DNA from: Candidatus Margulisiibacteriota bacterium
Lineage (GTDB): Bacteria; Margulisbacteria; Riflemargulisbacteria; GWF2-39-127
Assembly (NCBI GenBank): GCA_003242895.1
Contig: QKMY01000068.1
Location: 1 to 50,272, forward strand
Direction of reading: 5' to 3'
Length of the DNA stretch: 50,272 nucleotides
The notes below the pieces were generated by a model. That model saw only the letters and a list, made by a program, of their open reading frames with translations, did not search any database and was not told the origin of the DNA. Positions 1 through 50,272 of this stretch are shown in pieces. The position numbers and the translations under genes are program-made. Within the stretch, counting starts at the first letter, position 1. Each line of letters starts with the position of its first letter.

Positions 1-97
1 ACCTCACGATGGACACCCTTGTCTTGAGCTAATGGTTGGCACTATCAACCCCCATATCGGACTTTCACCGACTAGAAAGCGCCCATGCTGGGCGCAC
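1..97 (-). mobile_element. Group II intron, 5' end (partial, continues off the left edge)
   Basis: Read on the minus strand from position 97, the sequence begins GTGCGCCCAGCATGGGCG, carries GTGAAAGTCC, and continues to CAAGGGTGTCCATCGTGAGGT at the window edge. This is the typical 5' end (domain I start) of bacterial group II introns. The splice boundary would lie between bases 98 and 97. The insertion point is directly behind a terminator-like hairpin at 110-129, the preferred target of class C introns, so class C is inferred. The ribozyme core and any reverse transcriptase/maturase lie outside the window. Confidence 0.8.
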
Positions 98-100
98 ATA

Positions 101-129
101 TAATAGAAAGGACCGTTCGCGAACGGTCC
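101..129 (-). terminator. Rho-independent terminator-like hairpin of the surface-protein cluster
   Basis: Bases 110-129 form a perfect 20-base palindrome, GGACCGTTCGCGAACGGTCC. On the minus strand it is followed by TTTCTATTATAT, a broken T-tract. It lies about 20 bases past the stop codon of the minus-strand gene ending at 149, which fits termination of that unit. The group II intron begins right behind it. The GGACCGTTCGCGAACGGTCC type of palindrome is also seen as a dispersed repeat in some genomes, so it could be both. Confidence 0.6.
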
Positions 130-148
130 CTACAAGAATTATCCAGGT

Positions 149-1375
149 TTATATCTTTTTCTCTATCTCTTTATTGATAGATTCTATTTTTTTGATAGCT
201 TCATAGGCTTCTTTCGAATAAGGAGAATCTTTATATATCTTTACAATTCTCTGATTGAGCAAAAGCTGATTTATAAGATCTTTATTCTTTGCATAGATTG
301 GGATTAAATCATTAATTGCCGGCAACTCCAGGATAGTCTCTTTATATTGAGAAAAAATATCCGAAAGCTCGTTACCCTTAGTTGAGGTCCCTAACAGGAA
401 CTTCATATGCAATTTTCTCAAACGGACAGCGGAGATAATACTATCGAATGGAAAATCTTTCATCACTTCGTCATACCAGTATTGAGCATCTGTCATACCC
501 TGTTTAAATTCTTGAGTCCCTTTTATCGATTCTATACCTTTTTTTAAATACTCTTCTGCTATCGAAAATGGCTCCATCACTTTCCTCTTAATTGGTGACG
601 ATAACGCAGTTTGCTCTTTTTCATAAAACATCCATATGCCTTTTGTGACAGGCATTCGCTTATAACCTTCTTCGGTCCAGATATGGTCAGTAAAACTTTC
701 GATACAGGCGCCTTTGATCGACAAAGCAGGATTTTCATTTTTCCACGTCCCTACTCGATCTTGCAATTGAGCGCCAGCTCCTTCAACAAAAACAATCCCG
801 TCACTCACATTAAAAATATAGTTAGCAGTCGATACCTGTGCTAGAGAAGCGGGCATATTATCCACAAAAAAAAGCCACATTCCTTTCGGGATCTGTTTTC
901 GTATATAGCCGTCATCAGTCCATACCTGATCAGTAGTAACTTCTATTCCGGCGGCGGTTATACTACTATCCGGATGTGTTTTTTTCCACTTGTTTATGTT
1001 ATCCTGTAAAGTCAAACCCGATCCTTTAACGAAAACTATACCCGGAGCACTAAAAGCAATCTCACTATTCTTACTTTCCAAATCTTTGCTACCCTTAAAG
1101 ACATTATGTTCATCAACATAATAAAACAAATGAATTCCCCAGGTAAAAACTTCTTGCTGGAGCCCATCTTCTGTCGGCATTTGATCTATACCATTTTCGA
1201 CACTCACATTATTTACAATAGCCGATGGATTGCGATCGCGCCATTCCCTAACCTTATCGATTAATTGATCTCCACGCCCCTCTAAATAAACCGTTTCTGC
1301 CGCGCTCACTATAGATATCGACAAAAATATAAACGTTAATAGAGAAACCGTTATGAGTCTTTTCATATTATCCAT
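149..1375 (-). CDS. Exported protein with three tandem ~60-residue repeats
   Basis: This protein has 408 residues. A hydrophobic signal peptide covers about residues 1-26, ending VSAAE. Three copies of one repeat follow, at about 29-88, 113-172 and 194-252. Shared positions are [IV][VY][FL]VxGxGxxLQD, a WK/WR and P pair, TDxxWTxxGY and KGxWxFF. The C-terminal part (about 270-408) is helical and TPR-like in character. I do not recognise the family and give no function. The ATG at 1375 has a good ribosome site (GGAGGCGG seven bases away), preferred over the Met at codon 4. It is last in a run of six exported-protein genes, 77 bases behind the next gene upstream, and is followed by a terminator-like hairpin. 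Confidence 0.8.
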   Translation of the reverse strand: MDNMKRLITVSLLTFIFLSISIVSAAETVYLEGRGDQLIDKVREWRDRNPSAIVNNVSVENGIDQMPTEDGLQQEVFTWGIHLFYYVDEHNVFKGSKDLESKNSEIAFSAPGIVFVKGSGLTLQDNINKWKKTHPDSSITAAGIEVTTDQVWTDDGYIRKQIPKGMWLFFVDNMPASLAQVSTANYIFNVSDGIVFVEGAGAQLQDRVGTWKNENPALSIKGACIESFTDHIWTEEGYKRMPVTKGIWMFYEKEQTALSSPIKRKVMEPFSIAEEYLKKGIESIKGTQEFKQGMTDAQYWYDEVMKDFPFDSIISAVRLRKLHMKFLLGTSTKGNELSDIFSQYKETILELPAINDLIPIYAKNKDLINQLLLNQRIVKIYKDSPYSKEAYEAIKKIESINKEIEKKI

Positions 1376-1452
1376 TTTTTCCGCCTCCTATATACGTATT
1401 ATCAGATACTCATATTCTGCCCCAACAACTCGCATGGAGCTTTTTTTACGGA

Positions 1453-4400
1453 TTATCGCCTGATCAAAATTTTTCCCCGGGAAAACACTGTTCGTTTTCC
1501 ATTTAGCCTGCTAACAATATGGTAGAGATAAACCCCATTGCCCATCCGCTCTCCGCTGTCAGTTTTACCATCCCACGCTACTACATTATATCCTGCATGC
1601 GCGCCCTCTTCTCCCGGTGCAAATATGCGTTCCCATATTTTATCTGCCGCATTGTTATAAATAACAAGAGTGATATCCATACTTTCATTTAGTGAATAGG
1701 TAATATTCGTTTTTTCTATGTTTGGATTAAACGGATTAGGATAATTAATCGTACCGTTTATCCTGTTGCTCCCGCTTACGACATTCAAACTCGAGATCTT
1801 AACTTCTATTGCTCGTGTCGAAAGATCTTTAACACTAATCGTCAGGTCATAAAAACCTGGAGTCAACGATACCGGCTGGATGAAGGTCATCACATTCGTA
1901 GCTGCATCATAGGTCAGCGCATTGTTTGTCAGGGTATAACTATTCGTTACCATTCTTGTCTCGTCATAAAGTGTCAATGTGATGCTTGTAATATCCACAC
2001 CGGTTCCGGAATCAGATATTTTCGCTGTAACCTTGGGTTGCTTTGACATAATATCACCCTTTATTACATCTTTAGAATTATCTATTCTTACATCGGTAAT
2101 CGTAGGATCATACGTGTCATATATTATTGTTCGGCTCAAAACATTCACATTGCCAGCACGGTCAATCGCTAGAAGTTGAAACCATAAAGACGGGTCAGGA
2201 CCTGAAAATGGTAAGGTATAGGATCCATCTACACCAGCATTTACTTTTCCGATCAACTCCTGTTTCAACCCAATAATCTTCCAAAGCTCAACGATTGTTC
2301 CAGGAGCAGCAATCCCGCTTAAGCTGCTTGTCCTTGTTGTTAATACTACAAACTGATTGCTATCAATTGACTTTCCATTAAGCGAAACATTCCCCAAAAC
2401 CGGAGGCGTCGTGTTAGGATTCCTTGGATCTGTATAATTTTTGCATTCGTCGATATTCTTAACACCATCACCGTCCGAATCCTCATCTGCATCAATAGGA
2501 TTATTAAGAGTAAATCCGTAAATCCGCTCATAATCATCACTCATGCCATCATTATCGGTATCAATATTATTATTGGAATTAGTCCCACTTAAGTATTCCA
2601 GCCAATTAGGGACCCCATCGTGATCTTTGTCAGAAAAATAACTGCCATCACTCGGATCATGAGTATCCAGCCCAGCGGCTGTTTCCCATGGATCCGGACT
2701 TCCATCTTCATCGCTATCATTCGGATACGTACCTGCCAAAAATTCTTGAAGGTTTGTTTTGCCATCACCATCAAGATCTCCAGCTCCATCGCTTATATAA
2801 GGATTCAAGCCATACGTTTTCTCCCAATCATCTGCCATTCCGTCGCCATCGGAAGCTCTTGTCTCTCTCGGATTAGTTCCCCTGTAATACTCTATAATAT
2901 TCGGGACGTGATCTCCATCAGGATCAGCATAAGCATCTGAAAGATTATTCAGAACAAACCCGTATTTTTGTTCATAAGAATCCGGCATCCCGTCATGATC
3001 TGAATCAGAAAGCAATCGATTATTAATCCCCGGATTTGTACTGGCATTAAATTCCGAAATATTGTTCAAACCATCGTAATCATAATCTTTCGTAGCATCT
3101 ATAGGATCAAGAGGACTAAATCCATAGCTAAGCTCCCAATCATTTGGGACACCGTCATGATCAGTATCATTAGTAAGCAAATAACTCATAGTAGGACTAA
3201 ACTCTGACCAGTAACTCTCATTACCAGCACCGTCTCTAATTTTTAACTGGGCGAAATATGTATTTCCGTCCACTCCGGAAAAAGAAAATGAGTTAGCAGA
3301 CCCCACTGACCCCTCAAAAAGCGCACCGACTACACTCTGCCCCCATATGCGCAGAATGTAGTCGGTAATTCCACTTCCATGATAATTATCAGTGACCGTC
3401 TGCCAACTGAATCTTCCGGGATTACTGAATACGTATTTATCTTCAATAACTGGTGCCGGCATGTTTTTTGTAACATCATCATCCATTTTATACGTGAAGG
3501 TAGCCATATTGCTCCATATTTTCGTTCCGTTCAAGAGCATGTCCTTTAGCATTTTAATCTTAAAATAATAAATCTCGTTAGTAAGCTGCCCGGGATCATA
3601 GAAATTACTTAAAGTATCAATAGACTCCTCAGGTATTACCGAATTATCCGTTGAAAAGGAATAAGTATAGCCGGAATTTTGAGAAGCATTTATCCAGTAA
3701 AAATATGGCTGCGAATTTCTAGTCCAGGAATTGTTGGCGATAACACGATAGTCATCAAAACCCACACGGGCCCTCACATCCAGTGTCGGGTTCAAATAAA
3801 CGTATATTCCATCGGAATTTCCTGACCAATCGCTTCTGTTACCGGCGATATCTACAGATCTTACCTTAAAGTAATACTTATTTTCATCTTTTCCGGAAAA
3901 AAAATACGAATTGCCAGTAGCGATATTTAAGCTGGCAACATCTGCCATACCGGGTTGCGATCCGATTTGCACTTCATAGCAACTTAACCCGGACGGACCG
4001 TAATCGATGGCGGCATCCCAGTTAATCGGAATGAGGTTCTTAGTAATAACAGAACCTGTATCATTTGGGGTTCCCGGTACACCCGGAAGCAGATTGTCAA
4101 ACTTGATTGCAAATGACAGGCTGTTCCCCCATACTCCGTTAAGGTCCCGAAGCTTTATCTTGAAATAGTAGACTCCGGCATTTAACGTCGGTATCTGATA
4201 TCCGCTTATATCTGCTGCCAAATCCACGATGTTATCAGGCACTCCGGCTGAATTCGTCGTTACGATAAAGCTGAAACCGCTATTATCAATCGATGCGTTC
4301 CAATACATATAGGGAGTAGAATGATCAATCCAATAATTATCAGTAATACCCAGAGTATCCTCAGCATCATATTGAGCTTTTAACGAATATATCTCCGATA

Positions 4401-4998
4401 CACTTGCATTAAGTGTTAACATTACACTATCCGGACCACCATAACTAATATTGTCAAACCCCTTATAGCATTCTCCGTCATAGACATTTCCGGTAGTTAC
4501 AAGGGATATCAGGCAAAGCCCTGTCGTATTAGCTGAAACCGGAAAGGCCGGCGGCCTTATTGTTACAATAAAGCAGTAAGATCCGCCAATTGCCAGATTA
4601 AGGGAAACCGGAACCGAAATATTGTCGGTAATCGAACGAATTCCATCCTTATTGTTATCTATAACCAGTTCAACACTCCAGCTTGGAGTAATGGATACAA
4701 TTGATGGCAACAAGGTCATTGTTTTGTTTCCATTATTCGTCACCCGATATGGGAAATCATGTTTGTCCGTCGTCTTAAATAAAATACTGGGTTGCTGGGT
4801 AGGCACAATAGTCATGCCACTTATTTCGTTTACTGACAGTGTGGTCTGAGAACTTACGACAAGAAGTTGTGCCTTTTTTATATATGTTATCTGCGCATTA
4901 TTAGTTATCACGATGCCTGGTGCAGTAATAGAATGAGCCACAGCATTCATACTAAAAATAAATACGAGAAAAATCCATATATTAACGATTATTTTCAT
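1453..4998 (-). CDS. Large secreted protein: FN3-like domains, Ca-binding repeats, FlgD-like C-terminus
   Basis: This protein has 1181 residues and a signal peptide (about 1-22). Residues from about 200 to 600 contain beta-sandwich segments of FN3 or Ig type, with the repeated YYFKI(K/R)xxD...NxSxWS pattern. From about 608 to 850 there are ten acidic D-x-D-x-D-G type loops (for example DTDHDGVPND, DSDGDGVKNID), as in thrombospondin type-3 or dockerin-like calcium repeats. They alternate with WExxYGxxPxxP units. The last 100 residues begin YPNPFNPN and end GNGVYLYHIVSR...KILIRR. This is the FlgD-like Ig / type A sorting-type fold found at the end of many secreted proteins. The likely role is surface or matrix structure or adhesion (inference). 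It lies 14 bases downstream of the gene that starts at 5990, in the same transcription direction. Confidence 0.85.
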   Translation of the reverse strand: MKIIVNIWIFLVFIFSMNAVAHSITAPGIVITNNAQITYIKKAQLLVVSSQTTLSVNEISGMTIVPTQQPSILFKTTDKHDFPYRVTNNGNKTMTLLPSIVSITPSWSVELVIDNNKDGIRSITDNISVPVSLNLAIGGSYCFIVTIRPPAFPVSANTTGLCLISLVTTGNVYDGECYKGFDNISYGGPDSVMLTLNASVSEIYSLKAQYDAEDTLGITDNYWIDHSTPYMYWNASIDNSGFSFIVTTNSAGVPDNIVDLAADISGYQIPTLNAGVYYFKIKLRDLNGVWGNSLSFAIKFDNLLPGVPGTPNDTGSVITKNLIPINWDAAIDYGPSGLSCYEVQIGSQPGMADVASLNIATGNSYFFSGKDENKYYFKVRSVDIAGNRSDWSGNSDGIYVYLNPTLDVRARVGFDDYRVIANNSWTRNSQPYFYWINASQNSGYTYSFSTDNSVIPEESIDTLSNFYDPGQLTNEIYYFKIKMLKDMLLNGTKIWSNMATFTYKMDDDVTKNMPAPVIEDKYVFSNPGRFSWQTVTDNYHGSGITDYILRIWGQSVVGALFEGSVGSANSFSFSGVDGNTYFAQLKIRDGAGNESYWSEFSPTMSYLLTNDTDHDGVPNDWELSYGFSPLDPIDATKDYDYDGLNNISEFNASTNPGINNRLLSDSDHDGMPDSYEQKYGFVLNNLSDAYADPDGDHVPNIIEYYRGTNPRETRASDGDGMADDWEKTYGLNPYISDGAGDLDGDGKTNLQEFLAGTYPNDSDEDGSPDPWETAAGLDTHDPSDGSYFSDKDHDGVPNWLEYLSGTNSNNNIDTDNDGMSDDYERIYGFTLNNPIDADEDSDGDGVKNIDECKNYTDPRNPNTTPPVLGNVSLNGKSIDSNQFVVLTTRTSSLSGIAAPGTIVELWKIIGLKQELIGKVNAGVDGSYTLPFSGPDPSLWFQLLAIDRAGNVNVLSRTIIYDTYDPTITDVRIDNSKDVIKGDIMSKQPKVTAKISDSGTGVDITSITLTLYDETRMVTNSYTLTNNALTYDAATNVMTFIQPVSLTPGFYDLTISVKDLSTRAIEVKISSLNVVSGSNRINGTINYPNPFNPNIEKTNITYSLNESMDITLVIYNNAADKIWERIFAPGEEGAHAGYNVVAWDGKTDSGERMGNGVYLYHIVSRLNGKRTVFSRGKILIRR

Positions 4999-5012
4999 TA
5001 ATAATATGTCCT

Positions 5013-5990
5013 TTACTTAATCACTACCGTATAATTTATTGTACCGGATACATTGCCCGCAATGGGAGAAAGAGCGATTCTCAGTCGTGCAATATTCGGG
5101 TCCATTTTGTTGCCTCCAGCTTGTGAAAGCGGAGTATAATTATATACTGCAGGGTCACTTATTGCAGAATAACTAAAGGTAACCCTTACACCCGCATCAG
5201 AACAGATATTTGCGGTACTCCCGAGGCGAAATTCCGTATTAATTGTTGGTATGATATCTGTAAACACTACATTGTTAGCAGCTCCATTACCAACATTCTT
5301 GTATTTGATATTAAAGGTTACCGTCGCTCCAGGTACCGGAGAATTACCACTATCCCAACTGTGCCCAACCGTATAATTCTTGCTGACAAGAAGAATCGGA
5401 AGCTTTAACCAGGTGTTAATCAATTGTTTATAATCTACATATCCGCCATAAACATTCCCATTATACCCGGTATAATAGGTAGGCTGTGTGGTTTTTCCCT
5501 CAATCTCAAAATTAACATCCATCGTTACAAATGTGTTAATTGTTGCGGTGGAAAGGGCGTTCACGGTGACGTAAAAGTTAGCCGATGCCCCGCTATTTAA
5601 CACAAATTGCTGGCTCAGGGCCTCAATAGTAAAATCTCCATTTACTGAAACATTTTCAGTCACCAACAGAAAGTTTTCGGAGACTGAATTGCCGACATTT
5701 CTTATGGTATAGCAATAGATAATCGAATGATTAGATTCTATACCATTATTTGAAGGGGTATTAAAAAGGATATCATAGCCGTAAATTGCCTGGACAATTT
5801 GATCGGAAACGGAGGCCGTAGCAATTTTCTGCGTTATCCTTTGTCCTGAATTAAAGTTGGCAGTAACGATATATCCGGCTACTGCAGTCCCAGCAGATGT
5901 ACCAACAGTGGATCCTAACTGATATGCGGCATTCGCACCAAAAATGAGAATATTTAACAGAAAACAGGTTAATAAAAAAGTTTTTATCAT
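5013..5990 (-). CDS. Secreted DUF11-type protein, paralogue of the next gene upstream
   Basis: This protein has 325 residues with a signal peptide ending about residue 21 (GANA-AYQLG). It resembles its neighbour at 6008-6979 throughout. Shared marks are the mature N-terminus (A[YF]QL.S..GT), a QT.NVS-like first half, a conserved Y(T/N)G.(N/D)G.VYGG segment, and a C-terminal DUF11-like domain. That domain has the form V.PG(A)..(T/F)....GN......V..DI.PT.NT and ends in GTINYTVVIK. DUF11 domains are Ig-like repeats of surface proteins. The tight spacing to both neighbours (14 and 17 bases) indicates one operon. It is probably a cell-envelope or surface component; no enzymatic motif is visible. 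Confidence 0.75.
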   Translation of the reverse strand: MIKTFLLTCFLLNILIFGANAAYQLGSTVGTSAGTAVAGYIVTANFNSGQRITQKIATASVSDQIVQAIYGYDILFNTPSNNGIESNHSIIYCYTIRNVGNSVSENFLLVTENVSVNGDFTIEALSQQFVLNSGASANFYVTVNALSTATINTFVTMDVNFEIEGKTTQPTYYTGYNGNVYGGYVDYKQLINTWLKLPILLVSKNYTVGHSWDSGNSPVPGATVTFNIKYKNVGNGAANNVVFTDIIPTINTEFRLGSTANICSDAGVRVTFSYSAISDPAVYNYTPLSQAGGNKMDPNIARLRIALSPIAGNVSGTINYTVVIK

Positions 5991-6007
5991 CTGTTTTTTC
6001 CCCTTCT

Positions 6008-6979
6008 CTATTTAATTATAAGATTATAAGTAATATTACCGGTAGAATTTGCAGGAATAGTATTATATTGAACCCGGATCTTTGCAGCATTGTAGGCGGG
6101 CGTTAAATTCCATACATTATTCCAAAAATACGATAGTATCGGTGCCGACGCCTGACTACTGTAAACAACAGCATTTCCAGTTAACGTCGTGTTTAAGGTT
6201 GGCAATATATCGATTATCTCTACGTTCTTAGCGTACAGACTTCCTGTATTTCCCCAGTCTAACCTATAGGTCAGTTTCGCTCCCGGAACCACTGCGGGCA
6301 AAGATCCGGTATAGCCTGCAGGCACATTGACCGTCACGGTCTTGGTAAGATTGACTATAGCAATCAAAACCGTAGCGGTCACAACTTGAGATTGATTGCC
6401 AAACCCGCCATAAACGAACCCATTGTCTCCAGTATACGGAACCGCGGTAAGATCGGAATCACACTTAATATTGAGAGAAACAGAGACATAGGCACCAGGA
6501 GTTACTTGCGCACTTGAAGTTATAACCAGATCAAACACGGGCGATGCAGTATCCGGAGATAGCATAATGCTGGTTGTGGAAACAGTTATATTCCATGACG
6601 TGCTATCACTTAAATAATATTTTGCCGAATAGGTAACGGAGAAAACATCCGAATGATTACCTACATTCATTATCTGGTATGAGAAGGTTGATACCTCTCC
6701 GGGCTCAATCCCCATAGTAGGCACATCTGCCCAGCTAGGATTATATCCATAGATTGCATTAACCGTTATAACCGAAACATTGTCGGTTGCCGTTTTTTGG
6801 GTACCTGAATCCGTTTGATATTCAAGTGTTACTTCCGAGCCAAGGATTTCATTATCAGCGGCAGTACCACTTCTCGAATCGAGCTGAAACGCAGCATTCG
6901 CAACCGATGACAGAGAGAGGATACCTATTGCCAGGAGAATATAGAGCCTATTTTTCATACTCCTTTTCCTTTCGAACAT
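6008..6979 (-). CDS. Secreted DUF11-type protein, paralogue of the next gene downstream
   Basis: This protein has 323 residues. It starts with a short basic stretch and a signal peptide (about 9-29, ending VANA-AFQLD). The second Met (codon 8) is a possible alternative start. Like the gene at 5013-5990 it has the AFQLDSRSGT mature start, the YTGDNGFVYGGFG segment near the middle and a C-terminal DUF11-type domain ending GNITYNLIIK. The pair looks like a tandem duplication that has since diverged strongly. Expected location is the outer surface or periplasm. Function is unknown. Confidence 0.75.
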   Translation of the reverse strand: MFERKRSMKNRLYILLAIGILSLSSVANAAFQLDSRSGTAADNEILGSEVTLEYQTDSGTQKTATDNVSVITVNAIYGYNPSWADVPTMGIEPGEVSTFSYQIMNVGNHSDVFSVTYSAKYYLSDSTSWNITVSTTSIMLSPDTASPVFDLVITSSAQVTPGAYVSVSLNIKCDSDLTAVPYTGDNGFVYGGFGNQSQVVTATVLIAIVNLTKTVTVNVPAGYTGSLPAVVPGAKLTYRLDWGNTGSLYAKNVEIIDILPTLNTTLTGNAVVYSSQASAPILSYFWNNVWNLTPAYNAAKIRVQYNTIPANSTGNITYNLIIK

Positions 6980-7062
6980 TTATTATTTTGCATAAACATT
7001 TACTTTACAGGTTAACTTCGATTTAAAGTCCTGGTCCGGGACACTGATTCGAAGCACCCAAG

Positions 7063-8313
7063 TCAAAACACCTTTATTTCAAAAAGCGAAACAAAATCAC
7101 AATTATCTTGTTTGTCGTAATACGGGCTATTCTGTGGAACCTGGACCTTAATGTATCTTGCACCCTTAGGAGGAAATTTGTGGCTATACACATACATTGG
7201 GGCTCCGGTCGTTGTAAATATTCCATCTCCGGCATTAAGGCCCGTACCAATAGCTTCCCAATTTTTGTTATCTAAACTCACCAGGATATTAAATGATTTC
7301 GAATATGATAACGCCCACCAGTAGAGAATAACCTCTGAAATGTTACAGGTTTTTGTAAGGTCCATTGCGATAAACTGATCTTTTTTCGCAACGCTGCCGG
7401 ATAAAGCCAGCGAGGTAAAGTAATCCATCCCGCCATCAGTTAACCGCTCGATTGCCGGGATAGTTTTGCTTACAAATTTGTCTTCCGGCAAATGAGTGAA
7501 TGTACCAATAACCGGCTTACCGAAAGCAAGATTATTTTTCTGTGTTTTAACGTATATGAATTCAGACTTTTCCGATTTAACTATATCTGTGGAGGATACT
7601 TCCACCTGGAAGCGATATTTCGTATCAGGTTTCAGCCCATAGAGAACTCCCGAATGCAGCGTTCGCGGCATGATAAATCGCAGGGGAGCTTCCAGTTTGC
7701 CGTCAAAGGTATCTTCTCCGTAAAAGATCTGGCTTTTAGCATCTATATCTGTTTTAAAGCGAATAGATATTTCTCTGTCACTTATACTATAATTAATATC
7801 ATTTAACGCCAATTTGGGATTTTCTTCTTTAATAATCTCTATTTCTTTAATTTTTATATGTTTACCTTTATTTAATATAGTATCAGAGGGGAAGACCAGA
7901 GAAATATACCGGGAATACCGGCTATGTAATTCTATTGTTTGAACAAGGGTATTCTTTTCCTTTTTTCCTTTTGTGCCATCCAACCCGCTGATAACATCAT
8001 TCTCTACTTTTGATTTACTGAGCCAAAGGGAAAAATTCTTAGCTATTCCTTCATTTGCCCAATAAATTTTTATTTCCTTTATATAGAAAAGGGACTGAAG
8101 ATCGAAATCAATCTTGATATTTTTGCTTCCAATCTCTTCTGATTCTGCTGAAAATGCTTCATTGCCTTCAGTCTTAATATCGCTTATTACCTTCAAATTA
8201 TTGAACTGTCCTGTGATTGTTGCACCTGGCGCAATATTTTCGGCACTATAAAGAAAAGTTGCTAACAAAAAAGAAAACATACCTGTTAAAAACATTATTT
8301 TATAATATCTCAT
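7063..8313 (-). CDS. Exported protein with two discoidin-like (F5/8 type C-like) domains around an FN3-like domain
   Basis: This protein has 416 residues with a signal peptide (about 1-23, ending LYSAE). Residues about 25-150 and 265-416 each have the look of a galactose-binding/discoidin beta-sandwich: IxPGxxxTGxF... then (I/V)KEIKIYW or ISEVILYWW, a FxxxxSxDxxxW element and Y(I/S)KVxVP. Between them lies a FN3-like segment with the L(K)PDTKYRFQVEV signature near residue 235. Such domains usually bind glycans or other surface ligands. It is 83 bases from the gene above it and in the same direction as the rest of the exported-protein cluster. The domain calls rest on pattern only. Confidence 0.7.
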   Translation of the reverse strand: MRYYKIMFLTGMFSFLLATFLYSAENIAPGATITGQFNNLKVISDIKTEGNEAFSAESEEIGSKNIKIDFDLQSLFYIKEIKIYWANEGIAKNFSLWLSKSKVENDVISGLDGTKGKKEKNTLVQTIELHSRYSRYISLVFPSDTILNKGKHIKIKEIEIIKEENPKLALNDINYSISDREISIRFKTDIDAKSQIFYGEDTFDGKLEAPLRFIMPRTLHSGVLYGLKPDTKYRFQVEVSSTDIVKSEKSEFIYVKTQKNNLAFGKPVIGTFTHLPEDKFVSKTIPAIERLTDGGMDYFTSLALSGSVAKKDQFIAMDLTKTCNISEVILYWWALSYSKSFNILVSLDNKNWEAIGTGLNAGDGIFTTTGAPMYVYSHKFPPKGARYIKVQVPQNSPYYDKQDNCDFVSLFEIKVF

Positions 8314-8397
8314 TACATTTACTCTCCGATCCTAAGATACTTATAATTCATTTGTTATAATTGTAGCATTTTTACCAAACCAAAAACTATTCCCCGG

Positions 8398-11340
8398 CTA
8401 CTTGATAATAACAGCATAGGTAGCAGTTCGTTGCTCACCGGCATTCAATACAGCGAAATTACTCCATTTTATTCCAACGATCGGTGCGGTTTCACTTGTA
8501 TCATAGGCACCAAGGGCCGCGTGCTGATAGGTTCTCAAGCATGATGCCGAAGCTGCTGCTGACCCTACAACGTATACCGTATTAGTCGTCGCAGGGAGCA
8601 TATCAGTTATCCCGATTCCCTTAACCGGGCCATAGCCATTATTAGTAAAAGTTATCGAATACTGCACCGTTGTCCCGGGAATAGGCTGAGACGAGAGGCC
8701 CCCTTTACTAGTAGCGTATTGTTTACTAATTGTTATATTTCCAGCAGAATCTTTATTCGAAGAAGGGCTCTCATTTCCAGCATGATCAACAACAACAACT
8801 TGATAATAATTATTTTGAGAGGGGATCACAGAATAATCCTCATAACCAGTGTTGGTGGTATTTCCAATATTATTGGTTATAATCAGCAAATTAGTACCCC
8901 TGAATATTTTATAGGTTTCAACGTCACCGGAGAGGGATGCTCCCCACGAAAGAGAAACTCTCGATCCGGGATGCGCTACAGCAACAAGAACCGAGGCCGA
9001 AGCCGGAGAAGAAATATCATAGGTAACCCCGGTATTTATAGTCGGGATACTGGTATTCCCCACCAGATCAGAAACAGACATAGAGACGTTATAAATTCCG
9101 CCATCAATCAAGCTATCCGAGGTGATCGTGCTGCCATCCCCGAACAAGTCATTACCAAGAATATTGAAGGTATTTATTCCTGCATGATAGGTTAAATTAC
9201 TGGTTATCGTATGCGGTGAATTAGGGTCCGAACTGCCGCCGGTACGCGTGAAAGAGAGCTTAACAGCACCAGGAGAGCAGACCTCCGAAAGGCTATATTC
9301 AACATAAATGGAAAGCTTAGCATAGCTATTCTTCACAGGATTGTTAAGGGTGACAATCGGTGCAGTAATATCCAGAAGAATGCTCATGGTAACAACACCG
9401 CTGGCATTGGCCGCAGCATCCTGAGCATTAATCGTCACCGTATTTGTTCCTTCAGTCAGTCCTTCAATCTTCACCTGCCAGCTCGTAGCAGTTGGATAGG
9501 TCGTGGCGTTTATGGTTATCGCGGTACTGCAAAGAAGAGTTATTACTGACGTGTCAGAACTTTTAGTTCCTGATATGAAAATCGTCACGTTGTTTGTGGT
9601 GATATTTTGAACATCAAATCCCGGAGTTACCGGAGGGGTAGTATCGAGCTGCAACTCATAGGCACCCAGATCTATGACAAAATCAAAAATTCTTTGGCTG
9701 CCTGACAAATCCGTTGTTACATTGCCTGAGTTAGCTTGCCAATTAGTATTTGAACCGGCATTCACAGCCACACTTGTTACTTTTAAATGGAAATCGTTGT
9801 TATTATAATTCACAAAATTGTCCGTTCCGAATCCATAGATAAGGTTCGAAGTAACCATAGACGCAGGCAAGGAACTATCGCTAAAGGTACTGTAGCTTAT
9901 TGTGCAGGTATTAAAATAGCTGCCGGTACCACCGTCAAAACCATCGGCAAAAATGGTATTATATGCTTCCAGTTCACCTCCAATACCAGCAGCGGCAGAA
10001 TTATCATAATAAACTTCCGGGGTATTCTTCGCTAAGGTACAATTAATGAGCTTATTATCTCCGGCAAAAAAAGCACCGCCGCTTAAGGTAGCGTTATTAC
10101 TAATGACCAGGCAGTTAATAAGCTCGTTGTTCCCTTCATAAAAACCACCGCCACTCACCGCCAGGTTATTTTGAAAAAGACTATTTTTAAAAACGTTAAC
10201 CCCTGAGTTGAAAGCGCCGCCATAATCAGCGGTATTATTTTTGACAATAGAGCCTATCAAATTAATTCTTGAGGCATTACCTCCCCCGTAAACAGCTCCG
10301 CCCAAATAAGCTGCATTACCACTAAGAACAGAGGCATTGATTGTAAGTAGCTGACTACTACTATTGACACCTATATATATCGCTCCTCCGGCATTATCCC
10401 CTGAATTAATAACGCTTACCTGTCCATTCATTAAAGTAAGGTTATCGAGCACCCATCTAATAGCATGCTGCTGTAAAATATTTCGAGTGATTCCTTGTGC
10501 ATTAAGAATCACGTTTACACTTGTTCCGGCATTAGGAGATCCCATGAGGCTAATATCCTGAATATCAGGCCATATCAACCCACGATTTCCCTCTCCAGCA
10601 TGTACTCCCGGATAAATGTAAATATGATTCCCCGTGGCGGCAGCATTAAGTGCTTGCTGTAAGGTCACATATTCACGGCTTGTCTCGAATATTTTGCAGA
10701 TGCTATTAAGTATTTCAATATTCCGGGTAATGTAACTACTACTATTTCCAGATACATCTACAGCATTTACGGAAATAACGTTATCGCCTAATATAAGGCC
10801 ATTGATGGTTACAATCCAGCTTGTATTGGTTGGGTACTCAACGGCGGTAATAGCTACAGCTGAGTTGCAGGTAATATTAACGGTAGAGATATCCACTGTC
10901 TTAGTTCCGGAAATTACCTGATCCGTATTGTTCGTTGGTGTATCAAGATAATTTATTAGCGGGACTGCGACAACGATACTAATCGTGCAAGGAATATTGC
11001 TGGTAATGCCAGCACAATATGCCTCAATGACTGTTGTAGTTACAAAAGCTGGTGCCAGAAACAGAAAGTTGGCAGTTCCATGAATATCTGTCGTCACGGT
11101 TTCCGACTGGAAATTTCCGCTGCCAATGAGGATATTGGCAGTAACAGATATCCCGGCAATTCCTGACCCGTCAGTATCAATAACCTGAACATGAACAGCG
11201 CTTGTGCCACCCTTACTAACAATTAGCCCGGCTTCAGAAAAATTAACGGTGCTCACAGCCGCGTAACCACACGAAGACCAGGCAACGAAGAAACTTAGAA
11301 AAAGAATATAAAAAAAAGAACGATTGATCATTTTTCTCAT
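8398..11340 (-). CDS. Large secreted beta-helix/Ig-like protein with DUF11-type C-terminus
   Basis: This protein has 980 residues with a signal peptide (about 1-28, ending CGYAA). An Ig-like domain (about 30-125, invasin/Big_1-like, with VxVxDxxGxGIAGxxVxA) comes first, followed by a short Ig-like unit. Then about 220-560 resembles a right-handed parallel beta-helix. It begins YVTLQQALNAAATGNHIYIYPG and has repeated GGA(I/V/F)Y/F turns and (L/I)INC.(I/L) rungs, as in polymorphic-outer-membrane or pectate-lyase-like proteins. More Ig/FN3 units follow. The last ~90 residues resemble the DUF11 domain of the two smaller proteins and end TYAVIIK. It is first in the exported-protein run and its promoter should lie in 11341-11565. 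Function is probably adhesion or surface architecture. Confidence 0.8.
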   Translation of the reverse strand: MRKMINRSFFYILFLSFFVAWSSCGYAAVSTVNFSEAGLIVSKGGTSAVHVQVIDTDGSGIAGISVTANILIGSGNFQSETVTTDIHGTANFLFLAPAFVTTTVIEAYCAGITSNIPCTISIVVAVPLINYLDTPTNNTDQVISGTKTVDISTVNITCNSAVAITAVEYPTNTSWIVTINGLILGDNVISVNAVDVSGNSSSYITRNIEILNSICKIFETSREYVTLQQALNAAATGNHIYIYPGVHAGEGNRGLIWPDIQDISLMGSPNAGTSVNVILNAQGITRNILQQHAIRWVLDNLTLMNGQVSVINSGDNAGGAIYIGVNSSSQLLTINASVLSGNAAYLGGAVYGGGNASRINLIGSIVKNNTADYGGAFNSGVNVFKNSLFQNNLAVSGGGFYEGNNELINCLVISNNATLSGGAFFAGDNKLINCTLAKNTPEVYYDNSAAAGIGGELEAYNTIFADGFDGGTGSYFNTCTISYSTFSDSSLPASMVTSNLIYGFGTDNFVNYNNNDFHLKVTSVAVNAGSNTNWQANSGNVTTDLSGSQRIFDFVIDLGAYELQLDTTPPVTPGFDVQNITTNNVTIFISGTKSSDTSVITLLCSTAITINATTYPTATSWQVKIEGLTEGTNTVTINAQDAAANASGVVTMSILLDITAPIVTLNNPVKNSYAKLSIYVEYSLSEVCSPGAVKLSFTRTGGSSDPNSPHTITSNLTYHAGINTFNILGNDLFGDGSTITSDSLIDGGIYNVSMSVSDLVGNTSIPTINTGVTYDISSPASASVLVAVAHPGSRVSLSWGASLSGDVETYKIFRGTNLLIITNNIGNTTNTGYEDYSVIPSQNNYYQVVVVDHAGNESPSSNKDSAGNITISKQYATSKGGLSSQPIPGTTVQYSITFTNNGYGPVKGIGITDMLPATTNTVYVVGSAAASASCLRTYQHAALGAYDTSETAPIVGIKWSNFAVLNAGEQRTATYAVIIK

Positions 11341-11565
11341 TATAGTATCCGGTCGGTTCCCGGGGTTAATTCTATTATTTTACAGGTTTTTTTATAATCT
11401 ATTTTAAATTATAATATTAATTATCGATAAAAGTGCAATAGAAGTAAAATATTTTTCATTACTCCTTTACATCACGCCTCTGCTTATAAAAAATTATTGT
11501 TACAACATCCACAAAAATACACGGTAACATTTTTTAATACGAGCTTTTATGGTAAGGTTATTACT

Positions 11566-12429
11566 ATGAAAAAATATATTGTCTGGGGAATATTAATTGT
11601 GCTCATCTCCTGTTTAGGTGGATTGGGCGGCTCTTTACTTTCTGATAAACTCCAGCTATCTAATAAATCAAGACCCAAAGTGCACGGCAAACTCGATAAT
11701 TTCTACTTAAAGCCCAGCGATAATCATTGGACCAGTTACGTCGATAATAACCTGCCGTACATTATTCAGCATGGAGACCTTAATAAAAGGAACATTGCGA
11801 TTACTTTTGATGACGGGCCACAATATGACAGCACTGAAGCCATTCTCACCATACTCAGAGACTTTCAAATAAAGGCAACTTTCTTTGTGGTTGGCTCGCA
11901 AGCAGAGAAATATCCATACCTTCTCAAACAAATGTTCGATGACGGACATGAGATTGGAAACCATACCTTTTCGCATCAACGGCTTACTGATCTCTCAAGG
12001 GAAAAGGCTATTCAAGAGTTAGAAAATACGCGAACAGTAATATTTAATCAAACCGGGTTCATTCCCTATTTGTTCCGACCTCCGGGAGGAAAGTTTGATG
12101 CAGAAACAATAGAAATAGCCAAAGAGCTTAATTATACAACTGTCCTCTGGACAAATAACTCCGGAGACTGGCAGGCATTATCTTCCAATAAGCTCAGTAA
12201 ACGAGTAATTGATAATACCTTCCCGGGAACAATAATTCTCATGCATAACTCCGATAGTTCCTCAACATTATCCGCATTGCCAACTATCATTAGAACACTT
12301 AAGCGAAGAGGTTTTGCATTCGTAACTGTCAGCCAGCTATATTCTCAACAAAACAATAAATCGCAACCCGTTATGAGAACAAGAACCTCTGATTACTCTT
12401 CTGCCCGTCGGCCTATGAACAACATATAA
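11566..12429 (+). CDS. Membrane-anchored polysaccharide deacetylase (NodB homology domain)
   Basis: From the ATG at 11566 this protein has 287 residues. A longer reading from 11497 adds 23 residues before the membrane segment, has no better ribosome site and is less likely. An N-terminal hydrophobic segment (about 4-25) anchors or exports the protein. The carbohydrate esterase 4 motifs are all present: TFDDGP (80-85), the metal-binding NHTFSH (132-137), RPPGG (171-175), a W-containing motif 4 (LWTNNSGDW) and ILMHNS near the C-terminus. These enzymes remove N-acetyl groups from chitooligosaccharide, peptidoglycan or exopolysaccharide; the substrate cannot be told here. It is divergent from the exported-protein cluster and convergent with dprA, so it is a single-gene unit. 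Confidence 0.88.
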   Translation: MKKYIVWGILIVLISCLGGLGGSLLSDKLQLSNKSRPKVHGKLDNFYLKPSDNHWTSYVDNNLPYIIQHGDLNKRNIAITFDDGPQYDSTEAILTILRDFQIKATFFVVGSQAEKYPYLLKQMFDDGHEIGNHTFSHQRLTDLSREKAIQELENTRTVIFNQTGFIPYLFRPPGGKFDAETIEIAKELNYTTVLWTNNSGDWQALSSNKLSKRVIDNTFPGTIILMHNSDSSSTLSALPTIIRTLKRRGFAFVTVSQLYSQQNNKSQPVMRTRTSDYSSARRPMNNI

Positions 12430-12435
12430 ATAGGA

Positions 12436-13566
12436 TCATTTCCGGTTTAAGGTAAACAATTTTCCGGGATGCTGCTTAATACGTCCAATAATCTCTAATT
12501 CTAACAAAGCAGCTATAATTTCGGACGATGATAGTCGGGTAGTTTCGACAATACTATCAATACCGGTTGGTACGCCTGAGAGCAATTTAACGATTTTAAC
12601 CTGGATCTCGTTTAAGGTACCATAATTTAATTCTTTTTCGGGCTGACTAGTTTCTATATTCTCCAAAGAGAATAACGACTGCTGCCTCACAAATGGCTGC
12701 TCTTCAAGAATATCTTCAACGGAACTCACGAGCTTAGCCCCTTCTTTTATTAACTTATGCGGTCCTTTGCTGATATCAGAAGTTATATCGCCAGGAACAG
12801 CAAAAACCTCTTTCCCCTGGTCCATGGCAAGATATGCCGATATCATTGCACCGCTCTTTATATCGCCTTCAACAATCATTACCCCGTCAGACAACCCTGT
12901 CACAATCCGGTTGCGCAGAGGAAAAAACATTCGCCGGGGTTCTATATCCGGCTCATATTCCGATATAACCATACCACTATCAATTATTTCCTCAAAAAGG
13001 CCAACATTTGTTCTCGGGTAAATATGATTAAAACCGCCGCCAAGAACAGCGATCGTTTTCCCCTGTCCGTTCAGGGTTGCACGATGGGCACACGTATCAA
13101 TACCTTCAGCCATACCGCTAATAATCATAATACCTTGACTTACCAACTGCGAGGTCAGATCCATGGTCACTTTCATACCGTAACTACTGCATTTTCTGGT
13201 TCCTACAACGGCAATTGAGGGGATCGCGAAATCGAGGTCCTTACCTTGGACATATAATAATGCCGGAGGGTCGTATATATTCTTTAGTTTGGCAGGATAT
13301 TTCTGATCGAAGTAACTAACGACCCTTATTCCTTCATTGTCCAGCTTCTCAAAGTAATCATAGACTTTGCCGGAATCAAAAAGCTTGAATTGTTCACCAA
13401 TAAACTCAGGAATGTTGAATTGTTTGAGATATTCCTGGTTATTTTTATCTAAAAAAGAGAGAAAATTGAAATCACGCTCGACAAGCTTCCTGAAAACGTT
13501 AATCGTAAAACCTTTTACTTTGAGAAGGATATAAAGAGTATTAGCTAATTGCACTGCGTTTTCCAT
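12436..13566 (-). CDS. dprA: DNA processing protein DprA
   Basis: This protein has 376 residues. DprA loads RecA on incoming single-stranded DNA during natural transformation. The Rossmann-like core shows AVVGTRK (about 119), SGMAEGIDTCAHRATL, AVLGGG, RNRIVTGLSDGVMIVEG, KSGAM and EVFAVPGDI, all standard family motifs. The N-terminal ~70 residues are helical (SAM/HhH-like) and the C-terminal ~60 residues look like the DprA winged helix. The start codon lies 26 bases inside the end of dxr, so translation is probably coupled. It is the last gene of the pyrH-to-dprA block. No other competence gene is in view. Confidence 0.93.
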   Translation of the reverse strand: MENAVQLANTLYILLKVKGFTINVFRKLVERDFNFLSFLDKNNQEYLKQFNIPEFIGEQFKLFDSGKVYDYFEKLDNEGIRVVSYFDQKYPAKLKNIYDPPALLYVQGKDLDFAIPSIAVVGTRKCSSYGMKVTMDLTSQLVSQGIMIISGMAEGIDTCAHRATLNGQGKTIAVLGGGFNHIYPRTNVGLFEEIIDSGMVISEYEPDIEPRRMFFPLRNRIVTGLSDGVMIVEGDIKSGAMISAYLAMDQGKEVFAVPGDITSDISKGPHKLIKEGAKLVSSVEDILEEQPFVRQQSLFSLENIETSQPEKELNYGTLNEIQVKIVKLLSGVPTGIDSIVETTRLSSSEIIAALLELEIIGRIKQHPGKLFTLNRK

Positions 13567-14710
13567 GACTTATTTCATTTACCTTTTCTCGTGTTTCTTT
13601 ATCGATAGCAACGATATCTTCCAGTGACGGATTAGGATTATAGGCATGTTTCTCTAACATTAAGGAGATAATCCGGGGAATTTCTAAAAAGCCTATTTTT
13701 TCTTGTAGAAATAATTTGACCGCTTCCTCATTTGCCCCGTTCAGGACCGTAGGCGCAGAACCTCCCTGATTACCAGCCTCGTATGCCATTTTTAAGCAAG
13801 GAAATGCTTCATAATCCGGTTCATAAAAACTGAGTGCCCTAAGTTTAACAAGATCGACTCGCGGCCAGGAAGATAATAACCGCTCCGGAAATGAAAGCGC
13901 GTACTGTATAGGGAGACACATTGACGGCACACCAAGCTGCGCAATTACCGAGCCATCATTATAGGTCACCATTGAGTGGATGATGCTCTCTCTATGGATC
14001 ACCACATTAATATTGTCATAATCAATACCAAACAACCAGTGCGCTTCAATGACTTCCAATCCTTTATTGATCAGCGTCGCCGAATCTACGGTTATCTTTT
14101 TTCCCATATCCCAATTCGGATGGTTCAGGGCATCACAAAGCTTTTTTGATTTAAGCTCTTCTTTTGTCAGTCCAAAAAAGGGACCGCCTGAAGCAGTTAA
14201 CGTGATTGATTCTACCGACTTGGAATCATTTCCTTGCAGGCATTGCAATATTGCCGCGTGCTCGCTATCAACAGGCACTATGCGGACTCCCTTTTTTCTG
14301 GCTCTTTCCATGACAAGGTGGCCCGCTGCTACCAGTATCTCTTTGCTTGCCAAAGCAATATCCTTGCCGGCATCTATTGCACTCACAGTAGGGAGAAGCG
14401 CTCTCACACCAACAATTGCCACGAGAACCAATTCAGCATCTGGCAACGCAACTAGCGTTAATAAGCCCTCGTCGCCGCAAAGGACCTTAATCGTGGTCCC
14501 GGTTAATTGCTGGCGAAGATAATCCACTTGGTCTCTATCCTGGATACAAATATATTCGGGATTAAACTGTCTTGCTTGCATGAGCAGCAACTTTGCATTA
14601 GAACCCGCAGCAAGCCCAACAACGTTAAATTTATCAGGATGATGCGTAACAACTTCCAAAGATTGTGTTCCAATAGAGCCGGTCGAGCCTAAAATTACTA
14701 TATTTTTCAT
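13541..14710 (-). CDS. dxr: 1-deoxy-D-xylulose 5-phosphate reductoisomerase
   Basis: This protein has 389 residues, normal for the family. It converts DXP to 2-C-methyl-D-erythritol 4-phosphate with NADPH, the committed step of the non-mevalonate isoprenoid pathway. Visible motifs are the nucleotide-binding LGSTGSIGTQ at the N-terminus, ALASKE, the metal-binding PVDSEHAA with TLTASGGPF, HPNWDMGKKITVDSATL(I/M)NKGLE and the flexible-loop region around W and PSM. ATG overlaps the cdsA stop by four bases (ATGA), so it is translationally coupled. It shows that this organism uses the MEP pathway. Confidence 0.96.
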   Translation of the reverse strand: MKNIVILGSTGSIGTQSLEVVTHHPDKFNVVGLAAGSNAKLLLMQARQFNPEYICIQDRDQVDYLRQQLTGTTIKVLCGDEGLLTLVALPDAELVLVAIVGVRALLPTVSAIDAGKDIALASKEILVAAGHLVMERARKKGVRIVPVDSEHAAILQCLQGNDSKSVESITLTASGGPFFGLTKEELKSKKLCDALNHPNWDMGKKITVDSATLINKGLEVIEAHWLFGIDYDNINVVIHRESIIHSMVTYNDGSVIAQLGVPSMCLPIQYALSFPERLLSSWPRVDLVKLRALSFYEPDYEAFPCLKMAYEAGNQGGSAPTVLNGANEEAVKLFLQEKIGFLEIPRIISLMLEKHAYNPNPSLEDIVAIDKETREKVNEISHGKRSAIS

Positions 14711-15522
14711 CGCAGAATCACCATTGTAAGATAATAATAGATTAACGGGGCAATAAAAGACGCGCTGTCCAATCGATCAAGAATGCCTCCGTGCCCGGGA
14801 AGTATCCAGCCGGAATCTTTTACTTCATATTTCCGCTTAATCAGTGATTCAAACAAATCTCCAAGCTGTCCAAAAACACCCACAATCATTCCCATGATTA
14901 TTGCGTGATTCAAACCAAGATAATGAGCGCCTAAAAAGTATGAGGCGATTACTGCGGAAATGAACCCAGCAATACATCCTTCGACAGATTTCTTAGGGCT
15001 TATGAATGGAGCAATTTTATGTTTGCCGAATTTTATTCCTACAATATAAGCCATAGTATCACAAGAAGCTATGGTTAAGACAAGGTAGATCAGGTAAGCA
15101 AAACCATGGTCCAACCCACGTAGAAGAACAAAGTAAGAATAAAACCAACCAATATAAAGGATACCTCGAATAACCACAAAAAAATTATTTTTGCAGCCTA
15201 TAACTTTTTTTAAAAAAACTTCGGTAATAAACCCGAAAACCAGTAGAATAGAAATCAATAAGCTTAATTTAGAATTCCAAAAAACCATCGTTTCTTTCAT
15301 GTACGTCGAAACAACAAAGGCAAGAACGAGTACGTAACCCATTATCTCGTATGGATTTCCTTTTTTATAAGAGGTAATAGAAAAATATTCGTTCGTTGCC
15401 AAAATTGCTACCGCAACCATAAGCATTAAAAAAGGAATGATTCCATAAGGAGGAACATCATAGAGGATAAATAAAAACACTATCGGGGCAACTACAAAAA
15501 TAGTGATGAATCGTTTAAACAA
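14707..15522 (-). CDS. cdsA: Phosphatidate cytidylyltransferase
   Basis: This protein has 271 residues with about seven to eight membrane segments. It makes CDP-diacylglycerol from phosphatidic acid and CTP. The family signature near the C-terminus is present as KDSGWILPGHGGILDRLDS (about 237-256). Earlier SCDTMAYIVG and SPKKSVEG also match the family. The start is a TTG at 15522: the ribosome site GGAGGT sits inside the last codons of uppS, about ten bases upstream, and no ATG exists nearby. Only three bases separate it from uppS and it overlaps dxr by four bases. Confidence 0.94.
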   Translation of the reverse strand: MFKRFITIFVVAPIVFLFILYDVPPYGIIPFLMLMVAVAILATNEYFSITSYKKGNPYEIMGYVLVLAFVVSTYMKETMVFWNSKLSLLISILLVFGFITEVFLKKVIGCKNNFFVVIRGILYIGWFYSYFVLLRGLDHGFAYLIYLVLTIASCDTMAYIVGIKFGKHKIAPFISPKKSVEGCIAGFISAVIASYFLGAHYLGLNHAIIMGMIVGVFGQLGDLFESLIKRKYEVKDSGWILPGHGGILDRLDSASFIAPLIYYYLTMVILR

Positions 15523-15525
15523 AAC

Positions 15526-16242
15526 CTATAGACCTCCGAATCTCCGTTCTCGCGAATCATACCATGACAAAGCCTTCTGATACTCTTCTTTATCAAAATC
15601 AGGCCATAATACCTCAGATATATAGATCTCAGCGTAAGAAAGCTGCCATAGCATAAAATTACTAATCCTGCTCTCCCCGCTCGTTCTTATTAACAGCTCG
15701 GGGTCCGGACAATGCTTGGTATATAAATATTTTGAAAATTCTTCAGGAGAAAGATCATTGATATTTAATGTATCATTTCTGACGTTATCAGCGATCTCTT
15801 TTACTGCGTCAATGATCTCTTGACGAGAACCATAATTAATCATAACGTTTAGAGTAATTTTTTCATTATCTTTAGTTTTTTCTTCGGATCTCTTGATTTT
15901 TTCCTGCAATACAGATGACAGCTCATGAATCCTGCCTAAAAACTTAACACGAACATTATTGTTATGTAAATCTTGAACCTGCCTATCAATCTGTGACTCA
16001 AAAAGCTTCATGAGAAATAAAACTTCTTTTTCCGGACGCTTCCAATTTTCAGTTGAAAAAACATAAACTGAGAGCACCTTAACCCCAAATTCAGCAGAAA
16101 GTTCTACAGTCCTACGAAGTGCATCTATCCCTTTTTTGTGTCCGGCACTCCGTGGCAATCCCCGCTTGCGAGCCCATCGTCCATTGCCATCCATGATCAG
16201 AGCAACGTGTCTAGGTACTGTTTTAATTTCCGGTTTATTCAT
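15526..16242 (-). CDS. uppS: Isoprenyl transferase / undecaprenyl diphosphate synthase
   Basis: This protein has 238 residues. The cis-prenyltransferase condenses isopentenyl diphosphate units to give the C55 lipid carrier precursor for cell-wall synthesis. Conserved region I is present (VALIMDGNGRWARKRG, with the catalytic Asp), then GHKKG, YVFSTENWKRP, the MINYGSRQEI block and the C-terminal IRTSGESRISNFMLWQLSYAE(I/L)YI..LWPDF block. It begins the tight uppS-cdsA-dxr run. A hairpin (16260-16280) lies just before its start codon, and the ribosome site is weak (TAAG). Confidence 0.96.
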   Translation of the reverse strand: MNKPEIKTVPRHVALIMDGNGRWARKRGLPRSAGHKKGIDALRRTVELSAEFGVKVLSVYVFSTENWKRPEKEVLFLMKLFESQIDRQVQDLHNNNVRVKFLGRIHELSSVLQEKIKRSEEKTKDNEKITLNVMINYGSRQEIIDAVKEIADNVRNDTLNINDLSPEEFSKYLYTKHCPDPELLIRTSGESRISNFMLWQLSYAEIYISEVLWPDFDKEEYQKALSWYDSRERRFGGL

Positions 16243-16259
16243 TGCTTAAAACCATAAGC

Positions 16260-16280
16260 GCATACTCTGGCTGAGTATGC
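16260..16280. other. Hairpin just upstream of uppS
   Basis: GCATACTC (16260-16267) pairs perfectly with GAGTATGC (16273-16280) around a five-base loop. On the minus strand it sits 18 bases before the uppS ATG at 16242 and behind the ferredoxin terminator-like hairpin. It has no T-tract on the minus strand, so an effect on uppS translation or mRNA processing is more likely than termination. This is inference. Confidence 0.4.
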
Positions 16281-16289
16281 TTTCGTCAA

Positions 16290-16320
16290 TAAATAGTAAG
16301 GGTTTGATAAATCAAACCCC
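16290..16320 (-). terminator. Candidate terminator behind the ferredoxin gene
   Basis: GGGTTTGAT (16300-16308) and ATCAAACCC (16311-16319) form a nine-base inverted repeat. On the minus strand, the direction of the ferredoxin, it is followed by TTACTATTTATT, a poor T-tract. It may attenuate rather than stop transcription, because uppS has little room for a separate promoter. Confidence 0.4.
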
Positions 16321-16352
16321 TAATCAATTAATTATTCTTCATTCGATGAAAT

Positions 16353-16520
16353 TTATTCAGCTGAAATAGCACTTACCGGGCATGTATCTGAACAAGCACC
16401 ACAATCAATACAAGCATCGGTTATTTTGTATGCATTTCCATTCTCCACTATAGCATCCTGAGAACATGAACCTGCACATGAACCACAAGCAATACAAGCA
16501 TCTTCATCAATTTTATACAC
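16353..16520 (-). CDS. 2[4Fe-4S] ferredoxin, 55 residues
   Basis: This small gene lies in the gap between frr and uppS. Reading begins at GTG 16520 (VYKIDEDAC...) with a strong ribosome site, AAAGGAGG, seven bases upstream, and ends with TAA at 16353. Two cysteine clusters are complete: C9-x2-C12-x2-C15-x3-C19 and C37-x2-C40-x2-C43-x3-C47-P. This is the classical clostridial-type double-cluster ferredoxin. The Pro usually following the first cluster is Ser here. It carries electrons at low potential in the cytoplasm. Its place among isoprenoid genes would allow it to serve the Fe-S enzymes IspG/IspH, but that is only a suggestion. Confidence 0.92.
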   Translation of the reverse strand: MYKIDEDACIACGSCAGSCSQDAIVENGNAYKITDACIDCGACSDTCPVSAISAE

Positions 16521-16547
16521 TGTATATCCTCCTTTATTAAATCTTTA

Positions 16548-17093
16548 TTAAATCTCTTTTAAGTCTTTTTCTTTGGCAATAAGCATATCCTCAATTTTTT
16601 TGATATACTTATCAGTTACTTTTTGAATTTGGTCTTGTGCCCGTTTTTTCTCATCTTCGGAAATATTTTTATCTTTTTCCGGTTTCTTCAATTCATCAAG
16701 CGCATCTCTTCTGAGATTTCTAACCGCGACTCTTCCCTCTTCTGCGATTCTTTTAACAACTTTATCGAGTTCTCGTCTTCTTTCCTCGGTAAGGTCGGGA
16801 ATAATCAACCGAATAATATTACCTTCTGTATTTGGCGTCAAGCCTAAATCTGATTTTTGTATAGCCTTTTCAACACTACTGATTGCTCCTCGATCAAAAA
16901 CCTGCACCGCCACGATTTTAGGTTCGGGAGCAGATAAATTTGCCAATTGCTGTATTGGCACTTGTGAACCGTAATAATCAACCATTATCCTCTTCAGCAG
17001 ATCGGGATTCGCTCTTCCTGTCCTAACAGATGAAAAGTTCTTAATTAGAGTTTCAAGGGTTTTCTGCATTCTATCTTCTAACCGTTCAAACAT
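16548..17093 (-). CDS. frr: Ribosome recycling factor
   Basis: This protein has 181 residues from the ATG at 17093. A TTG six bases further upstream is also in frame. However, the ribosome site AAGGAGG (inside the last codons of pyrH) is seven bases from the ATG and would touch the TTG, so ATG is chosen. RRF dissociates post-termination ribosomes with EF-G. Family features seen are SSVRTGRANP near residue 26, VDYYGSQVP(I/L)QQLA, LTPNTEGN(I/V)IR(L/I), P.LTEERR, and RR(D/E)A.(D/E).LKK with the long helical C-terminus. It is coupled to pyrH upstream. Confidence 0.96.
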   Translation of the reverse strand: MFERLEDRMQKTLETLIKNFSSVRTGRANPDLLKRIMVDYYGSQVPIQQLANLSAPEPKIVAVQVFDRGAISSVEKAIQKSDLGLTPNTEGNIIRLIIPDLTEERRRELDKVVKRIAEEGRVAVRNLRRDALDELKKPEKDKNISEDEKKRAQDQIQKVTDKYIKKIEDMLIAKEKDLKEI

Positions 17094-17095
17094 TC

Positions 17096-17833
<738 letters not shown>

Positions 17834-17867
17834 TCAAACACACTCCTACCTTCAGATTCATTCATGT

Positions 17868-17876
17868 ATTATAGCA
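17868..17876 (-). promoter_or_regulatory. Extended -10 promoter for pyrH (predicted)
   Basis: On the minus strand the sequence reads TGCTATAAT (TGnTATAAT), an ideal extended -10 element 38 bases upstream of the pyrH start. No good -35 hexamer lies at the usual distance, as is normal for extended -10 promoters. Confidence 0.5.
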
Positions 17877-17980
17877 CTAATTATAATCTATCACTGCAAA
17901 GATATTTTGTATAGTAACTGCATCAAATGTAATTATCGGAAAGATAAATTATTTCATTATATATAAGATTAGTGTTGTTT

Positions 17981-18003
17981 TTGAAAGCAAGATATTTTAT
18001 AAT
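17981..18003 (+). promoter_or_regulatory. -10 element giving an apparently leaderless response-regulator mRNA
   Basis: TATAAT at 17998-18003, with TTGTTT 17 bases upstream (17975-17980), forms a plausible sigma-70 promoter. The -10 box ends six bases before the ATG at 18010, so transcription would start at or next to the A of the start codon. No ribosome site precedes the ATG, consistent with a leaderless message. Confidence 0.5.
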
Positions 18004-18009
18004 AAAAAC

Positions 18010-18393
18010 ATGGTCACTCTGCTAATCGCTGACGATGAAGGATATATACGAGAAGGAATTATTTGGGTCCTTAAGACGAAGGGCTGCACTGTCTTTGAGG
18101 CACAAGACGGAAATGAATGTCTTGATATCCTTAAGAAAGAAAAAGTCGATCTGGTTATTCTCGACTTAAAAATGCCAAATAAAAATGGCTGGCAAACGGC
18201 ACATGAAATCCGAACTATAAAGGGATATGAGACGATCCCGGTACTCGTGTATAGCGGTCATTTGTATGAAGAGGATAATCCGGAAGATATTTTATTGAAA
18301 CAAAAAGTTAATGAAATACTTGCAAAACCCCTCGATATAAGTAATCTTATGAAATTAATCGGAAAATACGTAAACCTAAGTGAAGATTATTAA
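18010..18393 (+). CDS. Stand-alone response regulator (CheY-like receiver)
   Basis: This protein has 127 residues, one receiver domain and no output domain. The acidic pocket (D8, D9, E10), the phospho-acceptor D52 (VILDLKMP), the switch Ser82 (VYSGH) and Lys106 (LAKPLD) are all present, so it should be phosphorylatable. It is transcribed divergently from pyrH and converges on mreB across a long hairpin. No kinase gene is adjacent; its partner may be elsewhere, for example the large kinase at 47172-49997 (unproven). Confidence 0.88.
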   Translation: MVTLLIADDEGYIREGIIWVLKTKGCTVFEAQDGNECLDILKKEKVDLVILDLKMPNKNGWQTAHEIRTIKGYETIPVLVYSGHLYEEDNPEDILLKQKVNEILAKPLDISNLMKLIGKYVNLSEDY

Positions 18394-18440
18394 TCCTGAT
18401 AATTCTTTTAAAACTTCCACTGAGAATTTTTTGACAATGA

Positions 18441-18508
18441 AAAATCGTAGTTCGAATAAATAGCGCGCACCGATATGCGCATGTATTATTTATTCAAACT
18501 ACGATTTT
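18441..18508. terminator. Long hairpin between convergent genes, probable bidirectional terminator
   Basis: Bases 18441-18460 and 18489-18508 are 20-base inverted repeats with one mismatch (AAAATCGTAGTTCGAATAAA against its complement). The loop itself contains GCGC...GCGC. A-rich and T-rich ends flank the stem on both sides, giving T-runs for either strand. The position between the 3' ends of the response regulator (18393) and mreB (18541) suggests transcription stops from both directions. The long stem could also be a remnant of a small mobile repeat. Confidence 0.6.
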
Positions 18509-18540
18509 CTTGATTTATGCAACGATTCTATAATTAGTTC

Positions 18541-19572
18541 TTAATTGTTTATGAGAACTTTTTTTAACACGTCTATTTCTTCCAGGACCGCTCCGGTCCC
18601 ATAAGCAACACAGGATAACGGATCGTCGGCAATAAAGACTTTCATATCCGTCTCTTGTGAAAGGTATTTATCAAGCCCGGGAAGTAATGCACCACCCCCA
18701 GCCAAGATAATGCCTCTATCCATAATATCTGCAGCTAGCTCCGGTGGTGTCTGTTCTAAGGTTATTCTGACCGCATCTACAATGGTGTTAATTGACTCGT
18801 AAAGTGAATCCCTTATTTCCGAACTGGACAGAGTAAAGTTCTTTGGAAGTCCGGTAATAAGATCACGACCTCTAATCTCAATGGTTTTTTCGTCTTTTAA
18901 CGGATACGCTGAACCTATTGCTATTTTTATTGTCTCAGCAGTTCTCTCGCCAATAAGAAGATTATAATTTTTTCGGCAATGCGCAACGATATTTTCATCC
19001 ATTTCATCACCAGCTATCCGAATCGACCGGGAAACAACAATACCGCCCAAAGCGATAACTGCAACTTCGGTTGTACCTCCACCAATGTCAACTATCATGC
19101 TACCGGTAGGTTCAGAGACCGGTAATCGAGCCCCAATAGCAGCAGCCATCGGTTCTTCCACCAGAAAGGCTTCTTTTGCGCCAGCCTGCATAGCCGCATC
19201 CAGAACTGCACGTTTCTCTACTCCAGTAATGCCAGAGGGAACCCCGATCACAATTTTTGGCTTTCCAAAAAGAGATTTAGAACTTACTTTCTGAATAAAA
19301 TGTCTTAGCATCATTTCTGTTACTTCGAAATCAGCGATAACGCCGTCTCTCATCGGACGAACAGCAATAATATTGCCGGGAGTTCTTCCCAACATTCCCT
19401 TCGCTTCTTTCCCGATTGCCAATACACGTTTCGTATTCTTTTCTATAGCCACAACCGAAGGCTCTCTCAAAACTATCCCGACACCTTTTTGGAACACCAG
19501 TGTATTAGCGGTTCCCAGGTCGATACCTAAATGCTTCGTCCATCTGTCCGTTAAATATTTATGTAAACTCAT
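18541..19572 (-). CDS. mreB: Rod shape-determining actin homologue MreB
   Basis: This protein has 343 residues. MreB forms membrane-associated filaments that guide lateral wall synthesis. The actin-fold ATPase motifs are present: phosphate-1 [30 protein letters not shown](I/V)T.VEKRAV, phosphate-2 [14 protein letters not shown], and adenosine [13 protein letters not shown]. An amphipathic N-terminus ([11 protein letters not shown]) is plausible for membrane binding. The ribosome site GGGAGG is well spaced from ATG 19572. It is the last gene of the valS-folC-SPOR-maf-mreB group. The mreC and mreD genes that usually follow are absent; a terminator hairpin comes instead. Confidence 0.96.
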
Positions 19573-19633
19573 TTAAGCCTCCCGATATTTTATGACCCTT
19601 TAAATTAATAAACAGGTTTATTTATTTTTTATT

Positions 19634-20224
19634 CTATTCCCCGATACCTAACTGAATTACATCTCTAAAAACATATTCAACAGGCAAACCAACAACATTA
19701 GTATATGAACCTTCTATTTTTTTAACTAAGAGCATTCCTTTTTCTTGTATTGCATAAGCTCCAGCCTTATCAAGGTAATCCCCCGAGGACAGATACCAAT
19801 CAATAAACTCTTCCGGCATATCAAAAAAAGTTACTTCGGTCTTAACACACCTTGTTATATCTTTATTACTTACCGTATCCCTTACAGTATATGCCGTTAG
19901 GACATCATGAACCTTACCGCTTAATAACATTAATTTTTTTTTGGCATCTTCTAATGATTTAGGCTTTGTTAAAACGCTCCCATCACAGATGACCACTGTA
20001 TCTGCAGCAATAATTATACCTTTATGCCGATTACTCACAACCGCTGCTTTCGCAACAGACAACCTGCATATTTCGTTTTCTATAGGTTTTTCTATGCTGA
20101 TCGACTCATCAATATCGGCAACAATAATTGTAAATGTTAAGCCGGCTTTTAACAGTAGTTCTTTTCTTCTAGGAGACGCTGAAGCTAATACAATGTTTTT
20201 ATTCTCTAATATAGAAAGCATCAT
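19634..20224 (-). CDS. maf: Maf family nucleoside triphosphate pyrophosphatase
   Basis: This protein has 196 residues. Maf proteins hydrolyse non-canonical or pyrimidine NTPs (dTTP/UTP type) to monophosphates and are linked to septum control. The family motif LASASPRRKELL lies near the N-terminus, followed by VADIDES and AADTVV, then the KPKSLEDAKKKLMLLSGK.H.V.TAY segment. The start is uncertain: ATG at 20224 and ATG at 20221 are adjacent, close behind GGGGA and inside the end of the SPOR gene (26-base overlap). mreB follows after 61 bases. Confidence 0.92.
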   Translation of the reverse strand: MMLSILENKNIVLASASPRRKELLLKAGLTFTIIVADIDESISIEKPIENEICRLSVAKAAVVSNRHKGIIIAADTVVICDGSVLTKPKSLEDAKKKLMLLSGKVHDVLTAYTVRDTVSNKDITRCVKTEVTFFDMPEEFIDWYLSSGDYLDKAGAYAIQEKGMLLVKKIEGSYTNVVGLPVEYVFRDVIQLGIGE

Positions 20225-21278
20225 TCCCCATCGATTTAGCTTTTACGATCATTTTTTTAGCTTGATCATATCTATCAAAAGCCCCTATTTGAACTCTCCA
20301 CATTGATACACTCTTAATAGTAACATTAGAAATATAAACTTCAAAGCCTTGTTGTTTTAGCTTGCTCTCCAGTATTTTTGCATTCTCCTGCTTACCATAG
20401 GAACCGGCAATAACCTTAAATTTATTAGATTTTTCTGATAACGTAGCTATTTCATCTTCCTTTTTCCCATCTTTCGGATTAATTTGAATGCTTTTATCTA
20501 ATTTCAGCAAAGTAGAAACCGCCAAATCAGCTGTTTTTTCTTCTTTAACTTTTACAGCAATATTCTTCTCAGGTTTCATTGCTGATTTAGCGTGGTCAAT
20601 ATGGACCCTTATTTCGGGTTTATTTGCTGGTTTAATTTCCGGCTTTGTTTCTGTAGTATGGACCGTGATCGCCATCGGCTTTCTGACTGGTCTTGGTGCT
20701 ATTACCTTGATAGGAGTTGAAATTACTGGCTTTGCAGCAATAACTGGTGAAGGAGTAATAGCAGGCTTAGCAGTTGCGGCAACTTGTACAGGTTTAGCTA
20801 CAGGTCGAATTACCTGGCTAACTGCTTTTGTTTCCACTTTTTTTGTCGGAGTACTTTGGCTTGCCTGTAATAGCGTTGTTGCAGAAACAGCGACTGAGAC
20901 AGACGTTGATTTGAGCTCTTGTGATAAGGTATTCGCAATAGTCTGGGTCTGGTCTAAAACATTATTAGTATCCATTTTTTCAATTTCATAGAGAACCTTC
21001 TCATCCGGTGTTTCCAAATCAGAAAATTCATCCATTTTTACTTTTTCTTCGTTTATCGTCGGCTGCGATATCGATACGGTAAAAACTTTTTTTCCCAAGA
21101 TGAAACTTCCCCAGAAAACACCAATGCCTGTAGCAACAATAACGAAGACGATCAATACATTTTTTAATACATTTACTTTGGACTCTTGCTGGTCATTTAG
21201 TATGGTATTGATTGTGTTTTCATCTTTGGTATCGTCAAAGTCGATATTTTCATCATAACCTTCTTGTAAATTAGCCAC
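20199..21278 (-). CDS. Membrane-anchored SPOR-domain protein (SpoIIB-position)
   Basis: This protein has 359 residues: a short acidic cytoplasmic head, one membrane segment (about 37-62) and a long Ala/Pro/Lys/Val-rich linker (about 130-250). The C-terminal SPOR domain (about 285-359) has two halves, FKVIAGSYGKQENAK and WRVQIGAFDRYDQAKKM. SPOR domains bind denuded glycan strands at division sites. In Bacillus the SPOR protein SpoIIB sits between folC and maf, exactly this position, so a septal or wall role is likely. It has its own predicted promoter at 21375-21402 and overlaps maf. Confidence 0.85.
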   Translation of the reverse strand: MANLQEGYDENIDFDDTKDENTINTILNDQQESKVNVLKNVLIVFVIVATGIGVFWGSFILGKKVFTVSISQPTINEEKVKMDEFSDLETPDEKVLYEIEKMDTNNVLDQTQTIANTLSQELKSTSVSVAVSATTLLQASQSTPTKKVETKAVSQVIRPVAKPVQVAATAKPAITPSPVIAAKPVISTPIKVIAPRPVRKPMAITVHTTETKPEIKPANKPEIRVHIDHAKSAMKPEKNIAVKVKEEKTADLAVSTLLKLDKSIQINPKDGKKEDEIATLSEKSNKFKVIAGSYGKQENAKILESKLKQQGFEVYISNVTIKSVSMWRVQIGAFDRYDQAKKMIVKAKSMGNDAFYIRE

Positions 21279-21374
21279 TATTTATCCTCCTGGTTTATCT
21301 TCCGAACAATTATTTTATTTTAATTTGCTTTATTTTTGGATTTTCGGTTACTTTATCTAAAACATTTTAGTATC

Positions 21375-21402
21375 ATTTTAGCATATATGTTATTCTTATC
21401 AA
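21375..21402 (-). promoter_or_regulatory. Predicted sigma-70 promoter for the SPOR-maf-mreB unit
   Basis: On the minus strand TTGATA (21402-21397) and TAAAAT (21380-21375) are separated by 16 bases, both close to consensus. It lies about 97 bases upstream of the SPOR gene start in the 216-base gap after folC. Confidence 0.45.
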
Positions 21403-21494
21403 AGATATTTAGTTCCTATTATTTCTTCCATTCATAACAGTGTTTACAAAAAAAAGAAAACTTAAAATCCCATCTTTTCTATTAACGCTCAACA

Positions 21495-22724
21495 TTAAAC
21501 ATTAATAATATGTTGGTTTTTGAGCAGCGTTTTTATGGCCCCGACAAGGTACAGAGAGCCACAAAGAACAAAGATACCATCATTTACGGTATCGTTAATC
21601 CATTCCACCACTTCATCTAGCCTAGTCCCGGAAATGATTTTTCCATGGTAGGACAAAGAACGCAATTCGAGCTCCAGATCTTCGGGCAACCAACAGTTTT
21701 CATTCGGTATGGCGACGAAACTTACGCTCTCTATCGTATTATTCTTTAACTGTAGCATCTCGTCTAAAATAGGAAGAGGCTCTTTTCTTTTTAATATACC
21801 CACAATAAAATTGATATTTTTTCCTGTATATTTTTTATCGATGGCTGTTAGTAAAGCAGCCATACCCAGCTGATTATGTGCCCCATCGATAATCACATTA
21901 TCAGCTATTACCTCAAATCTTCCCGGGAACGAAAAACTACTCACAAGGCCAGACAGATCTTCCTCGGTCACAAAAACATTATATTTCGACAAAACATACT
22001 TCGCTACTTCAACCGCTAACGAAAAATTCTGGTTTTGGTAAGCAACAGATACGCCAGGAATATTATCCGTTTTTACAATACGCATATCAACATAATTATC
22101 CTGAGCAATCCGCTCAAGAACACCTAAAACCTCAACTTCCTGTTCAACAGTAAAAACAGGCTTTCCTTTCTTGATAATCCCTGCTTTCTCCATAGCTATT
22201 TGCGTAATTGTGTTACCCAGGATATCTTTGTGATCAAAACCGATAGGAGTTATGACCGCGCATTCCGGGTTAACAATATTTGTAGCATCGAACCGACCGC
22301 CAAGCCCTACTTCAAAAATTGCATAATCGACTTTCTCTGATAAAAAGAAAATAAAGGACATAAGCGTTAATACTTCGAATTCCGTCAACTCAAGCCCATT
22401 TATTTCTTTTGATTTGCTCATATATGCGATTATCTCAGCAAATTTAGTTTGACATATTTCTTGATTATTTATGAGGAATCGTTCAGTATACTCTTCGAGA
22501 TGCGGGGATAAATACGTTCCGACTTTAAACCCTTTATTTATCAGCAACGTGGATATAGCCTTCGTCGTTGAACCTTTGCCGTTAGTACCTGCAACTAAGA
22601 CACTTTTGTACCCATTCTGCGGCGAGCCAAGCAACTGTGAGGCGGCAGTAATCCGTTCTAAGCCTGGCTTAATACCAAAATGCTTTCTATTATTCAAAAA
22701 AAGGCAGGCTTGTTTATAGTTCAT
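21495..22724 (-). CDS. folC: Folylpolyglutamate synthase / dihydrofolate synthase
   Basis: This protein has 409 residues. It is a Mur-ligase-family enzyme that adds glutamate to (dihydro)folate using ATP. The P-loop AGTNGKGST, the YLSPHLEEY(T)ERF loop, FEVGLGGRFDATN, TPIGFDHKDILG, the lysine-carboxylation/ATP region with EKAGIIK, and the C-terminal-domain opening SFPGRFE..DNVIIDGAHNQ all match FolC. It follows valS by eight bases, a conserved pairing in Firmicutes and others. Whether it is mono- or bifunctional cannot be read from the sequence. Confidence 0.94.
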   Translation of the reverse strand: MNYKQACLFLNNRKHFGIKPGLERITAASQLLGSPQNGYKSVLVAGTNGKGSTTKAISTLLINKGFKVGTYLSPHLEEYTERFLINNQEICQTKFAEIIAYMSKSKEINGLELTEFEVLTLMSFIFFLSEKVDYAIFEVGLGGRFDATNIVNPECAVITPIGFDHKDILGNTITQIAMEKAGIIKKGKPVFTVEQEVEVLGVLERIAQDNYVDMRIVKTDNIPGVSVAYQNQNFSLAVEVAKYVLSKYNVFVTEEDLSGLVSSFSFPGRFEVIADNVIIDGAHNQLGMAALLTAIDKKYTGKNINFIVGILKRKEPLPILDEMLQLKNNTIESVSFVAIPNENCWLPEDLELELRSLSYHGKIISGTRLDEVVEWINDTVNDGIFVLCGSLYLVGAIKTLLKNQHIINV

Positions 22725-22732
22725 TATAAATT

Positions 22733-25330
22733 CTAACTTAATATCGTAAGCTGTTTTTCCAGTCTCATATATTGTTCTTTGTAAGTTGCTAATTTCTCCT
22801 GCTCTACCAGAACAACCTCTGCAGGGGCTTTATCAACAAAACTCTGATTATTAAGTTTCCCTTCCAAACGGGCGATCTCCTGCTTAATTGATTTATTTTT
22901 TTTCTGCAATCGGTCTTTTTCATTCTCTATATTAACGACTCCCTGAGCTTTAATATAGATATCGATCCCACTCGCGGATGTATACAGTAATTTTTGTTTT
23001 TCTCCTGACTTATCTGTATAGTTCAATTGAGCCAGTTCAGAGATATAAAGCTGCTGTGCCTCTAATAGTTTCTGCTTATTTTCGTCTTCTACAGAAAAAA
23101 AAGTGGCCAGTTTAATTCCTGGAGCGATGCCGGAATCAGCTCTCAGATTTCTAATACTATGGATAACTGAAAATACGATTTCCGCACTATTCTCAACCTC
23201 ATCGTTAATTAGTTGCCGATTAGCTTCAGGCCATTGATGAATAATTAACGGCTTATCGGTGCCACCTGTTTTTTCGTTAATTATTTTCCATATAACTTCG
23301 GTAATAAATGGCATGAAAGGATGAAGAAGAGAAAGTGAACCTTTCAATACTTCCAGGACAATATGCATCGATTCATTTTTTCGTCGCTTACTAAATTCGA
23401 TATACCAGTCACAAAAATCATTCCAGATAAATTGATACAGTGTCGAACAGGCCATTCCATATTCAAAATTTTCCAATAGCTCGGTTGCCTTCTCAACAGT
23501 TCTGTTATATCTGCTCAAAATCCACTTATCAGCCAAATCAAAGGTAGCCGGATCGAGCCCAGCCGGGACTTCTTCAAGCGACATAACAACGTAACGGCTG
23601 ACATTCCATATTTTGTTGGCAAAGTTCCTACTCGACGCGATTTTATCAGTTGATAGCTTGATGTCCTGGCCTCCGGAAGTAGTAAGATGTGCCAGCGCAA
23701 ATCGTAAGGCATCAGTTCCATACTCATCCATAACAACCAGCGGATCAATTGCGTTCCCCGTTGATTTGGACATTTTTTTCCCATGAGCATCTCTTACTAA
23801 TCCATGTACTATAACTTTACTGAAAGGAATATTGTTCATGAACTTAAGGCCCATAACTATCATTCTGCTTACCCAGAACGTAATAATATCGTAGCCGGTT
23901 ACCAATACGCTGGTAGGATAAAACGTTGCTAAATCACTGGTCTGATCAGGCCATCCCAGTGTGGAAAACGGCCAAAGGGCTGATGAGAACCAGGTATCCA
24001 GCACATCGGGGTCCTGGTGGATATTATGGCTTCCACAGTCGCATTCCTTCGGGTCTTCCGTTTCACAAATAACTTTATTACAATCTTCACAATACCATAC
24101 CGGAATACGATGTCCCCACCATATCTGCCGGCTTATACACCAATCCCGGATATTTTCCATCCAATCGAAATATAATTTATCCCATCTTGCAGGAAGCAGC
24201 GCAACCTTACCGGACCGGACCGCGTCGATTGCAGGAGCGGCTAAATTCTTCATAGCTACGAACCATTGTTTTGAAAGATACGGCTCAACGATAGTATGAC
24301 ATCGATAACAATGTCCAACAGAATAAAAATGCTCTTTTACTGAGATAAGATATCCATTTTCTTCCAGATCCTGGACAAGCTGTTTTCGACAAACAAAACG
24401 GTCAAGGCCTTGGTACTGTTTGGGCACATTCTCATTCATAATCGCTGATTCATCCATAACTTTGATGAATTCCAGATTATGGCGCTTTCCTATCTCGTAA
24501 TCGTTCGGGTCATGGGCAGGAGTTACCTTAACGGCACCTGTACCAAATTCGGGATCAACATGGTCATCTGCAATTATCGGGACCTCCCTTCCGCTAAAAG
24601 GAATAATAACCATTTTTCCTAAGATACTGCGATATCTTTCATCTTTCGGATTAACAGCAATGGCAGTATCGCCAAACATCGTCTCCGGCCTTGTCGTTGC
24701 GATTTCTATATAGCCGTTCCCATCAGCAAACGGATACTTAATATGCCAGAAGCTACCGGTCAAATCTTCATGCTCAACTTCTACATCAGAAAGTGCAGTA
24801 TGGCATCGCGGACACCAGTTGATAATATAATTGCCCTGGTAAATCAGGCCTTCTTTATATAATGAAACAAATACTTTGCGAACGGCCTTTGAACAGCCGT
24901 CATCCATAGTAAAACGCTCATGGTGCCAGTCAACTGAACAGCCAAGTTTACGAAGCTGGGTAGTAATTCTATTTCCATATTCTGCTTTCCAGGACCAGAC
25001 TTTTTCAACAAACTTTTCACGACCGAGATCATGTCGGGTAGTATGTTCTTTTAATAATTGTTTTTCTACCACATTCTGAGTTGCAATCCCCGCATGGTCA
25101 GTACCAGGAATCCAAAGGGCGTTAAAGCCCTTCATCCGCTTATATCGAATGAGGACATCCTGGAGTGTGTTGTTAAGTGCGTGCCCGACGTGAAGTGCCC
25201 CGGTAACATTAGGCGGTGGAATAACAATGCAAAAAGGATCACCGGTCCCCCTGGGAGCAAAGCAGTTATTGTCTTCCCATAATTTATAGATTGTTGATTC
25301 GTATTCTTGCGGATTATAAGTTTTTTCCAT
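22733..25330 (-). CDS. valS: Valyl-tRNA synthetase
   Basis: This protein has 865 residues from the ATG at 25330 (MEKTYNPQEYE). A longer reading from 25363 lacks a ribosome site, while GGGAAAG precedes the chosen ATG by about ten bases. This class I synthetase charges tRNA-Val and edits Thr. The HIGH motif appears as PPNVTGALHVGHAL, and KMSKS as GKKMSKSTGNA. The editing (CP1) domain includes TTRPETMFGDTAIAV. The C-terminal arm is the typical coiled coil (NEKDRLQKKNKSIKQEIARL). Cys pairs in WYCEDCNK...CDCG may bind zinc. Length is normal for bacterial ValRS. Confidence 0.97.
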   Translation of the reverse strand: MEKTYNPQEYESTIYKLWEDNNCFAPRGTGDPFCIVIPPPNVTGALHVGHALNNTLQDVLIRYKRMKGFNALWIPGTDHAGIATQNVVEKQLLKEHTTRHDLGREKFVEKVWSWKAEYGNRITTQLRKLGCSVDWHHERFTMDDGCSKAVRKVFVSLYKEGLIYQGNYIINWCPRCHTALSDVEVEHEDLTGSFWHIKYPFADGNGYIEIATTRPETMFGDTAIAVNPKDERYRSILGKMVIIPFSGREVPIIADDHVDPEFGTGAVKVTPAHDPNDYEIGKRHNLEFIKVMDESAIMNENVPKQYQGLDRFVCRKQLVQDLEENGYLISVKEHFYSVGHCYRCHTIVEPYLSKQWFVAMKNLAAPAIDAVRSGKVALLPARWDKLYFDWMENIRDWCISRQIWWGHRIPVWYCEDCNKVICETEDPKECDCGSHNIHQDPDVLDTWFSSALWPFSTLGWPDQTSDLATFYPTSVLVTGYDIITFWVSRMIVMGLKFMNNIPFSKVIVHGLVRDAHGKKMSKSTGNAIDPLVVMDEYGTDALRFALAHLTTSGGQDIKLSTDKIASSRNFANKIWNVSRYVVMSLEEVPAGLDPATFDLADKWILSRYNRTVEKATELLENFEYGMACSTLYQFIWNDFCDWYIEFSKRRKNESMHIVLEVLKGSLSLLHPFMPFITEVIWKIINEKTGGTDKPLIIHQWPEANRQLINDEVENSAEIVFSVIHSIRNLRADSGIAPGIKLATFFSVEDENKQKLLEAQQLYISELAQLNYTDKSGEKQKLLYTSASGIDIYIKAQGVVNIENEKDRLQKKNKSIKQEIARLEGKLNNQSFVDKAPAEVVLVEQEKLATYKEQYMRLEKQLTILS

Positions 25331-25445
25331 TACAATTCTTTCCCATGTTTGATAGGTAACCATATTTATTTATTGAAAAATTATACCATATCGCCTGGAA
25401 TAGATGAAGCCGAGGTGCAAAAACTTCAGGGCACATAAAGAAAAA

Positions 25446-26021
25446 TTAACTTTTTTGCAAAAACTTGATATTAAGCTGGCCAATAATACGTGATAATTCT
25501 CTATTAATCTCTATATCTGCGGTTTTTAAGTATGTTTCGTTATCTATACGATCGGCTGGAGAGGTAATATCCTTGTTGTGGTTAACCTGTTCAAAATGTT
25601 TATTTACCTGTTCTTCCAGATCGAGATTGAGGACCTTCGATAAATATTCTAAATATGCCATATGCACCCTTCTTATCAATATTTCCAGAATGACCGGCTT
25701 ACCGATAAAGTCATAGGCACCATTTTTCATGGCCGCTTCGACGGTTTCATTGTCATCCTGGCCTGATATCATAATAACCTGGGTTTTGGGATTGATAACA
25801 GAAATCTCATTAAGCACATCTAACCCTGAAATACCGGGCATAAAGATATCCAAAAGGACTACCGGATTATGGCTCACCCGAAAGGTCTCAAGCGCTTCTT
25901 TTCCATTATGTTTATATTCAACCTTATAGCCATGAGTACTGAGGAACGCAGCCATATTCTTCGCAAAAAACACATCATCGTCAACAATTAACAAATCTTT
26001 GTTATTAATCATCTTTTTCAT
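25446..26021 (-). CDS. Response regulator with short C-terminal extension
   Basis: This protein has 191 residues. The N-terminal receiver domain (about 8-125) has the acidic pocket D14-D16, phospho-acceptor D58 (VVLLDIFMPG), switch Ser86 (MISGQ) and Lys108 (IGKPV). The last ~65 residues are helical and charged and contain no recognisable DNA-binding or enzymatic domain. The AAGGA ribosome site is seven bases before ATG 26021. It lies alone between valS and the LptC-like gene. The extension may be a docking or dimerisation segment (inference). Confidence 0.85.
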   Translation of the reverse strand: MKKMINNKDLLIVDDDVFFAKNMAAFLSTHGYKVEYKHNGKEALETFRVSHNPVVLLDIFMPGISGLDVLNEISVINPKTQVIMISGQDDNETVEAAMKNGAYDFIGKPVILEILIRRVHMAYLEYLSKVLNLDLEEQVNKHFEQVNHNKDITSPADRIDNETYLKTADIEINRELSRIIGQLNIKFLQKS

Positions 26022-26108
26022 TATAATATCCTTTAATTTACGAGATACCTACGTTAACATACGAAGATAACATATTCCTTATTCCTGTTTCAATTAATTT
26101 TAATCTTT

Positions 26109-27362
26109 CTATTTCTTTTTCGTAATAGTAAACTCGGTTACAACCCTTCTCATCGCTTCAAAAACTTCTTCTTGCAGAAACATTTTGGCTTCCTCGGAGT
26201 CTATCCAATCTTTACCTTTCTTCCGGATCTTAACCGCCTCCAGTAATGTAAACTGTTCGTTTTTATCCGTATAATTCACAATCCCGGCAAAGGCCTCATT
26301 CTTCGGCTGGTCAACATGGACATCCCCTCGGATAATGATGTCATTATTATCACGATTAAAGACCAGTTCATCTCCGGTAATATACGTTTTTTCTTTGATT
26401 GCTTCTTTCGATTCTTTATCTTTTAATTTCTTTTTTGTTTGATCTTTAAGGAGCCATTCTAACGAGGTAAGTTCTATTTTTACATTGCCGTATAAATAGA
26501 ATTTTTTCTCTTTGCCATTATAAAAAGCCATGTCGCCATATAATATCTTGTTATTCTGGACTACTTTTATATTGTAATTAAAGGTTATGAACTCTTCATC
26601 CTTTTTCTTATTGTAAAACATCTCCTGACAGGTGATCTTGGTTTCTTTGCTTCTGATCTCTGCTTTACGGCTATCAGTTGCATTCCGGGAGGGCTCTGCC
26701 AGCCAATATAAGGTCACGCCTCCGGTCACGATATTTCTTTCCTCATCCAAATATGAGATAAGCCTGTTTGCGGTGATAACCACATCATCGTTCGAAAGTA
26801 TAATATTTCCAAAAAACGTAGCCCGGTTCTTCTCGTTTTCGATTTCCGCTCTATCGGCCACTATATCCGTTTTAGCGTTTGTCAGCTTAATATTATTTTC
26901 AATATAGGTCATCTTTCTGAAGGAATCGTACTTCAATTGCTCAGCTTCTATTAGTATTTTATCTTGTTTGCTCTTCTCCTCTGCATAAGCACTGGACATA
27001 AACAGGGCACTGATACCATTCTCCGCAAAAACACTGTCATACCGAGCATTAGAATATACCTTCTTAGCCTTGAGGTCCTGAAATAAAATTCGGCCATCCA
27101 GAGCAAATATCTTGCCGTCAACAATGTCGCTGAGATAGGCTTCGTCGATATCGTCACCTGACCAAGCCGACAAAGCATGTACGCTAAAAACCTTTTTTTT
27201 ATCATGGAAACCATAAAAATTTATGTTATGAATTTCTACCTTCTTTTGAACGCTAGTGGCATTGTTGATAATATCTTCCTTAATATCAACCATCATCCAC
27301 AGCAGTAAACTGACAAGGAACATTCCAAGGAAAAAAAACGATAGTCTCTTAATAATTTTCAT
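26109..27362 (-). CDS. LptC/LptA-like LPS transport protein, probable fusion
   Basis: This protein has 417 residues, about twice the length of LptC or LptA alone. One N-terminal membrane segment (about 7-27) is followed by a periplasmic part. Residues about 35-130 fit LptC: INFYGFHDKKKVFSVHA, then IVDGKIFALDGRILFQDLKAKKVYSNA, a LptC-type beta-jellyroll pattern. The rest has repeated LptA/OstA strands: ADRAEIENEKNRATFFGNI, ANRLISYLDEERNIVTGGVTLYW, GDMAFYNGKEKKFYLYGNVKIE and GDELVFNRDNNDIIIRGDVHV. Lpt proteins form the periplasmic bridge carrying lipopolysaccharide to the outer membrane, so this supports a diderm envelope. No lptB/F/G genes are adjacent. The family call rests on pattern. Confidence 0.72.
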   Translation of the reverse strand: MKIIKRLSFFFLGMFLVSLLLWMMVDIKEDIINNATSVQKKVEIHNINFYGFHDKKKVFSVHALSAWSGDDIDEAYLSDIVDGKIFALDGRILFQDLKAKKVYSNARYDSVFAENGISALFMSSAYAEEKSKQDKILIEAEQLKYDSFRKMTYIENNIKLTNAKTDIVADRAEIENEKNRATFFGNIILSNDDVVITANRLISYLDEERNIVTGGVTLYWLAEPSRNATDSRKAEIRSKETKITCQEMFYNKKKDEEFITFNYNIKVVQNNKILYGDMAFYNGKEKKFYLYGNVKIELTSLEWLLKDQTKKKLKDKESKEAIKEKTYITGDELVFNRDNNDIIIRGDVHVDQPKNEAFAGIVNYTDKNEQFTLLEAVKIRKKGKDWIDSEEAKMFLQEEVFEAMRRVVTEFTITKKK

Positions 27363-27552
27363 ACGAAACCGTTAATAGCCGGATTTGACAGTAGTTACAA
27401 CGTGTCATATTAATATTATATATTTTCTCTGTGTAATTGGTAAACCCTAGGGAAATGCTAATCTGATCGCTAACTTAGTAATTATTAGCTACTGCCGGTT
27501 ACCTAAAATTGAGAAGAAGGCTTATTGACCTTCAGCCCAACCCGGAAAAAAT

Positions 27553-28905
27553 CTACCCGCCCACCATGATATCTTTGATACATACCGTAGGAGAACCAAT
27601 ATACCCATTGCCGGAGAAAAACTCAAGGTCATCCCCGATAAAATATATTTGTTTCAAGAAGTCGAGAAGGTTTCCGGCAATCATAACTCCCTTGACTGCT
27701 TTTGTTCGTTCTCCGTCTTCTATCAATATGCCCTGAGCTCCCAGACTGAACTCCCCGGATATCGGGTTAACCATGTGAAGCCCCATGACTTCAAAAATAT
27801 AAAAACATTTATGAGCCTCTTTCAAAAAAACTTCGGTATTCTTCTCTCCGGGCTGAATATAAATATTGCTGGGAGATATTCCAGGCACCATTTTGTACGA
27901 AGAGCGAAAAGCATTCCCCGTGCTCTTACCATTGGCCCGGTTGGCATTCTTACTATCATAAAGATAGGTTTTTAAAATCCCGTCTTCCATGATAACTTTT
28001 CGCTTCGTAGGAACCCCTTCATCATCATAATATGCCGAAGCAAGTCCTCCACGATACATTCCATCATCGACAATCGTGAGTAATGGACTGGAAACAGGCT
28101 TTCCAAGATTACCTTTCAGTAAAGATTTCCCTTTATAAACCTGCTCCGAATCAAAAAGAGCTGCCATAACACCTAAAAACTGAACAGCAACCGTCGGATC
28201 AAGGACAACATCGATCTTCTGGGTAGGCAGAGAAACCGCATCAAGCAGTATCGTCGATCGATAGGCCGCCTTTTGCCCGATATTAACTGGATTAAACTGA
28301 ACCAGCGCCGAGGAGGTCTGCATATAAGCTCCAGCCTCTCTCTGGTCTCCCGACTGAGCAATCACTTCTGCATAACCGCCAAGATAGGTAGAAACATTTC
28401 TCTGTAAAGGTATTTTTGATGAAACTAATAATGTCTCGGATATGCCGCTCGAGACTCCGACTTCCTCAGTGTTTACCACTCGCTTATCGTAACGATAAGC
28501 TTCTCTTTCTATTTGATAGGCTAAATTAATTTTTTGTTCGATAGAAAGATTTTTAATGCTCTCATCGACATTATTCAAGGGATCTTTATTCGGATTCTCT
28601 TCGAACTCCGGTAGAATATTATTAATATCTTTATCACTATAATTGACAATACTCTCTGCCTTATCGATAGTTGCCGCGATGGCTTCTTGAGAAAAGTCGC
28701 TCGAATAGGCGAATCCGACTCGTTCGTCTTCAATTATCCTGATGCCATAACCTTCATTCACTGCCTTCTTTGTTTCTACTATATTTTCTTTTCTTGTGGT
28801 AATTTTCTGGAAATCCAGGGAAGAGAAGAAGATCTCCCATTGGTTATAGCCTTTGTTGCGCAACCGGTCATATATTTTTTCAATTTTTTGCTCATTTGCT
28901 TGCAT
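27553..28905 (-). CDS. tldE: TldE/PmbA-type subunit of the TldD/TldE protease
   Basis: This protein has 450 residues. It is the catalytically silent partner of TldD. It lacks the HExxxH metal site, as expected for PmbA/TldE, but shares the fold: N-terminal YEIRIIEDERVGFA(Y)-like strand region, the KIDVVLDPTVAVQFLGVMAALF block, GKPVSSPLLTIVDDG, DDEGVPTKRKVIMEDGILKTYLYD and a C-terminal GNGYIGSPTVCIKDIMVGG. TldD/TldE complexes degrade unfolded short peptides and process peptide precursors in the cytosol. Its ATG overlaps the tldD stop by one base (TAATG), so both are translated as a pair. Confidence 0.92.
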   Translation of the reverse strand: MQANEQKIEKIYDRLRNKGYNQWEIFFSSLDFQKITTRKENIVETKKAVNEGYGIRIIEDERVGFAYSSDFSQEAIAATIDKAESIVNYSDKDINNILPEFEENPNKDPLNNVDESIKNLSIEQKINLAYQIEREAYRYDKRVVNTEEVGVSSGISETLLVSSKIPLQRNVSTYLGGYAEVIAQSGDQREAGAYMQTSSALVQFNPVNIGQKAAYRSTILLDAVSLPTQKIDVVLDPTVAVQFLGVMAALFDSEQVYKGKSLLKGNLGKPVSSPLLTIVDDGMYRGGLASAYYDDEGVPTKRKVIMEDGILKTYLYDSKNANRANGKSTGNAFRSSYKMVPGISPSNIYIQPGEKNTEVFLKEAHKCFYIFEVMGLHMVNPISGEFSLGAQGILIEDGERTKAVKGVMIAGNLLDFLKQIYFIGDDLEFFSGNGYIGSPTVCIKDIMVGG

Positions 28906-30284
28906 TATACCTGCCCTCCAACAACAATTTCCGGAATACGAAGCGTTGGCTGTGCATCACTAACCGGAACATGATCACCTTTTCCACATACTCCCGGAAT
29001 AAAGGTAAGATCATTTCCAACCATATCAACGCTTTTCAGTACTTCAGGACCATTTCCGGTGAGGGTAGCACCCCTGACAAGTTCCGCTACTTTTCCATTT
29101 TTAATTATAAACCCTTCCGACACTTCAAATACAAAATCACCGTTGGTAGTATTTACCTGCCCGCCACCCATCTTTGTAACTAATAAGCCATTCGATACGC
29201 TATCTACAATCGCTTGCGGGTCAGTCTCGCCATTCGCGATGTAGGTATTAGTCATCCTCGGTACCGGTTTGTTCCGATAATTTTCTCTTCGACCATTTCC
29301 GGTCGGCGGCATATTAAGCAAGTTCGCGCTCATCTTATCATTAATAAAATTTTTCAACACACCCTTTTCGATAAGGACACTTGGCGATGTTTTGGTGCCT
29401 TCGTCATCTACTGCCGAATACCCATACTTGTACGCCAGCGACCCGTCATCAATGACAGTAATGAGAGGCGACGCCACCATCTTCCCAAGGCTCTCGCTAA
29501 AAATCGAGGTCTTCTTATGAATAAAATCCGCTTCCAATGAATGGCCGCAAGCTTCATGGATCATTGTACCGCCAGCTTCCCCCGACAATACTACCATCAT
29601 TTTTCCGGCAGGCGCTAACGCGGCGTCTAACATGTTTACGGCCCTCTGAGCAGCCTTTCTGGCAATTTTTTCTACTGGTAATTCTTTAATATATTCCCAA
29701 CCACGGGATTCTCCCGGGCCTTCATATCCGGTTTGGATAATGCCATCTTTTTGGGCTATAACATTTATCATGAATCTTGACCGTATCCGCACGTCACGGA
29801 CGTGTATTCCTTCTGAATTAGCAATATATATTTCCTGTTCGGAATCGCCGTAACGAAGAGATACCTGGTTAATCAAGGGAGATACGGACCTCCCGGTTTT
29901 ATCAAGAAAATATAATAACTCTATTTTTTCACCTAAGCCAACAGATTCGGGCACGATTTTGATATAGTCGGCATTATACGATTGCAATGGAAGCAACGTA
30001 ACACTGCGCTTCTTTTGTCCTGCCTTAAAGACTTTGCTTAACTCTTTTGCAACCGACAGCACCCGATCTTTTTCCATTGAGTTGACATAAGCATAAGCAG
30101 TCGCATCTCCCTCAACTATTCTCAAGCCGATTCCGGAATCAATACCGGCGGTTATTTTTTCCACCTTACTCTGCTCCATAAACACCATCGTACTTTTTGT
30201 CTTTTCAGCAAAAAGTTCACAAAACCTGGCGCCACTTTCGGATAAAGTGTCTATAATTTCTTCTGATAACTTCTTTTCTATCAT
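28905..30284 (-). CDS. tldD: TldD metalloprotease subunit
   Basis: This protein has 459 residues. The zinc-binding motif HEACGHSLEAD (HExxxH) is intact and preceded by VLSGEAGGTMI. Further family blocks are GKMVASPLITVIDDGSL, YSAVDDEGTKT, RRENYRNKPVPRMTNTYI and GGGQVNTTNGDFVFEV. TldD is the active subunit of the TldD/TldE peptidase; in E. coli it is needed for microcin B17 maturation and CcdA turnover. The ribosome site GAGG is seven bases before ATG 30284. No peptide-modification gene is nearby, so a general peptidase role is most likely. Confidence 0.95.
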   Translation of the reverse strand: MIEKKLSEEIIDTLSESGARFCELFAEKTKSTMVFMEQSKVEKITAGIDSGIGLRIVEGDATAYAYVNSMEKDRVLSVAKELSKVFKAGQKKRSVTLLPLQSYNADYIKIVPESVGLGEKIELLYFLDKTGRSVSPLINQVSLRYGDSEQEIYIANSEGIHVRDVRIRSRFMINVIAQKDGIIQTGYEGPGESRGWEYIKELPVEKIARKAAQRAVNMLDAALAPAGKMMVVLSGEAGGTMIHEACGHSLEADFIHKKTSIFSESLGKMVASPLITVIDDGSLAYKYGYSAVDDEGTKTSPSVLIEKGVLKNFINDKMSANLLNMPPTGNGRRENYRNKPVPRMTNTYIANGETDPQAIVDSVSNGLLVTKMGGGQVNTTNGDFVFEVSEGFIIKNGKVAELVRGATLTGNGPEVLKSVDMVGNDLTFIPGVCGKGDHVPVSDAQPTLRIPEIVVGGQV

Positions 30285-30460
30285 GGATCAACCTCGCGTA
30301 AAAATATTTACAGGGATAAAATGTCAGGCTATGATAAATGAATTAATATTAATTGTATTATAAGCAAAATATATTATAAGTTTCTTAACAACTTTTTATT
30401 ATATATAACATATCCCCGGAATAATTTACATATTATTTTTTTATAATTCCTGACACCAGG

Positions 30461-31162
30461 CTAGCATACTTTCTCATTACAATCTCGATAGTAGGTATAG
30501 GTGAGAATTACCAGGTAGGTGCCGATAAGCCCTTGCAAAACAGGAAAGATCAGATTCTCTCCAATATATGGAATAAAAATGAACATATTATTGATCAGGA
30601 ATAACACCAGCATGATCCCTAGAAAATAGAAAGAATAGTTAAAAAATGTTCGATTATTAAGCCTTATGAACAGAAATAGTTTGCGCAGGGTATTAATAAT
30701 ACCAAGCCCGTCATTAATAACAATTATCGGCACAAAAAGCAAAATAACGACAAACCACAATACCAGGAACATGGCAACATACTGGACAACAGGAAGACGC
30801 GCAGAAACAACTAGCAATAAGCCTGTAGGAAATAAAATAATTAGAGAGACGGCATAAACGGTAATAATCTTTTTTAAACTTAGAAGAAGACTTCGAACAA
30901 AGTCTATCCGGTTTTCTTCAATTATGCTTTTGCCCATTGCGACAATAAGCGTCTGTACATAGATATGAACGAAAGAAAATACCACAATAAAAAGCTGAGT
31001 CGTACTATTCACATTTTGCAGCGGTTCGTCTAATTTTAGTTTTATGAACGAACTGAAAATACTCACGAGAAAATAAATTATGATTGAGGGAAATACTATG
31101 GAATAATCTTGCCTGAGAAGCTGATAACTTTTTTGCAATAATGGTAACAAGCTAAACGTCAT
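30461..31162 (-). CDS. Polytopic membrane protein, about six TM segments
   Basis: This protein has 233 residues and is very hydrophobic, with membrane segments near 22-40, 55-75, 95-118, 122-147, 175-195 and 200-222. A Lys/Arg-rich loop around residues 150-165 (TLRKLFLFIRLNNRTFF) is reminiscent of DUF-type integral membrane proteins of unknown function. Its ATG overlaps the fliE stop by one base (TAATG), so it is translationally coupled to fliE. I do not recognise it as FliF, FliO/P/Q/R or another flagellar export component. Function unknown. Confidence 0.7.
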   Translation of the reverse strand: MTFSLLPLLQKSYQLLRQDYSIVFPSIIIYFLVSIFSSFIKLKLDEPLQNVNSTTQLFIVVFSFVHIYVQTLIVAMGKSIIEENRIDFVRSLLLSLKKIITVYAVSLIILFPTGLLLVVSARLPVVQYVAMFLVLWFVVILLFVPIIVINDGLGIINTLRKLFLFIRLNNRTFFNYSFYFLGIMLVLFLINNMFIFIPYIGENLIFPVLQGLIGTYLVILTYTYYRDCNEKVC

Positions 31163-31458
31163 TAAACCTGCATCCTCAGTAATTCCTGCATTCCTTCAAC
31201 CAACTTATTCCGAACCTGCACGGTGTACTGCATAGCAACCGAAGCTCGTTCCATTGCCATCATCACTTTATGCATATCCGTATTTCTTCCTAAGGCAAAG
31301 TCTTGGGATAAATTATCGGCAGTTACAAGAGCCTTGTTGGTTTCATTAAGGTTATTGATTAAGGTCTTTTTAAAACTGTCCCCGAAGCTCTGGCCTTTTG
31401 GCAAACTCAGTCCTTTATCAAGGGCTATGTCTGAGGAAATAGGATTAATATCTAGCAT
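31162..31458 (-). CDS. fliE: Flagellar hook-basal body protein FliE (orphan)
   Basis: This protein has 98 residues from the ATG at 31458. A near-perfect ribosome site (GAGGTGAT) starts eight bases upstream, which rules out the in-frame GTG at 31467 within it. The family C-terminus is clear: a helical stretch with D-M-H-K-V-M-M-A-M-E-R-A-S-V-A-M-Q-Y and V-R-N-K-L-V-E-G-M-Q-E-L-L-R-M-Q-V. FliE joins the MS ring to the proximal rod. No other flagellar gene lies in the window; fliE normally sits with flgB/flgC/fliF. Here it is between an RHH gene and a membrane protein gene. Confidence 0.88.
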   Translation of the reverse strand: MLDINPISSDIALDKGLSLPKGQSFGDSFKKTLINNLNETNKALVTADNLSQDFALGRNTDMHKVMMAMERASVAMQYTVQVRNKLVEGMQELLRMQV

Positions 31459-31469
31459 GGTTATCACCT

Positions 31470-31655
31470 CTATTTCAGGATAGTTTGAGATTTTGGTTTA
31501 GTCTTATTCTCGGTTAATTTGCGCTCGCGGTCAATGAGCCTTCGGACATAGGCACTCATACTGCATTTACTAAGATAAGCATGGAGCCTTACGAACTCAT
31601 ACTCTTCCTCGGAAACTGTTACATTTATTGCTAATCTTTCATTCTTTTCGCTCAT
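31470..31655 (-). CDS. Small ribbon-helix-helix (CopG/MobC-like) protein
   Basis: This protein has about 61 residues from ATG 31655; an in-frame GTG at 31667 would add four. The segment NVTVSEEEYEFVRLHAYLSKCSMSAYVRRLIDRE shows a ribbon strand, helix, turn and helix, as in RHH DNA-binding proteins and relaxosome accessory proteins. A basic tail follows. The stop lies 11 bases before fliE and inside its ribosome-site region, so the two are cotranscribed. It is probably a transcriptional regulator, perhaps of this operon (inference). Confidence 0.7.
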   Translation of the reverse strand: MSEKNERLAINVTVSEEEYEFVRLHAYLSKCSMSAYVRRLIDRERKLTENKTKPKSQTILK

Positions 31656-31681
31656 ATGCAACACCACAACATTTAAATATT

Positions 31682-31710
31682 ACAATAGTAAAACATTAAC
31701 ACTTTGTCAA
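31682..31710 (-). promoter_or_regulatory. Predicted sigma-70 promoter of the RHH-fliE operon
   Basis: On the minus strand a perfect -35 TTGACA (31710-31705) is separated by 17 bases from TATTGT (31687-31682). Transcription would begin near 31675, giving a very short leader before the RHH start at 31655. Confidence 0.6.
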
Positions 31711-32183
31711 GTACAGCAAAAAACTTTTTAAATTTTCCGTTAAATTAATTATATCAAATAAATTCCAAAGAAACTAAAAACCGCGATATTGTCCGGCACA
31801 GGAATCCTCCTATAAACTATCAACCGAATTTCCATTCGGTCCTGTTTGCTTATTATTGCAGAAATAACTATATGTCAATTTTACAAAATAATAATGTTTC
31901 AAAGTATATTAGAAAAATAAAGCCTTACAACCACAAGGAATATTTCCCAACCCAGCCTTTTATAGATATATATTTTATCTCTTGTAAAAAGTTACATATT
32001 ATCATAAAATTCATCTGCTGCGCCCGAGAATTTGAGCAGTTAAAAGCTTTGCTGCAAAGGTATAATATTTGCTTAAAATTTCTTTGTATATGAATTTATT
32101 GATACAATATAATTGTTTCAGAATAATTGTATTTTAGGCCTTAAAGCGCGGCTGCAAAATAACTTAACCAAAGGATCAAATCG
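31711..32183. other. AT-rich intergenic region, no convincing gene
   Basis: About 470 bases between the RHH operon and the ankyrin gene. It is strongly AT-rich. A small hairpin (CCGAATTTCCATTCGG) lies near 31823. A predicted promoter for the ankyrin gene is at 32084-32113. A 73-codon plus-strand reading at 31872-32093 has no ribosome site and an odd composition, and I do not accept it. Confidence 0.6.
32084..32113 (+). promoter_or_regulatory. Predicted promoter of the ankyrin-repeat gene
   Basis: TTGTAT (32084-32089), an 18-base spacer and a perfect TATAAT (32108-32113). The leader to the ATG at 32184 would be about 64 bases. Confidence 0.45.
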
Positions 32184-33065
32184 ATGACGGGAACCTCAAT
32201 TAAAGAAAGATCAAGTAATAATAAAAAAATCGTTAGCAGTTTAGACAAGGACCTCTGCGAGACTGTAAGTGCTGACAAGGACCTTAATCACACAAAAAAA
32301 CCGGAGCTTATCAGCGCGAATAAACAAAGCAGCCTTCCCACAGAAAAAATCCTACAGCAACTAACCAGGGAAGACCATTACGATAAAGATTTTAGTGATA
32401 TCAATATCCTCTCCGCAGCGCGAAAAGGCGAGATTAAAACGATTGAGCGCCTCATTAAGGATAACATAGACGTAAACATGCAGGACAAAGAAGGAAAAAG
32501 CCCGCTTATGGTAGCAACCCTAAATAAGAATAAAGAGCTTGCAGGACTACTTCTCAAAGCTCATGCAAATGTTAACAGCAAAGATACTAACGGGAAAACT
32601 GCGTTAAGAGTTGCCATAGAAAACAACGCAGAAGATATTGCTCTTATGCTTATTAAATATAACGCTGATGTTAATACCAAAGATAAATACAAACAAACCC
32701 CACTCATTTGGGCCGCAAAAAATGGACGGGCCTCATGGATCAAGCTGCTCCTAAAATACAGTGCCGATATTAACATTGAAGATTCTCACAAAAAGATTGC
32801 TTTCATTTGGGCCGCCATGAATGGCCACAAAGAAATTGTGAAACTATTGGTCAACAAGGTCAATATTAATTTTAAAGATATCTTTGGAAAAAACGCACTC
32901 ATCTACTCCGCAATCCAAGGACATACAGAGATAATAAAACTCCTCATAAAAAACAAATCCTTTATCCATTCTACTGACTGCTACGGAAAAACTGCGGCAA
33001 TGTACGCAAAAGAGCACGGACATAAGGAAATCACACTCCTGCTCAACAGACCGTTAATGCGCTAA
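32184..33065 (+). CDS. Ankyrin-repeat protein
   Basis: This protein has 293 residues with no signal peptide. The first ~70 residues are charged and probably disordered. Then six to seven ankyrin repeats of about 33 residues run to the end, with the G(K/)T(A/P)L..A...G...I..LL(I/L)....(D/N)(V/I)N.(K/) consensus. The first (about 71-101) and last are partial. Ankyrin repeats bind other proteins; bacterial examples act in the cytoplasm, periplasm or as effectors. The gene is a single unit with a good ribosome site (AAAGGA, eight bases from ATG), converging with the small exported-protein gene at 33208. Confidence 0.88.
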   Translation: MTGTSIKERSSNNKKIVSSLDKDLCETVSADKDLNHTKKPELISANKQSSLPTEKILQQLTREDHYDKDFSDINILSAARKGEIKTIERLIKDNIDVNMQDKEGKSPLMVATLNKNKELAGLLLKAHANVNSKDTNGKTALRVAIENNAEDIALMLIKYNADVNTKDKYKQTPLIWAAKNGRASWIKLLLKYSADINIEDSHKKIAFIWAAMNGHKEIVKLLVNKVNINFKDIFGKNALIYSAIQGHTEIIKLLIKNKSFIHSTDCYGKTAAMYAKEHGHKEITLLLNRPLMR

Positions 33066-33125
33066 CCTATAAGTGCATCCTCTTAAAATTGGCTATCGCT
33101 GCTTCCGAGCGTTGAATGCCACGCG

Positions 33126-33164
33126 ACGATAAAAAGGCGAAAGCAGCTTTTTCCAGCTGCTTTC
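33126..33164 (-). terminator. Terminator of the small exported-protein gene
   Basis: GAAAGCAGCT (33139-33148) and AGCTGCTTTC (33155-33164) form a perfect ten-base stem with a six-base loop. On the minus strand it is followed by GCCTTTTTATCG, a short T-run. It lies 44 bases past the stop of the gene at 33208-33609, between convergent genes, and may serve the ankyrin gene too. Confidence 0.6.
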
Positions 33165-33207
33165 ACAAAGATAGGAGGTCACGAACGTTCCAAGTTTAAT
33201 AGATATG

Positions 33208-33609
33208 TTATAACGGCATTACCACATATACATCCCAGACAGAAAATGATTTTAGATCTGCATCCTTTTGATAGGTAACAAGATCAGTGCAAATACCAGC
33301 GCTGATATCTTTATTAATAGCTTTCTCAAGCGCATACATAAAAGAAACTGCCGGAGTAGAGCCTTTAGCACCGGCTACGGCAACGCCCCAGCTCCCATAA
33401 TAGAAATCCGCAAAATATGAATTCGTGTTTTCATCAAGAATTCCAATCGTGCCATCAGCAACAAATCCGCTACCGAAATCCAGCCTCAAACCTCCCTTAC
33501 CCATGCCTGATCCCGTAAATGAGGTATATAAATATGGTGTTGCTAAATCTGCAAAACTTACCCCAGCAATACTTAATAATAATGATGCTATTACAATTAT
33601 TTTTTTCAT
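33208..33609 (-). CDS. Small exported protein of unknown function
   Basis: This protein has 133 residues with a clear signal peptide (about 1-20, VSFA-DLATP). The mature part is glycine- and aromatic-rich, with alternating strands (GGLRLDFGSGFVADGTIGIL, FYYGSWGVAVAG, FSVWDVYVVMPL). This resembles a small outer-membrane beta-barrel or porin-like fragment, although only about 110 residues remain. There is no cysteine-type lipobox. GAAGGG is a suitable ribosome site. It is a single gene. The barrel idea is only a composition-based guess. Confidence 0.7.
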   Translation of the reverse strand: MKKIIVIASLLLSIAGVSFADLATPYLYTSFTGSGMGKGGLRLDFGSGFVADGTIGILDENTNSYFADFYYGSWGVAVAGAKGSTPAVSFMYALEKAINKDISAGICTDLVTYQKDADLKSFSVWDVYVVMPL

Positions 33610-33856
33610 TTTTCTTTCCCTTCTATTTTTAAGTTTTATTTATTAATCATTTTTTGACTATATCTACTAAAATGTTACCAGCCACCTCCTTCAACAGCAG
33701 AGGTATATACAATTTTTATGCCAAAATCATTATTCGCAGATGACGGTGTCGCTTACAAGAAGTAAAAGGACGTAATAACGAACAAATAGCATTCTTTACC
33801 GATCTTAATCTTGTCTTTGTCCGCTGATTACGTTAACACAACAAAGTTGCCATATA

Positions 33857-33874
33857 ATTTACAAATTTGTAAAT
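33857..33874. promoter_or_regulatory. Perfect 18-base palindrome, candidate operator
   Basis: ATTTACAAATTTGTAAAT is a perfect palindrome just upstream of the predicted -35 element (33882) of the sigma-54 activator gene. Its position suits an activator or repressor site. What binds is unknown. Confidence 0.45.
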
Positions 33875-33881
33875 ATTTTTA

Positions 33882-33910
33882 TTTAAACCTACATAAATGT
33901 ATGCTACAAT
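33882..33910 (+). promoter_or_regulatory. Predicted sigma-70 promoter of the sigma-54 activator gene
   Basis: TTTAAA (33882-33887), a 17-base spacer and TACAAT (33905-33910). The ATG of the activator follows at 33939. The rest of the 33610-33938 gap (about 330 bases) holds no other gene that I can see. Confidence 0.45.
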
Positions 33911-33938
33911 TGTTTCATTAATCGTGGAGGTGTATTAT

Positions 33939-35477
33939 ATGGAGGATGCCATTAGAGAAGTAAAAGAGATGCAAACCCTGTATGAGATTAGTATGGCATT
34001 ATCTGCGTCGCTCAATCTCAATGAATCGATCAATAAAATATTCAGCATTCTTGATTCAAAAATGGGAATGAGCCGAGGAACACTAACCTTATTAAACAAA
34101 CTGACCAACGAAATATCCATAGAGATCGCACATGGCTTGGCTGACGAAGCAAAAAAACGCGGTAAGTACATGGTAGGAGAAGGAATCACCGGAAAGGTGA
34201 TCGAAAAAGGTGATCCGGCAGTAATACCACTTATAGGAAAAGAACCTCTCTTTTTAAACAAAACCCGCTCTCGGGGCGATATCAAAAGAAACGATATCTC
34301 TTTTATCTGCGTTCCAATTAAAATTGGAAACGAAATTATCGGCGCTATAAGCGTGGACAAACTTTTTGAAAACAACATTGCACCCACCGAAGATGTCAGG
34401 TTACTATCAATCATTGCTTCGATGATCGCCCAGGCGGTTAAGCTAAAAAGACTTATTGAGGAAGAGAAAGAAAAACTAATTTCGGAAAATATCAAACTCA
34501 AAGAAGAGCTTAGAGAAAAATACAACATCACAAATATCATTGGCAATAGCAGCGTAATGCATAATATCTATGAAAACATTATTCAAGTGGCCCCATCGAA
34601 TACGACAGTATTAATACGTGGCGAAAGTGGAACGGGAAAAGAACTTGTAGCTCACGCCGTTCATTATAATAGCCCAAGAGCCCAGAAACCGTTCATAAAA
34701 ATCAACTGCGCGACTATCCCTGAAAACCTCATAGAATCCGAGTTATTCGGTCATGAAAAAGGCGCCTTTACAGGAGCCAATGAGCAAAAAAAAGGAAAGT
34801 TCGAAGCGGCACATGGAGGTACTATTTTTTTAGACGAGATAGGTGAACTCAGCACCCAGCTACAGGTAAAACTGCTACGGATACTGCAAGAACGGGAATT
34901 TGAACGGGTAGGCGGCATAACCTCGGTTAAAGTAAATGTCCGGGTAATCGCAGCTACGAACCGGGACCTCGAAAAGGAAATCAGTGAACATCGGTTCCGC
35001 GAAGACCTTTATTACCGGCTTAATGTATTTCCTATCTATATGCCCCCGCTCAGGGAACGAAAAACAGATGTCTTGCTGTTAGCAGAATATTTCCTGGCAC
35101 GCTACGCAGAAGAAAATGACAGAAAAATAAATCGGATATCTACCCTGGCAATCGATCTTTTAAGCTCGTACCATTGGCCGGGAAATGTTCGTGAACTACA
35201 AAATTGCATGGAAAGAGCCGTTCTCCTATGTAACTCCGATACAATACAAGCGCCCCACCTTCCACCGACACTGCAACGAATTGATACCGTTGAGAACAGA
35301 GATACCCTATCTCTTTCCCAGCAAGTCGAGAACTTCGAAAAAGAACTCATAATCGATGCGCTGCAAAAAAGCAGAGGGAACAAAATAAAAGCGACAGCTT
35401 ATCTTTCGACAACGGAAAGGATCCTCGGGTACAAAATAGAACGTTACGAGATCGACTTTAAAAAATTTAAGAGATAA
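33939..35477 (+). CDS. NifA-like sigma-54-dependent transcriptional activator (GAF-AAA+-Fis)
   Basis: From ATG 33939 (GGAGG, eight bases upstream) this protein has 512 residues; an upstream in-frame ATG at 33897 lies on the predicted -10 and is rejected. An N-terminal GAF domain (about 10-170) is followed by a charged helical linker. The AAA+ domain has Walker A GESGTGKE (about 228), GAFTGA (about 275, the sigma-54 contact loop), Walker B IFLDEIG (about 298) and arginine-finger regions. The C-terminal Fis-type helix-turn-helix ([24 protein letters not shown]) is slightly unusual in sequence. The layout matches NifA/FhlA-type activators. The signal bound by the GAF domain is unknown. The DUF4922 gene follows 87 bases later. 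Confidence 0.92.
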
Positions 35478-35564
35478 AATAAAATATTTATCATTTATTG
35501 CTTAATTTTTGTATAATTGAAATAGAGCAAATCCACATGTCCCCCCGCTAAAAAGGAGTAATTC

Positions 35565-36719
35565 ATGGATAGACAAACATTATTAGATGCTATTGAAATG
35601 AAAAATGTGTCAAAACAAGATGCATTAAATATTATGAAAATCTCCGCTATCGACTCGCAGCAAAAACTGCAAAACGCGCTCAATCAGGTATATCCCAAAC
35701 TTGGGCTGGGCCTTACACTAGATCTGCTCTTTGAACAGCAAATTGACACCGGATTCATAGGAGATACTCTTGATGGAGTAGAAGTCGTATCAATGTTTGA
35801 TGAAGAGTATAAGATCTCTTTTTCAGCTATGTTCAATCCCAAACGAGAGGAAAGAGCGAAGGGATTCGGAATCAGGAAACCGCCGGAAAACAGCGGCTAT
35901 AATTATATGAATGACGGATGTTTTCTCTGTATGGAAAACATCATCTGGCAGCAAAACGGAAGACAGAAAGGGTTTTACTGGAATCCTAGACAGAGCATAA
36001 ATGAGTATAACTTCCTTACTAATCCATTTCCTATATTTAACAGGCATTTCACTATCGCAAGTGCTTCACATGTAATACAAAGGATCAACAGCGATCACCT
36101 TCGGGATATGATCCAATTCATGGATGAAGCAGAAGATTACCTTATCTTTTTTAATGGTCAGGATGCGGGGGCCTCGATACCATGGCACCTCCATATGCAA
36201 GCGTGTCGGCAAGTACTGCCTATCGAGCAAGCACAGGACAAGGTCGTTATTCTTGATGATGTCATAAAAATATCCATGCTTCATTATCCTATGCCTGTTA
36301 TTAAGTTAACCGGTACAAGCAGATATCTTATCGATCTCGCAGGCTCTATGATCGTTAAACGATGGATAGAAGCTGAACCCAATTATCACAATACACTTAA
36401 CTTTCTTGGGACTAAACGAAACAAGGAATATCAAATATACTTCGTATTAAGGGATATTCTAAAATATAAAACCAGATGGATGAAGGGGATGCCCGCGTCA
36501 ATCGAAATGGGCGGTGTTATCATATGGTCGCACCCGGATGACAGGGCAAAATTCGATAATTTCGAAAAAGGACTTTATATTGAACAAAACGGTTCTTCCC
36601 AAAATATCAACGGACTTGATATCATTAAAGGAATTATGGTAGACGTCAGGCCTTCCGAAACGACCATTAATAATTTCGTTAATAATCTTTGCTGGGAAAA
36701 AATAAATGGTTGTTATTAA
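35565..36719 (+). CDS. DUF4922/GalT-like HIT-superfamily nucleotidyltransferase or phosphorylase
   Basis: This protein has 384 residues. The central part resembles the galactose-1-phosphate uridylyltransferase / HIT fold. NPFPIFNRHFTIAS.SH corresponds to the family's N-terminal strand pair, and WHLHMQA (H208-x-H210-x-Q212) is the HxHxQ active-site motif whose second His forms the nucleotidyl intermediate. FFNGQDAGASIPWH precedes it, as in DUF4922 and GDP-galactose phosphorylase-type proteins. A CFLC pair may bind metal. A strong ribosome site (AAGGAG) precedes the ATG. The substrate cannot be predicted. It lies 87 bases downstream of the sigma-54 activator and may be cotranscribed. Confidence 0.78.
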   Translation: MDRQTLLDAIEMKNVSKQDALNIMKISAIDSQQKLQNALNQVYPKLGLGLTLDLLFEQQIDTGFIGDTLDGVEVVSMFDEEYKISFSAMFNPKREERAKGFGIRKPPENSGYNYMNDGCFLCMENIIWQQNGRQKGFYWNPRQSINEYNFLTNPFPIFNRHFTIASASHVIQRINSDHLRDMIQFMDEAEDYLIFFNGQDAGASIPWHLHMQACRQVLPIEQAQDKVVILDDVIKISMLHYPMPVIKLTGTSRYLIDLAGSMIVKRWIEAEPNYHNTLNFLGTKRNKEYQIYFVLRDILKYKTRWMKGMPASIEMGGVIIWSHPDDRAKFDNFEKGLYIEQNGSSQNINGLDIIKGIMVDVRPSETTINNFVNNLCWEKINGCY

Positions 36720-36802
36720 TCAAGCTAATAGTCTATACTAGAAAATGGCAGGGTTTACTATATTATTAATATTGAATTGCATGACTGTAAAAAAGTTCTC
36801 CT

Positions 36803-37168
36803 ATGAACAAAATAATTATCGTTGATGACGAAAAAATCAAACGTATTAAACTGGCCAGGGCCCTTCGATCGAAAGGATTTATAGTCGATGAGGCTAAAAA
36901 TGGCATAGATGCGATCGGGATGATTAAGAATACCCGATATGACCTTATACTTATTGATAATATTATGCCAAAACTGACCGGGATTGACACCTGCAAATAT
37001 ATTAAAGATAATAAACTAGCTCCGGGCATTAAGATGATCCTGTTAATAGGATATGGCTCACTGGCCGATTACCCGGAAATAAAAGAAATTGGGATTCAAA
37101 AAGCTCTGCAAAAACCCGTCAACACTTCTGATCTATTTAATTCTATTGCTGAATTATTCGGAAATTAA
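36803..37168 (+). CDS. Stand-alone receiver domain protein with altered switch residue
   Basis: This protein has 121 residues, a single receiver domain. Acidic residues D8, D9, E10, phospho-acceptor D52 (LIDNIMPKLTG) and Lys104 (LQKPV) are conserved. The switch Thr/Ser is replaced: the strand reads MILLIGYG, with Ile at position 82. This may change phosphorylation-dependent signalling or make the protein a phosphate sink. No clear ribosome site precedes the ATG. The secreted-protein gene begins six bases after its stop, so the two are cotranscribed. Confidence 0.82.
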   Translation: MNKIIIVDDEKIKRIKLARALRSKGFIVDEAKNGIDAIGMIKNTRYDLILIDNIMPKLTGIDTCKYIKDNKLAPGIKMILLIGYGSLADYPEIKEIGIQKALQKPVNTSDLFNSIAELFGN

Positions 37169-37174
37169 TTTATT

Positions 37175-38374
37175 ATGAAGTTTTCCAAGTCATTATCATT
37201 TTTTTTCTATTCGTTCCTATTTCTACTTCTCGTAGCTAACCTGAGTAACGCCTCTTCCTTAATTAACGGAATGTCCCCGGTTAATGAGGGCTACCATAAC
37301 TTTACATTCTTTGAGATTTGCACAATCCGCATAGAAAACAAGTTTAACGGAAATATTTCAGTTCGATTTAATAACGATTCCTTTGTCCCAGTTGGTAAAG
37401 TTGTTGTTCCGGCTAATAATACCCTTAAGAAAGGGTTTCGAGCCAGCAAGTGGTCCAATATCGGAACAGTTACCGCTACAGCAGTAAACGCCATGCATAT
37501 AAAAACCGACTTCAATATTCAGGACAATCGGGGAGTTATTTTTAGTCTTCTTCCGAAAGAATTTTTGCAGGATGCGCCCAAGGATTATGATAAGCTCGAT
37601 AGTCACACGATATTTACGAATATTCCCGGTGGAGAGCAGATATTCGGACAAGAAGCATCTCCTTTTGTCGGAAATCCGGTGTTTGTCATGAGAAATAACG
37701 AGCTCAGGCCTCTCTTTAAGGGCTATGTACCAGCACTCGGAGATATTATCGAGATACAAGTGATATGCCCCACGAATTATCCCCGTGAAATCATTTTTGA
37801 AAACAGGTTCGGAGGCAGAATATACAGCGTTGATCAGGAGTACAGCTCAAAAATTATAGGGTCAGTACTCTCTCCGGTGCTTGGTGTCGGAAGATTCCTC
37901 GGCACACAATTTGTTCCACCGGGAAGAATAAGGGCAAATCATACCGGGGTAATAGATATATCAACCTCACCACTTGGAGAATTCGGTGGTTTTCAGATTA
38001 TTCCGGTCAATCATTCGATGAGTTCAGAAATGGGGAGGGCAAGGATCAAGACGCAATGGATGATAATCGGGCCGCTGAATGCAGAGGATAATTCGCTTGA
38101 AAACGTTTCTCCGTTTTTTTCGTCATTTATTCGTCCGGAATATGGAAGAAACGATCTTAACAGTAAAAACTGGATAGCCAAGCTACAAAAAAGATTCTTA
38201 GTCCAAATCAAAATAAATAATGGAGAGTGGCAGCCCATCCCGGCAATTTCATATAAGCTTGAGGAAGAACTGCCTGCAGAAGCTGACACAGTATTCGAAA
38301 AAACAACCCATATCAGAATATTATTTCCTCAGCTTTCTAGCCTGACAACACAAAGCAAGGAGCAATCCCGGTGA
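37175..38374 (+). CDS. Exported protein of unknown function
   Basis: This protein has 399 residues with a signal peptide (about 1-26, NLSNA-SS). The mature protein is rich in beta-strand patterns and lacks further membrane segments. It contains FENRFGGRIYSVDQEY, GRFLGTQFVPPGRIRANHTGVIDIS and a C-terminal region KRFLVQIKINNGEWQPIPAISYKL. No known catalytic motif is visible and I cannot place the family. Six bases separate it from the response regulator, and its stop overlaps the GTG start of the membrane protein gene (GTGA). A secreted or periplasmic partner in a three-gene operon is the best description. Confidence 0.75.
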   Translation: MKFSKSLSFFFYSFLFLLLVANLSNASSLINGMSPVNEGYHNFTFFEICTIRIENKFNGNISVRFNNDSFVPVGKVVVPANNTLKKGFRASKWSNIGTVTATAVNAMHIKTDFNIQDNRGVIFSLLPKEFLQDAPKDYDKLDSHTIFTNIPGGEQIFGQEASPFVGNPVFVMRNNELRPLFKGYVPALGDIIEIQVICPTNYPREIIFENRFGGRIYSVDQEYSSKIIGSVLSPVLGVGRFLGTQFVPPGRIRANHTGVIDISTSPLGEFGGFQIIPVNHSMSSEMGRARIKTQWMIIGPLNAEDNSLENVSPFFSSFIRPEYGRNDLNSKNWIAKLQKRFLVQIKINNGEWQPIPAISYKLEEELPAEADTVFEKTTHIRILFPQLSSLTTQSKEQSR

Positions 38375-39111
38375 AAACCTTTAAATGGCAACTTAGTTTC
38401 GGCCTGTTACTGATAGGAATATCGGCAGCAATTTATTACATCCATTATCTTTTGTTCAATGATCTGCACGATATCATTTTCTACTTAATTCATGACATTG
38501 CATTTGTTCCCATAGAAGTACTGCTCGTAACCTTAATAATCCATCAGCTGCTTGATATGAGAGAAAAAAGCACCCTGTTCAAAAAACTCAATATGATTAT
38601 CGGAAGTTTTTTTAGTGAAGTCGGAACAAAACTACTCGGAGAAATATCAGCATGTGATAAAGATTACCATAAAATTAAAGGGCAATTCATTATTACTCCC
38701 GACTGGGAGGACAAAGATTTTAAAAAAGCCATAAAGCATTTTAAAAATTATAATTTTACTTTAGAACCTAGTAAAGAGAAGCTGCAAACCTTAAAGCTCT
38801 TTCTGAAAGAAAAGAAAGGGTTCCTCTTAAGGCTCCTCGCGAACCCTAACTTATTAGAACATGATAGATTTACTGATCTTTTATGGGCTGTCCATCATTT
38901 AGATGAAGAATTAATCCATAGAAAAGATATCGCACATCTTTCTGCAAATGACTTTGACCATATTGTGAATGATGTTAAGCGGGCCTATAGTTTACTAATT
39001 ATTGAATGGCTTGCTTATATGAAGCACCTCAAGAATGACTATCCTTACCTGTTTTCATTAGCAATTCGGATTAACCCTTATGACCCGTCCGCCTCGCCAG
39101 AAATATCTTAA
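38371..39111 (+). CDS. Two-TM membrane protein with cytoplasmic helical domain, unknown function
   Basis: This protein has 246 residues, starting with GTG in a four-base overlap (GTGA) with the exported-protein gene. Two membrane segments (about 8-29 and 43-62) are followed by a soluble, mainly helical part with charged residues (FLKEKKGFLLRLLANPNLLEHDRFTDLLWAVHHLDEELIHR). This last segment resembles conserved hypothetical proteins seen in varied bacteria and archaea, but no function is known to me. The final bases overlap the end of the convergent HTH gene by four bases. Confidence 0.72.
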   Translation: MKTFKWQLSFGLLLIGISAAIYYIHYLLFNDLHDIIFYLIHDIAFVPIEVLLVTLIIHQLLDMREKSTLFKKLNMIIGSFFSEVGTKLLGEISACDKDYHKIKGQFIITPDWEDKDFKKAIKHFKNYNFTLEPSKEKLQTLKLFLKEKKGFLLRLLANPNLLEHDRFTDLLWAVHHLDEELIHRKDIAHLSANDFDHIVNDVKRAYSLLIIEWLAYMKHLKNDYPYLFSLAIRINPYDPSASPEIS

Positions 39112-39515
39112 TCTTTGCTTTCTGCTGCTAGCCACTGCTTCGTAAACAGATTTTTTAATTTTGCGCTTTCAGGCGGAAGGTTGCTATTATTACCTTTTTT
39201 TGATTCCTCTAGTAAAATCTTATTGACTTTATCATGCGAAGTGCCGTTTTTGGGGCTAGAAGGTTTCGCTAGTGGCTTCTTAATTTCTTTTATTTTTCTT
39301 TTAGGATCTTTCGATTTATCTCTAATAATACTTTCAGCCGGTATAACGAAATAGTCATGCAAACTTTCCTCTATGACATACCACTGGACACCGAGTTTGC
39401 GGCCTTTTAATTTGCCAGTCCGTAAATAGCTTCTTATTGTTAATTCTGAAACTCCTAAAGCGCCTGACAACTCTCGAACAGAATATAAAACAACATTACC
39501 TAGTTTTTTCGGCAT
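39108..39515 (-). CDS. Small helix-turn-helix (MerR/excisionase-like) DNA-binding protein
   Basis: This protein has 135 residues. Residues about 9-50 form an excisionase/MerR-type winged helix (LYSVRELSGALGVSELTIRSYLRTGKLKGRKLGVQWYV), followed by a Lys/Pro/Ser-rich, probably disordered tail. This architecture occurs in DNA-binding proteins of phages and mobile elements and in cell-cycle regulators. ATG at 39515 has a GGG-type ribosome site. A predicted promoter lies at 39553-39580. It converges on, and overlaps by four bases, the membrane protein gene on the other strand. Confidence 0.78.
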   Translation of the reverse strand: MPKKLGNVVLYSVRELSGALGVSELTIRSYLRTGKLKGRKLGVQWYVIEESLHDYFVIPAESIIRDKSKDPKRKIKEIKKPLAKPSSPKNGTSHDKVNKILLEESKKGNNSNLPPESAKLKNLFTKQWLAAESKD

Positions 39516-39552
39516 TTTTTCCCTTTTTGTTAATAAAAGTGTAATTATTACT

Positions 39553-39580
39553 ATTATATCAAGTACCTTATGCTGTACAA
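39553..39580 (-). promoter_or_regulatory. Predicted sigma-70 promoter of the HTH gene
   Basis: On the minus strand TTGTAC (39580-39575), a 16-base spacer and a perfect TATAAT (39558-39553), about 38 bases upstream of the ATG. The remainder of the 39516-39862 gap (about 350 bases) holds this promoter, the hdeD-type promoter and otherwise AT-rich sequence without a gene. Confidence 0.55.
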
Positions 39581-39791
39581 AATCGACGGTTGCTCCACAA
39601 ATAAGAAGCTATCCTCAGGACACAATTACCCCTGGAAATAAAATATATTAGCCATAATATAAAAGGGAGAAAAGCCAAATCTTAGCACTTACACTCTGTT
39701 AAATCCTTCCGTTTTTTTAGGATAATACAAGTTCAAAAAAATGACTTATTCAAAATTACAAGTTTTCATGTAGTGAAGAAGAAATAAAAAT

Positions 39792-39819
39792 TTGACAAAT
39801 AATTATAGAGTACTATACT
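39792..39819 (+). promoter_or_regulatory. Strong sigma-70 promoter of the HdeD-type gene
   Basis: A perfect -35 TTGACA (39792-39797), a 16-base spacer and TATACT (39814-39819, one mismatch from TATAAT), 43 bases before the ATG at 39863. Confidence 0.7.
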
Positions 39820-39862
39820 CCTCTAATACCTAAAGAAGCTATATGAAAGGGGGGTGAAAAAT

Positions 39863-40453
39863 ATGGCTGAGATGAGAACAAATATTAACTGGTTGTTGGG
39901 TGTTAATGGTATTGTTGCCATCATTTTCGGATTGGCAGCTCTTTTCTTTCCAGGTATTGCATTGGTTTCGTTAGTCTTTTTCTTCGGACTTTTTGCAGTT
40001 ATCAGCGGTATAGTCCATCTGTTCGGCAGCTTAAGGAACAGAGCATACTATCCACAATGGGGAACAAGACTCTTTGAAGGAATTTTAAGTATAGCAATTG
40101 GTCTGGCAGTTATGTCGTTCCCTGGGCTTACGGTTGGATTATTCTTAGTTGCTGTTGCTCTTTGGGCACTCGTTACAGGAATTTTTGCATTGGTTAATGC
40201 AAGCAGGTTTAGTGAACACAGAGGCTTAAACATTTTCAGTGGAATAGTTTCTCTTATCTTCGCAGGATTAATATTTACCAATCCTTTTGCAGGAATAGTT
40301 GCCACATCATGGCTTATTGGAATATATGCCTTGATACTTGGCGTTACGCTTATATCTGTTGCCGCTACAACTGCTGAGCTCTCAGAGTACGATATGAGAG
40401 AGAGAGAAAAGAGGGAAGGGAATAAGATAGAAATACACAAGAAAGCTGCATAA
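39863..40453 (+). CDS. HdeD family (DUF308) membrane protein
   Basis: This protein has 196 residues from ATG 39863, which lies after AAAGGGGGG; an in-frame GTG at 39854 overlaps that ribosome site and is rejected. Six membrane segments are arranged in pairs, with the typical (G)I(V)AIIFGLAALFFPGIALVSLVFFFG and SFPGLTVG(L)FLVAVALWALVTGIFAL patterns of DUF308. HdeD is linked to acid resistance at high cell density in E. coli; in most bacteria the role is unknown. The C-terminus is short and charged. It is a complete single-gene unit with its own promoter and terminator. Confidence 0.88.
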   Translation: MAEMRTNINWLLGVNGIVAIIFGLAALFFPGIALVSLVFFFGLFAVISGIVHLFGSLRNRAYYPQWGTRLFEGILSIAIGLAVMSFPGLTVGLFLVAVALWALVTGIFALVNASRFSEHRGLNIFSGIVSLIFAGLIFTNPFAGIVATSWLIGIYALILGVTLISVAATTAELSEYDMREREKREGNKIEIHKKAA

Positions 40454-40482
40454 CATTGACCTCACATGATTTAGATAGTTAG

Positions 40483-40516
40483 AAAGGGTGCCGGCACAAT
40501 GCAGCACCCTTTTTTG
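40483..40516 (+). terminator. Rho-independent terminator of the HdeD-type gene
   Basis: AAGGGTGC (from 40484) pairs with GCACCCTT (40504-40511) around a 12-base loop and is followed by a run of T (40510-40515). It lies 30 bases past the stop. Confidence 0.8.
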
Positions 40517-40622
40517 CGTTCTTACCTTTTTTTTAAAATAGTTACAACCTCTTTGAAAACGTGAAAGAGTTATATGGGTTTAAATTTTAATACATCAAAA
40601 AGGCCTTGGCAGAATCAAAAAA

Positions 40623-43507
40623 TTATTCAGGGATGAAGTTAAGACTACTTCCTTCAGCTTGCAGGATAGATATATTCATTTCTTCCGATACTCTTTTTTC
40701 CCTCGCGATTAGGCTATAAAAACAAGGAACAACAAAAATTGTCAACAGCGTTGAAACAACTAACCCGCCAATAACTGCAATAGCCATAGGAATGCGGGTC
40801 TCTGCGCCCGGACCAAAGGCTAACGCCGAGGGAATTGCACCGGCAATAGTTGCCAGCGTTGTCATCAGGATAGGACGTAAGCGAATAGGGCATGCCTCCT
40901 GAAGGGCGTCCTTGATATTTTTCCCTTGTGAACGCATTTGATCCGTAAAATCAACCAACAGGATCGAGTTTTTCTTAACAAGCCCCATCAAAAGAATTAA
41001 GCCGATCATACTGTAAATGTTCATCGACTGATTAAACAGCAATAGCGCCAGGAGTGCTCCGGAAACACTAAAAGGAAGTGCCATCAAAACGGACAAGGGG
41101 TGAGAATAACTATTAAACTGTGACGCCAGGATCATATACGCAACGAGTATACCGAGAACCAATACGCCCATCAAGCTTTGCAGAGATTCACGCGAGGCCT
41201 GAGCGTTGCCGCTTAAAACTATCCGATATCCTTCAGGTAGAATCTTTTTAGCAGTTGCTTCGACCTGCGATATAACCTGTGCCTGGGAAGCCCCGGTTTT
41301 AACATTAGCGTAAATGGTTATTGCCCGCTCACGGTCTTTTCGCGTGATACTCTGAAGCGCCGGACGGGAAACAACCTTGACCACCTGGGATAACGGGATC
41401 AGTTCACCACGGTTATTGCGGACATTCAAGCCCAGAATGATGTTTTCCCCGTCGCGATCTTTATCCGGCAATTTCACAATAATATCATAACGATGCCCTT
41501 TCGATTCATAACGTGCTACTTTGATGCCGCCAATCATCGCCTGGATTGATTGTCCTATAGAAGCCAAACTTACACCTCGCAATGACGCCTGTACCCGGTC
41601 AGGAACTATGTCTATTTCTGTCATACCCAGTTTGTAGTCGGTTCCCAGATCGGTTAGTGACTGATTTTTTTCAAGCGCATTAAACAACGATAAAGAAGCT
41701 TTGCCGAGAATATCCCAGTCCGGACCTCGCACAGTGAACTCTACCGGAAAACTCATACCGCTGGAAAAGCTGCGCATGGAAGGGTCCTGCAACGAGATCT
41801 TACATCCTTTTATCTGTTTCTTGAGCTGACCTCTGGCCTTATTCATGAATTCCTGCTGCGTTAATTCTTTTTTTGTTCGTTTATTTATTCCCCGCTGCCC
41901 TTTCGGCTTCATGCTCACAAAAATATTACCCACAGTAGGATCACCGCCGCCGTATCCGCCGACATTAGCAAAATAACCGTCAATTTCCGATTGTTCTGAC
42001 AAAAAAGCTTCGATAGCTTTTACTTTCTCATCGGTATAAGTAAGCGACGAGCCTGCCGGTGAGTTTACACGCATTGAAAACATACCCTGATCTTGCGCCG
42101 GAACCATCTCACTCCGCAGATATTTCACACTCATCAAGCTTATCGCGAAAAATATTAAAGATATAACGATTACTGACATTCGATGATTTAGCGCTTTTTT
42201 TAAAAGCCCTGCATAAAGCTTTTTTAATCCCTCAAATCCCCAGTCAAAAAATCTTCCAAGATGAGATTCATGCTCTTTTGCCTGGAGAAACTGTGAACAG
42301 CGCATCGGAGTTAGCGTTAATGCCTCAAATAGTGATAGTAGTACTGCCACGGTCATCGTTATCGCAAACTGGAAAAAGAATTTACCGATAAATCCGGACA
42401 TAAAAGCAACGGGTAAAAATAACGCAACGATAGCAAAGGTTGCCGCCATAGCTGCGAACGATATTTCGCTAGCGCCACCAAGTGCTCCCTGGTAACGATT
42501 TTTTCCTTGTTGCTTATGCCGGATGATATTTTCCAGCACCATAATCGCATCATCAACAACAATACCAATAGCCAGACTCAATGCCATCAACGTGAAAGTA
42601 TTCAGCGTGAAATTTAAAAATTTAAGGACAATAAAGGTTCCGATAACCGAAGTTGGAATGGATAACAGGACATTCAGAGTTGCTGACCAGGAACCTAAAA
42701 ACAGCCAGCAAACAAATGAAGTTAATAAAACAGAAAAGATTATCGTTACTAATAATTCGTGAACTGCATCTGCGATGAATGTAGTTGTATCAATGCGGAT
42801 ATCAAGATGGATACCTTCCGGTAGACTTTTTTGAAGGCTGCTGATACGGTCACGAACCTGCTTACTGACCTCTACTGCGTTTGATCCTCGCTGCTTAAGG
42901 ATACCTAGACCGAGAGCAAACTGGCCATTTGCCCGGCTTATTCGCTGGGCATCAGCCAGACCATCCTCGATGTCCGCTACCTGTTTCAAATAAAACGGTG
43001 CATAATTCGGCTGGCCTCCACGTGAGTTAAGGCGGATATTTTCAAACTCCGCGAGTGATCTTGCTTCACCCAGGGTCCGAACTGTGGATTGCTTGGCAGG
43101 ACCATCAATATGTCCGCCGGGGAGCTCTATATGTTCATTCTGAATAGAATTGATGATATCCTGTACAAGTAAAGGCATATCTGTTTAGGGCAGCTTTATT
43201 CGCCCAAACCCGCAAGGCAGGCTCTACATAGCCCCCCAGGTCAACGTCTCCGACTCCGGGAAGACTCGTGAATTTGTCTTTTAAAACATCACGGACATAG
43301 GTCATCAATTCCTGGCGGGATTTCGTTTGACTACTCACTGTAAGCCACATTATAGGTTGATCTTCAGGATTAGTTTTAGAAATAGTAGGAGGCTCGATAC
43401 CATCAGGTAATGAACGTTGGGCCCGGGATAGCTTCGCTTGTACTTCCTGAAGAGCAACATCAATATTCTGCTTTAGGTCAAATTCCACAGAAATTCTTGC
43501 CGACCCG
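40623..43507 (-). pseudogene. RND (HAE1/AcrB-type) efflux pump, truncated and frameshifted
   Basis: Most of an AcrB-type inner-membrane transporter is present, but in two frames. The upstream piece (about 43507-43165) begins at RNGSARISVEFDLKQNIDVAL, about residue 90 of a normal RND protein; the earlier part is absent. The frame is then lost near 43166-43170, where one extra base in GCCTTTACTTGTACAG splits the RYALTVQDI(I/V)N region. The remainder (to 40623) is open for about 850 codons. It contains the TM4 motif GIVVDDAIMVLEN with paired Asp, FMSGF(I/F)GKFF(F/Q)QFA, ASQFNSY and the TM10-12 motifs MGLVKKNSILLVDF and R(M)RPILMTTLAT(I)AGA(I)P. The pump is very probably inactive unless the frameshift is a sequencing error. 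Confidence 0.85.
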
Positions 43508-43909
43508 TTACGGCATATCAGAATATATCTGGTACGCAGCCCAATCCGCTGCTTCTTTTTGAGATTGAATTACACTTTTGTTTTGCTTAATTGCATTAAC
43601 AATCCGAAACCCTCTGAACAGTGGCTGAGTTGCGGTTAGTTTTATACTTGTTTGATCTGTAAATTCGCCGCTTCCGGCGATTAAATGTTGGCTAGAATAT
43701 GAGAATGCCCCACTTATGGTTGGGAATGAAGCACCCAGTGCCTGTTTATAGTGCTCTTCCGATTGAATAACCTGCTCTTGCTGGTCTGCCAAAACTTCAC
43801 TCCTGGCTCTGGCCAGTTGAAAGGCATCGCTCAATGTATAAGATTTCTCCTGAGCGTTAAGACTGCTCAAATAAAATATAAAAAACACAAGTATATATAA
43901 CTTTTTCAT
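43508..43909 (-). pseudogene. Outer-membrane efflux protein (TolC/OMF-type), 5' fragment
   Basis: This is 133 residues of an OMF protein that is normally about 420-450 residues. It has a signal peptide (about 1-20, LNAQEKSYT) and the typical start YTLSDAFQLARARSEVLADQQEQVIQSEEHYKQALG(A)SFPTISG. Next come TQPLFRGFR and the coiled-coil part ending AADWAAYQIYSDMP, where it stops. The sequence then runs straight into the interior of the RND gene. The rest of the OMF gene, any membrane-fusion-protein gene and the RND 5' end are missing. ATG 43909 is used; a TTG codon lies just before it. Confidence 0.8.
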
Positions 43910-44093
43910 CAATACTGCCTATTTTCTGAATTCGCTTAAATATTAACCGATCTCTGTTTGGTTTTGCAAAACTGGAGATAACATTTTGAGTATGTCATGA
44001 AAAAACTATTTCAAACCGTATCTTATCATATTAAACAACTATTTTGTAGAATAGGTTCCATGCCGGTTCATGATCAATAAATTTCTGGTTACC

Positions 44094-46295
44094 TTAACCA
44101 GACACTCGAATTTGATCAATCAGGTCTTTCATGCTCTTGGATTCGTCTTCCAGATTATTAACAAAACCTTTGATCTGCTCAAGTATTGCGGTGTGTTCCT
44201 GGACCGAGGCCAGGATTGAGTCGGTGCGCTCAGAATTGCTCTGGGTATAAGTATAAATGGTATTCATGGCAGTAACTACTTGATTTTTAATAGAATTCAG
44301 TTCGTTGATCTGGGAATAAACTATTTCAATTTCATTGATAGAAGATTCGATAGTACTGCGAAGTTCGTTAAAAATCATTCCTGTATCATTAACAACTGTA
44401 TTTTGATCAGCAAACATATTTTTCGAATTATTTACTTCTATGATGACACTTTGGGATATATCAATAACTCTGCAGATAATACTCTGGATCTCTTTCGCAT
44501 TTTTATTTGATTGAATAGCCAGTTTTTCTACTTCTCTTGCCACCACTGCAAATCCTCTACCCTGATCCCCCGCCCTTGCGGCCTCTATGGAAGCATTAAG
44601 CGCCAGAAGCTTGGTATCAGAGGCTACGTTCATGATAATATCAGTAAAATTATTAATAAGTTTAACTTCTTTACCCAGAGAGTTAACGACGATATCAATT
44701 CTGTCGACGGTTTGTCTGATACTATCTTGTTTTTTAACTAATTGAGCGACAATCTCGGATCCCTTTGTGCTCATATTGACAACGTTAACCGTAGATTCTT
44801 TCATTTTGTTAGCCGTTTCTCGTATAGTTGAGGCCCGGGTTTCGAGAATGCAAACGGAGTTAATGCCTTCTCCCGCTTTGCTGGACTGCTCTAAACTATA
44901 CTCTGAGATATTTTTAACAGAATTAACGATACTCTGATTTGAAGTTACTGATTGTGTGATCATAGCAACAAGATTGGAAACTGCAGAGTCTACAATAGTA
45001 GACGTTCTTTTGGATTGTACAATCATTTTCGTGAGGCTATCAATGCTCGTTTCCAGTTGGATGGAGTATTCTTTTAGTTTTTCCTTAACCTTGCTGCCGC
45101 GGTAGATATAGATCATCAAAACTGAAATTACGAAAAAAAATGTTCCAAAATCACACAAATAAAATTCTGAGTTAATAACATGAAATTGCATCAAGGCATC
45201 ATAGGTCCCGCAGAGGATTAAGGCAATTAATCCAAGACTTAATATTTTAATTTCTTTATTTTTGTGTGCAATTAATTCCCAGATCATTGCAATTGCACCC
45301 AATATAATTAAGGGTGGTAAAAGATAGTGTTTAAAGTAATAAACCTTATAAAAAGCTGATCCTAGCGTAAATGCAATTATATAGCCTATGCCGATTACCG
45401 CTATATTGAGCTTTAGAAAAAGGCTAAATATTTTTTTGAATTTGCCGATGATAATTTGTTCCAACATTGCATATCCGCTTATAATTATCAGCGGAAATCC
45501 TGACATGCCTACCCATAGACTAAGCGCTGAGTATTGTGGACTCACGATTAAACTATAAATCTCTTTTGTAAAAATAGCATTCAGCGATGTGGCTATTAAA
45601 AAAATAGCTACCGGCCAATAAGGATAGTTATTTGAATTATAGATATAGATGACCAGAAGGAGTATGGCAATTAATAAATAAACTATACTTCCAATAAAAC
45701 CGGTCAAATTACTATTGTAAATCTCCTGTACAATTGTATCTCGCTCCCCGATGCGAACCGTTTTAAAAAAACCAATCTTATTTGACAGGTCGCTATAAAA
45801 ACGGAAATAAATATATTTACCCAAATAATCTTTTTTTAGCCGAAGAATATGGCAACCCCATCCGTTATAACTTGCCGGACCATTTATTCGGATAGTACCT
45901 GATTTATAGATTAAAGCGTTATCGATAAATACTTCAAAAGCTAAATAACCTTTGCTTGCAAATAATCCAGGAGCTTCCCATTCTCCTTGGGGCAAACGAA
46001 TGCGGAACCAAACAAAAGAGTTGCCATTATTATTAGCTCTGGTCATTGATGGTTTATTAATAGGTTTCCAGCTGAGCTCTTGATTATTTAAGTCGAAAGA
46101 ATTATTACCGGTTTCGTTCAGTTGAAGATCTCCTGAATAATACTCCCAGCCTTGAGTGAGCGCTATAGTTTTGACCTTTGAAATAGTTTCTTCGGCGTTA
46201 AGTGATATACAGAGAAATCCACTGACAGCAAGTAAAAAAAGAATTGATATAGCTTGAACTTTTTTTCTATAAATACATCCGGTTGTATTAAACAT
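44094..46295 (-). CDS. Methyl-accepting chemotaxis protein with 7TMR-DISM sensor
   Basis: This protein has 733 residues. A signal anchor is followed by an extracytoplasmic beta-sandwich (about 40-190, with WEYYSGDLQL, FVWFRIRLPQGEW, GYLAFEVFIDN and FRFYSDLSNKIGF) of the DISM type found before 7TM receptor modules. Seven membrane segments lie in about 200-405. The cytoplasmic part (about 420-733) is an MCP signalling domain: the hairpin tip is (NVAS)DTKLLALNASIEAARAGDQGRGFAVVAREVEKLA. It should bind CheW/CheA and steer motility or another output; the ligand is unknown and could be a carbohydrate. No che genes are adjacent. Confidence 0.9.
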   Translation of the reverse strand: MFNTTGCIYRKKVQAISILFLLAVSGFLCISLNAEETISKVKTIALTQGWEYYSGDLQLNETGNNSFDLNNQELSWKPINKPSMTRANNNGNSFVWFRIRLPQGEWEAPGLFASKGYLAFEVFIDNALIYKSGTIRINGPASYNGWGCHILRLKKDYLGKYIYFRFYSDLSNKIGFFKTVRIGERDTIVQEIYNSNLTGFIGSIVYLLIAILLLVIYIYNSNNYPYWPVAIFLIATSLNAIFTKEIYSLIVSPQYSALSLWVGMSGFPLIIISGYAMLEQIIIGKFKKIFSLFLKLNIAVIGIGYIIAFTLGSAFYKVYYFKHYLLPPLIILGAIAMIWELIAHKNKEIKILSLGLIALILCGTYDALMQFHVINSEFYLCDFGTFFFVISVLMIYIYRGSKVKEKLKEYSIQLETSIDSLTKMIVQSKRTSTIVDSAVSNLVAMITQSVTSNQSIVNSVKNISEYSLEQSSKAGEGINSVCILETRASTIRETANKMKESTVNVVNMSTKGSEIVAQLVKKQDSIRQTVDRIDIVVNSLGKEVKLINNFTDIIMNVASDTKLLALNASIEAARAGDQGRGFAVVAREVEKLAIQSNKNAKEIQSIICRVIDISQSVIIEVNNSKNMFADQNTVVNDTGMIFNELRSTIESSINEIEIVYSQINELNSIKNQVVTAMNTIYTYTQSNSERTDSILASVQEHTAILEQIKGFVNNLEDESKSMKDLIDQIRVSG

Positions 46296-46391
46296 ATTAT
46301 ATATTGTATGTGAAATTTATATCGCCGTCTAATGCTTAAATCATACCCTATGCACTTTTTTGTTCGCACAAGCTAACAAACCTTAGACTAA

Positions 46392-46410
46392 CCCCGGCTT
46401 TATTCCGGGG
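46392..46410 (-). terminator. Candidate terminator of the ferritin-like gene
   Basis: CCCCGG (46392-46397) and CCGGGG (46405-46410) form a short GC-rich hairpin just past the stop of the ferritin-like gene at 46419. The T-tract on the minus strand is poor (TTAGTCT), so efficiency is uncertain. Confidence 0.4.
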
Positions 46411-46418
46411 GGAGCATT

Positions 46419-46880
46419 TCATGCTGCACGCCTTCCCTGTTCCCATATCCGTTTAGCGAGAGCACTATTCAGATACCCAAGATGCCGCTTTTCATCAGCA
46501 AAATTAATTTCAATAACCGATTTTACGTTCAGTGGCAGATCCATATCTGCAGCGGCTTTATATTCGCGGTTGGTTATCTTTTCGTTACTCTCAACCGCCT
46601 GGAGCAATCCCTCGGTTCCGGTAGATCTGCGCAAGCGTGTATATCCTTCTATGAATATTCCATTAATATCCTGCACCGGTTCAACCGGGATTCCGCCATA
46701 ACTACGCACCAATACTGTCAAATTGGCAATATGTCGTTCGTGATCTGCACAGAATGTTCCTAATTGACCATGGATTACCTTGTCCTTGGTCTGTTTCATC
46801 GCCTGATGATACCCCTCATCAGCGTCAAAATCCAGCTGTATTAACGAGTTGAGTATACTTATGAGAGTGCTGTTATCCAT
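46419..46880 (-). CDS. Ferritin-like DUF2383 / PA2169-type protein
   Basis: This protein has 153 residues, a four-helix bundle. Glu/His pairs typical of ferritin-like proteins appear in helices 2 and 4: CADHERHI and EINFADEKRHLGYL, with DFDADEGYHQA in helix 1. The VRSYGGIPVEP loop and SNEKITNREYKAAADMDLP match the DUF2383/PA2169 type. Members are found in stress-response contexts and may bind a di-metal centre; the role is not established. A strong ribosome site (GGGAGG) precedes ATG 46880. It is a single gene. Confidence 0.8.
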   Translation of the reverse strand: MDNSTLISILNSLIQLDFDADEGYHQAMKQTKDKVIHGQLGTFCADHERHIANLTVLVRSYGGIPVEPVQDINGIFIEGYTRLRRSTGTEGLLQAVESNEKITNREYKAAADMDLPLNVKSVIEINFADEKRHLGYLNSALAKRIWEQGRRAA

Positions 46881-47171
46881 ATTCCACCTCCCTTCGGTTT
46901 AATGCTATGATTATATAGCTAATATCCGCGATGACAATTGTAAATATTTCTTAACGTTACTTGATTTTGAGTGATGGATGATATTTTTCCGAAATGGATA
47001 TAGCTTTAGTTAGGAGGGTTAGGGTTGGCTTAGTTTGATGACTTTTTAGCATCGGTTAAATTACTGGCTTGCCCCCTTGAAAAAAATAAAAAAAATTGAA
47101 ATTAAAATACAAAAAAAGCCGAGCCTTTGTAACTGAATATATAAATTTAGAATATTGGCACTGAGAGCCGG

Positions 47172-49997
47172 TTACTTAACGTTAGTGGGCAAAGAGATGA
47201 AAAAGGTAGTACCTTGTAATGGTTCAGATTCAACCGAAATGACACCGCCATGTTTATTGACGATAATATTCAACGAAAGTGCTAATCCTTGCCCTGTACC
47301 TCTGCCCACTTCCTTGGTTGTAAAAAATATATCAAATATTTTGTTTAGATTCTCTTTTGGAATGCCAATCCCGTCATCGCTTATAGTTATAATAACCATG
47401 TTCTCTTTTTTGTGCGTCTTTATGGTTATATTGCCCTTTTCGTATAGTTTCTTCGCAATTTTTTCTTCAATCGCATGAGCGGCATTAATAACCATATTCA
47501 GAATAACTTGGTTTATCTCGTCAATGAGACAAAAGATCGACGGTAAATCCGGACTCAGTTCAGTATTCAGAGTCGCAACATACTTCCAGCAATTCCTCGA
47601 GATGCTGGTCGTGATTTCTATTGCTTTATTAAGATTTGCAGGGCTCTTGGCAGTTACCCCTGGATGCACGAACTCTTTCATTGATAGGATTATATTTCGA
47701 ACTTGGCCAATACCTGTAAGAGTCTCGGAAAAAGCTATAGGAGACTCAGACCTAATATAATCCAGGGTTATGTCTTTTTCAAGTCTATCAATAGCTGCAA
47801 CGGTATCTGTAATATCCTGTTGACTGGTTATTTTGTTTTTCAGTACACTATATTGGTCAATGAGAGCGAGCATTGATTCATAAGTATTTTTTAAAAAAAC
47901 TGTATTGTCACCGATATATTGCATTGGCGTGTTTATCTCGTGCGCGATACCGGCAGCAAGATGTCCTATCGATTCCATTTTCTGCGATAAAGCCAGTTGC
48001 GCTTCTATTTTCTTTTGACTTGTAAGGTCCTTCCATATGGATACGGTTCCCATTACCTCGCCTTCAGGACTCTTCATTAGCGTATTCGTAATCCTTAACG
48101 GATATATCATGCCTTTTCGTTTAAGCTCAATTTCACAATCATAACTTCCGTTCCTCATAGTCATCTCCCCAATAGGATGCACCAGATGTTCCATCTCGTC
48201 TTCAGAACAAAAATCTTTCGGATATTTTCCAATTATTGACTCGATATCTGATCCAAGTATTTGCGCACAGGCATTGTTAATAAACCCGACTTTCCCATTG
48301 ATATCAGAAATAACTATCCCGTCCATAGTCTGCTTAACCGCAATTTCCAGTTTTCGGAGCAACTCATTTGCAAGATACCGCTCTTCTTCGACTCCGATCG
48401 CACTTGAGATAAGTTCTATTATACTTTTGTCATCTTCAGAGGGATCATACTGCTTTTTGTATACAACGCACAAAGATCCGATGCTTTTGTCATGACACCT
48501 TACAGCTTTGCCCAAATAGCATTGCAAATTGCACTTGCTCACATTAATATCAGTTTCATAATATCTCGAATTCTGTAAGTCATTTGCTATAAAAATACTT
48601 TTATCGGGATTCATTATAACATCGTAACATACCTGTCCTTCAGGTTTATCGACAAACAGGTAATCTTGAGGAACATTCCAGTGTGCCTTCGTACATAACA
48701 GTTCATTATTAAGCCTGTTATATAACGCACAATCTGCCTGCAACAACTCTCCGCAGGCTTCAGTCAAACTCGCAATGTTCACTGTCGGATCATCGCCAAA
48801 GGTAATAAAACACCTGTTAATCTGCTTAAGTCGTTCCTCCATTTGCTCTCGTTTTACTATGTCAGCCTTAATTATTTCATTTGCAAGAGTAAGCTGCGAA
48901 GTTCTTTCCTGCACTTTTAATTCCAGTTCATTGTAGTATCCTTTGAGTTTTTCAGCGGAGCTCTCTATGGAATCCAACATTTGATTAACAGCCCTGGCTA
49001 GGACTGCGAGTTCATCATTACCTGTAATAGTCAGCCGTTCAGAAGCTGATCCCGAATTTCTGATCTGATTGATGGAGGAACTTAAGTACATCAGTTTGGA
49101 TAAAACTATTTTCTCCATAAGAACAAGTATAATCAGCACAAAAATTACCCCAATGCCTATGATAGAAATAAACAAATAAAGCAGCGAGCGCTTTCCTTGC
49201 AAATAAATATCCCGTTTAGCATCTATCCGGGCAATAAATGCAGGTTTGTTATCAATATCACGTACTATTATATAGCTAGAGATTAAAGCACTGCTGTGCA
49301 TATGAATATAAAAAAGATTCCCTTTGAGTAATGAGTCCTTGGCTATAATTAAGTCCTGGGATAAAGGTCTTCTTAAATCGACCAGAGAAACCGCCTGATG
49401 TGTAGTGCGCGCCAGCGATTCTACCCTGCCAATATCCAAGAAGTAACCAAATACCAGTGTGCCGTTAATCGGACCTTCTCCTTTGCTTGTCAGAATGGGC
49501 CTCGCCACAATTAATGCTGGCATGCTATCACATAGTATAATTCCACTTGTTATGTCATTTTTATCCCTTTTATAAATCAGCTTTTTATTTCCTATAATAT
49601 ACTTCTGAATATCGGGAGTAATCGCGCAGGGACGTCCATCTTTATCAACAACTCTAGCAGTAAGAAGATTGCCTTTTTTGTCGAAAAAAAGCATAAAATC
49701 AAGTTTTAGGTCTAGTACAGATTGATAAGGGAGATTAGATTCTATATATTTCTCGCTTTTATCGGTTACAAACTGATACGTATCATCCCAATTTGCCCAG
49801 TCAGACGATAGTACCTCCAGACTCCCAGAATAATCTGTCAGCGTTGATTTGACTCTCTCCAGATTTCTTGTCATCATCTGCTGTTCTAGATACAAATAAT
49901 TATCGAGGAAAAAGTTTCTGGCAACTAATGTTGTGATTAACAATAAGGCAACTAATGATAAACAAAGTAATAAAATGGTTTTGTGTCGTATGCTCAT
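47172..49997 (-). CDS. Hybrid-type sensor histidine kinase (CHASE4-HAMP-GAF-PAS-HisKA-HATPase)
   Basis: This protein has 941 residues. Membrane segments lie at about 8-28 and 275-298, enclosing an extracytoplasmic CHASE4 domain (about 45-265, with SSDWANWDDTYQFV). A HAMP linker (about 300-355) and a coiled coil follow. Then come a GAF-like domain (about 390-535, with conserved Cys residues in CYLGKAVRCHD) and a PAS domain (about 545-670, DGIVISDINGKVGFIN). The HisKA phosphoacceptor is His ~683 in GIAHEINTPMQYIGDN. The HATPase has N-box NMVINAAHAIEE, ISDDGIGI and GTGQGLALS. There is no receiver domain attached. It is not next to a response regulator; the lone receivers elsewhere in the window are possible partners. 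The ribosome site AGGA precedes the ATG. Confidence 0.9.
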   Translation of the reverse strand: MSIRHKTILLLCLSLVALLLITTLVARNFFLDNYLYLEQQMMTRNLERVKSTLTDYSGSLEVLSSDWANWDDTYQFVTDKSEKYIESNLPYQSVLDLKLDFMLFFDKKGNLLTARVVDKDGRPCAITPDIQKYIIGNKKLIYKRDKNDITSGIILCDSMPALIVARPILTSKGEGPINGTLVFGYFLDIGRVESLARTTHQAVSLVDLRRPLSQDLIIAKDSLLKGNLFYIHMHSSALISSYIIVRDIDNKPAFIARIDAKRDIYLQGKRSLLYLFISIIGIGVIFVLIILVLMEKIVLSKLMYLSSSINQIRNSGSASERLTITGNDELAVLARAVNQMLDSIESSAEKLKGYYNELELKVQERTSQLTLANEIIKADIVKREQMEERLKQINRCFITFGDDPTVNIASLTEACGELLQADCALYNRLNNELLCTKAHWNVPQDYLFVDKPEGQVCYDVIMNPDKSIFIANDLQNSRYYETDINVSKCNLQCYLGKAVRCHDKSIGSLCVVYKKQYDPSEDDKSIIELISSAIGVEEERYLANELLRKLEIAVKQTMDGIVISDINGKVGFINNACAQILGSDIESIIGKYPKDFCSEDEMEHLVHPIGEMTMRNGSYDCEIELKRKGMIYPLRITNTLMKSPEGEVMGTVSIWKDLTSQKKIEAQLALSQKMESIGHLAAGIAHEINTPMQYIGDNTVFLKNTYESMLALIDQYSVLKNKITSQQDITDTVAAIDRLEKDITLDYIRSESPIAFSETLTGIGQVRNIILSMKEFVHPGVTAKSPANLNKAIEITTSISRNCWKYVATLNTELSPDLPSIFCLIDEINQVILNMVINAAHAIEEKIAKKLYEKGNITIKTHKKENMVIITISDDGIGIPKENLNKIFDIFFTTKEVGRGTGQGLALSLNIIVNKHGGVISVESEPLQGTTFFISLPTNVK

Positions 49998-50192
49998 AAA
50001 TAATCCTATTGAATATTTTTCAAATATAACAAAAAGAATAAAGCAAGGGCGCTGCAGTTAATCGTTATCAGACTTATATAAATTTCCTTTTTATCAAAAC
50101 TCACATCTCATAGAAAAAATATATTTGTCGATCCCTGAAACAATCCATATCATAGCCAAACAGATCAATATATGGCTGTACATCAAAGATGG

Positions 50193-50246
50193 GGGAATTC
50201 CTGATAAGATATTAGTTAATCAGACTATATCAAGAAAGGAATTCCC
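50193..50246. other. Imperfect inverted repeat overlapping the ribosome site of the edge ORF
   Basis: GGGAATTCCT (50193-50202) and AGGAATTCCC (50237-50246) are exact complements, and GATA/TATC extend the stem. The stem covers the ribosome site (AAAGGA) of the ORF starting at 50249. It may be a translational control element or the terminal repeat of an insertion sequence whose transposase is the edge ORF. The rest of 49998-50248 contains no gene I can see. Confidence 0.5.
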
Positions 50247-50248
50247 TT

Positions 50249-50272
50249 ATGGAAATAATAGCAGATCAACTT
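50249..50272 (+). CDS. Start of a partial gene (eight codons in the window)
   Basis: An ATG with a plausible upstream AAAGGA begins MEIIADQL and runs off the right edge. Eight codons are too few for any assignment. The inverted repeat directly upstream would suit a transposase gene, but that is only a suggestion. Confidence 0.4.

Follow-up and report, generated by a model that had tools for sequence, protein, structure and literature searches.

A probable recent inactivation of a two-gene OMF-RND efflux operon in a Candidatus Margulisiibacteriota genome

What happened to the efflux locus at positions 40623 to 43909 of the window, that is, of the whole 50,272-nucleotide stretch of DNA analysed here? 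An earlier note described a TolC-type (OMF) gene running straight into an RND gene that is itself frame-broken, and left the choice between recent decay and an assembly error. We investigated which sequences remain at this locus, what was lost from it and how long ago, and which explanation fits best. The window is the whole of contig C68 in a genome of 3.35 Mb, assembled in 82 contigs and rated 100% complete with 0.24% contamination. Pfam matches and alignment with intact relatives delimited the following features.

43508..43909, minus strand: remnant of the OMF (TolC-type) gene, with ATG at 43909, 131 OMF-like codons plus 2 chimeric codons (133 in all) and a stop at 43510-43508, as delimited by aligning five intact OMFs (415-432 aa)
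43516..43517, minus strand: deletion junction, from alignment with intact relatives, where the remainder of the OMF gene and RND codons 1-83 are missing
43135..43515, minus strand: RND remnant a, starting at codon 84 of the RND gene, in a frame differing from that of the OMF and closing at stop 43135; PF00873, E 1.1e-28, profile positions 83-201
43167..43177, minus strand: interval holding the second frame break, where homology to the intact RND quits one frame and resumes in another
40623..43178, minus strand: RND remnant b, in a third frame, an 851-codon ORF; PF00873, E 5.5e-217, profile positions 199-1020; aligns with the intact protein of G005 from residue 197 onward

The broken locus was real, with an OMF remnant running out of frame into an RND gene, and the anatomy first proposed for it was correct to within a few codons. 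Alignment recovered both the deletion and the RND frame break, which had been placed near 43168, and the ~850 RND codons said to remain open corresponded to the 851-codon ORF reaching down to 40623. Some positions needed adjustment. The junction exists, but 43508 is where the stop falls, and homology changes at 43516/43517; 133 codons is the length of the ORF, of which only 131 are OMF-like; and homology does restart within the RND gene, but at codon 84 and not at about codon 90. The OMF remnant matched PF02321 (E 3.7e-11) and kept profile positions 1-105 of 187 of a single repeat, not the two OEP repeats. Both RND remnants exceeded the PF00873 cut-off of 28 bits (723 bits for remnant b and 100 bits for remnant a), which places them in the RND permease family, and since they match consecutive parts of one profile, they represent one broken gene rather than chance. 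The frame break lies ~345 bp beyond the deletion, inside the RND gene, so that both lesions fall within ~345 bp. With these disabling lesions relative to intact orthologues, the locus as assembled reads as a pseudogene, and neither gene can yield a complete protein.

Intact counterparts were searched for in 8 genomes of the class, the window genome included, with an orthologue threshold of E <= 1e-150. RND orthologues were present in 4/7 of the other genomes (G002, G004, G005 and G006), and none was found at this threshold in G001, G003 and G007. In all four genomes an OMF gene of 415-418 codons, with two PF02321 repeats, is followed by an RND gene of 1023-1034 codons; the two genes either have two bases between them or overlap by 1 to 4 bases. 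At the level of the phylum, the RND lineage was found at E <= 1e-190 in 7/74 genomes, the window genome counted; the genomes searched included no other member of its species, genus or family. OMF precedes RND with an 8-base overlap in G050, whose OMF matched PF02321 with only one repeat reported, with a 4-base overlap in L024 and with a 10-base gap in L025; in G047 the contig starts inside the RND gene. Incidentally, L025 stands on an Elusimicrobia-labelled contig with 2 N, and at L025:4003-7081 the RND frame closes at 6843 and homology continues to 7081, that is, with a frame break near the end. The two-gene OMF-RND loci, 7/7 without an adaptor gene and 6 of them intact, are as follows.

L027:4460-8820 (G005)
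L028:5255-9603
L029:5340-9655
L030:5681-10005
L085:13-4279
L024:4115-8520
L025:2643-7081

How much was lost could be read from these relatives, in five of which the two codons that stand 1 base apart in the window are separated by 1103-1121 bp. By this spacing the missing piece measures about 1.10-1.12 kb, and not ~2 kb as the earlier note had it; the OMF gene has lost its final two thirds and the RND gene its first 83 codons. We searched for this segment elsewhere in the 3.35 Mb assembly, using the matching portions of the two G005 proteins as queries, and did not find it; within the genome the best matches were to paralogues, with identities of 24% for the OMF portion and 29% for the RND portion. 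The idea that the segment had been misplaced on another contig was thus rejected. As to how it went, no direct repeats of 8 bases or more, which had been suggested as a trace to look for, occur in 43400-43700; a deletion between repeats would leave one copy, so this says nothing about a repeat consumed in the event. One 8-base inverted pair (43463-43470 / 43519-43526) touches the junction, but a rough estimate puts the chance expectation at about one pair of this kind per 300 bases.

The segment that disappeared was also said to include a fusion-protein gene. The intact relatives bore out the loss of the OMF remainder and of the RND start, but they gave no support to the loss of an adaptor. 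OMF and RND are adjacent, with no adaptor gene between them, at 7/7 related loci in which the pair can be seen (6 of them intact, 1 frame-broken). The adaptor profile TIGR01730 had no match on the contig of the operon in G000, G002, G004, G005, G006 and G050, which leaves these loci without the adaptor (MFP) gene that a tripartite system would carry in or beside the operon, and it had matches above cut-off elsewhere in each of these genomes. This whole-genome scope covers five of the seven genomes with a visible pair, plus G000. In L024 an adaptor gene lies ~2 kb downstream on the opposite strand; its best model is PRK03598, its TIGR01730 score is 86 bits for a cut-off of 94.9, and the genes beside it read like an ABC exporter. 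Ten neighbouring ORFs of the operon, selected among many, in L024, L025 and L027-L030 contained no Pfam adaptor family. With OMF and RND adjacent in the relatives and no adaptor on the operon contig, we rejected the loss of an adaptor gene from the window operon, and nothing suggests one.

This adaptor-less order is the mildly unusual point of the locus. RND pumps of the HAE-1 type generally need an adaptor. The operon of an RND transporter often encodes the adaptor too, according to a part of PMC4446572. Among the papers retrieved, none had an adaptor-less OMF-RND operon as its subject according to titles and the beginnings of abstracts, and the first 300,000 of the 747,799 characters of PMC8277102 held no match to the phrases sought. 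The gene arrangement is what was observed; that the relatives define an RND pump lineage whose operon consists of OMF and RND only, either coupling directly without an adaptor or borrowing one from another operon, is an improbable reading. The adaptor-less arrangement in the relatives is what could merit the attention of a specialist, an adaptor being part of the standard model of RND pumps in this setting.

With respect to the age of the damage, no in-frame stop was found in the 1092 remnant codons. Assuming a transition weight of 2, a stop would arise from about 3.8% of point mutations placed at random, and a burden above ~77 neutral substitutions (2.4%) is therefore unlikely at the 95% level. 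Conservation was assessed by leaving out each sequence in turn and counting its changes at columns that do not vary among the other five. For remnant b the counts were 16/342 in the window, 12/338 in G005, 21/347 in G004, 82/408 in L024, and 2/328 in G006 and 3/329 in G002, two mutually close sequences whose counts are lowered by this closeness. For remnant a they were 4/50 in the window, 2/48 in both G005 and G004, 1/47 in both G006 and G002, and 15/61 in L024, which makes the window slightly high, in small numbers. For the OMF remnant the window had 4/27, the four class relatives 2/25, 5/28, 2/25 and 0/23, and L024 13/36. In the RND tree, the terminal branches were 0.20 for the window, 0.25 for G004 and 0.05 for G005, the window branch being ~4x that of G005, in a tree of weak inner support where three nodes reach only 51, 52 and 66. 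The sequence looks constrained until recently, and a modest speed-up is possible. The remnants are conserved to much the same degree as the intact orthologues and free of in-frame stops, which indicates that the damage is recent.

The RND identity to G002, G004 and G006 (64-68%) exceeded the ValS identity (55-56%), and given the low support of the same three nodes we make no claim of horizontal transfer. The ValS match of G005 was split over C69 and C71 (66% and 42% identity), which precludes a clean comparison and might mean a mixed bin. Two further observations concern the rest of the window. At positions 1453-11340, five consecutive genes on the minus strand (1181, 325, 323, 416 and 980 aa) appear secreted or surface-like from their translations only, and at positions 37175-39111 a pair of neighbouring genes (399 and 246 aa), with no Pfam match at E 0.001, lies beside a response regulator.

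Both of the explanations offered at the outset, recent decay and an assembly error, fit remnants that are stop-free and so well conserved. A possibility was that the organism's OMF-RND operon is intact, and that the contig was misjoined, with a wrong base, within a patch of about 350 bp. The closeness of the lesions, the conservation of everything around them and the fragmentation of the assembly into 82 contigs all agree with such an error, and so does the absence of the missing piece from every other contig, as expected if its reads had been omitted. On the other hand, when the two deletion sites were compared in four relatives, the longest shared words were 4-6 bases, no more than between random pairs of sites, which does not suggest a repeat able to mislead an assembler; the argument is weak, the window's own lost sequence being invisible. 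The other large ORFs of the window also appear whole, as judged by reading. On balance we find an assembly error less likely than decay, and it is the most serious of the alternatives. A codon-preference frame scan covering 428,281 bases from the same genome (the window, 350,007 further bases and two shorter pieces, 13,001 and 15,001 bases long) gave six adjacent pairs without a start codon in the stretch searched, and for the pair in the window (22735) the ATG of the next gene, at 22724, lies just outside. The scan missed the known break of the window, and cannot show the absence of others; it was discarded as a gauge of assembly frame errors.

Conservation alongside lesions would also be accounted for if intact and deleted versions coexisted in the population, the contig representing one haplotype or a mixture. 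Yet the assembly has no second copy of the segment and its contamination estimate is 0.24%, and we regard such heterogeneity as very unlikely. A third alternative is a rearranged gene that still functions, frameshifting or re-initiation at ATG 43178 yielding a working, shortened RND protein. The 851-codon ORF does have this ATG, and it retains IGIVVDDAI and GLVKKNSI, the Asp-Asp and Lys motifs that align to MdtB and that we take, from AcrB, to be the proton-relay positions. Its product, however, would start near residue 197 of the full-length protein, presumably, on the topology of AcrB, without the first transmembrane helix and the first porter subdomain; the four class orthologues are all full length, and no Shine-Dalgarno-like stretch was seen by eye just upstream of the ATG. 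We give this alternative next to no credence.

Collectively, these data make it probable that the locus is a recently inactivated OMF-RND bicistron, lost by ordinary gene decay in the organism. Decay is favoured because the genome is rated complete, because comparison of the sites in the relatives does not point to a repeat (weak evidence) and because two further pump loci exist. The ancestor would have carried a two-gene efflux operon, with an OMF gene of ~415 codons directly before an RND permease gene of ~1030 codons. A single ~1.1 kb deletion, out of frame, would have taken the OMF from codon 132 on together with RND codons 1-83, and a separate one-base frame change, ~345 bp deeper in the RND gene, would have followed it. 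No working pump would be left, the OMF product amounting to ~30% of its full length and the RND, on the topology of AcrB, presumably missing its first transmembrane helix and the beginning of the porter domain. The lesions would then be present in the organism and not merely in the consensus, and the pump plausibly dispensable. As a matter of fact, OMF, MFP and RND matches lie side by side, in open frames without stops, on C1 and on C56, and these two OMF-adaptor-RND loci make the loss of the window pump plausible.

Two points count against decay. Little of it is visible beyond the two lesions, whose close spacing could also come from one poorly assembled patch; and the window branch, shorter than that of G004 but ~4x that of G005, and the count of 4/50 in remnant a, against 1-2 of 47-48 in the class relatives, were counted against it as well. 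Should decay be correct, the window genome would be left with its two adaptor-bearing loci as large RND pumps, and the lineage has probably dropped one of three. The broken operon is in itself of little import, except that annotators should not call three genes at this locus.

How does the locus compare with known systems? Among HAE-1 RND permeases, the closest solved structure by sequence is MdtB (PDB 9lyq), with MexB, CmeB and AcrB lower, and in the window PF00873 spans the whole remnant with the Asp-Asp and Lys motifs in place; judging from this family match, structure and motifs, the ancestral locus was an RND efflux pump. The remnant stays under the NCBIfam multidrug subfamily cut-offs (NF033617, 706 of 1250; TIGR00915, 500 of 940). 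The intact G005 orthologue stays under them too (905 of 1250 and 654 of 940), and no subfamily was therefore assigned. A search among plasmids with the G005 RND protein returned at least 5000 records, all below 60% identity, the best among the matches listed being at 36-37%.

Bacterial pseudogenes can form by deletion and frameshift, and the window case, likewise with two disabling lesions in otherwise conserved sequence, is nothing special among them. The nearest comparison is the bicistron of G005, as well as those of G004, G006 and G002: it is orthologous to the window locus, with identical gene order and strand and an RND 64-72% identical over remnant b. In these class relatives the frames are open, whereas the window copy misses ~1.1 kb and bears a second frame break.
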